Source of the DNA: an uncultured Bacillota bacterium
GTDB taxonomy: Bacteria; Bacillota_I; Bacilli_A; RF39; UBA660
Assembly (NCBI GenBank): GCA_946630315.1
Contig: CAMOYT010000014.1
Location: forward strand, 1-33,716
Direction of reading: 5' to 3'
Length of the DNA stretch: 33,716 nucleotides
Numbering within the stretch: position 1 is the first letter of the stretch; the number at the start of each line of letters is the position of its first letter. The translations under genes and the position numbers were made by a program. Below, piece by piece: positions 1 through 33,716 of this stretch. The notes beneath the pieces are model-generated. The model worked only from the letters and a program-made list of their open reading frames with translations. It was not told where the DNA came from and ran no database searches.

Positions 1-1921
1 AACGCATTACTTTATCAACAAAACGTTTACATCCTCTTAATGAATCAGTACTCCAAGGAGCATCCATTTGATAATCTCCCATAAACATTTCATATAAACG
101 TAATGTATCTGCTCCATATTCATTAACTATATCATCTGGATTAATTACATTTCCTTTTGATTTAGACATTTTCTCATTATTAGATCCTAATACCATACCA
201 TGAGAAACACGAGTCCAAATCATTTCTTTCTTAGGTACTAATCCAATATTATATAAGAATTGTACCCAGAAGCGTGCATATAATAAGTGTCTTGCAGTAT
301 GTTCCATTCCACCATTATACCAATCTACTTTATCCCAATATTTCATAGCATCCATACTAGCAAACTCTTTATCATTATGAGGATCCATAAATCTTAAGAA
401 ATACCAAGAACTTCCTGCCCAGTTTGGCATAGTATCAGTCTCTCTCTTAGCTGGTCCTCCACAACAAGGACAAGTAGTATTAACCCAATCTTCAATTTTA
501 GCAAGTGGACTCTCTCCTGTATCAGTAGGTTCATATTCAGCAACATCTGGTAATAATAAAGGTAAATCTTCTTCCTTCATTGGTTGCCATCCACACTTTT
601 CACAATAAATCATTGGAATTGGTTCTCCCCAGAATCTTTGTCTTGAGAATATCCAATCACGCATCTTGTAATTGTTAACTCTCTTACCAATTCCCTTTTC
701 TTCTAGCATATCAGAAATTGCTTCTCTTGCTTCATCAACAACCATACCATCAAATTCTTCTGAGTTCATCATCTTATAACCATGACCACCCATATAATCT
801 TGTTTTTCGATAGCATGTTCTGAAATATCTCCACAATCTATAACTTGAATAATCTCTAAGTTATGTTCTTTAGCATATTCAAAGTCTCTTTGATCATGAC
901 TAGGTACAGCCATAACAGCACCTGTTCCATAATCACCTAATACAAAGTCTCCTAAGAACACTGGAACTTCTTTTCCATTAACTGGATTAATAGCTTTAAT
1001 ACCATCAATCATAACACCAGTTTTACCTTTATTTAATTCAGTTCTATCCATTGCACTCTTCTTAGCTGTCTCTTTTATATAGGCTTCTACTTCTTTTTTA
1101 TTCTTAACTCTTGGCATCAATTCTTTAATTAATTTTCCATCAGGAGCAATTACAAAGAAAGTAATACCATAAATAGTCTCTGGACAAGTAGTAAATACTG
1201 AGAATTTACCACCATCTACTATATCAACATTAATTTCAACACCAGTTGATTTACCAATCCAATTAATTTGTCCTAATTTAACTCTTTCAGCAAAATTAGT
1301 ATCTTTTAATCCCTCTAATAAGTCTTCTGCATAATCACTCATTCTAAGCATCCATTGACTCTTCTCTTTTTGTTCTACTTGAGCCCCACATCTCTCACAT
1401 ACTCCACCAGCAGCATCCTCATTAGAAAGAACAGTCTTACATTCAGGACACCAGTTTACTGGAATAGTATCTTTATAAGCCATATCATGCTTATAAAATT
1501 GTAAAAATTGCCATTGAGTCCATTTATAATAATCAGGATCAGTAGTTGCAAACTCTCTACTCCAATCAAATGAAAAACCTAATGATTTCATTTGACCTTT
1601 AAAAGTCTTAATATTTTCTTTAACGGCTTCTTTAGGATGGATATGATTCTTAATAGCATATTGCTCTGCAGGAGCTCCAAATGAATCCCATCCCATTGGA
1701 TATAATACATTATATCCTTGCATTCTCTTCATTCTAGCCATAGCATCCAAAGCAGTATAACTACGAACATGACCTACATGAAGTCCTGCTCCACTTGGAT
1801 AAGGAAATTCCACTAATATATAATAAGGTTTCTTCTTCTTATCTCCAGTCTTTGCTTCAAAAGTCTTATTATCATCCCAATATTTTTGCCATTTCTTTTC
1901 TATATCTATAAAACTAGACAT
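1..1921 (-). CDS. leuS: Leucyl-tRNA synthetase, 3' end cut off by window
   Basis: Charges tRNA-Leu with leucine in the cytoplasm; class I aminoacyl-tRNA synthetase. The ATG at 1921-1919 opens a frame that runs off the window start, so the C-terminal anticodon-binding part is missing. The HIGH motif appears as HVGH at residues 48-51 (1769-1780), inside PSGAGLHVGH. The KMSKS motif is exact at 158-172, followed by GNVINPDDIV, which is typical of LeuS. Between them lie the editing insertion and two zinc-ribbon-like Cys pairs (CPEC/CERC and CEKC/CPCC). The start overlaps the stop of the upstream membrane-protein gene by 8 bases (ATGTCTAG), so the two are translationally linked. An AAAGGA site sits 11 bases upstream. 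The T-box leader upstream of the pair points to control by uncharged tRNA-Leu. Family assignment is secure. Confidence 0.97.
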   Translation of the reverse strand, partial: MSSFIDIEKKWQKYWDDNKTFEAKTGDKKKKPYYILVEFPYPSGAGLHVGHVRSYTALDAMARMKRMQGYNVLYPMGWDSFGAPAEQYAIKNHIHPKEAVKENIKTFKGQMKSLGFSFDWSREFATTDPDYYKWTQWQFLQFYKHDMAYKDTIPVNWCPECKTVLSNEDAAGGVCERCGAQVEQKEKSQWMLRMSDYAEDLLEGLKDTNFAERVKLGQINWIGKSTGVEINVDIVDGGKFSVFTTCPETIYGITFFVIAPDGKLIKELMPRVKNKKEVEAYIKETAKKSAMDRTELNKGKTGVMIDGIKAINPVNGKEVPVFLGDFVLGDYGTGAVMAVPSHDQRDFEYAKEHNLEIIQVIDCGDISEHAIEKQDYMGGHGYKMMNSEEFDGMVVDEAREAISDMLEEKGIGKRVNNYKMRDWIFSRQRFWGEPIPMIYCEKCGWQPMKEEDLPLLLPDVAEYEPTDTGESPLAKIEDWVNTTCPCCGGPAKRETDTMPNWAGSSWYFLRFMDPHNDKEFASMDAMKYWDKVDWYNGGMEHTARHLLYARFWVQFLYNIGLVPKKEMIWTRVSHGMVLGSNNEKMSKSKGNVINPDDIVNEYGADTLRLYEMFMGDYQMDAPWSTDSLRGCKRFVDKVMR

Positions 1922-2288
1922 TCTTAATCATTCCTTTCTTTTTATAAAACAAATAAACAATATGATAACTAATTAATAAAACTAATACAATAGATAATCC
2001 ACCAACTAATAATCTAATAACAAAATTCTCAAATAACATTATTAAACTACATATAATAGCAATATCTAAACTACTTGTAATAGCAATTATTTGTAATAAC
2101 TGATTATAATTAACTTTCTCTAAATCAAGTCTATATCTCTTAACTAAATAGAGCACTTCTAAAACCTCTTTGTCTTTCTTCTTCCTACCTTTTTTACTCT
2201 TTCTTCTCTTAGCAGGAGCAACAATAAATGCTTCATATATAATGAGCACAAAAATAAAAGTTAATATAAATAAAACAACCTCTTCCAT
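1914..2288 (-). CDS. Small membrane protein between T-box and leuS
   Basis: Unrecognised 124-residue membrane protein. The preferred start is ATG 2288, five bases after a GGAGG site; a TTG at 2300 lies upstream of that site and is unlikely. One hydrophobic helix near residues 4-22 is followed by a strongly basic stretch (KRRKSKKGRKKK), a mixed helix containing KEVLEVLYLVKRYRLDL, then two more hydrophobic segments near 64-86 and 89-112, and a basic C-terminal tail. The layout fits a cytoplasmic basic loop between helices 1 and 2. Proteins of this general form occur in Bacillota, but I cannot assign a function. It is the first gene after the leucine T-box and overlaps leuS by 8 bases, so it should be induced together with leuS under leucine shortage. 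That is inference from position. Confidence 0.85.
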   Translation of the reverse strand: MEEVVLFILTFIFVLIIYEAFIVAPAKRRKSKKGRKKKDKEVLEVLYLVKRYRLDLEKVNYNQLLQIIAITSSLDIAIICSLIMLFENFVIRLLVGGLSIVLVLLISYHIVYLFYKKKGMIKNV

Positions 2289-2298
2289 AAATTCCTCC

Positions 2299-2500
2299 AA
2301 AAAAAATATACTTACTCATAAGGACGATTATCTCGCGGTACCACCTTATTTCATAAGTATACTTATACACTCTATATTGATAACGGAATAACCCAATTGC
2401 TCCTAAGACAAGTTCAAGAGTATTAACTATCTATTTTCACCTAACATAGACTCTCTACAAGTATTTTTCTCCCTACTACTTCTCAGTCATCACAAAATAT
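2299..2500 (-). promoter_or_regulatory. T-box riboswitch, leucine type
   Basis: tRNA-sensing leader ahead of the membrane protein gene and leuS. The conserved T-box AAGGTGGTACCGCG lies at 2347-2334; the variable base is U, matching an A discriminator base as in tRNA-Leu. A terminator can form from TATACTTA and ATAAGG on the 5' side with CCTTAT and TAAGTATA on the 3' side, followed by eight T (2306-2299). The T-box itself lies between the arms, as an antiterminator should. A GAACTTG context upstream (2415-2409) gives CTT (2412-2410) as a candidate leucine specifier codon. The GGAGG site of the first gene starts directly after the T-run. The T-box class is certain; the specifier is read by eye. 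Confidence 0.93.
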
Positions 2501-2506
2501 ATATGT

Positions 2507-2534
2507 ATTATATCACATTTTTTTAAAATTCCAA
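2507..2534 (-). promoter_or_regulatory. Promoter of the leuS T-box operon
   Basis: TTGGAA (2534-2529), a 16-base spacer and TATAAT (2512-2507), with an extended -10 TG one base upstream of TATAAT. Predicted transcription start is near 2500, which matches the expected 5' end of the T-box leader. Confidence 0.75.
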
Positions 2535-2535
2535 T

Positions 2536-2567
2536 AAAAAAGGAATAATTTATTTAACTATTCCTTT
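2536..2567 (-). terminator. Terminator after the acidic protein gene
   Basis: AAAGGAATA (2567-2559) pairs with TATTCCTTT (2547-2539), followed by six T. The gene's stop codon lies in the loop. Confidence 0.8.
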
Positions 2568-3446
2568 AGCATCTCTTCCTAACATTTCTTTAGTCTTTTT
2601 ACCACTTTTATCTACTTCAATATTATCTATCTTAGAAACATAATATATAGGATTATTATCTTCATAATCAAAATATAAATCACCTAAAGCATTACTAAAG
2701 CCAAAATCATTATCTCTTAAATAAGCCGTAATATCACTAAGCAATTTAGAAGCATTATCATCAGTTAACTCTTTATCATCAAAATTAGCTCTATTATATA
2801 ATTCAACAGCAATTACTAATGGATTACTAATAATAGCAGTCTTCTCATCCTTATTAAAATATAACACTCCTAATGGAAAATCTAATAATTCAGCTTTCTC
2901 TGAAGTAGTAAATATATTATATAAATTATTATCTTTAGTCATTTCTAACAATACTTTTTCAAGTAATTCATCATTACCAAAAGTATTTCTTAATCTTTCA
3001 ACTACAGAATAATCTGAATAACCATCTTGGTCTTTTAACTCTCTTAAAAAGTTTAAAGTATTTACTCCACCTACTTTAGCAAGTTCAATAACAAAATCAT
3101 AATTATCTAATACTTCAGTAGCAATCATAGTAAAATCTTCAATAAACCTTTCACTAGATTCAGCCCAACAAGTAGGATCTCCATCATAGAAAATAATATC
3201 TTTATAGCTATTAACAATATTTAAAATCCTATTTTTCTCTTCTACATTTAGACCTCTTAAAGCATATGTCTGATAATCGTCATTTAACTCACCAGTAGTT
3301 AAATGTTCAAATATAGCATCATTAAGTGCAATAGTCCTATCTTCATCATCTTCATAATTAATAGAATCATTAAACATCCTAATAACAGCTTCTTGTAAAT
3401 CTAAAAGTCTATTAACAGCATTAGTCTTCTTATCTTCTACTGTCAT
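2550..3446 (-). CDS. Unrecognised acidic cytoplasmic protein
   Basis: 298 residues, no signal peptide, no membrane segment, rich in Asp, Glu and Asn, and predicted mostly helical from its composition. I do not recognise a family or a catalytic motif. The start at ATG 3446 is chosen because AGGAG stands 7 bases upstream; in-frame ATG codons further up (3479, 3467) lie inside the GH31 gene and lack a site. The AGGAG overlaps the TAG stop of the GH31 gene, so the two genes are translationally coupled and probably act in one process. A terminator closes the pair. The acidic, soluble character would fit an accessory or regulatory protein, but nothing in the sequence proves it. Confidence 0.85.
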   Translation of the reverse strand: MTVEDKKTNAVNRLLDLQEAVIRMFNDSINYEDDEDRTIALNDAIFEHLTTGELNDDYQTYALRGLNVEEKNRILNIVNSYKDIIFYDGDPTCWAESSERFIEDFTMIATEVLDNYDFVIELAKVGGVNTLNFLRELKDQDGYSDYSVVERLRNTFGNDELLEKVLLEMTKDNNLYNIFTTSEKAELLDFPLGVLYFNKDEKTAIISNPLVIAVELYNRANFDDKELTDDNASKLLSDITAYLRDNDFGFSNALGDLYFDYEDNNPIYYVSKIDNIEVDKSGKKTKEMLGRDAKGIVK

Positions 3447-3456
3447 AATATCACTC

Positions 3457-5877
3457 CTATACTTCATTAATATATTCAAGCAGTCTTAAGAATAAGTTAA
3501 CATAGTCTTTAGAAAGACCAGCTTTCTTAAGTTTACGAATCGCAATTCTCTTTTTACTATTAGCTTCATTACTAAACATTATAGCAGCAATTTTCTCTTT
3601 AGTATATGTTTCAATTTGTAAATCCATCAAGATACTATTAACATCATCATTAATAAGTCTTGCTGCATCTATCTCAATATCTTTACCTTTACAATTTATA
3701 GTTAATTGCCCAATAGTAGGAATATCCTTAATTTCTACTATAAAGTCATTACCATCTACATAGTTTTCACTTTGTACTTTATCAGCATTAAAGAATATAG
3801 TAACATTCTCAGCTTCTTTTGTATTTCTAAATACCATCTTATAATTTCTCTTCTCAGGAGCAATACCACTCTTACCTTCAATAGATCTAATAATAACAGT
3901 ATAGTTATTTCTTAAGTAGTTATAGTCAATAGAAGTCTTTAAGTAGTATCCTTCTTTGTATAAAGAAGTAATTCCATCATCTTCATATAAAGTATAAGTA
4001 TTAGAAACACCAGGGAATATTTGAATTTCCAAATCAGTAGGAAGTCCCACATTTTGATAATCACTTCTGTTACTTAAAGGAATAATACTACCAGCATGAG
4101 CAAATACTGGATAATCTTCTTCTTTGAAGAAAGATATATATTTCTTATTTCCTGGGAATTTCTTTCCAGTAACAAAGTCATACCAAGTTCCATCTGGAAT
4201 AAAGAATCTATGTACAGTACGCATCATTGTCTTATCAGCTTTATCAAGTATAGGACATACTAATAATTGAGAACCAAAATAGTATTGATTTCTATATAAA
4301 GTATCATCATAAACCCACATATAATTATAATAGAAAGGCTGAATAAGAGGTGTACCAGCTCTTGTATAATTGTATGCCTCGGTATATAAGTATGGAATAA
4401 ATCTATGTCTTAATCTCATATAATCAGCTGCTATATTAGCAGTTTGAGCATCCCATACCCAAGGCTCCTTCTTATAATATGGACCACGTGCTCCATGAAA
4501 TCTAAATATTGGAGAGAATGTAGACAATTGTAAATATCTAACATATAATTCCCCTTCTTCTATACCTCCATGGTTACCAGCTACATCATGACTCCACCAA
4601 CTAACTCCTATATTAGCAGCATTTAAATATAAGAATGGTAAATTCTTTAAATTCTCCCAACTAATAGAAGAACTACCACCATATATTATTGGATATCTAT
4701 GAGGAGCAATAACACTACCACGTCCTAGAATCATTCCACGTTTATTATTATTACGTCCTGAATCTAAATACATATAGTGATCAAGTGCCCATAATCTAGT
4801 TACATCATTACCACCAGTTGAATCATTCCAAAAGAAATCTACTCCCACAGATTCAAGAGGATGTAAGAACACTTTAAATAGAACATCTAATAATTTAGGA
4901 TTTAATGGATCAAATTGAATAACTGCTCCATTAGTAACTCCTAAATACTCAGAAGCTTGTTTATAAAAAGCTTCATGTGGATAAATACCTTCAGTTGGAT
5001 TAACAATAAGTCCTACTCTAATACCTCTATTATGAAATTCATCAATCATTCCCTTAGGATTTTTAATTAAAGCAGTATTAAATGTATAACCATTTTTTAA
5101 ATCTCTAAATTGTCCAACATTTCTAATATGCCAATCATTATCAAATAACATAACAGCTAAAGGTATCTTCTTACGTTCAAAATTACGTATAAGTTCATGT
5201 ATAGCCTTATCATCATATTGAATATTTCTACTCCACCAATTACCTAAAGCATATCTAGGTGGCAATGCTGGTGGTCCAGTCATTTTAAAATAATCAAATA
5301 GAGCTTGTTTAAAATCTCTATCATACATAAACACATATAAATCAATATGATCTTTTGGTGGTTCTGCTAAAGTACCATCTTCCATAATTATTTTACTCAA
5401 AGAATCATCTATAGTAGCAAAACCATCTAATGAATACAAACCTTTTTGTAAATTTTTAGGTATATTAACATCTACTCCTACTAGATTACCTAACATATTA
5501 CGAGCTTCTGGATGTCCATAATACCAATCTTTATTTCGATCCCTATCTCTAGAAAGTAAAGTAATCTTTAAATTCTTCATAGGATCAACTTTATTACCTA
5601 CAAAAGGTTGTCCTTTAATATAGTTCAAAGCAAGATATTTAGTAGTAACCTCTACAATATTGGCATCTTGTCTAACAGAAAAATCAGCTAGTCCAATATT
5701 TCTCTTACGGATTAACTGCGTAGGTCTATCAACAAATTGTCCAGCTTGAGAATATTCTAGTCTAATTACACGTTCACTAATAATAGAAATTCTATAATTA
5801 GCACCTTGAACTATGGCTTTAGCATCACTCTTAGCTTTTGTATAATTCACTTCAAACTGTTTTCCAAGTGGATACAT
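3457..5877 (-). CDS. GH31 family glycoside hydrolase-like protein
   Basis: 806 residues, cytoplasmic (no signal peptide). Family GH31 contains alpha-glucosidases, alpha-xylosidases and relatives using a two-Asp retaining mechanism. Visible family signatures: ALPPRYALGNWWSRN near the barrel start, VDFFWNDSTGGND with the nucleophile Asp352, the HRYPI strand, SWENL, and RLRHRFIPYLYT at the barrel end. A beta-sandwich region follows, then a charged helical C-terminal extension of about 70 residues. Residue 402, where GH31 enzymes have the acid/base Asp (S-G-D-x-x-x-S-W), is Ser (GGSSSISW), so ordinary hydrolysis is doubtful. The start at ATG 5877 follows AAGGAAG with good spacing; the in-frame GTG three codons up lies only about two bases from that site. 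The promoter has an extended -10 (TGATATTAT). Substrate unknown. Confidence 0.93.
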   Translation of the reverse strand: MYPLGKQFEVNYTKAKSDAKAIVQGANYRISIISERVIRLEYSQAGQFVDRPTQLIRKRNIGLADFSVRQDANIVEVTTKYLALNYIKGQPFVGNKVDPMKNLKITLLSRDRDRNKDWYYGHPEARNMLGNLVGVDVNIPKNLQKGLYSLDGFATIDDSLSKIIMEDGTLAEPPKDHIDLYVFMYDRDFKQALFDYFKMTGPPALPPRYALGNWWSRNIQYDDKAIHELIRNFERKKIPLAVMLFDNDWHIRNVGQFRDLKNGYTFNTALIKNPKGMIDEFHNRGIRVGLIVNPTEGIYPHEAFYKQASEYLGVTNGAVIQFDPLNPKLLDVLFKVFLHPLESVGVDFFWNDSTGGNDVTRLWALDHYMYLDSGRNNNKRGMILGRGSVIAPHRYPIIYGGSSSISWENLKNLPFLYLNAANIGVSWWSHDVAGNHGGIEEGELYVRYLQLSTFSPIFRFHGARGPYYKKEPWVWDAQTANIAADYMRLRHRFIPYLYTEAYNYTRAGTPLIQPFYYNYMWVYDDTLYRNQYYFGSQLLVCPILDKADKTMMRTVHRFFIPDGTWYDFVTGKKFPGNKKYISFFKEEDYPVFAHAGSIIPLSNRSDYQNVGLPTDLEIQIFPGVSNTYTLYEDDGITSLYKEGYYLKTSIDYNYLRNNYTVIIRSIEGKSGIAPEKRNYKMVFRNTKEAENVTIFFNADKVQSENYVDGNDFIVEIKDIPTIGQLTINCKGKDIEIDAARLINDDVNSILMDLQIETYTKEKIAAIMFSNEANSKKRIAIRKLKKAGLSKDYVNLFLRLLEYINEV

Positions 5878-5936
5878 ACCAAACACTTCCTTATTATTCT
5901 AATAACATAATATCATAAATAAAGAAATTATAAAAG

Positions 5937-5960
5937 AAAAAAAGAGTATTTAACACTCTT
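5937..5960 (-). terminator. Terminator after the VanY-like gene
   Basis: AAGAGT (5960-5955) pairs with ACTCTT (5947-5942), followed by seven T. The stem begins inside the stop codon. Confidence 0.75.
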
Positions 5961-7089
5961 ATTTATCTAAATATCTAACATAATACTCTTCTAATGTAAT
6001 CCCCTCTTCATGTATCTTTTTAGCAATATCTACACCGACATATCTATAATGCCAAGGTTCAGCTCTAAATAAAGTCATATGTTCATATTTTTTCTCATAT
6101 CTAATAATATATCCATACTTATAACTATTATCTAGCATCCACTGATATTCTTTACTATTAGCAAAAACATTAGTACTTCTACTTCCAACATCTATTGCAA
6201 GACCAGTTTGATGCTCACTAAATCCAGGCTTAGCCACATACTTCTCTACATAACTATCTCCATACCATTTACGATAATATTCTTGAGTATCAACTTGATC
6301 ATCATAACTACGATAAGCAGAATTAATAACAATACCAAGCCCATCTTTTTCACAAGCTTTACTCATCTTTATAAAAGCTTCATATGCTTCACTTCTAAGT
6401 TTCATTCCTGCTTCACTAGCATATTTAGTACTTACTTTAACTAAATCAGGATTAAATTTCTTACTTAAAAATCTATGCTTATTAACAACCATATCAATAC
6501 CATAATTCTTCTCTTCAATTGCATCAGTATATGGTTCCTTATCTAAGTCCATATTAACATAGATAACTACATCCTCATCTTCATCTCCTTCAAGATCACT
6601 ATAATTTACATATCTATCATAATTACTTATTTTAGCAAAATCATAACTTAAAAACTCATCTATATATCTAACTCTATCTCGTTTACTAAACTCAGTAACA
6701 TCACTATCACTACCATGACTAAGTATTAAATTAATATCCCCATCACTATATTTCTTTTTTATTAAAGTATTAATATTTTTAATTAAATTCTTATGATTTT
6801 GATAAGTAATTTTCCTATATCTCTCTAAATATTCTTCTTTATAATCACTACTTTCAAATGCTGCATTTAAAGTCTTATTCTCCCCCACTTGTAAAACATA
6901 ATCTTTTTTAAAATGAAATAATATATAATTACTAGCTTTTTCACTATAACCAATCTTTTTAATACTATTAATTTGATATCTATAGAACAGAAAAATAACT
7001 AATAAAATTAAAAGTATTACACCTACTATTTTTAAAATACCCAAATAAGGCTCTTTTAATTTATACTTTCTCTTAGTAACCGTTCCCAT
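5959..7089 (-). CDS. VanY-type D-Ala-D-Ala carboxypeptidase, membrane anchored
   Basis: 376-residue M15B-family peptidase that trims the terminal D-Ala from peptidoglycan stem peptides outside the cell. A short basic N-terminus precedes one hydrophobic anchor (about residues 20-38). The zinc peptidase is at the C-terminus: SAYRSYDDQ, then GFSEHQTGLAIDVG (zinc ligands His and Asp in S-x-H-x-x-G-x-x-x-D), then AEPWHYRYVG (third zinc ligand His). About 150 residues between anchor and peptidase form an extra region with an acidic stretch (DLEGDEDED), longer than in minimal VanY proteins and of unknown role. The start at ATG 7089 follows AGGTGA at four bases; an upstream TTG is not preferred. An extended -10 TGGTATACT (7119-7111) drives it, back to back with the patatin promoter. 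Substrate specificity is inferred. Confidence 0.93.
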   Translation of the reverse strand: MGTVTKRKYKLKEPYLGILKIVGVILLILLVIFLFYRYQINSIKKIGYSEKASNYILFHFKKDYVLQVGENKTLNAAFESSDYKEEYLERYRKITYQNHKNLIKNINTLIKKKYSDGDINLILSHGSDSDVTEFSKRDRVRYIDEFLSYDFAKISNYDRYVNYSDLEGDEDEDVVIYVNMDLDKEPYTDAIEEKNYGIDMVVNKHRFLSKKFNPDLVKVSTKYASEAGMKLRSEAYEAFIKMSKACEKDGLGIVINSAYRSYDDQVDTQEYYRKWYGDSYVEKYVAKPGFSEHQTGLAIDVGSRSTNVFANSKEYQWMLDNSYKYGYIIRYEKKYEHMTLFRAEPWHYRYVGVDIAKKIHEEGITLEEYYVRYLDK

Positions 7090-7110
7090 AAAATCACCTA
7101 CTATATACAA

Positions 7111-7135
7111 AGTATACCATAATTTGTGATATAAT
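7111..7135. promoter_or_regulatory. Divergent overlapping promoters, vanY-like and patatin genes
   Basis: On the minus strand an extended -10, TGGTATACT, covers 7119-7111. On the plus strand another, TGATATAAT, ends at 7135 (TATAAT 7130-7135). Neither has a good -35, which fits reliance on the TG extension. The two -10 boxes are only about 14 bases apart, so polymerases cannot occupy both at once. Confidence 0.65.
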
Positions 7136-7158
7136 AGAGAAAGAAATGAGGAGAATAT

Positions 7159-8331
7159 ATGAAAGCTATAGTATTATCAGGAGGAGGAGCAAAAGGATCC
7201 TATCAAATAGGTGTCTGGAAAGCCTTACGTGAATTAAATATAAAATATGACATCATTACTGGAACATCAAGTGGAGCTCTAAATGGAGCTTTAATGACAC
7301 AAAATAGTTATCACAAAGCAAAAAAACTATGGTTAAAAATAAATAATAGAGTATTATTTGGAGACAATGCCATTGAATCAACAAATAATATAGATATTTA
7401 TAAAATGTATGCTAAAGAATTCTTAAAAAAAGGCGGTATGGATGTAAGTGAACTAGAAGAATTAATAAGAAAATCAATAAAAATAGATAAAATCTATAAC
7501 TCAAAAATTAATTTTGGTCTAGTAACTTATAACTTATCAAAGAAAAAAGTATATGAATTATCAAAAAACGAAATAGATAAAGATAAAATGGCTGATTATT
7601 TAATGGCATCCGCAACATGTTATCCAGCTTTTCAAAAGAAAGATATAGAAGGCTTAAAATATGTAGATGGTGGCTACTATGATAATCTACCAATAGCACT
7701 AGCTCAAAAACTAGGTGCCACTGAAATAATAGCAGTAGACTTAAGAGCACCTGGTATAAAAAGACGTATCAAAAAGAACAAAGAAAACATTACATACATA
7801 AGACCAAATAATAAACTAACTAGTTTCCTAAACTTTTACCAAGAAGGAGCTAAAAGAAATATAGCTTTTGGCTATAATGATACAATGAAAGTATTTGGTC
7901 GCCTTGAAGGTAGAAGATATACTTTCAAAAGAGGAGAATTAAAAAATAATAGTAAAAAATATATAGAAACATATACATATGTAGTAAAGAAAATAATTAA
8001 TTCAAAAAGATTAATTAATGACTTTAAAAAGATAAACAATCTACCAAACATTGATACAGATAGTATAAAAGAAATAATTTTTAATGATATTATGCAAAGT
8101 GTTGGTCATCACCTAAATATAGATGAAACTAAAATATATACTGCTAAAAAGTATAATAAAGAAATTAAAAAAGTAGTAACAAACCATTTAAGAAAAAATA
8201 ATATAACGAAAGAATTAGAATACTACTTAATGATAAAGAAAGGTAACTATAAAGAAATAAGGCAACAGCTACTATTAAATCATAGAGAAATATTAAGAGC
8301 CATATATATTTATAGCTTATTTGAAAACTAA
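7159..8331 (+). CDS. Patatin-like phospholipase
   Basis: 390-residue cytoplasmic serine hydrolase of the patatin family, expected to cleave acyl esters of lipids. The N-terminus carries the oxyanion-hole loop SGGGAKG (residues 7-13), the nucleophile elbow GTSSG with Ser37, and the catalytic Asp in DGGYYDNLP (about residue 169), so the Ser-Asp dyad is complete. The C-terminal 150 residues are basic, helical and not recognised. The start follows GAGGAG at a normal distance. Its stop (TAA) overlaps the ATG of the radical SAM gene by one base, so this is the first gene of a tight three-gene operon. No signal peptide. The natural lipid substrate cannot be read from the sequence. Confidence 0.92.
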   Translation: MKAIVLSGGGAKGSYQIGVWKALRELNIKYDIITGTSSGALNGALMTQNSYHKAKKLWLKINNRVLFGDNAIESTNNIDIYKMYAKEFLKKGGMDVSELEELIRKSIKIDKIYNSKINFGLVTYNLSKKKVYELSKNEIDKDKMADYLMASATCYPAFQKKDIEGLKYVDGGYYDNLPIALAQKLGATEIIAVDLRAPGIKRRIKKNKENITYIRPNNKLTSFLNFYQEGAKRNIAFGYNDTMKVFGRLEGRRYTFKRGELKNNSKKYIETYTYVVKKIINSKRLINDFKKINNLPNIDTDSIKEIIFNDIMQSVGHHLNIDETKIYTAKKYNKEIKKVVTNHLRKNNITKELEYYLMIKKGNYKEIRQQLLLNHREILRAIYIYSLFEN

Positions 8332-9257
8332 TGTTTAAATATTCTAATACTAATAAAAGATACCATACACTAGATTATTATTATAAAAATAGATTTCATG
8401 AAAAAGTATTTAAAGTAAGCTTAAATGCTGGCTTTACTTGTCCAAATATAGATGGAAAAGTAGGAACAGGCGGTTGCATATACTGTTCAAAAAGTGGAAG
8501 TGGAGACTTTGCTGGGAATGAAAAAGATGAAATAGAAAAGCAATTTATAGAAATTAAAAATATGATGTTAAAAAAATGGCCTAAAGCCAAATACATAGGT
8601 TATTTTCAAGCTCATACTAATACATATGCCCCAGTTAAAAAGCTAAAAGAATTATATGAAACAATATTAAAACAAGAGAATGTAATAGGTCTAAACATTG
8701 CTACTCGTCCAGATTCCATCTCAGATGAATGTCTAGACTATTTAGAAGAATTAAATAAAAAGACATATTTAACAATAGAACTAGGATTACAAACAATAAA
8801 AGAAGAAACATCAAAACTTATAAATAGATGTCATTCACTACAATGTTTTGAAGATATGGTAAAACGTCTAAGAGAAAGAGATATAGATGTAGTAGTTCAT
8901 ATTATTAATGGCCTACCATATGAAACAAAAGAAGATATGCTAAATACTATAAAATATCTAAATAAATTAGATATACAAGGTATAAAAATACATATGTTAA
9001 GTATACTTAAAGACACACCAATAGAAAAACTATATAAAAAAGAAAATTTACATAGTCTAACCAAAGAAGAATATATTGATATAGTAATAGATCAATTAGA
9101 ATTACTAAGACCAGAAATAGTAATACATCGTATTACAGGAGATCCAAAAGTAGAAGACTTAGTAGAACCAGATTGGTTAGTAAAAAAGTTCTGTGTATTA
9201 AATGATATAGATAAAGAAATGGTAAGAAGAGACTCTTATCAAGGTAAAAAACTATGA
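8331..9257 (+). CDS. Radical SAM protein, YhcC/TIGR01212 family
   Basis: 308-residue radical SAM protein of the YhcC-like family. Cys37, Cys49 and Cys52 (CPNIDGKVGTGGCIYC) form the 4Fe-4S binding site with the wide C-x11-C-x2-C spacing of this family rather than the usual C-x3-C-x2-C. Further family features are YFQAHTNTYAP, the strand LNIATRPDSI, LTIELGLQT and HIINGLPYET. The family is widespread but its reaction is not settled to my knowledge, so no substrate is given. The start overlaps the patatin stop (TAATG) with no separate ribosome site, implying reinitiation. The stop overlaps the next gene by four bases (ATGA). The TGA stop here shows that TGA is not read as Trp. Confidence 0.93.
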   Translation: MFKYSNTNKRYHTLDYYYKNRFHEKVFKVSLNAGFTCPNIDGKVGTGGCIYCSKSGSGDFAGNEKDEIEKQFIEIKNMMLKKWPKAKYIGYFQAHTNTYAPVKKLKELYETILKQENVIGLNIATRPDSISDECLDYLEELNKKTYLTIELGLQTIKEETSKLINRCHSLQCFEDMVKRLRERDIDVVVHIINGLPYETKEDMLNTIKYLNKLDIQGIKIHMLSILKDTPIEKLYKKENLHSLTKEEYIDIVIDQLELLRPEIVIHRITGDPKVEDLVEPDWLVKKFCVLNDIDKEMVRRDSYQGKKL

Positions 9258-9505
9258 ATATTAATATTTATTTCATAATAATAAATATTATAACTTTCCT
9301 AGTATATGGTTATGATAAATATTGTGCTATTAAAAATAAATGGCGTATCAGTGAATATCACCTATTAGGACTTGGTCTAATTGGTGGAGGAATAGGTTCT
9401 CTATTAGGAATGCTAGTATTTAGACATAAAACAAAAAAATTGCTATTTAAAATAGCAATTCCCATATTTATTATTATCAATATAATTACATATTTATGCA
9501 TATAA
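9254..9505 (+). CDS. DUF1294 small membrane protein
   Basis: 83 residues of the DUF1294 family. An N-terminal hydrophobic helix is followed by YGYDKYCAIKNKWRISE, a glycine-rich hydrophobic segment (GLIGGGIGSLLGM), the family hallmark FRHKTKK, and a last hydrophobic helix. The function of the family is unknown. The ATG overlaps the TGA of the radical SAM gene, and a strong terminator follows the stop codon, so it closes the patatin / radical SAM operon. Confidence 0.9.
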   Translation: MNINIYFIIINIITFLVYGYDKYCAIKNKWRISEYHLLGLGLIGGGIGSLLGMLVFRHKTKKLLFKIAIPIFIIINIITYLCI

Positions 9506-9531
9506 AAAGTATTACTAAGTAATACTTTTTT
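9504..9531 (+). terminator. Terminator of the patatin operon
   Basis: AAAAAGTATTACT (9504-9516) and AGTAATACTTTTT (9518-9530) form a near-perfect hairpin ending in T. The A-rich opposite side could also stop transcription of the convergent lipoprotein operon. Confidence 0.85.
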
Positions 9532-9549
9532 ATAATGATACTTAAAATT

Positions 9550-10665
9550 TTAATAATATGGTAAATAATTTTGTCCATTAGAAACTTTATAACTATTTCC
9601 ATCTTTTTCAAGAATTAATACTGTATTCTTAGTTTCACTCTTTGGAGTAACAGTATCAGAGAAATAACCTTTATAATTATATTTTAAAGTTAAATCACCA
9701 GTAACAGCAGCATAACTTCCAAAATCATATACTTTATCAGTCTTAAAGCTAACATTATAATTAGTATAATGTCCATTACTAACATAACCCATTAAAATAT
9801 TATAAGTAGATTTCATAATAGAACTATCACTAGAGAAATATTTACTTACTTCACTGAATTCTTTTTTAGCATTAGCAGCATCATATACATTTTTATAATA
9901 TTCACTTACAAAACTATTAATAGTTTTACTATCCTTTGTAGGAACAACAAAAGTATAATTAATTGAATATTTACCATCTTTATAATCAGATTTATATGTA
10001 TAATTTCCTTCAGCACTTGTCTTATATTTACTTAAAGTTCCTATCTCATCCTTTACTTCATTTCCTCCATTTGTAACACTAATAGGATATGTACCTTTTA
10101 AAACATTAGATACTTTATAAACATCTAAATCTACATCTTTAATTGTACTACCATAACTCATTTTAGCATGTTTAATAGTAACATCACTCTTATCAGTTGT
10201 AGAATCTTTTAACTTAGTACCATCAAATTTAACAGTACTTCCTTTAGGTACTGATATAAGAATATCTCCATTATAGAAAGACTCATCATATACATACCAT
10301 TTATTATCTACTTTAATTGTATTAAATGAAAAAGTCTTATTATTATCTAATGCATAAGTAACAAGAACAGTTGCATTACCATTTTTATCAGTTATTTCTT
10401 CGCCTACACTTAATAATTTATGAGTTTTATTAGTATTTAAAGAAAGTCCCTTCTCTTTTATAATTTCAGCAAATGCTTCATCTGTAAAATATGAATCTTC
10501 ATGATAGAATATATCTTTTGCTCCTGAATAATCATCTTTCATTAACATTTTTAGCATAGCTTCACTAACAGCCTCTGGCTTTGAATTATCAGCACCACAT
10601 CCAGTAAGTATAAATGGTACTAATAATAATACTAATACAAATAATAGTTTTTTAAAATTTTTCAT
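9550..10665 (-). CDS. Cell-surface lipoprotein of unknown function
   Basis: 371-residue predicted lipoprotein. A basic N-terminus, a hydrophobic core and the lipobox LTGC with lipid-bearing Cys23 are clear. After the anchor, a segment of about 100 residues (PEAVSEAMLKMLMKDDYSGAKDIFY, shortened to the start PEAVSEAML) resembles NTF2-like or DUF4878-type small domains: helices, then strands ending in DNKWYVYDE. A middle beta region and a second strand-rich region (TYNILMGYVSNGHYTNYNV in part) follow; two NTF2-like domains flanking a linker are possible. Start ATG 10665 is five bases after AGGTGA, which overlaps the TAG of the SPFH gene. It is the last gene of the nfeD-SPFH operon, so it may act at the same membrane sites. 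No enzymatic motif seen. Confidence 0.85.
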   Translation of the reverse strand: MKNFKKLLFVLVLLLVPFILTGCGADNSKPEAVSEAMLKMLMKDDYSGAKDIFYHEDSYFTDEAFAEIIKEKGLSLNTNKTHKLLSVGEEITDKNGNATVLVTYALDNNKTFSFNTIKVDNKWYVYDESFYNGDILISVPKGSTVKFDGTKLKDSTTDKSDVTIKHAKMSYGSTIKDVDLDVYKVSNVLKGTYPISVTNGGNEVKDEIGTLSKYKTSAEGNYTYKSDYKDGKYSINYTFVVPTKDSKTINSFVSEYYKNVYDAANAKKEFSEVSKYFSSDSSIMKSTYNILMGYVSNGHYTNYNVSFKTDKVYDFGSYAAVTGDLTLKYNYKGYFSDTVTPKSETKNTVLILEKDGNSYKVSNGQNYLPYY

Positions 10666-10673
10666 CAAATCAC

Positions 10674-11561
10674 CTAATCCTTTTTATCTTTTAGAGTCTC
10701 AGCAATAACAGTTCCTGCAGTAACTAAACCTTGTAACTCACTAGGTACAATTATCTTTGTAGCATTACCATTAGCAACATCAACCATAGCTTCATAACTC
10801 TTTAATTTTAATACTGCATCATCTGCCTTAGCATCTTTAATAAGTTTTAAACCTTGAGCAGTAGCTTCTTGAATCTTAATAATAGCTTGTGCTTCACCTT
10901 CGGCTTTTCTAATTTCAGCTTCTTTATGAGCATCAGCTCTTAAAATAGTGCTTTCTTTCTCACCTTCAGCAATTAAGATAGCGGCTTTCTTTTCACCTTC
11001 TGCTCTAAGTATAGCCTCACGTCTCTCACGCTCTGCTCTCATTTGTTTTTCCATAGCTTCTTGAATATCTCTTGGTGGAAGAATATTCTTAACCTCAACA
11101 CGATTAACCTTAATTCCCCAAGGATCAGTAGCTTCATCTAAGATACTTCTCATCTTAGTATTAATAACATCTCTACTAGTAAGAGTCTCATCTAACTCTA
11201 ACTCACCAATAATATTACGTAATGTAGTAGCAGTTAAATTCTCAATAGCATTAATTGGATTTTCAACACCATAAGAATATAATTTTGGATCAGTTATTTG
11301 AAAATAAACAACTGTATCTATTTGCATAGTAACATTATCTTTAGTAATAACTGGTTGTGGAGCAAAGTCCTTAACAATCTCTTTTAAACTAACATTATTA
11401 GCAACTCTTTCAATAAAAGGAATTACATAATGTAGTCCAGTTTGCATTGTTCTATGATAAGCTCCTAACCTTTCAACAACATAAGCCTTTGATTGTGGAA
11501 TTATTTTAATTCCAGAAATAATAATTAATAATAATACAATAATTACAACAACATATCCCAT
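10674..11561 (-). CDS. SPFH/band-7 (stomatin-like) membrane protein
   Basis: 295-residue stomatin/prohibitin-type scaffold of membrane microdomains. One N-terminal hydrophobic helix (residues 2-20) is followed by the typical SKAYVVERLGAYHRTMQTG, TKDNVTMQIDTVVYFQITD and LRNIIGELELDETLTSR. Then WGIKVNRVEVKNILPP and a long Glu/Ala/Arg-rich helix region (about residues 165-240) with repeats of the AEGEKKAAI type. Length is usual for bacterial paralogues of the QmcA/stomatin group. It lies 2 bases after the stop of the nfeD-like gene; the conserved NfeD-SPFH pairing suggests that the two proteins work together. A GAGAGGAG site within the end of nfeD serves its ATG. Confidence 0.95.
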   Translation of the reverse strand: MGYVVVIIVLLLIIISGIKIIPQSKAYVVERLGAYHRTMQTGLHYVIPFIERVANNVSLKEIVKDFAPQPVITKDNVTMQIDTVVYFQITDPKLYSYGVENPINAIENLTATTLRNIIGELELDETLTSRDVINTKMRSILDEATDPWGIKVNRVEVKNILPPRDIQEAMEKQMRAERERREAILRAEGEKKAAILIAEGEKESTILRADAHKEAEIRKAEGEAQAIIKIQEATAQGLKLIKDAKADDAVLKLKSYEAMVDVANGNATKIIVPSELQGLVTAGTVIAETLKDKKD

Positions 11562-11563
11562 TT

Positions 11564-11983
11564 TTAATTCTCCTCTCTCTCAACAATAAGTTTAACCCCA
11601 TCTATTCTTTTGACAATAACTTTATCATCTACATCTATATTTTGATCACTACAAGCAGTCCAATAATTACCAAGTACTTTAACTTCCCCATAATTATCTT
11701 TACTTATCTTTTTAGTAACAATAGCACTTTTTCCAACTACTCTATCAGAATTAGTTGCTTCTACACTTCCACCTCTTAGTTTTTTAACTATTGGTTTAGT
11801 AAGAAGTAATACGATTGCACTAACAATAGTAAATACGATTATTTGAATCAGCAACGAATCAGTAAAATGTGCTGTTATCATAGCAGCAACAGCTCCAATT
11901 GCAAACCAAATAGTCACAAGATTAACTGTAATAATCTCAATAAATAATAAGACAATAAATGTTATAAACCATGCCGCGAACAT
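11564..11983 (-). CDS. NfeD-family membrane protein
   Basis: 139-residue short NfeD protein. Three hydrophobic helices at the N-terminus (FAAWFITFIVLLFIEIIT; LVTIWFAIGAVAAMIT; IIVFTIVSAIVLLL) are followed by a small OB-fold domain (GKSAIVTKKISKDNYGEVKV to VDDKVIVKRIDGVKLIV, about residues 83-136). There is no ClpP-like protease part, so this is the short form that pairs with SPFH proteins. Start ATG 11983 stands five bases after AGGTGA; the in-frame GTG three codons earlier is part of that binding site. First gene of the three-gene operon. Confidence 0.93.
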   Translation of the reverse strand: MFAAWFITFIVLLFIEIITVNLVTIWFAIGAVAAMITAHFTDSLLIQIIVFTIVSAIVLLLTKPIVKKLRGGSVEATNSDRVVGKSAIVTKKISKDNYGEVKVLGNYWTACSDQNIDVDDKVIVKRIDGVKLIVEREEN

Positions 11984-12002
11984 TAAACTCACCTCTAGAC
12001 TT

Positions 12003-12031
12003 ATTATATGTTAACTAGACATATTTTTCAA
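12003..12031 (-). promoter_or_regulatory. Promoter of nfeD-SPFH operon
   Basis: TTGAAA (12031-12026), spacer of 17, TATAAT (12008-12003). It lies 20 bases upstream of the nfeD start codon, next to the divergent promoter of the Ig-like protein gene. Confidence 0.8.
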
Positions 12032-12040
12032 TAAAAATTC

Positions 12041-12069
12041 TTGTTTAATAAGCTTTATTATAATATAAT
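12041..12069 (+). promoter_or_regulatory. Promoter of Ig-like membrane protein gene
   Basis: TTGTTT (12041-12046), spacer of 17, TATAAT (12064-12069), 24 bases before the ATG at 12094. Confidence 0.75.
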
Positions 12070-12093
12070 GGTAATAAGATAGGAGTATTATAT

Positions 12094-12786
12094 ATGAAAA
12101 AGATATCCTTAAATAGAAAAGAAAACAAAGTCATAGTAATAACTCTAGCTAGTTGGGGAGTTATAATGATTTTAACTGGCCTTTTAATTGGAGGCGGAAA
12201 AGAGCCTATAGTAAAGACTTCATACTCAGTAGCAATCAACGAAAGTCAAGTAGCTCAATTTAAAACAAACGAAATAAAATTAAAAGACATAACATTAGAA
12301 ATTAACACACCATTAAGTGTAGATATAAAAGATTATCTAGAAGATTATAAAAATATTGATAACTCAATATTAAAATCATTAAAACTAGATACAAGTGATG
12401 TTAATGTCACACAAGCAGGAAAATACAATTATACAATTACATATAAAAAGAAAAAATATAATGGAAACGTAACAGTAAAAGAAAAAGAATTACCAAAAGT
12501 AGATATTGTTTTAAAGAACTTAACATTTAAAACAAACGAAGCTCTTCCAACAGAGTTATCAAATTATATATCTACTCCATTAACTCAAGAAGTAAAACAA
12601 CATATAACTCTAGATTTATCACAAGTACAAATCAATAAACCTGGTAGTTATAAATATAGTGTAACTTATAATGGAACTCTATATACTGCAACAATAAAAA
12701 TAGAAGAAGCAAAAACAACTATCATCCCACCTACTGATCCTGCAACTGAAGAAAATAAAACTGATGATACTAAAACAGCAGAATAA
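12094..12786 (+). CDS. Membrane-anchored protein with two Ig-like repeats
   Basis: 230 residues. A basic N-terminus and one hydrophobic helix (about residues 14-34, ending in GLLIGGG) anchor the protein. Outside are two similar strand-rich repeats: about residues 62-125, ending AGKYNYTITYKKKKYNGNVTV, given here only as AGKYNYTITY, and about 138-210, ending PGSYKYSVTYNGTLYTATI. Both repeats share the order 'theta-strand, acidic loop, G-x-Y-x-Y-x-(V/I)-T-Y, second strand', as in bacterial Ig-like domains. The tail is Pro/Thr/Asp/Glu rich and looks unstructured. No sorting signal. Function unknown; a cell-envelope role is inferred. Start has AGGAG 9 bases upstream. It is a single-gene unit with its own promoter and terminator. 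Confidence 0.85.
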   Translation: MKKISLNRKENKVIVITLASWGVIMILTGLLIGGGKEPIVKTSYSVAINESQVAQFKTNEIKLKDITLEINTPLSVDIKDYLEDYKNIDNSILKSLKLDTSDVNVTQAGKYNYTITYKKKKYNGNVTVKEKELPKVDIVLKNLTFKTNEALPTELSNYISTPLTQEVKQHITLDLSQVQINKPGSYKYSVTYNGTLYTATIKIEEAKTTIIPPTDPATEENKTDDTKTAE

Positions 12787-12808
12787 AAAAGACCAAACGG
12801 TCTTTTTT
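12785..12808 (+). terminator. Terminator between Ig-like gene and fhs, likely bidirectional
   Basis: AAAAAAGACC and GGTCTTTTTT pair around an AAAC loop. T-runs exist on both strands, fitting the two convergent genes. Confidence 0.9.
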
Positions 12809-12809
12809 T

Positions 12810-14426
12810 TTAGTTCAATCCAACGATTTTTCCATCTACTACATCTATTTTTAAATAATTAGGTTCTTTTGGAAGACCTGGCATTGTCATCATAGTACCT
12901 AATATTAATGTAATAAATCCTGCTCCATTATAAATATTAATATCTCTAACAGTAATTTCAAAATCTTTAGGAACTCCTAATTTCTTTTGATCATCAGATA
13001 AAGAATATTGAGTCTTAGCTAAACATATAGGATAATCTTCCAACTTATTCTTCTTAATCAAATCAAGCTTTTTCTTAGCTTCATCACTATATGTAATAGA
13101 AGATGCTCCATATATTTCTTTGCAAACTGTTTCTACTTTTTTCTCTATACTAATATTATCTTCATATAATAATTTAAAATTATTATCCATCTTAACTGCT
13201 TTTAATACTTCTTTAGCTAAATCAATAGCTCCATCTCCACCTTTATTATAAACATCATTTATACATAAAGTAATTCCATCATTCTTACATAACTCATCAA
13301 GAGCTTTAACTTCATTCTTAGTATCAGTATTATAAGTATTAAGAGTAACAACAACTTCTACTCCATATTTCTTTAAATTATCATAATGTTTCTTTAGATT
13401 AGCATAGCCATTACTCATAGCTTCAACATTTTCTTTAAATATATCTTCTTTTGGTACTCCACCATGATATTTTAAAGCTTTTATTGTTGCTACTAAAACA
13501 ATAGCATCTGGACTTAGACCTGCCTTACGACATTTAATATCTAAGAACTTCTCAGCTCCAAGATCAGCCCCAAAACCAGCTTCAGTAACTACATAATCAC
13601 CTAAAGCTAATGCTGTCTTTGTAGCAATAACACTATTACATCCATGAGCAATATTTGCAAAAGGACCACCATGAATAATAGCAGGATTACCACCCATAGT
13701 TTGCACAAGATTTGGTCTAATAGCAGTCTTTAATAAAGTAGTCATAGCTCCCTCTATACCAAGTTCTCTAGCATAAATAAATTCACCCTTGCTATTATAA
13801 CCAATCATAATATTTCCAAGTTTTTTCTTTAAATCATCAAAATCTTCTGCTAAACAGAACAATGCCATAATCTCACTAGCAGCAGTAATATTAAATGATT
13901 CTTTTCTATTTTCTAAGCTTACTCTTCTTAAAGCTCTATCATTAACATCTAAGCATCTATGAAAAATAACTTCTTGTATATCTAGTTGATTACCAAAATA
14001 AATATGGTTATCAATCGCAGCACATAATAAGTTATTAGCAGCTTCAATTGCCGCAAAATCACCAGTAAAATGAAGATTAATATCTTCCATAGGAACTATT
14101 TGTGAATATCCACCACCTGTAGCTCCACCTTTCATTCCAAATACAGGACCCATTGAAGGTTCACGTAATGCTGCAACACTCTTTTTACCTAATTTACATA
14201 AAGCATCATGAAGACCAATACTTACAGTAGTCTTTCCTTCACCAAAAGGAGTTGGACTAATAGCAGTAACTAATATTAACTTACCATCTTTCTTCTTACG
14301 ATAATTAATAATCTTAGCCATATCATTACCATAAAGCATCAAATCTTTTTCTTTTAAGCCAATCTTTTCAGCAATAACCCTAATATCTTCCTTTTTATAC
14401 TTTCTAGCTATATCTATATCCATCAT
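12810..14426 (-). CDS. fhs: Formate-tetrahydrofolate ligase
   Basis: 538-residue cytoplasmic enzyme that makes 10-formyl-tetrahydrofolate from formate, tetrahydrofolate and ATP, feeding purine and formyl-Met synthesis. The P-loop TPFGEGKTT is at residues 59-67. The family strings REPSMGPVFGMKGGATGGG and FTGDFAAIEAANN are present (quoted in part), as are TEAGFGADLGAEKF and the C-terminal GTMMTMPGLPK. Length is slightly short of the usual 550-560 residues but no core region is missing. Start ATG 14426 is five bases after AGGTGA; a second ATG follows directly. The promoter has an extended -10 (TGCTATAAT). Single gene with a terminator. No riboswitch seen in front of it. Confidence 0.97.
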   Translation of the reverse strand: MMDIDIARKYKKEDIRVIAEKIGLKEKDLMLYGNDMAKIINYRKKKDGKLILVTAISPTPFGEGKTTVSIGLHDALCKLGKKSVAALREPSMGPVFGMKGGATGGGYSQIVPMEDINLHFTGDFAAIEAANNLLCAAIDNHIYFGNQLDIQEVIFHRCLDVNDRALRRVSLENRKESFNITAASEIMALFCLAEDFDDLKKKLGNIMIGYNSKGEFIYARELGIEGAMTTLLKTAIRPNLVQTMGGNPAIIHGGPFANIAHGCNSVIATKTALALGDYVVTEAGFGADLGAEKFLDIKCRKAGLSPDAIVLVATIKALKYHGGVPKEDIFKENVEAMSNGYANLKKHYDNLKKYGVEVVVTLNTYNTDTKNEVKALDELCKNDGITLCINDVYNKGGDGAIDLAKEVLKAVKMDNNFKLLYEDNISIEKKVETVCKEIYGASSITYSDEAKKKLDLIKKNKLEDYPICLAKTQYSLSDDQKKLGVPKDFEITVRDINIYNGAGFITLILGTMMTMPGLPKEPNYLKIDVVDGKIVGLN

Positions 14427-14504
14427 GTTTATCACCTCGCTCTTATTATAGCATAAACTAGTTTTTTCACCTAATAAATAGCCCTACTTTTTATAAATTC
14501 CCCT

Positions 14505-14529
14505 AAGCAATTTAAATTATTCAAGCAAT
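14505..14529 (+). repeat. Direct repeat AAGCAAT upstream of adhesin gene
   Basis: AAGCAAT occurs at 14505-14511 and again at 14523-14529, an 18-base period, in the fhs/adhesin intergenic region. Repeats with such spacing can bind a regulator dimer on one face of DNA, but no regulator is identified and chance is possible in AT-rich DNA. Confidence 0.35.
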
Positions 14530-14619
14530 AATGAATATGAAACGTAAAAAAGACCCATTTGCGCCCAAAAACAACATGTGTTATTCTATGCCTCGTTAAG
14601 AAAAAAAAGGAGGGAGAAA

Positions 14620-16038
14620 ATGCATAAAATCAAGTTTTTCTTAATACTATTAATTGCTTTAATGATAGTACCTTCATTATCAGTAAAAGCAGAAACTACA
14701 AGTTTTTATGAAGGTGAATATATACAAGGTATATGGATGAATAAATATAATCCATTAACCAAAACTACCTATTATCAAACAGCTAGATTCTTTAGAGAAG
14801 TAGGTTCAAATGACTTTGCATACTGCATTCAACCATTTAACTTCTTTACTGAAGGATCTACCTATGAATCTACAATTAATCATACTACTATTTCCAATGT
14901 TCAAAGAGATAGAGTTGCTTTAATTGCCCACTTTGGTTATGGTTATAAAAATCATACAGATAAAAAATGGTATGCTATAACTCAATTTATGATATGGCAA
15001 GCAGCTGATCCATCTGGAGATTATTATTTCACTGACTCATTAAATGGTAATAGAATAACAGCTTATACTAGTGAAATAAATGAAATAAACAACTTAGTTG
15101 CTAACTATAATAAATTACCAAGTATGGCAAATAAAACCTATGATATTGTAGAAGATAATAATTTAGAGATAATAGATACAAATAATGTCATCAGTAATTA
15201 TCAAACAACAAGTGACTTAGTAACTATAAAAGATAATAAAATTATTGTAAATAATCCAAAAGAAGGAGAATATAATATAACTTTAACTAGAGAAGATAAA
15301 TACTATAATAAACCTCACATATTTTGGAGATCATCAACATCCCAACACTTAATAGAAACAGGAGACATAGCTGCAAAAAAGGCTCAAATAACAATAAATG
15401 TTCAAAAAACCACAATCAGTCTAAATAAAATAGATGCTGATACCAAAGAAACAACACCACAAGGTAAAGCTTCTCTAGATGGAGCAATATATAACCTTTA
15501 TGATGAAAACAATAATTTTATAGACACCTTAGAAATAATAGATAATACTGCTGAAATACATAATTTAAATTATGGTAAATATTATCTAAAAGAAGAAAAA
15601 GCAGGAGTTGGCTACAATCTAGATACCAATACATATGAAATTAACCTATCAAAAGAAACACCAATAATTGAAAAAACTTTAGAAAATAAAGTAATAAAAG
15701 CTAAAGTAACAATAAATAAACAATATGGTGATTCAAATAATATGAAAAATGAAGAAAATATAAATTTTAATTTATATAATAGTAAAAATGATCTATATAA
15801 AACACTAATTACAGATGATAAAGGAAACATAGAAATAGAGCTTCCCTATGATACATATAGATTAGAACAATTAAATACAACTTCAGGTTATAGTAAAATA
15901 GAACCTTTAACTATAGATATAAATACAAATGATGATATAACACTAAATCTAAAAGATTTAAAAATACCAGTACCTGATACCCATACTAATAATAAATTAT
16001 TAATTATCTTATGCATAATAATATCACTAATATGTTAA
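14620..16038 (+). CDS. Thioester-domain surface adhesin with SpaA-like domains
   Basis: 472-residue exported protein. A signal peptide (to about SVKA, residue 24) precedes a thioester (TQXA-type) domain: Cys69 in FAYCIQPF and Gln122 in AITQFMIW are placed as in domains that form an internal Cys-Gln thioester and bind host surfaces covalently. Two SpaA/prealbumin-like domains follow, about residues 275-365 (SLNKIDADT to YYLKEEKAGVGY) and 370-445 (VTINKQYGD to YRLEQLNTTSGY); Lys and Glu at these positions suit isopeptide bonds. The C-terminus has the sortase-like motif VPDTH (451-455) and a short hydrophobic stretch, but no basic tail. ATG 14620 is chosen for AGGAGGGAG just upstream; a GTG at 14578 lacks a site. 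The 3' end overlaps or abuts the sortase gene, its likely partner. Confidence 0.9.
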   Translation: MHKIKFFLILLIALMIVPSLSVKAETTSFYEGEYIQGIWMNKYNPLTKTTYYQTARFFREVGSNDFAYCIQPFNFFTEGSTYESTINHTTISNVQRDRVALIAHFGYGYKNHTDKKWYAITQFMIWQAADPSGDYYFTDSLNGNRITAYTSEINEINNLVANYNKLPSMANKTYDIVEDNNLEIIDTNNVISNYQTTSDLVTIKDNKIIVNNPKEGEYNITLTREDKYYNKPHIFWRSSTSQHLIETGDIAAKKAQITINVQKTTISLNKIDADTKETTPQGKASLDGAIYNLYDENNNFIDTLEIIDNTAEIHNLNYGKYYLKEEKAGVGYNLDTNTYEINLSKETPIIEKTLENKVIKAKVTINKQYGDSNNMKNEENINFNLYNSKNDLYKTLITDDKGNIEIELPYDTYRLEQLNTTSGYSKIEPLTIDINTNDDITLNLKDLKIPVPDTHTNNKLLIILCIIISLIC

Positions 16039-16541
16039 AAAAAATATTAATTCTATTCATAATAACACTTCTCTTATTATTTACTAAATCAATAGTAAAA
16101 ATAGATTCAAATAAAGTAAACATATCAAAACCAATACTAATAAATACATATCAAGAAAAACCTATAGGTAATCTTAAAATAACCAAAATAAAGCTAAATC
16201 AAGATATCTATAGAATAGATAGTAAAGAAAATACTATTGAAAAAAACATTCAGATATTAAAAGAATCAACAGATAATTTAATAATAATTGCCGCCCACTC
16301 TGGATCTGGTAAAATCGCTTATTTTAATAATTTAAATAAATTATTAATAAATGATGAAGTATCCCTAACTCTAAATAAGAAAAATAACACTTATATAGTA
16401 AAAAATATTTGGGAACAAAAGAAAAATGGTTATATCAACATTTCAAAAGAAGAACAAGATCAATTAATCTTAACAACTTGTAGTCCTAACCATAATGGTT
16501 ATCAATTAATAGTAAATTGTATAAAAAAAGAATCTTTATAG
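16032..16541 (+). CDS. Small sortase, partner of the adhesin
   Basis: 169-residue sortase that should attach or polymerise the adhesin encoded just upstream. An N-terminal anchor (KKILILFIITLLLLF) precedes the short beta-barrel. Catalytic His89 (IIAAHSGSG) and Cys150 (LTTCSP) are present. The Arg that normally stands just before the last strand (R-L-V-V) is replaced by Gln158 (YQLIV). Two starts are possible: ATG 16032, which overlaps the adhesin stop (ATGTTAA), or ATG 16011, 28 bases into the adhesin; neither has a clear ribosome site, so translation depends on coupling. The first is preferred because it gives a normal signal anchor. The small size and short His-Cys distance suit a class D-like or related group. 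Subclass is uncertain. Confidence 0.88.
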   Translation: MLKKILILFIITLLLLFTKSIVKIDSNKVNISKPILINTYQEKPIGNLKITKIKLNQDIYRIDSKENTIEKNIQILKESTDNLIIIAAHSGSGKIAYFNNLNKLLINDEVSLTLNKKNNTYIVKNIWEQKKNGYINISKEEQDQLILTTCSPNHNGYQLIVNCIKKESL

Positions 16542-16550
16542 ATTCTTTTT
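16525..16550. terminator. Bidirectional terminator, sortase / ctpA
   Basis: AAAAAGAATC (16525-16534) pairs with GATTCTTTTT (16541-16550); T-runs on both strands serve the two convergent genes. The sortase stop is in the loop. Confidence 0.88.
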
Positions 16551-17836
16551 TATTGTTTTATTATTTCAATTGCTTTTTTTAGTTGAGTATCATTATCTCT
16601 AGTAGGATTATTAATATACTCTTCACTTCTTTCAACCACTACATCAGGTTTAACACCAACTCCATTAATAGTATTACCTTTAGGAGTTAACCATTTTTGA
16701 GTAGTATATTTAATAGAAGAACCACTCTTTAAATCGACTACTTTTTGTACAGTACCTTTTCCATAAGTAGTCTCTCCTACTATTTTAATATTCTTATAGT
16801 TTTCTTTAAAACATGCAGCCATTATTTCAGCAGCTGATGCAGAGTTAGCATCAGTAATAATAACAATAGGATAATCCCTAGAAGTATTTGTAGAAGCCTT
16901 TACTTTAGTAGTCTTTTCTCTAGTTTGCACTTGATACAAAACAGTATTTTTCTTAAAGAATAAATCAAGTATTTGACTAGTTTGTTTTAAATGACCACCT
17001 GGATTACCTCTTACATCAATAATTAACTTATCAATACCCTTCTTCTCTAGTTTATCTAAATTACTCTTAAATTGTTTATAAGTATTAGCTGCAACATTAT
17101 CAACAACCATATATCCAATATTATCATTTAATACTTCACTACTAACTGAATCAATCTCTATTTTAGATTTTTTAATCTTATATGTCCTCTCTTTATCATT
17201 TCTTTTTACTGTAATAGTAACAGTATCTTTACTATCTTTAACCATAGCTGCTATATCATTACCATTTAAATTAGTAACATCTTTCTTATTAACAGCAACT
17301 ATAACATCTCCTACTTTTAATTTATTATAAGCATCACCATTTTTGTTAACATCAACAACCTCATTCTTACCTTCATTAGTATAAATAGTAATACCTATAC
17401 CTACAAAATAACCATCTACAGTAGTATTAAATTCACTAGTAAAACTATCATTCATATATAATGAATAAGGATCTTCTAAAGAAGTAACCATCCCATTTAT
17501 AGCAGCATTAACTAGTTCCTTCTCATCTACTTCATCATAATAATTATCTAAAATACTATTATAAGTAACAATTAAATCTTTTAACTCAGAAGATACCTCA
17601 GTACCTTCAACCTTACTCTTTGAAGCACTTAAGAAATATCCAACTAGAATACCAAATAATACAGAAATAACAATTATTATTATAACTTCAAAAGTATTAA
17701 ATCCACTATTTCTCTCAACATAAATAGTTTTTTCTTCTACTTCTTGAGTTTCTTCTTTTATCTTTTCTTCTTTCTTTTCTTTTACTTTTTTACTTTTCTT
17801 CTCTTCTTTAATACTATTTTTTTCATCTTTCTTCAT
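16550..17836 (-). CDS. S41 C-terminal processing peptidase
   Basis: 428-residue carboxyl-terminal processing protease (CtpA/CtpB-like). The first 45 residues are an extreme Lys/Glu-rich cytoplasmic stretch. A single transmembrane helix follows (about 50-72, VIIIIVISVLFGILVGYFL), then an extracellular cap, a PDZ domain (about 135-215, with GDVIVAVNKKDV) and the S41 domain: DVRGNPGG, the catalytic Ser in DANSASAAE and the Lys in TTYGKGTVQ, so the Ser-Lys dyad is intact. TQKWLTPKG and GVGVKPDVVV-like strands end the fold. It is likely to cleave exported proteins or peptidoglycan hydrolase regulators; the substrate is unknown. Start ATG 17836 is five bases after AGGTGA, with an in-frame GTG inside that site. 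Confidence 0.94.
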   Translation of the reverse strand: MKKDEKNSIKEEKKSKKVKEKKEEKIKEETQEVEEKTIYVERNSGFNTFEVIIIIVISVLFGILVGYFLSASKSKVEGTEVSSELKDLIVTYNSILDNYYDEVDEKELVNAAINGMVTSLEDPYSLYMNDSFTSEFNTTVDGYFVGIGITIYTNEGKNEVVDVNKNGDAYNKLKVGDVIVAVNKKDVTNLNGNDIAAMVKDSKDTVTITVKRNDKERTYKIKKSKIEIDSVSSEVLNDNIGYMVVDNVAANTYKQFKSNLDKLEKKGIDKLIIDVRGNPGGHLKQTSQILDLFFKKNTVLYQVQTREKTTKVKASTNTSRDYPIVIITDANSASAAEIMAACFKENYKNIKIVGETTYGKGTVQKVVDLKSGSSIKYTTQKWLTPKGNTINGVGVKPDVVVERSEEYINNPTRDNDTQLKKAIEIIKQ

Positions 17837-17869
17837 ATGCTTCACCTACTTTATATCATACCACAAAAT

Positions 17870-17891
17870 AAAAAAAGGCTAAAGCCTTTTT
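17870..17891 (-). terminator. Terminator after thioredoxin-fold protein gene
   Basis: AAAAAGGCT pairs with AGCCTTTTT around a two-base loop (17891-17872), with further T. It separates the gene from ctpA. Confidence 0.85.
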
Positions 17892-18426
17892 AATTAGCTA
17901 AAAAATTATTAATATTATCTGTACCTTCTACATATTCATTTACTTTATTATTAGTAAATTTAATAAGAGTAGGTCCATTTATTTTTAATTCACTAGCACT
18001 ACTTGCATTAGGATTAGACTCTTCTGCACTATATCTACTATTAATACCATTACTCATATCAACAGTATATATACTTAAAGCCTTATCACTTTTATTATAT
18101 TTATCCAAATTTTCAGATAAACTACTATAAATATCTCCATTACTACGATCATAGAATAATACTAAATATTCTTTTTCATTTCTATTGAAGCTTTCTCCTA
18201 ACATAATATCACTATAATTAAAAGTAGCTTCCCCAATTACTTTAGTATTTTTCTTATTAATTACTCTAATAGATAATAGATAGAATATAAGAATAATTAT
18301 TACAAGAAATACAACTGCTCTTATCACACTTTTAGCACCTATATCTAATCCACTAGGAATAGACTCTATCTTTCTTGCTTCTTCTCTTGCTTTTCTTCTT
18401 TTTGCACTATTTCCTTTTCCTGCCAT
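17890..18426 (-). CDS. Membrane-anchored thioredoxin-fold-like protein without CxxC
   Basis: 178 residues. A basic cytoplasmic N-terminus (GKGNSAKRRKAREEARK) is followed by one transmembrane helix (about 34-52). The outer domain has the strand order of a thioredoxin fold: EYLVLFYDRSNGD where a redox protein would have its Cys-x-x-Cys, ALSIYTVDMS, then a cis-Pro-like turn and strands GPTLIKFTNNKVNEYVEG, and a final helix. No Cys is present, so it cannot be a classical oxidoreductase; a binding or scaffold role is possible. The fold call is from pattern only. It has its own promoter (extended -10 TGTTATACT) and a AGGTGA site four bases from ATG, and lies just downstream of cdaR. Confidence 0.8.
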   Translation of the reverse strand: MAGKGNSAKRRKAREEARKIESIPSGLDIGAKSVIRAVVFLVIIILIFYLLSIRVINKKNTKVIGEATFNYSDIMLGESFNRNEKEYLVLFYDRSNGDIYSSLSENLDKYNKSDKALSIYTVDMSNGINSRYSAEESNPNASSASELKINGPTLIKFTNNKVNEYVEGTDNINNFLAN

Positions 18427-18473
18427 AAAATCACCTGGAATTAGTATAACACAAACTAATTTTTAGGTAAAGA

Positions 18474-18497
18474 AAAAGGATAGCTAACTATCCTTTT
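18474..18497 (-). terminator. Terminator after cdaR
   Basis: AAAAGGATAG (18497-18488) pairs with CTATCCTTTT (18483-18474) around a four-base loop. The stop codon of cdaR lies in the first arm. Confidence 0.85.
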
Positions 18498-19843
18498 GTA
18501 ATACGTACTTTAACACGTTTAGTCTTAGATGAATATGCCAACTTCAAGTCATTACCAGTTACTTTAACCTCAACTTCATGTTCACCTTCGCCATATCCCT
18601 TAAGATCAATGTATGCCTTAATATCAGAAGCCTCAATTGCATCAACTACTGCCTTACTACCTTTAACTACTACAGTAACAGATGTATCTGCTTCACTAAG
18701 ACCTTGTACAACATATCCACTCTCTAAGTTTTCAGATTGAACTGAAATATTATTAAATTCCTTAGATGTAGAATTATCAATTGTAACTTTAACATTAATT
18801 GTCTTACTACTTAATTCAGTAATACCTTTAGGTTTCTTTAAAGTAACATTATAATCTTTATTACTATCTAATCCCTTAACATCAATTTCAACTTCTAATT
18901 GATCAATCTTTTCAATAGCACTAGCTTCACCATAAACAGTAATACTAGAAATATTAGTTTCAATTGACTTAATAGATTTACCAAATGCTAAACTTCCCTT
19001 AGGAATTACTTTAATAGGTATTTGTTTACTTGGTGATGAAATTTTAACATTAGCAGTAACAGTTTTTGGAACTATCTCAACATCAACAATCTTACCATCA
19101 TTATCATAAGCAACTAGTGGAATATCCTTAACAGTAATATCACCAGCCTTAGGATTTGCAATATTATTAACATCAAGTAAAGCTTTTACTGTTGCTACTT
19201 GCTTTAACTTATATTCAGCACCCTTAATAATTACATCAGTTCTATCAAGTTCTACATCATCAATACTTAACTTACTATCTAAGCTATCTTTATGTAAGAT
19301 ATCATAAGTGATACTTCTATTTTCACTTACTTTCTCATAAATAGTAACAGTAACAGTAGATGGATCCAACTTATAATCTAATGATTTTAATCTTTGAGTA
19401 TACTTTAATGTAACTCTATGATTTCCAGGCTCTAACCCAGTTAAATCAACACTTACTCCCTTAGAAGGAGATTGTTTAGCCAAGAAAATATGTCTTCTTT
19501 GACCAATTAAAGTTATATCAACAGACTTTGGTAAGCCTTCTACTACATAACTTTCTTCATTATAAACAGCAGTAACTGGTTGATCATATAATATTTCTGC
19601 ATATTGATCAATCATTACTGTAGATTCTCTATCAACTATTAAAAATGTTATAAATGCTAAAACCAAACTTAGTACTAATAAAGCACTCTTCTTATTACTT
19701 AATCTATCTAAACTCTTAGCCCAATTCTTAAATAAATCCATAAGTTTTAGAATTAACTTAGTAATTGGAGTAATTAACCATTTATCAAAGAATGAACCTA
19801 TATGAGCAAATAATTTCCCAAACATTTTACTTATCTTCTTCAT
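18488..19843 (-). CDS. cdaR: YbbR-domain protein, CdaA regulator
   Basis: 451 residues. CdaR is a membrane protein with extracellular YbbR repeats that binds and modulates CdaA. Here an unusually long, amphipathic N-terminal part (residues 1-50, with FDKWLITPITKLILKLMDLF) precedes the transmembrane helix (about 52-71, SALLVLSLVLAFITFLIVD). Then come about four YbbR repeats of 80-90 residues, each ending in a TVTI/KVKI-type strand (GNHRVTLKY, VTANVKI, KDYNVTLKKP, GEHEVEVKV). The start overlaps the cdaA end by 17 bases and has a AGAGGAAGAG site, so the pair is coupled. The usual third partner gene, glmM, does not follow; a terminator does. Identification rests on repeats plus the cdaA neighbour. 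Confidence 0.94.
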   Translation of the reverse strand: MKKISKMFGKLFAHIGSFFDKWLITPITKLILKLMDLFKNWAKSLDRLSNKKSALLVLSLVLAFITFLIVDRESTVMIDQYAEILYDQPVTAVYNEESYVVEGLPKSVDITLIGQRRHIFLAKQSPSKGVSVDLTGLEPGNHRVTLKYTQRLKSLDYKLDPSTVTVTIYEKVSENRSITYDILHKDSLDSKLSIDDVELDRTDVIIKGAEYKLKQVATVKALLDVNNIANPKAGDITVKDIPLVAYDNDGKIVDVEIVPKTVTANVKISSPSKQIPIKVIPKGSLAFGKSIKSIETNISSITVYGEASAIEKIDQLEVEIDVKGLDSNKDYNVTLKKPKGITELSSKTINVKVTIDNSTSKEFNNISVQSENLESGYVVQGLSEADTSVTVVVKGSKAVVDAIEASDIKAYIDLKGYGEGEHEVEVKVTGNDLKLAYSSKTKRVKVRITKG

Positions 19844-20663
19844 AAATCTCTTCCTCTTCTACAACATCTTCTTCAGTATAATCAACATCTTGTTTAGGTT
19901 TTAGCTCATCTATTAACATCATTCTAACATCATCAAGAGTTAAGTTATATAACATTTCTCCTTTTAAAGCAATTGATACTCTACCAGTTTCCTCAGAAAC
20001 TACTAAACATATAGCATCAGTCTCTTCAGCAAGTCCTAAAGCTGCTCTATGTCTTGTACCAAGTCTTCTATTTAACTTAGTACTATTACTTGTAGGGAAT
20101 ACAGCTCCAGCACAAGTAATTCTATCTCCTTGAATAATAACACCACCATCATGTAATGGATTACCTTCATAGAATATTGCAATTAACAAATCACTAGATA
20201 AGTCTGCATATAATTTTTTAGCCTTATCAATATAATTACCTAAACTAATATCACGTTCAAGTACTATTAAAGCCCCAATTCTTTCTTTTCTTAAATAATC
20301 AACAGCATTAACTATTTCATAAACTAAATGTTCTCTCTCATCAACAGTTAAAACCTTATGTCTACCAAGCAATTGGTTTCTACCTAACTGTTCTAGTATA
20401 TTTCTAATTTCTGGTTGAAATACAATAATTAAAGCTATAGGTCCCCATTGAATTAAATATTCAAGTAAAACACCAATAGTTACAAAACCTAACCAATCAC
20501 TTACAATCTTAAGTGCAATTATAATAATTACACCTTTAAATAATAATGATAATTTAACATTATATCGAATATTTTTAATTATAAAATAAAATACTAACCA
20601 TACTAAAGAAATATCAGCAATCTTCCTTAATATAGATAATATATCAATCCATGTTATTGCCAT
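19827..20663 (-). CDS. cdaA: Diadenylate cyclase
   Basis: 278 residues. Makes cyclic di-AMP from two ATP at the membrane; the messenger controls potassium/osmolyte transport and wall homeostasis in Bacillota. Three hydrophobic helices at the N-terminus (about 17-30, 40-54, 60-82) precede the DAC domain (about 95-255). Motif 1 reads PLHDGG (Asp172-Gly173-Gly174), where the usual form is DGA; motif 2, GTRHRAALG (202-210), is exact. An acidic C-terminal tail follows (YTEEDVVEEEEIYEED). The start, ATG 20663, has AAGGAGA 11 bases upstream. First gene of the cdaA-cdaR unit, with a leader of about 60-80 bases in which I see no riboswitch. Confidence 0.97.
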   Translation of the reverse strand: MAITWIDILSILRKIADISLVWLVFYFIIKNIRYNVKLSLLFKGVIIIIALKIVSDWLGFVTIGVLLEYLIQWGPIALIIVFQPEIRNILEQLGRNQLLGRHKVLTVDEREHLVYEIVNAVDYLRKERIGALIVLERDISLGNYIDKAKKLYADLSSDLLIAIFYEGNPLHDGGVIIQGDRITCAGAVFPTSNSTKLNRRLGTRHRAALGLAEETDAICLVVSEETGRVSIALKGEMLYNLTLDDVRMMLIDELKPKQDVDYTEEDVVEEEEIYEEDK

Positions 20664-20770
20664 AAATAAATCGTCTCCTTAAGTAAGAATCGATAATAAG
20701 GCCAAGTATCACTTCCTCAACCCTATATCAATATAATAATAACAAATTTCAAATAATTTATCAACCGAAG

Positions 20771-20804
20771 AAAAAAAGAAATAGCTTATTTTTTTCTATT
20801 TCTT
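20771..20804 (-). terminator. Terminator after RNase R paralogue
   Basis: AAGAAATAG (20804-20796) pairs with CTATTTCTT (20784-20776), then seven T. The gene's stop codon (TAA) lies in the loop. Confidence 0.8.
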
Positions 20805-23005
20805 CTACTTCTTCTTTCTTTTTCTCTTGTCTTTACCATTTGGTTGACATTATCTATTCCTACAAATTTATTTTCACGTACTTTTTCTATTGCTTTAAAG
20901 TCTACTGTCTTACCATCTTTATCACATGACATTAACTTCATACTCAATCTATCACCAATATAGTAATTTTCAAATCCATCAAGTGATACTAAAGTAAATG
21001 TCTCTGGATTATAGTAATAATTTCCAGGTAAACTTCTAGTCTTAATACGACCTTCTAATAAATTATCTAATTGAATTGTAATTGCATTTTGACCAATATC
21101 AATAATAGTACCTTCAAATATTTCCCCTTCAAATTGAGATAAGTATACAGCGGTATTCATAGCATCAACATTTCTCTCAACTTCTTCTTCTACTCTTTCC
21201 ATCTTAGAAGCTTGTTGTGCAAACTCAGGTGCTAAAGACTTCCACTTTCTACGAGCTTTTTCCCTTTTCTGAGAATCTTTTTCAAAATAACATTCATCAA
21301 TTATTCTAGAAACACCTAAATCAGCAAGTCTTCTAATTGGTGAAGTAAAATGAAGATATATATCAAATCCAGTACCATAATGACCAATATTATTAACACT
21401 ATATTTAGCATGAGACATGCATCTAATTAACTTAGTATTTAATACATTTCTTAATTCTTCATTCTTATTAATATGTTCAGTAAGTAATTGTAATAATCTC
21501 TTATCTTCACAAATATCACTAGCACTAAATTCAAACGGCATACCAATCATATCTAATAACTTTAAAAACTCTTGTAGTTTTTCCTCATTAGGTACTCCAT
21601 GTACTCTATATATACAAGGAATTCCATTTTCAGTAAGAATCTCACCTACATTAACATTTGCTGCTAACATAAACTCTTCTATTAAGTTTTCAGAAACATC
21701 TTGATATCTAAATGTAACATCAATAGGCTTACCATTATCATCATAGATAAATTTTAACTCTGGTCTTGAGAACTCTATAGCTCCACTACCTTTTCTCTTT
21801 TTAGCTAATTTTCGAGCAAGACTTCTCATATTAACTAATGTATCAGCATAATCTTCATATCCAGCAGGAATAACTCCTTCTTTCAACAATTTATTCGCAT
21901 CATCATAATTCATACCAATTCTAGATTTAATAACACTAGGTACTAAACTACGACTAACTACATTCAAATCTTTATCATATTCAATTAATATTGTCTTAGT
22001 TAATCTCTCAACACCATCATTTAACGAACAAATACCATTACTTAATCTATGAGGTAATTGAGGTTCAACACATCCTCCAAAATAATAACTAGTACCCTTA
22101 GTAAAAGCATCAATATCTATAGGAGAATTTTGTGGTACATAATGTGGAACATCCGCAATATGTACACCAAGTAATAAATTACCATTAGATAATCTAGTTA
22201 AAGAAATACAATCATCTTTGTCTTTGGTATCTTTTCCATCTATTGAGAATATTTCCCAATTAGTAAAATCATACCTACCTATTTTATCCTCTTCACTAAC
22301 ACTTCTAGGAATATAATTCAATTGTTCTAATGATTCATTACTAAATCCTTCAGGCATTCCACACTTAAAAGCCTCTAATAATGCATCTTCATTAGGATCA
22401 TCTTTATGATTAAATTCTCTAGTAACTTTACCGATATAAAAATTATCACTTCTTTGATCAAGTAATTCACAACTAACTATTTGACCTTCAGTTTGCTCTC
22501 CCTCTAAAGCAATAATAAGACCTTGTCTCTTTTTATCAAGAGGTCTAACATAAAAAGCAGCTCCCTCACGGTAAATTTCTCCAACAATATTATTCAGACT
22601 ACGTTCTATTACTTTAACAATCTTATTATGTTTACCACTTGAATCAACATCTATTAAAACAACATCTCCATCAATAGCCCCACCAGTATCATCTTTTGCT
22701 ACTGAGTATTGTTCTTCTTTAACAATATGTTGCCCTGCTCCATTAATATAAGAAATAGTAACATAAACTCTTCCATCACCATTTCTAAAGCTGTGAAAAC
22801 GACCTTTCTTAAAAGATGTCTTACTCATTAATTGAAGATTACCATTAGGAGTAGCATATACTTTATAATCATTAATTAAACTATTAACTATTTCTCTTGC
22901 TTCTTCTATCTCAGAAAGAGAAGAAATACCTAATTTTTCCACTAATCTTTCAAAAGAGATAGCTTTTTTACTCTTCTTTAAAACATATAATATATTATCA
23001 ACCAT
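20786..23005 (-). CDS. Divergent RNase R/VacB paralogue
   Basis: 739 residues. 3'-5' exoribonuclease family (RNB). Order: winged-helix N-terminus (about 1-60), two cold-shock OB domains (about 70-215), RNB catalytic domain (about 250-580), S1 domain (about 625-710), and a very basic tail (KTREKERRSRRNRKK). The Asp cluster is kept (IDGKDTKDKDDC), so it is probably active. But two strongly conserved strings differ: HFTSPIRRLADLGVSR here, against HFTSPIRRY-x-D-x-x-VHR in the family and in the second copy at 27506-29626. The start at ATG 23005 has only a weak GGTGG site. Promoter: extended -10 TGGTATTAT. The paralogue may prefer other RNAs, but that is inference. Confidence 0.93.
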   Translation of the reverse strand: MVDNILYVLKKSKKAISFERLVEKLGISSLSEIEEAREIVNSLINDYKVYATPNGNLQLMSKTSFKKGRFHSFRNGDGRVYVTISYINGAGQHIVKEEQYSVAKDDTGGAIDGDVVLIDVDSSGKHNKIVKVIERSLNNIVGEIYREGAAFYVRPLDKKRQGLIIALEGEQTEGQIVSCELLDQRSDNFYIGKVTREFNHKDDPNEDALLEAFKCGMPEGFSNESLEQLNYIPRSVSEEDKIGRYDFTNWEIFSIDGKDTKDKDDCISLTRLSNGNLLLGVHIADVPHYVPQNSPIDIDAFTKGTSYYFGGCVEPQLPHRLSNGICSLNDGVERLTKTILIEYDKDLNVVSRSLVPSVIKSRIGMNYDDANKLLKEGVIPAGYEDYADTLVNMRSLARKLAKKRKGSGAIEFSRPELKFIYDDNGKPIDVTFRYQDVSENLIEEFMLAANVNVGEILTENGIPCIYRVHGVPNEEKLQEFLKLLDMIGMPFEFSASDICEDKRLLQLLTEHINKNEELRNVLNTKLIRCMSHAKYSVNNIGHYGTGFDIYLHFTSPIRRLADLGVSRIIDECYFEKDSQKREKARRKWKSLAPEFAQQASKMERVEEEVERNVDAMNTAVYLSQFEGEIFEGTIIDIGQNAITIQLDNLLEGRIKTRSLPGNYYYNPETFTLVSLDGFENYYIGDRLSMKLMSCDKDGKTVDFKAIEKVRENKFVGIDNVNQMVKTREKERRSRRNRKK

Positions 23006-23041
23006 ACACCCACCAAAACTTTCCAGTTCTTATAATACCAT

Positions 23042-23070
23042 AAAAAAAAAGACTAATAAAGCCTTTTTTT
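23042..23070 (-). terminator. Terminator after NlpC/P60 gene
   Basis: AAAAAGGCT and AGTCTTTTT pair (one G-U) around a short loop, with a long T-run, starting at the gene's stop codon. Confidence 0.8.
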
Positions 23071-24079
23071 ATGAAACTCTACGTACACTTAATAATCTAG
23101 CATCAGAATGAGTATTCCAATAGTCAACTCCACTGATTACTACACCTTGACTAGGATTAGTAGCATGTATAATTAATCCATTACCTACATATATAGATGA
23201 ATGTGTAGGTTGAGAACCATGTCCCCAAATAATAATATCCCCAGGTTGAGCGTTAGCATAACCAACTTCTGTTCCTACATAAGCTTGTGCTCCTGAGCTT
23301 TGTGGAATATTAATACCATGTTGCCTATATATATAAGCAACTAATCCACTACAATCAAATCCACCAGGTGCACTTCCACCATGAACATAAGGACTACCCA
23401 CTAAAGAATATGCAAGCTGAACCATAGAATTACCAGCAACATTAGCAGGAGCTTGTGCATAAACTCTTTGTTGAACAACAGGAGCTGGTTTAGGCTCAGT
23501 GTTAACTGTAAAATACTTAGTAGTAACATTTCCATTTTTATCTTTAACACTTACAGTAATCATATGAGAACCAACATCTTCTATATTAGAATCACTCTCA
23601 ATAGTATAATAAGCATCTTCCTCTTTGGTTTCATCAGTCTTAATACTAATATCACCATCTACTTTGTCTAATATACCATCTAGATTAGAATTTAAGTCAA
23701 TTCCATCTCCTTGTGTATAACTAACATTATCTTCCTTAATTTCAACAGTAGGTGCAATATTATCCTGTACTTCAATAACAACAGGAACTTCACGCTTAAT
23801 ATAATTCTTCTCAACAGTAACAACAACCTCTTGTTTTCCTAATACAGAAGTATCTATATTATCATCTACTTCTACTACTTTTCCATCTACTTGTCCTATT
23901 AAATCTTCTACATTATACTCTTTAGTACCATATTCTAGTACTAAACATTTATTAATTGGAATACTAATACTATTATAAGTAGAATAATAATAATATCCCA
24001 CTCCAGCTAGTATTACAAATATTCCTAACATACCCACTATTATTCCTTTGATCAATTTCGATCGACTTATTTTTTTCAT
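23069..24079 (-). CDS. NlpC/P60 peptidoglycan endopeptidase with Ig-like domains
   Basis: 336 residues. Cleaves stem peptides of peptidoglycan outside the cell. A basic N-terminus and one hydrophobic segment (about 12-34) anchor or export it. Next come two Ig-like regions; the second (IAPTVEIKEDNVSYTQGD in part, about 105-185) has the TVSVKDKNGNVT ending typical of DUF5011/HYR-type domains. After a Pro/Ala linker (PKPAPVVQQRVYAQAPAN), the NlpC/P60 domain (about 215-335) has the catalytic Cys in GGFDCSGLV, the His in PTHSSIYVG and the third polar residue position in IIHATNP. Start ATG 24079 follows AGGAGG at ten bases. An ideal promoter precedes it (24108-24136). Confidence 0.94.
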   Translation of the reverse strand: MKKISRSKLIKGIIVGMLGIFVILAGVGYYYYSTYNSISIPINKCLVLEYGTKEYNVEDLIGQVDGKVVEVDDNIDTSVLGKQEVVVTVEKNYIKREVPVVIEVQDNIAPTVEIKEDNVSYTQGDGIDLNSNLDGILDKVDGDISIKTDETKEEDAYYTIESDSNIEDVGSHMITVSVKDKNGNVTTKYFTVNTEPKPAPVVQQRVYAQAPANVAGNSMVQLAYSLVGSPYVHGGSAPGGFDCSGLVAYIYRQHGINIPQSSGAQAYVGTEVGYANAQPGDIIIWGHGSQPTHSSIYVGNGLIIHATNPSQGVVISGVDYWNTHSDARLLSVRRVS

Positions 24080-24107
24080 GTTCAATATTCCTCCTGAACA
24101 GCGATAT

Positions 24108-24136
24108 ATTATACCATATGTAAATAATCGTGTCAA
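24108..24136 (-). promoter_or_regulatory. Consensus promoter of NlpC/P60 gene
   Basis: TTGACA (24136-24131), 17-base spacer, TATAAT (24113-24108) with TGG just before it. It is the only perfect -35/-10 pair found in the window, so high basal expression is expected. Confidence 0.92.
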
Positions 24137-24237
24137 AATTTCCACAAAATCGGTGGATAACTCAATACTCTACACTAATTTAAAAATTAATGCAACTTGA
24201 CAAAATCTCAATAATTTGTTCCACCTTTAATAGCAAC

Positions 24238-24262
24238 AAAAAAACTAACTATTAATAGTTAG
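24238..24262 (-). terminator. Terminator of tmRNA
   Basis: CTAACTATT and AATAGTTAG form a perfect inverted repeat (24262-24245) followed by seven T, 14 bases after the tmRNA 3' end. Confidence 0.92.
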
Positions 24263-24275
24263 TCAATTATCAAAT

Positions 24276-24657
24276 TGGTGGAGATGAGGAGAATCGAACT
24301 CCTGTCCGAAAATACAGCTACATAAACTTCTACAAGCTTAGTTAACTAATTAATATCTCATATATTCATCCGAGTAATTAACGACCTGGATAATATACTA
24401 AGCCTTTAATTCTTTCTATTTCTTAGGCAGGAAATAGCTATAACCTATAAAAATGAACCTCTCTAAAGCTACTAGGTAATAACTAAAGAGAAGCGCTAGC
24501 CGTTAAATTATTAGGCAAATGCAACAGCTTGGCTTCCACCAAACATGTTAGCAATAGCATTTTTAAATTTGTTTGCGTTTATTTTTTGGTGTCCGTAACG
24601 TGGACATTCGACTTGCCATTCATGCTCTAATATTCCCGTCGAAACCAAATCATCCCC
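24276..24657 (-). ncRNA. ssrA: tmRNA
   Basis: About 382 bases; rescues stalled ribosomes with SmpB. The 5' end GGGGATGATTTGGTTTCGACGGG-like start (GGGGATG, then TTTCGACGGG) pairs with the 3' CATCTCC, followed by A and an encoded CCA (24278-24276). The T-arm GGAGTTCGATTCTCC is complete. The tag frame runs 24576-24511: resume codon GCA, 21 residues, two TAA stops. The tag begins ANKFKNAIAN and ends GGSQAVAFA. The usual Bacilli tag is shorter and ends in ALAA; long tags ending in AFA are known from Mollicutes. Promoter: extended -10 TGGTATAAT about 15 bases upstream of the 5' end. smpB lies 1.2 kb upstream on the same strand. Confidence 0.97.
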
Positions 24658-24711
24658 ATATATGTAAGCTAATTATACCATAAAACTACAAAATAATAAA
24701 GATACAAAAGA

Positions 24712-24730
24712 AAAAAGCCAAAGGCTTTTT
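24712..24730 (-). terminator. Terminator after cohesin-like protein gene
   Basis: AAAAAGCC and GGCTTTTT pair around a three-base loop, starting at the stop codon; it precedes the tmRNA promoter. Confidence 0.82.
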
Positions 24731-25814
24731 ATTCTTTATTTATTTCATCATCTAACATTTTATTAAAATTTCTTTTATTAATAACACTAATAATAATTAT
24801 TAAAACTACTAATCCAACCAATACACCAATACCAATAAATAAATAATTATTAAGCTTACTAATAATAGATGAATCATCATATTTTTCTCTATTAATATTA
24901 ATAATATAAACTTCAGAAGCACCAGAAGATGAGTAAACATATATTTTAACTTTATCTTCATTTTTAACTAGGTCAGAAGCACCTATTACTCTTACCTTAT
25001 ATTTTTCATCCTCTCCTACAGCTTTAACTTCTAATTCATTAACATCTCTAGGAATTGTTATCTCATACTTATAGACATCTTTCTTAAAATCTATCTTATA
25101 TCCTTTAATTTCTAAACTTTTTAAATATACTTTTTCTTTCTTTAATTCTATTTTCTCTTCACTATTAGTACTATCAGTATTTTTATTATCATCTTTCTTA
25201 GTATTACTATTAGTAGAATTAGCCTTCTTAGTCGCAACACTATTTATACTTTTATTAGAAGTGCTGATACTACTTTTATTTTGAACATCACCAGAAGCTT
25301 GAGTAAGAGATAAATAATGTTTTTTATTCATACTTACCTCTTTCATATCTAGATCATCTTCGCTATATTCTCCATAAATATTAGTCTTGGCATAACCAAT
25401 TACTAAATCATTAACATATACCTCAGTACTAGTTTCATCTGTATTATTTACATAAAAAGAAAGGGTCACAGAATAACTTCCTGAGCAAGAAAGTACTCCA
25501 CCTACACAGTTAGCATTAATAGGCTCACTTAAAACAACATAATCCCCATCTTCTTCTATTACTGCAGAATTATATCCAGGACTACTAATACTTCTTAATG
25601 CAAGAACATCTTCATCATATTCAATATCAAATCCAAGAGCATATATACCATCTTCAGAGTTCCCAACTCCATTTAAATTAGCCGAAAAAGTAATAGTAAA
25701 ACTATCTCCCTCTTTAGCGTTACCTGCCCCACTTAAATTAGAAGAACTAACGCCTACAGCCATAACACTAAATGGCATTAATAATATTATTATCAATAAT
25801 AAAAACTTTCTCAT
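24729..25814 (-). CDS. Surface protein: cohesin-like plus cadherin-like domain, C-terminal anchor
   Basis: 361 residues. A signal peptide (residues 1-20) precedes a cohesin-like beta-sandwich (about 20-160: GDSFTITFSANL, GIYALGFDIEYDEDVL, GSYSVTLSFYV). A linker rich in Ser, Asn, Thr and Lys (about 170-215) leads to a cadherin-like beta-sandwich domain (about 220-300: LKSLEIKGYKIDF, DVYKYEITIP, ASEVYIININRE). A transmembrane helix (about 320-343) and a short charged tail end it, so the protein is type I, anchored at the C-terminus without a sortase motif. Cohesin-like folds bind dockerins or sugars; here no dockerin is seen. Start ATG 25814 is five bases after AGGTGA; the promoter is TGATATAAT. 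Function unknown. Confidence 0.85.
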   Translation of the reverse strand: MRKFLLLIIILLMPFSVMAVGVSSSNLSGAGNAKEGDSFTITFSANLNGVGNSEDGIYALGFDIEYDEDVLALRSISSPGYNSAVIEEDGDYVVLSEPINANCVGGVLSCSGSYSVTLSFYVNNTDETSTEVYVNDLVIGYAKTNIYGEYSEDDLDMKEVSMNKKHYLSLTQASGDVQNKSSISTSNKSINSVATKKANSTNSNTKKDDNKNTDSTNSEEKIELKKEKVYLKSLEIKGYKIDFKKDVYKYEITIPRDVNELEVKAVGEDEKYKVRVIGASDLVKNEDKVKIYVYSSSGASEVYIININREKYDDSSIISKLNNYLFIGIGVLVGLVVLIIIISVINKRNFNKMLDDEINKE

Positions 25815-25846
25815 ACTACTCACCTATTATAAGCATTATATCATAC

Positions 25847-25879
25847 AAAAAAAGAACTTAATATCTTTTTAAGTTCTTT
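25847..25879 (-). terminator. Terminator after smpB
   Basis: AAAGAACTTA (25879-25870) pairs with TAAGTTCTTT (25860-25851), then T-run. The stem includes the last codons of smpB. Confidence 0.85.
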
Positions 25880-26295
25880 TCCATTTCTCTTTTAATATCT
25901 CGTTCTTTTATACTTTCTCTCTTATCATAGTCCTTCTTACCACGACATACACCTAATTCTACTTTTAAGAGATTATCTTTAAAATACAATTTAATTGGTA
26001 TTAAAGTAAGCCCTTTCTCTTCAAGAGATTCCTTTATCTTTTTTATTTCTTTCTTATGAAGCAATAACTTTCTACTTCTAGTTTCTTCATGATTAAATAT
26101 ATTGCCTTCTTTATATTGACCAATAAACATATTTAATAAAAACACTTCATTATTTTTAACAATCCCATAGCAATCTTTTATATTACAGCTACCAGCTCTA
26201 ATAGACTTAATTTCAGTTCCAGTTAAAACTATACCTGCTTCATAAGTATCTTCTATAAAATAATCATGACGAGCTCTTCTATTAATTATTTCCAT
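25858..26295 (-). CDS. smpB: SsrA-binding protein SmpB
   Basis: 145 residues. Binds tmRNA and places it in the empty A site of stalled ribosomes. Family strings: [22 protein letters not shown] shortened here to [10 protein letters not shown] and [27 protein letters not shown], the beta-barrel strands, and the C-terminal [15 protein letters not shown] tail that enters the mRNA channel. Normal length. The ATG at 26295 lies inside the end of the capA-like gene and has GGGGAGG seven bases upstream, so it is translated well and coupled. The tmRNA gene lies 1.2 kb downstream on the same strand, with the cohesin-like gene between. Confidence 0.98.
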
Positions 26296-27502
26296 TTTGT
26301 GCCTCCCCTGAAAGACCCCAAACTAATTCTGGATAACATTCTTTTACAATATTTTTATATTTTTCATAGTAAGTAGCATGCCCCCTTAACTGATCATCAG
26401 TAAGTTGTGGATATGGAACTACTTTAAATTGATGATTTACTCCACCTCTTTTAACTGTAGTTGTATATATAAGTTGTGCTTTAGGATTAATAACACTAGT
26501 CTCCACAGTATCATCAACATTAACTTTTTTATGTAATGTTACTTCCATCGCAAGTCCAGTAAAGTTATCTACATCATTTTGATCACTAATAAAATTACCT
26601 AATGAATAAACAACAAAAGTCTTATTATCATTTATATATTCTACAGTTTGAACTACATGTGGATGAGCTCCTATTATCAAATCTACACCTAAATTAGATA
26701 AATAAGCTGCTATCTCATCTTGCTTATAATCTGTTTTAAATGAATATTCAGTTCCCCAATGCATCGCAACTATTACAAAGTCTACTTTATCTCTAACGCT
26801 TTCGATATCAGCTTTAGCCTTTTCTGGACTATACTCATTATTTAAATAACTCTTTCCAGCCGGAGTAGGTAATCCATTATTCCAAATAGTATAAGAAATA
26901 AAAGCATATTTAATATTATTTACTTCATATATCTTTTGTACAGATTGTGTTCTTTCTTCTTCACTACTCCATTGGCCAGACCAAGCAACATTTTTTTGCT
27001 TCTTCCAATAATCTACTGATGCTAAAACACCAGCTTCACCTTTATCCATAGTATGATTAGTAGCAAGACTAACTGTATTAAAACCAGCATCAATAAATGC
27101 ATCACCAACTTCTTGTGGTGAATTAAATCTAGGATAATTAGAAAGCCCTAAATCCTTACCACCAAGTACAGTTTCTTGATTATAGTAAACAATATCATAT
27201 TTACTAGAAATAGGTTTTATAGCAGCAAGCATAGGCTTAAAATTATAACTACCATCACTACCTCTAGCATCTTCATATACGGCACTATGAATCAATGCAT
27301 CTCCTACCATAAATACAGAAGCATCATACTCTTTAGGTACTTTTGGTTCTTCTTTCTTTACTTCTTTCGTCTCTTTTTTATCTTTTTTTGCAAAAGAAAA
27401 GTTAGAATGAGAAAACCATAAACCCAATCCACATACTAATATAAGTAAAACAATAAATATCTTAATTGGTTTTTTTAATTTTCTTTTTCTAACTCTTCTC
27501 AT
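26282..27502 (-). CDS. CapA-family metallophosphatase-like membrane protein
   Basis: 406 residues. A basic N-terminus and one transmembrane helix (about 13-30) are followed by a Lys/Glu linker and a PGA_cap (CapA) domain of the calcineurin-like phosphoesterase fold: [23 protein letters not shown] (NLE in many), [27 protein letters not shown] and YSLGNFIS, all in the expected order. CapA proteins act in poly-gamma-glutamate or other polymer assembly; no other cap genes are visible here, so the substrate is uncertain. It begins 3 bases after the RNase R stop and overlaps smpB by 14 bases, so the three genes form one operon. An envelope protein in this RNA-decay operon is unusual. Confidence 0.92.
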
Positions 27503-27505
27503 AAA

Positions 27506-29626
27506 CTATACCTTCTTTACAATCTCAAAGTCTATTGATTTTTCCTCTTTAGATGCTCTAACTACTTTGACTACTACTCTCTCTCCAATAGTATATTTTA
27601 CATGAGATTTCTCACCTGTCAATGTCATATTTTCTTCATCAAAATGGAAAAAGTCTTTCATATCTCTTAAAGGAACCATTCCTTCTATTAAATTGTCTAA
27701 TTCTACAAACATACCAAAATTAGTTATAGAAGAAATCATACCTTCAAAACTCTCACCTATATGTTTTTCCATATACTCAGCCATCTTCATATCTTCTACT
27801 TCTCTTTCACAATCAACAGAAGCTCTTTCTTTCTCAGAAGAATGGTCAGCAATAAACACTAATTTTTCTTCCCACTTCTTAATTGTTTGCATATCTATCT
27901 TTCCATCAAATAAATATGTATGTAAAAGTCTATGAACTGTTGTATCAGGATAACGTCTAATAGGAGAAGTAAAATGTGTATAACAACTACTAGCAATACC
28001 ATAGTGACCTAAGTTATTAGGACTATAAATGGCTTTTTGCATACTTCTAAGTAATAAGCTAGATAAAATCTTAAATTCAGGTTTATCTTTCAAATACTTA
28101 AGAATTCTTTGAATAGTAGTTGGTCTTAAGTCTTTAACATCTCCAGCAATATTATATCCCATTGTACCAATAAATCCTAAGAAACTTCTAATCTTCTCTT
28201 CTTTTGGATATTCATGAATACGATAAATAAATGGCAAATTCATAAAATAAATATGTGAAGCTACACATTCGTTAGCAGCAATCATAAAGTCTTCAATTAA
28301 CTTTTCTCCGGCTCCTCTTTCCCTCTTAACTACCTCAATAGGAACACAATTTTCATCTACTAATATTTTAGCTTCATCAACATCAAAATCTAGATTACCA
28401 CGTCTATCTTTCATAGCTCTAAGAATATCTGCAAGTTCCTTCATTAATCTTAAACTATCAGCAAACTCTTCATAACCTTCAGGAACTATATTTTTTTCTA
28501 AAATACTATTAACATTCTTATAAGTCATTTGCTTTCTACTTCTAATTACACTAGGAAATATTTCATAACTACCCATTTTTCCTAATGAATCAAATTCCAT
28601 AACACAAGAAACAGCTAATCTATCAACACCTGGATTAAGACTACATATACCATTAGATAACTCATGTGGAAGCATTGGAATAACTCTATCTACTAAATAA
28701 ACACTAGTTCCTCTATCCATAGCTTCATCATCTAATGGACTACCTTCTTTAACATAATAGCTAACATCAGCAATATGTACACCAAGTTCATATTTACCAT
28801 TAGGCAATTTCTTAATACTAATTGCATCATCTATATCCTTAGTATCATCACCATCAATAGTAAATATTTCAACATCTCTTAAATCTTTTCTACCAACTAG
28901 ATCATTATCACTAACACTCATAGGAATAGATTTAACTTCTTCTTTAACTTCTTCAGGAAAGTCAACATTAATATTATATTTATATATAATAGATAATATA
29001 TCAACACCAGGATCATTCTTATGTCCTATTATTTCTACTACTTCGCCTTCATATTTAGTATTATTATCTAACTTCTTTCCAAGTTCAACTACTACTTTGT
29101 GTCCATCTACTGCATTAAGACTTTTATCTCTTGGTACTACTATATCTAATTTAATTTTAGAATCATCCAACTTAATATGACCCAAATCATCTTCAAAAGT
29201 AATTTCACCAATATATCTTTTTACACGTCTTTCAATAATCTTTAAAACTCTACCTTCTAATCTATCTAGAGTCATCTTACTAGTAATTTCTACAAGGACG
29301 ATATCATCATGTATAGCACCATTCATATCTTCTTGGGCAACATATACATCTTCAGTTAAATTATCTACTTCTACAAATCCAAAGCCTTTCTTATTAGCTC
29401 TCATTACACCTTTTCTAAGATGACTATTCTCAAGTAACATATATTTATCTTTATTAGTATGATAAATAATTACTTCATCTTCAAGTTTCTCTAATTCTTC
29501 TGCTAAAGCTTTAGTCTCTTCAACTGTAGAAATACCTAATGCATCCTGTAACTCAAATATATCAATAGCTTTCTCACTATTAGTTAATATATTAATAATA
29601 TCTTCTCTCATAGTATTATATTCCAT
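27506..29626 (-). CDS. rnr: Ribonuclease R
   Basis: 706 residues. Processive 3'-5' exoribonuclease that degrades structured RNA and, with tmRNA-SmpB, the stalled mRNA. Winged helix (about 1-60), cold-shock domains (about 65-210), RNB domain with the catalytic Asp cluster in IDGDDTKDIDDAI and the signature HFTSPIRRYPDTTVHRLL, then an S1 domain (about 620-703: EGMISSITNFGMFVEL). The start at ATG 29626 is five bases after AGGTGA; an in-frame GTG belongs to that site. It is the canonical copy, located next to secG and upstream of smpB, as in many Bacillota. The promoter has TATAAT with a weak -35. A divergent paralogue is at 20786-23005. Confidence 0.97.
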   Translation of the reverse strand: MEYNTMREDIINILTNSEKAIDIFELQDALGISTVEETKALAEELEKLEDEVIIYHTNKDKYMLLENSHLRKGVMRANKKGFGFVEVDNLTEDVYVAQEDMNGAIHDDIVLVEITSKMTLDRLEGRVLKIIERRVKRYIGEITFEDDLGHIKLDDSKIKLDIVVPRDKSLNAVDGHKVVVELGKKLDNNTKYEGEVVEIIGHKNDPGVDILSIIYKYNINVDFPEEVKEEVKSIPMSVSDNDLVGRKDLRDVEIFTIDGDDTKDIDDAISIKKLPNGKYELGVHIADVSYYVKEGSPLDDEAMDRGTSVYLVDRVIPMLPHELSNGICSLNPGVDRLAVSCVMEFDSLGKMGSYEIFPSVIRSRKQMTYKNVNSILEKNIVPEGYEEFADSLRLMKELADILRAMKDRRGNLDFDVDEAKILVDENCVPIEVVKRERGAGEKLIEDFMIAANECVASHIYFMNLPFIYRIHEYPKEEKIRSFLGFIGTMGYNIAGDVKDLRPTTIQRILKYLKDKPEFKILSSLLLRSMQKAIYSPNNLGHYGIASSCYTHFTSPIRRYPDTTVHRLLHTYLFDGKIDMQTIKKWEEKLVFIADHSSEKERASVDCEREVEDMKMAEYMEKHIGESFEGMISSITNFGMFVELDNLIEGMVPLRDMKDFFHFDEENMTLTGEKSHVKYTIGERVVVKVVRASKEEKSIDFEIVKKV

Positions 29627-29692
29627 GCCAATCACCTTCTATTTTATATTATACTTTATTTTTCTTTATATAACTAGTCTTTTTTCCAAAAG

Positions 29693-29710
29693 AAAAAGGA
29701 CTTACGTCCT
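29693..29710 (-). terminator. Probable terminator after secG
   Basis: AGGAC and GTCCT pair around a four-base loop, followed by five T; the stem is short. It separates secG from rnr. Confidence 0.6.
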
Positions 29711-29924
29711 AAATAAACATTGATACTAAACAAATACCAAAGAACACAAGTCCTAAACATAATGTTAATCTACTAATAAATAATTCAGAACCACGTTCTT
29801 TTCTATTCTTTAATAAATCTGGTCCTCCACCTGAAATAATATGACCAGCATCTTCAGATTTACTACTTTGTAATAATACAATAATTATTAATAAAATTGA
29901 TACAACTAGTAATGCTATTTTCAT
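29709..29924 (-). CDS. secG: Preprotein translocase subunit SecG
   Basis: 71 residues, the usual length for Bacillota SecG, the small stimulatory subunit of the SecYEG channel. Two hydrophobic helices (residues 2-18 and 51-71) flank the conserved loop QSSKSEDAGHIISGGGPDLL (shown whole as 20 residues), which continues to the RGSELFISRLT stretch. GGAGGG lies seven bases before the ATG. Promoter TTGCAT, 17-base spacer, TAATAT (29980-29952). Its place next to rnr and smpB is the typical order in Gram-positive genomes. Confidence 0.96.
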   Translation of the reverse strand: MKIALLVVSILLIIIVLLQSSKSEDAGHIISGGGPDLLKNRKERGSELFISRLTLCLGLVFFGICLVSMFI

Positions 29925-29951
29925 TTACATCCCTCCGTAACTCGCATATAT

Positions 29952-29980
29952 ATATTACCATAAAACAACAATTAATGCAA
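29952..29980 (-). promoter_or_regulatory. Promoter of secG
   Basis: TTGCAT (29980-29975), spacer of 17, TAATAT (29957-29952) preceded by TGG (extended -10). It overlaps the 3' side of the small gene's stop region. Confidence 0.65.
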
Positions 29981-29986
29981 AATATT

Positions 29987-30121
29987 TCATTTCTTTTTCC
30001 CAATATTTTCACTATGATCATCATAATATTTATTTTGATTATCATCTTTATGTTCTTTTAAATAAATATTATTTTTATTCTTTAGTAACTTTTTATCCCA
30101 ATATTTTATTCTTTTTATCAC
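29987..30121 (-). CDS. Small basic protein of 44 residues
   Basis: Short open frame with GTG start at 30121 and TGA stop at 29989-29987. A full AGGAGG site stands six bases before the GTG. It encodes a hydrophilic, Lys/Asn/Asp-rich peptide beginning MIKRIKYWDK and ending GKKK, with no membrane segment. TATAAT lies about 40 bases upstream of the site, in the gap after murD, so it may have its own promoter. No terminator is seen between murD and this gene, so co-transcription with murD is also possible. I do not recognise it. Evidence is the strong ribosome site plus an uninterrupted frame with coding-like residues; 44 codons is short enough for chance. Confidence 0.55.
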   Translation of the reverse strand: MIKRIKYWDKKLLKNKNNIYLKEHKDDNQNKYYDDHSENIGKKK

Positions 30122-30185
30122 TATAATCCTCCTGTATTCTTATATCTTAAATTATTATTTATGTATTATAAAACACTTTTTATAA

Positions 30186-31538
30186 CTATAAAGCCTTTAA
30201 ATTATTAACTTTATTTTTAAATTCTGCCCCTCTAATTTCACATTCCTTATACTGATCCCAACTAGCACTAGCAGGACTTAGTAATACAACATCTCCATCT
30301 TCTGAAATTTCTACTGCCTTATCAAAACCATCAGCTAAATGCTCATATATGTAAGTAGGAATATTTCGCTCTTTGCCAAATTCTCCTACTCTATCTCTAC
30401 ATTGACCAATCGCAATAATAGCTTTTACATTAGTAAGATAATCATTTAATTCATTGAAGTTTTGTCCTCTCTCTAATCCACCTAAAAACAATATTATAGG
30501 CTTGTTAAAAGAAGATAAGGCTATTTGACAACACTTAATATTAGTAGCTTCAGTATCATTATAATATTCAACACCATTAATAGTATCCACATATTCTAAA
30601 CGATGCTCTACCCCTCTAAAATTACTAATGACATCAGCAATTATCTCATTAGAAACATCATATTCTTTTACTGCCATAATAGCAGCCATACAATTTTCTA
30701 CATTGTGCATTCCCTTTATTTTAATATCATTAATATTAATAATTCTATCACCATAATAAGAAATATAGTCTCCATCTAAACAACAACCATCTACTACTTC
30801 ATTACTAGAAAAATACTTCTTAATAGATTTAATGCCACTTAATTCATTCATTACATCATTATTACTATAATTCATAATCGCAATATCATTATCATCTTGT
30901 TTATAAAACATTCTACTCTTTGTCTCTTTATAATGTTCATATGTCTTCATAAAATCAATATGAGCTTCACTAAAGTTAGTACAAACACCAACATGGGGAT
31001 GAAAATCAATAAAATTTTCACCTTGTTGACAAGAACATTCCATAACAATAATATCACCACTCTTAACATCATCTAAAATACTAGATAATGGATAACCTAT
31101 ATTACCAGCAAGATGTACTTTATCACCATATGCTTTTTTCATTATCTCATATGTAATTGTTGTAGTTGTAGTTTTACCATTAGTACCAGTAATTCCAATA
31201 ATATCAACATCATCTGGTAATAATCTATAAGCCATCTCTACCTCATTAATAACAGGAATATTCAATTCTCTGCATCTTAAAACATACTTATGATCAATAG
31301 GAACACCAGGATTCTTAATCAAATAATCAAAACTATCATCAATTAAATCATCAGGATGACTACCAAAAATTAAGTTTACCCCCAATTCTCTTAATTCCTT
31401 AACTTGCTCCTGATTCATTTTTTCTTCACTAGCAGCATCATTTAAATATACATCATTACCTCTTTTTATCAATACTTTTGCTGCTTGAAAACCACTTCTA
31501 GCTAAACCTAAAATAAGAATCTTATTATTTTCAAACAT
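30186..31538 (-). CDS. murD: UDP-N-acetylmuramoylalanine-D-glutamate ligase
   Basis: 450 residues. Adds D-Glu to UDP-MurNAc-L-Ala in the cytoplasm. The N-terminal nucleotide-sugar domain (GLARSGFQAA), the P-loop GTNGKTT (118-124), GNIGYPLS, the middle domain CTNFSEAHIDFM, and the C-terminal GVEHRLEYV, YYNDTEATN, LGGLERG and LSPASASWDQYK are in order. Two positions differ from Bacilli relatives: ECSCQQG where they have E-L-S-S-F-Q-L, and NDTEATN where they have NDSKATN. Start ATG 31538 is five bases after CGGTGA. Other mur genes are not in the window; murD stands alone here, followed by the 44-residue gene. Confidence 0.95.
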   Translation of the reverse strand: MFENNKILILGLARSGFQAAKVLIKRGNDVYLNDAASEEKMNQEQVKELRELGVNLIFGSHPDDLIDDSFDYLIKNPGVPIDHKYVLRCRELNIPVINEVEMAYRLLPDDVDIIGITGTNGKTTTTTITYEIMKKAYGDKVHLAGNIGYPLSSILDDVKSGDIIVMECSCQQGENFIDFHPHVGVCTNFSEAHIDFMKTYEHYKETKSRMFYKQDDNDIAIMNYSNNDVMNELSGIKSIKKYFSSNEVVDGCCLDGDYISYYGDRIININDIKIKGMHNVENCMAAIMAVKEYDVSNEIIADVISNFRGVEHRLEYVDTINGVEYYNDTEATNIKCCQIALSSFNKPIILFLGGLERGQNFNELNDYLTNVKAIIAIGQCRDRVGEFGKERNIPTYIYEHLADGFDKAVEISEDGDVVLLSPASASWDQYKECEIRGAEFKNKVNNLKAL

Positions 31539-31602
31539 ATTAATCACCGAAATTATTATACTATATTATACACAAAATAACTATGATTATTTCTTTTCTA
31601 TA

Positions 31603-31631
31603 TTGAAAGAAACCACCTCTAATGATATAAT
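31603..31631 (+). promoter_or_regulatory. Promoter of femX-like gene
   Basis: TTGAAA (31603-31608), 17-base spacer, TATAAT (31626-31631) with an extended -10 TGA. The ATG is 28 bases further. Confidence 0.82.
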
Positions 31632-31659
31632 AAAATAGTATTATAAGGTGAGTGATTAT

Positions 31660-32898
31660 ATGAAAATAGTAACTTTAAGACCTGACCAATTTGAGAAGTT
31701 TGCATCTAATCATAAATATAGAAGTTTCTATCAAACTACTGAATATGCAAACATAATGACTAAATTTGGCTATAATGCTCATTATTTAGGTGTTGTAAGT
31801 AATACAAATAAACTAATAGGAGCATCACTTTTAATTTATAAAGAAGTATTTATGAATAATAAAATAGCCTATGCTCCTCGTGGTATATTATATAACTATG
31901 ATGATCCAGATCAAGTAAAAGAATTAGGAGATAAACTAAAAAAAGTTTTAGGTAAACAAGGTTTTATGTTATTAAGAATTGATCCATATATTCCATTAAC
32001 AATAAGAGATAATATGGGCAATATAATGAACTTCAATAATGATGGAAATAGTATCATAGAAAACCTAAAAGCAGCTGGTTTTGAATATAAAGGTAAAAAT
32101 TTATATTTTGAAACAGAAAAACCTCGTTGGGAAGCTCTTATATTATTAAATAGAGATATCAGAGAAATCTTTGCAAAATTTGATAAACGAACAAGAAATA
32201 AGATTAGAAAAGCTACTAATAGTGGAATCATCGTAGAAAAAGATGAAACAAAAAATGTTAATAAATTATATGAATATGTAGGTAAAAAAGAAGGAAAACC
32301 AATATCTTATTATAAAAAGTTAGTTGAAGAATTTGGTGAAAGAATAGATATCTATTATGCTAAATTAAATACAGAAGACTACTTAATAAACAGTCGTAGA
32401 GCATATGAAAAAGAAGTTGAATATAATGATAATTTAGCTCAACAAATACAAGATATTAATCTAGAAGAACGTGAAAGACAAAATATATTAAATAAAAAAA
32501 TGGAATCAGACAAACTAATTACAAGCTATCGTAATAGTATGATTCAATCAACTAATCTAATGAAAAAACAACCAGGTGGAATAATAATAGCTGGAGCTAT
32601 GGTTATGAAATTTGATAATGCTGCATACTTATTAACAGAAGGTATGAATGAAGAATATAGTTATGTAAATCCAAATCATTTAATAAAATGGAAAATGATC
32701 CAAGATTACAACGATATGGGTTATAAATATATAAACTTAAATGGAGTTGTTGGAGACTTTGAAAATGAAAATGAATACAGTGGATTAAATGAAATGAAAT
32801 TAGGATTTAATGCTATTATAACTGAGTATATAGGAGAATTTGATATCATATTAAATAACTTCTCTTATAATCTATATACTAAATTTAATAAGAAATAA
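31660..32898 (+). CDS. FemX/FemAB-family peptidoglycan aminoacyltransferase
   Basis: 412 residues. Non-ribosomal aminoacyl-tRNA-dependent transferase that adds the first or later residues of a peptidoglycan cross-bridge on lipid II. Two GNAT-like domains: first with FYQTTEYANIMTKFGY and KIAYAPRGILYNY, then FDKRTRNKIRKA, a classic FemAB motif. A helical coiled-coil arm (about 240-300: NDNLAQQIQDINLEERERQ) is inserted, and the second GNAT domain ends GYKYINLNGVVGDF and LNEMKLGFNAIITEYIGEFD. All FemABX features are present. The start at ATG 31660 is chosen for AAGGTGA eight bases before. Single gene with a terminator; a wall with an amino-acid bridge is implied, but its residue cannot be told. 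Confidence 0.95.
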   Translation: MKIVTLRPDQFEKFASNHKYRSFYQTTEYANIMTKFGYNAHYLGVVSNTNKLIGASLLIYKEVFMNNKIAYAPRGILYNYDDPDQVKELGDKLKKVLGKQGFMLLRIDPYIPLTIRDNMGNIMNFNNDGNSIIENLKAAGFEYKGKNLYFETEKPRWEALILLNRDIREIFAKFDKRTRNKIRKATNSGIIVEKDETKNVNKLYEYVGKKEGKPISYYKKLVEEFGERIDIYYAKLNTEDYLINSRRAYEKEVEYNDNLAQQIQDINLEERERQNILNKKMESDKLITSYRNSMIQSTNLMKKQPGGIIIAGAMVMKFDNAAYLLTEGMNEEYSYVNPNHLIKWKMIQDYNDMGYKYINLNGVVGDFENENEYSGLNEMKLGFNAIITEYIGEFDIILNNFSYNLYTKFNKK

Positions 32899-32899
32899 A

Positions 32900-32926
32900 A
32901 AAAGAATCGATTTAATCGATTCTTTT
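32900..32926. terminator. Bidirectional terminator, femX-like / tuf
   Basis: AAAAGAATCGAT (32900-32911) pairs with ATCGATTCTTTT (32915-32926), with T or A runs on both sides, between two convergent genes. Confidence 0.9.
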
Positions 32927-32939
32927 ATTTTACTCTAAA

Positions 32940-33716
32940 TTATTCAACGATTTCAGTAACGTTACCAGCACCAACAGTTCTTCCACCTTCACGGATAGAG
33001 AATTTAGTACCTTGTTCAAGAGCGATTGAATGGATTAATTCAACATCCATATCAACATTATCTCCAGGCATTACCATTTCAGTTCCTTCTGGTAAAGTAA
33101 TTACACCAGTTACATCAGTAGTTCTGAAATAGAATTGTGGACGATAGTTGTTGAAGAATGGAGTATGACGTCCACCTTCTTCTTTACTTAGAACGTATAC
33201 TGTAGCTTTGAATTTATGATGTGGAGTAACACTTCCTGGTTTAGCAAGAACTTGTCCTCTTTCAACTTCTTCACGAGAAATACCACGTAATAATACACCA
33301 GCATTATCTCCTGCTTCAGCATAATCTAATTGCTTACGGAACATTTCAATTCCAGTAACAACTGTCTTCTTAGTTGGTTTAATACCAACGATTTCAACTT
33401 CATCATTAAGATTAAGTTTTCCACGTTCAACACGTCCAGTAACAACAGTTCCACGACCAGTGATAGTGAATACGTCTTCAATACTCATTAAGAATGGCTT
33501 GTCATTGTCTCTTTCTGGAGTTGGAATCCATGTATCAACAGCTTCCATTAATTCATCAATCTTTGGAGTCCAAGCAGGATCACCTTCAAGTGCTTTAAGA
33601 GCAGATCCACGAATAATTGGAGTGTCGTCTCCTTCAAATCCATATTCATTTAATAAATCACGGATTTCCATTTCTACTAAGTCTAATAATTCTTCATCAT
33701 CAACCATATCACATTT
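32940..33716 (-). CDS. tuf: Elongation factor Tu, 5' part cut off by window
   Basis: Delivers aminoacyl-tRNA to the ribosome. The 258 visible codons begin inside the G4 motif: the first residues are KCD, of NKCD, followed by [19 protein letters not shown]. Then [10 protein letters not shown] (G5 region) and the full domains 2 ([14 protein letters not shown]) and 3 ([21 protein letters not shown] quoted in part), ending [17 protein letters not shown]. The codons here differ from the neighbours, with more C- or G-ending choices, as in highly expressed genes. No N-terminal GTPase P-loop is in the window. Confidence 0.98.

Follow-up and report, generated by a model that had tools for sequence, protein, structure and literature searches.

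The GH31 protein encoded in the window (the whole 33,716-nt stretch of DNA analysed here) is probably a lineage-wide pseudoglycosidase of RF39 bacteria, a near-core protein that would be kept for a non-hydrolytic binding or scaffold role. Two observations match the usual definition of a pseudoenzyme: a conserved catalytic motif is absent, and the gene is retained under selection. Its coding positions are given below, with residues numbered in the 806-aa (ATG) form.

3457..5886, minus strand: GH31_u1-type protein, pseudoglycosidase candidate, 809 aa from a GTG start
3457-5877, minus strand: the same reading frame from an alternative start, 806 aa from the ATG at 5877
4822..4824, minus strand: codon of Asp352, in the column of the nucleophile Asp341 of LlGH31_u1
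4672..4674, minus strand: codon AGT of Ser402, aligned with the acid/base Asp394 of LlGH31_u1
3808..4362, minus strand: residues 506-690, the proximal and distal C-terminal beta-domains, where purifying selection in the family is strongest

By its fold and sequence family, the protein can be assigned to glycoside hydrolase family 31: Pfam recognizes the GH31 barrel (PF01055, 176.1 bits against a cut-off of 23.5), the GH31 C-terminal domain (PF21365, 58.7 bits against 24.4) and DUF5110. It is the sole match at E <= 0.001 in its 1.46 Mb, 94.6% complete genome, and no signal peptide was seen by eye. In a phmmer search, the best PDB match was 7wj9, a Lactococcus nigerosidase (5e-123); 7wjc and 7wj9 scored 416 and 415 bits, and the next distinct solved protein only 134 bits (5e-38). 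Among solved GH31 proteins, the window protein is thus closest over its full length to LlGH31_u1, which places it by sequence in the GH31_u1 group. In the available text of PMC9061262, LlGH31_u1 is an alpha-1,3-glucosidase of Lactococcus lactis (PDB 7wj9) in which D341 is taken as the nucleophile and D394 as the acid/base, H280 contacts O6, and Q343, H427 and a neighbouring subunit's Y99 contribute to subsite +1. The same source describes a hexamer. Of a hexamer with a C-terminal four-helix domain, by which membership of the GH31_u1 group was also judged, the window protein shows four C-terminal helices in an AlphaFold prediction, at residues 738-805.

The phmmer alignment sets YGGSSSISW of the window protein against FSGDSVISW of 7wj9, and 7wjc is the same enzyme with Ala replacing the Asp that aligns to Ser402. 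A 248-row MAFFT alignment likewise puts S402 in the D394 column and D352 in the D341 column. Of the two residues expected in an active retaining GH31 alpha-glucosidase, the window protein therefore has the nucleophile Asp (Asp352) and has Ser402 in place of the acid/base Asp, as a sequence-only reading of this DNA had claimed; alignment to the characterized enzyme locates the acid/base column at S402. The residues expected of a nigerose-specific alpha-1,3-glucosidase at subsites −1 and +1 (H280, Q343 and H427) are replaced by N293, a gap and N435. According to the accessible part of PMC9061262, the D394A variant of LlGH31_u1 is described as inactive and was crystallized with bound nigerooligosaccharides. 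This variant is the direct analogue of the window protein, by which hydrolysis of an ordinary glycoside should be very slow without a general acid. An AlphaFold model built from a close alignment (66-82% identity) cannot settle the catalysis question, because its confidence is low around the active site and distances there are not measurable.

The GH31 protein is present in 176 of the 193 genomes of the window's GTDB family at E <= 1e-20, leaving 17 without the gene at that threshold. An order-level draw, which overlaps the family-level set, gave a match in 254 of 288 genomes at 1e-30, and all genomes listed were from the window's family. One related locus (L064) comes from Candidatus Faecimonas gallistercoris CHK189-3136, which the available text of PMC8035907 places in order RF39, family CAG-611; on this basis we assign the lineage to RF39. 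In three genera (G034/G169, G038/G172 and G051/G184), the gene was absent from both genomes searched; these pairs would permit a test for co-lost or co-gained genes. We translated 296 loci and removed 9 short sequences and 40 that were duplicated or contained in others, leaving 247 proteins: 229 family copies, the window's included, and 18 outgroup copies from other families of the class. The family copies comprise about one per genus together with divergent ones, loci from the order and class draws and 80 further loci, so that the sampling is not random and favours the window's neighbours. One locus, L139 (G083), is a 1206-aa open frame with about 350 in-frame, Asn/Gln-rich, low-complexity residues ahead of GH31, the only such N-terminal extension among the loci checked.

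We found that the acid/base residue has been lost in essentially all family copies. Its column reads S in 96 of the 229 copies, K in 61, E in 29, N in 10, R in 10, Q in 9 and H in 5, with a few other letters, and D in only 2, whereas all 18 outgroup copies have D; a contrast of this size is beyond chance or sequencing error. The nucleophile is D in 212 of 229 copies and N, E, T, S, R or G in the other 17. We scored seven −1 or catalytic residues (D231, D341, R378, D394, D423, R451 and H453), of which R378, D423 and R451 were picked from GH31 motifs and outgroup invariance; not all seven are contacts named in the available text of PMC9061262. All 18 outgroup copies carry the full canonical set, and none of the 229 family copies does. 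The two Asp copies (L228 and L276) were considered as restored canonical enzymes and rejected, because both lack D231 and H453. The O6 contact H280 is missing in 229/229 family copies and the +1 residue H427 in 227/229, and Q343 (+1) is also lost almost throughout.

We counted changes on a FastTree phylogeny that was built without the catalytic columns and covers 164 representatives plus 19 canonical proteins. The minimum number of changes is 2 for D versus not-D at the acid/base site (44 when each letter there is scored), 13 for D versus not-D at the nucleophile and 9 for H453; these counts are approximate because 54 of the 180 inner branches are weakly supported. The Ser copies, which form the window's subclade, are nested in a Lys-rich grade, in which the remainder of the −1 pocket is often retained. 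In the simplest history, the acid/base residue would have been lost once at the base of the family, the site would then have drifted until the window's subclade became fixed for Ser, and other lineages would repeatedly have lost what remained of the pocket. Nucleophile and −1 losses in several lineages followed the acid/base loss.

The gene is nonetheless under strong purifying selection, with a median omega of 0.067 (Nei-Gojobori, our own script; 40 usable of 42 disjoint pairs). By domain, omega is 0.096 for the N-terminal domain, 0.082 for the barrel, 0.026 and 0.024 for the proximal and distal C-terminal domains and 0.064 for the tail. We then compared domains at a matched overall identity of 36-42% in separate alignments. 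Canonical proteins show identities of 0.51 in the barrel, 0.36 in the proximal C-domain and 0.22 in the distal C-domain, while family proteins show 0.39, 0.51 and 0.41, respectively. Conservation is higher in the proximal C-domain than in the barrel for 463 of the 468 family pairs but for none of the 73 canonical ones, and two other identity bands agree (canonical 0/33 versus family 2949/3000; canonical 0/15 versus family 2864/3000); these counts are descriptions rather than independent tests, because pairs share sequences. Columns that are at least 95% conserved number 54 in the family versus 64 in the outgroup for the barrel, 23 versus 2 for the proximal C-domain, 20 versus 0 for the distal C-domain and 16 versus 0 for the tail, a less fair comparison than the one at matched identity because the outgroup spans more families. 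Residues invariant in the family include E440, Y468, K469, W473 and E500, the EDDG and FRNT motifs, and KRI near 776. Constraint has shifted from the barrel to the C-terminal beta-domains in this family, and this shift is the strongest sign that the retained function differs from the old one.

The data supports a mechanism whereby this family of small-genome Bacilli (order RF39) would have inherited an intracellular GH31_u1 alpha-glucosidase whose general acid/base disappeared at the family's base; the protein would then have been kept as near-core for a non-hydrolytic role. The new role would be carried mainly by a surface of the C-terminal domains, as an interface to a partner, an oligomer or a ligand. 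The protein of the window's subclade may in addition bind, but not cleave, a glucose-like ligand and serve as a scaffold or regulator that responds to sugar, because its nucleophile and most of its −1 pocket residues still stand. Pocket retention is not claimed as proof of a ligand, because by our own count other invariant barrel positions in the Ser subclade are retained about as often. The sequence-only reading had expected ordinary hydrolysis to be weakened and had offered a sugar-binding or regulatory pseudoenzyme as one explanation; both are supported by the family-wide acid/base loss, the erosion of the nucleophile and −1 site in many lineages and the move of constraint to the C-terminal domains.

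That same pocket is a counter-point to a pseudoglycosidase. All 96 Ser copies keep the nucleophile, and 95 of them keep all six residues besides the acid/base, as an active enzyme would, compared to 25 of the 133 other family copies. The protein could thus still be an enzyme without the usual acid, a retaining transferase or hydrolase that forms a glycosyl-enzyme at Asp352 from donors with good leaving groups, such as a glycosyl phosphate. Acid-independent chemistry with such donors is known for acid/base mutants of retaining glycosidases, and we counted it in favour of this explanation. We nevertheless judge it unlikely. The nucleophile itself is gone in 17 of the 133 copies outside the Ser subclade, so the family's shared function cannot need it; the +1 residues Q343 and H427 and the O6 contact H280 have almost disappeared; and constraint lies mainly outside the barrel. 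The earlier suggestion of a transferase or of an activated donor is compatible with the intact nucleophile and pocket of the subclade, but no observation made here favours it.

Alternatively, the acid/base could have moved to Glu404, His436 or Glu440, leaving an altered but ordinary glycosidase. Residue 404, two positions past Ser402, is Glu in 92 and Asp in 1 of the 96 Ser copies and is acidic in no outgroup copy, a detail that the sequence-only reading missed; His436 is present in 96/96 Ser copies and Glu440 in 229/229 family copies. The window protein, however, has Ser at 404, as does one further Ser-subclade copy. Glu440 is just as fixed where the nucleophile has been lost, and its conservation is therefore not about catalysis; it is also Glu in 44% of the canonical outgroup copies. 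A relocated acid is accordingly doubtful as an explanation for this protein. It is highly improbable that the gene is an assembly artefact or the decaying relic of a glycosidase leaving reduced genomes: points in its favour are the free variation of catalytic residues across many lineages, the small size of the genomes and the 17/193 that lack the gene at the threshold used, but the median omega contradicts decay, nearly all listed GH31 places are open frames (among the matches listed, stops occur only in G186, one TGA, and G302, one TAA), and identical substitutions recur across many independent assemblies.

The neighbourhood of the gene also bears on the pseudoglycosidase interpretation. The adjoining features of the window are the following.

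5959..7110, minus strand: VanY-type carboxypeptidase gene, upstream of GH31 on the same strand
2550..3479, minus strand: acidic protein, likely start ATG 3446 (298 aa), the next gene downstream of GH31
2317-2499, minus strand: T-box leader RF00230 (Rfam, 108 bits)
1917-2288, minus strand: small membrane protein of about 128 aa, without a Pfam or NCBIfam match
1 to about 1920, minus strand: gene reading as leuS, running off the window

In the Ser subclade, 77 of the 84 testable copies have vanY upstream of GH31. Among the non-Ser family copies, pyruvate kinase takes that upstream place in 40 of 124 testable cases, with a gap of 8-32 bases in 40 of the 41 gaps listed (its identity was checked for L163 with Pfam PK). 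Canonical copies, in several genomes, adjoin carbohydrate genes instead: Pfam identified GH3 (L278 and L282), GH35/GH42 (L288), ABC permeases (L283), glycogen phosphorylase (L291) and GH43 (L292), a contrast that favours the pseudoglycosidase reading. The eight outgroup neighbours were chosen by appearance and hence form no census; others look like housekeeping genes, for example the neighbours of L280 and L281. These neighbours bear on a more specific, rather unlikely picture, in which a whole lineage of gut Bacilli would have converted its alpha-glucosidase, a single copy in the window's genome, to a near-core scaffold or sensor of sugar in the cytoplasm that works by way of the C-terminal beta-domains and not the active site, with pyruvate kinase or the carboxypeptidase beside it. 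If true, the protein would link sugar supply with glycolysis in those lineages where its gene follows pyruvate kinase by 8-32 bases.

The acidic protein downstream had been called unrecognised and coupled to the GH31 protein. It has no Pfam or NCBIfam match, in agreement with the former, and its all-helical predicted fold (pLDDT 87.7) gave no PDB match below E 0.8. The coupling is real in the window but not general: the acidic protein is the gene after GH31 in 45 of the 91 Ser-subclade copies that could be tested and in none of the 119 others. Its relatives share 23-36% identity with the window's copy, while the GH31 protein shows 66-82% over a similar set of loci and thus diverges far more slowly. 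Based on this distribution and poor conservation, we rejected the acidic protein as a general key partner. The small membrane protein is found downstream of GH31 in 94 of 120 testable representatives. An operon joining the two was set aside; because the T-box leader separates them and its unit leads into the likely leuS, their adjacency is synteny. Elsewhere in the window, Rfam places a tmRNA gene (RF00023) at 24276-24657 on the minus strand.

We also surveyed alpha-glucan enzymes in 36 same-genus genomes, several of them incomplete. Phosphorylase was absent in 36/36, a point in favour of the pseudoglycosidase; a GH13 match was present in 22, the window's genome included, and absent in 14 (our own count), four of which (G013, G157, G254 and G348) carry this GH31. 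The window's genome encodes a GH13 protein of about 620 aa (G000:C30, L297), whose gene adjoins, upstream or downstream, a lactate/malate dehydrogenase-like gene. An absence of all alpha-glucan enzymes was rejected, since the catalytic motifs of this GH13 look intact by eye, and alpha-glucosides may therefore still be metabolized by these cells, which counts against the pseudoglycosidase. As reported in the part of PMC7301438 available, most carbohydrate-storage genes are missing from RF39 genomes. Together with the phosphorylase and GH13 absences, this report indicates that the GH31 protein persists despite an apparent lack of alpha-glucan storage.

Annotation routinely labels GH31 genes as alpha-glucosidase or alpha-xylosidase, and they are then taken as evidence for sugar use; across this entire family of uncultured gut bacteria, the label would be mistaken. 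The family also offers a natural series at one catalytic position (Asp to Ser, Lys, Glu, Asn, Arg and more), with or without the nucleophile, which is useful for studying the transition from enzyme to non-enzyme. Retained in 176 of 193 reduced genomes, the GH31 protein is a promising starting point for work on the biology of these bacteria. In the open-access literature searched, we found no GH31 pseudoenzyme of this kind, nothing relevant on RF39 with GH31 and no printed GH31 subfamily classification.

Compared to LlGH31_u1, the window protein is homologous over its full length, is ranked by Foldseek as closest to 7wj9, and keeps the nucleophile and several −1 residues. It differs in having Ser in place of the acid/base Asp394 and in the replacement of H280, Q343, F391 and H427 in the alignment, and across its family the order of domain conservation is inverted. 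Pseudoglycosidases are known in other families, including YKL-39 (GH18) and the Klotho proteins, which, in the available text of PMC7828330, keep a glycosidase fold after the loss of catalytic residues and are thought to serve binding, a likeness to the role proposed here. Those are animal proteins of other GH families, whereas the window protein is of the GH31_u1 type, probably cytoplasmic and nearly universal in one bacterial family.
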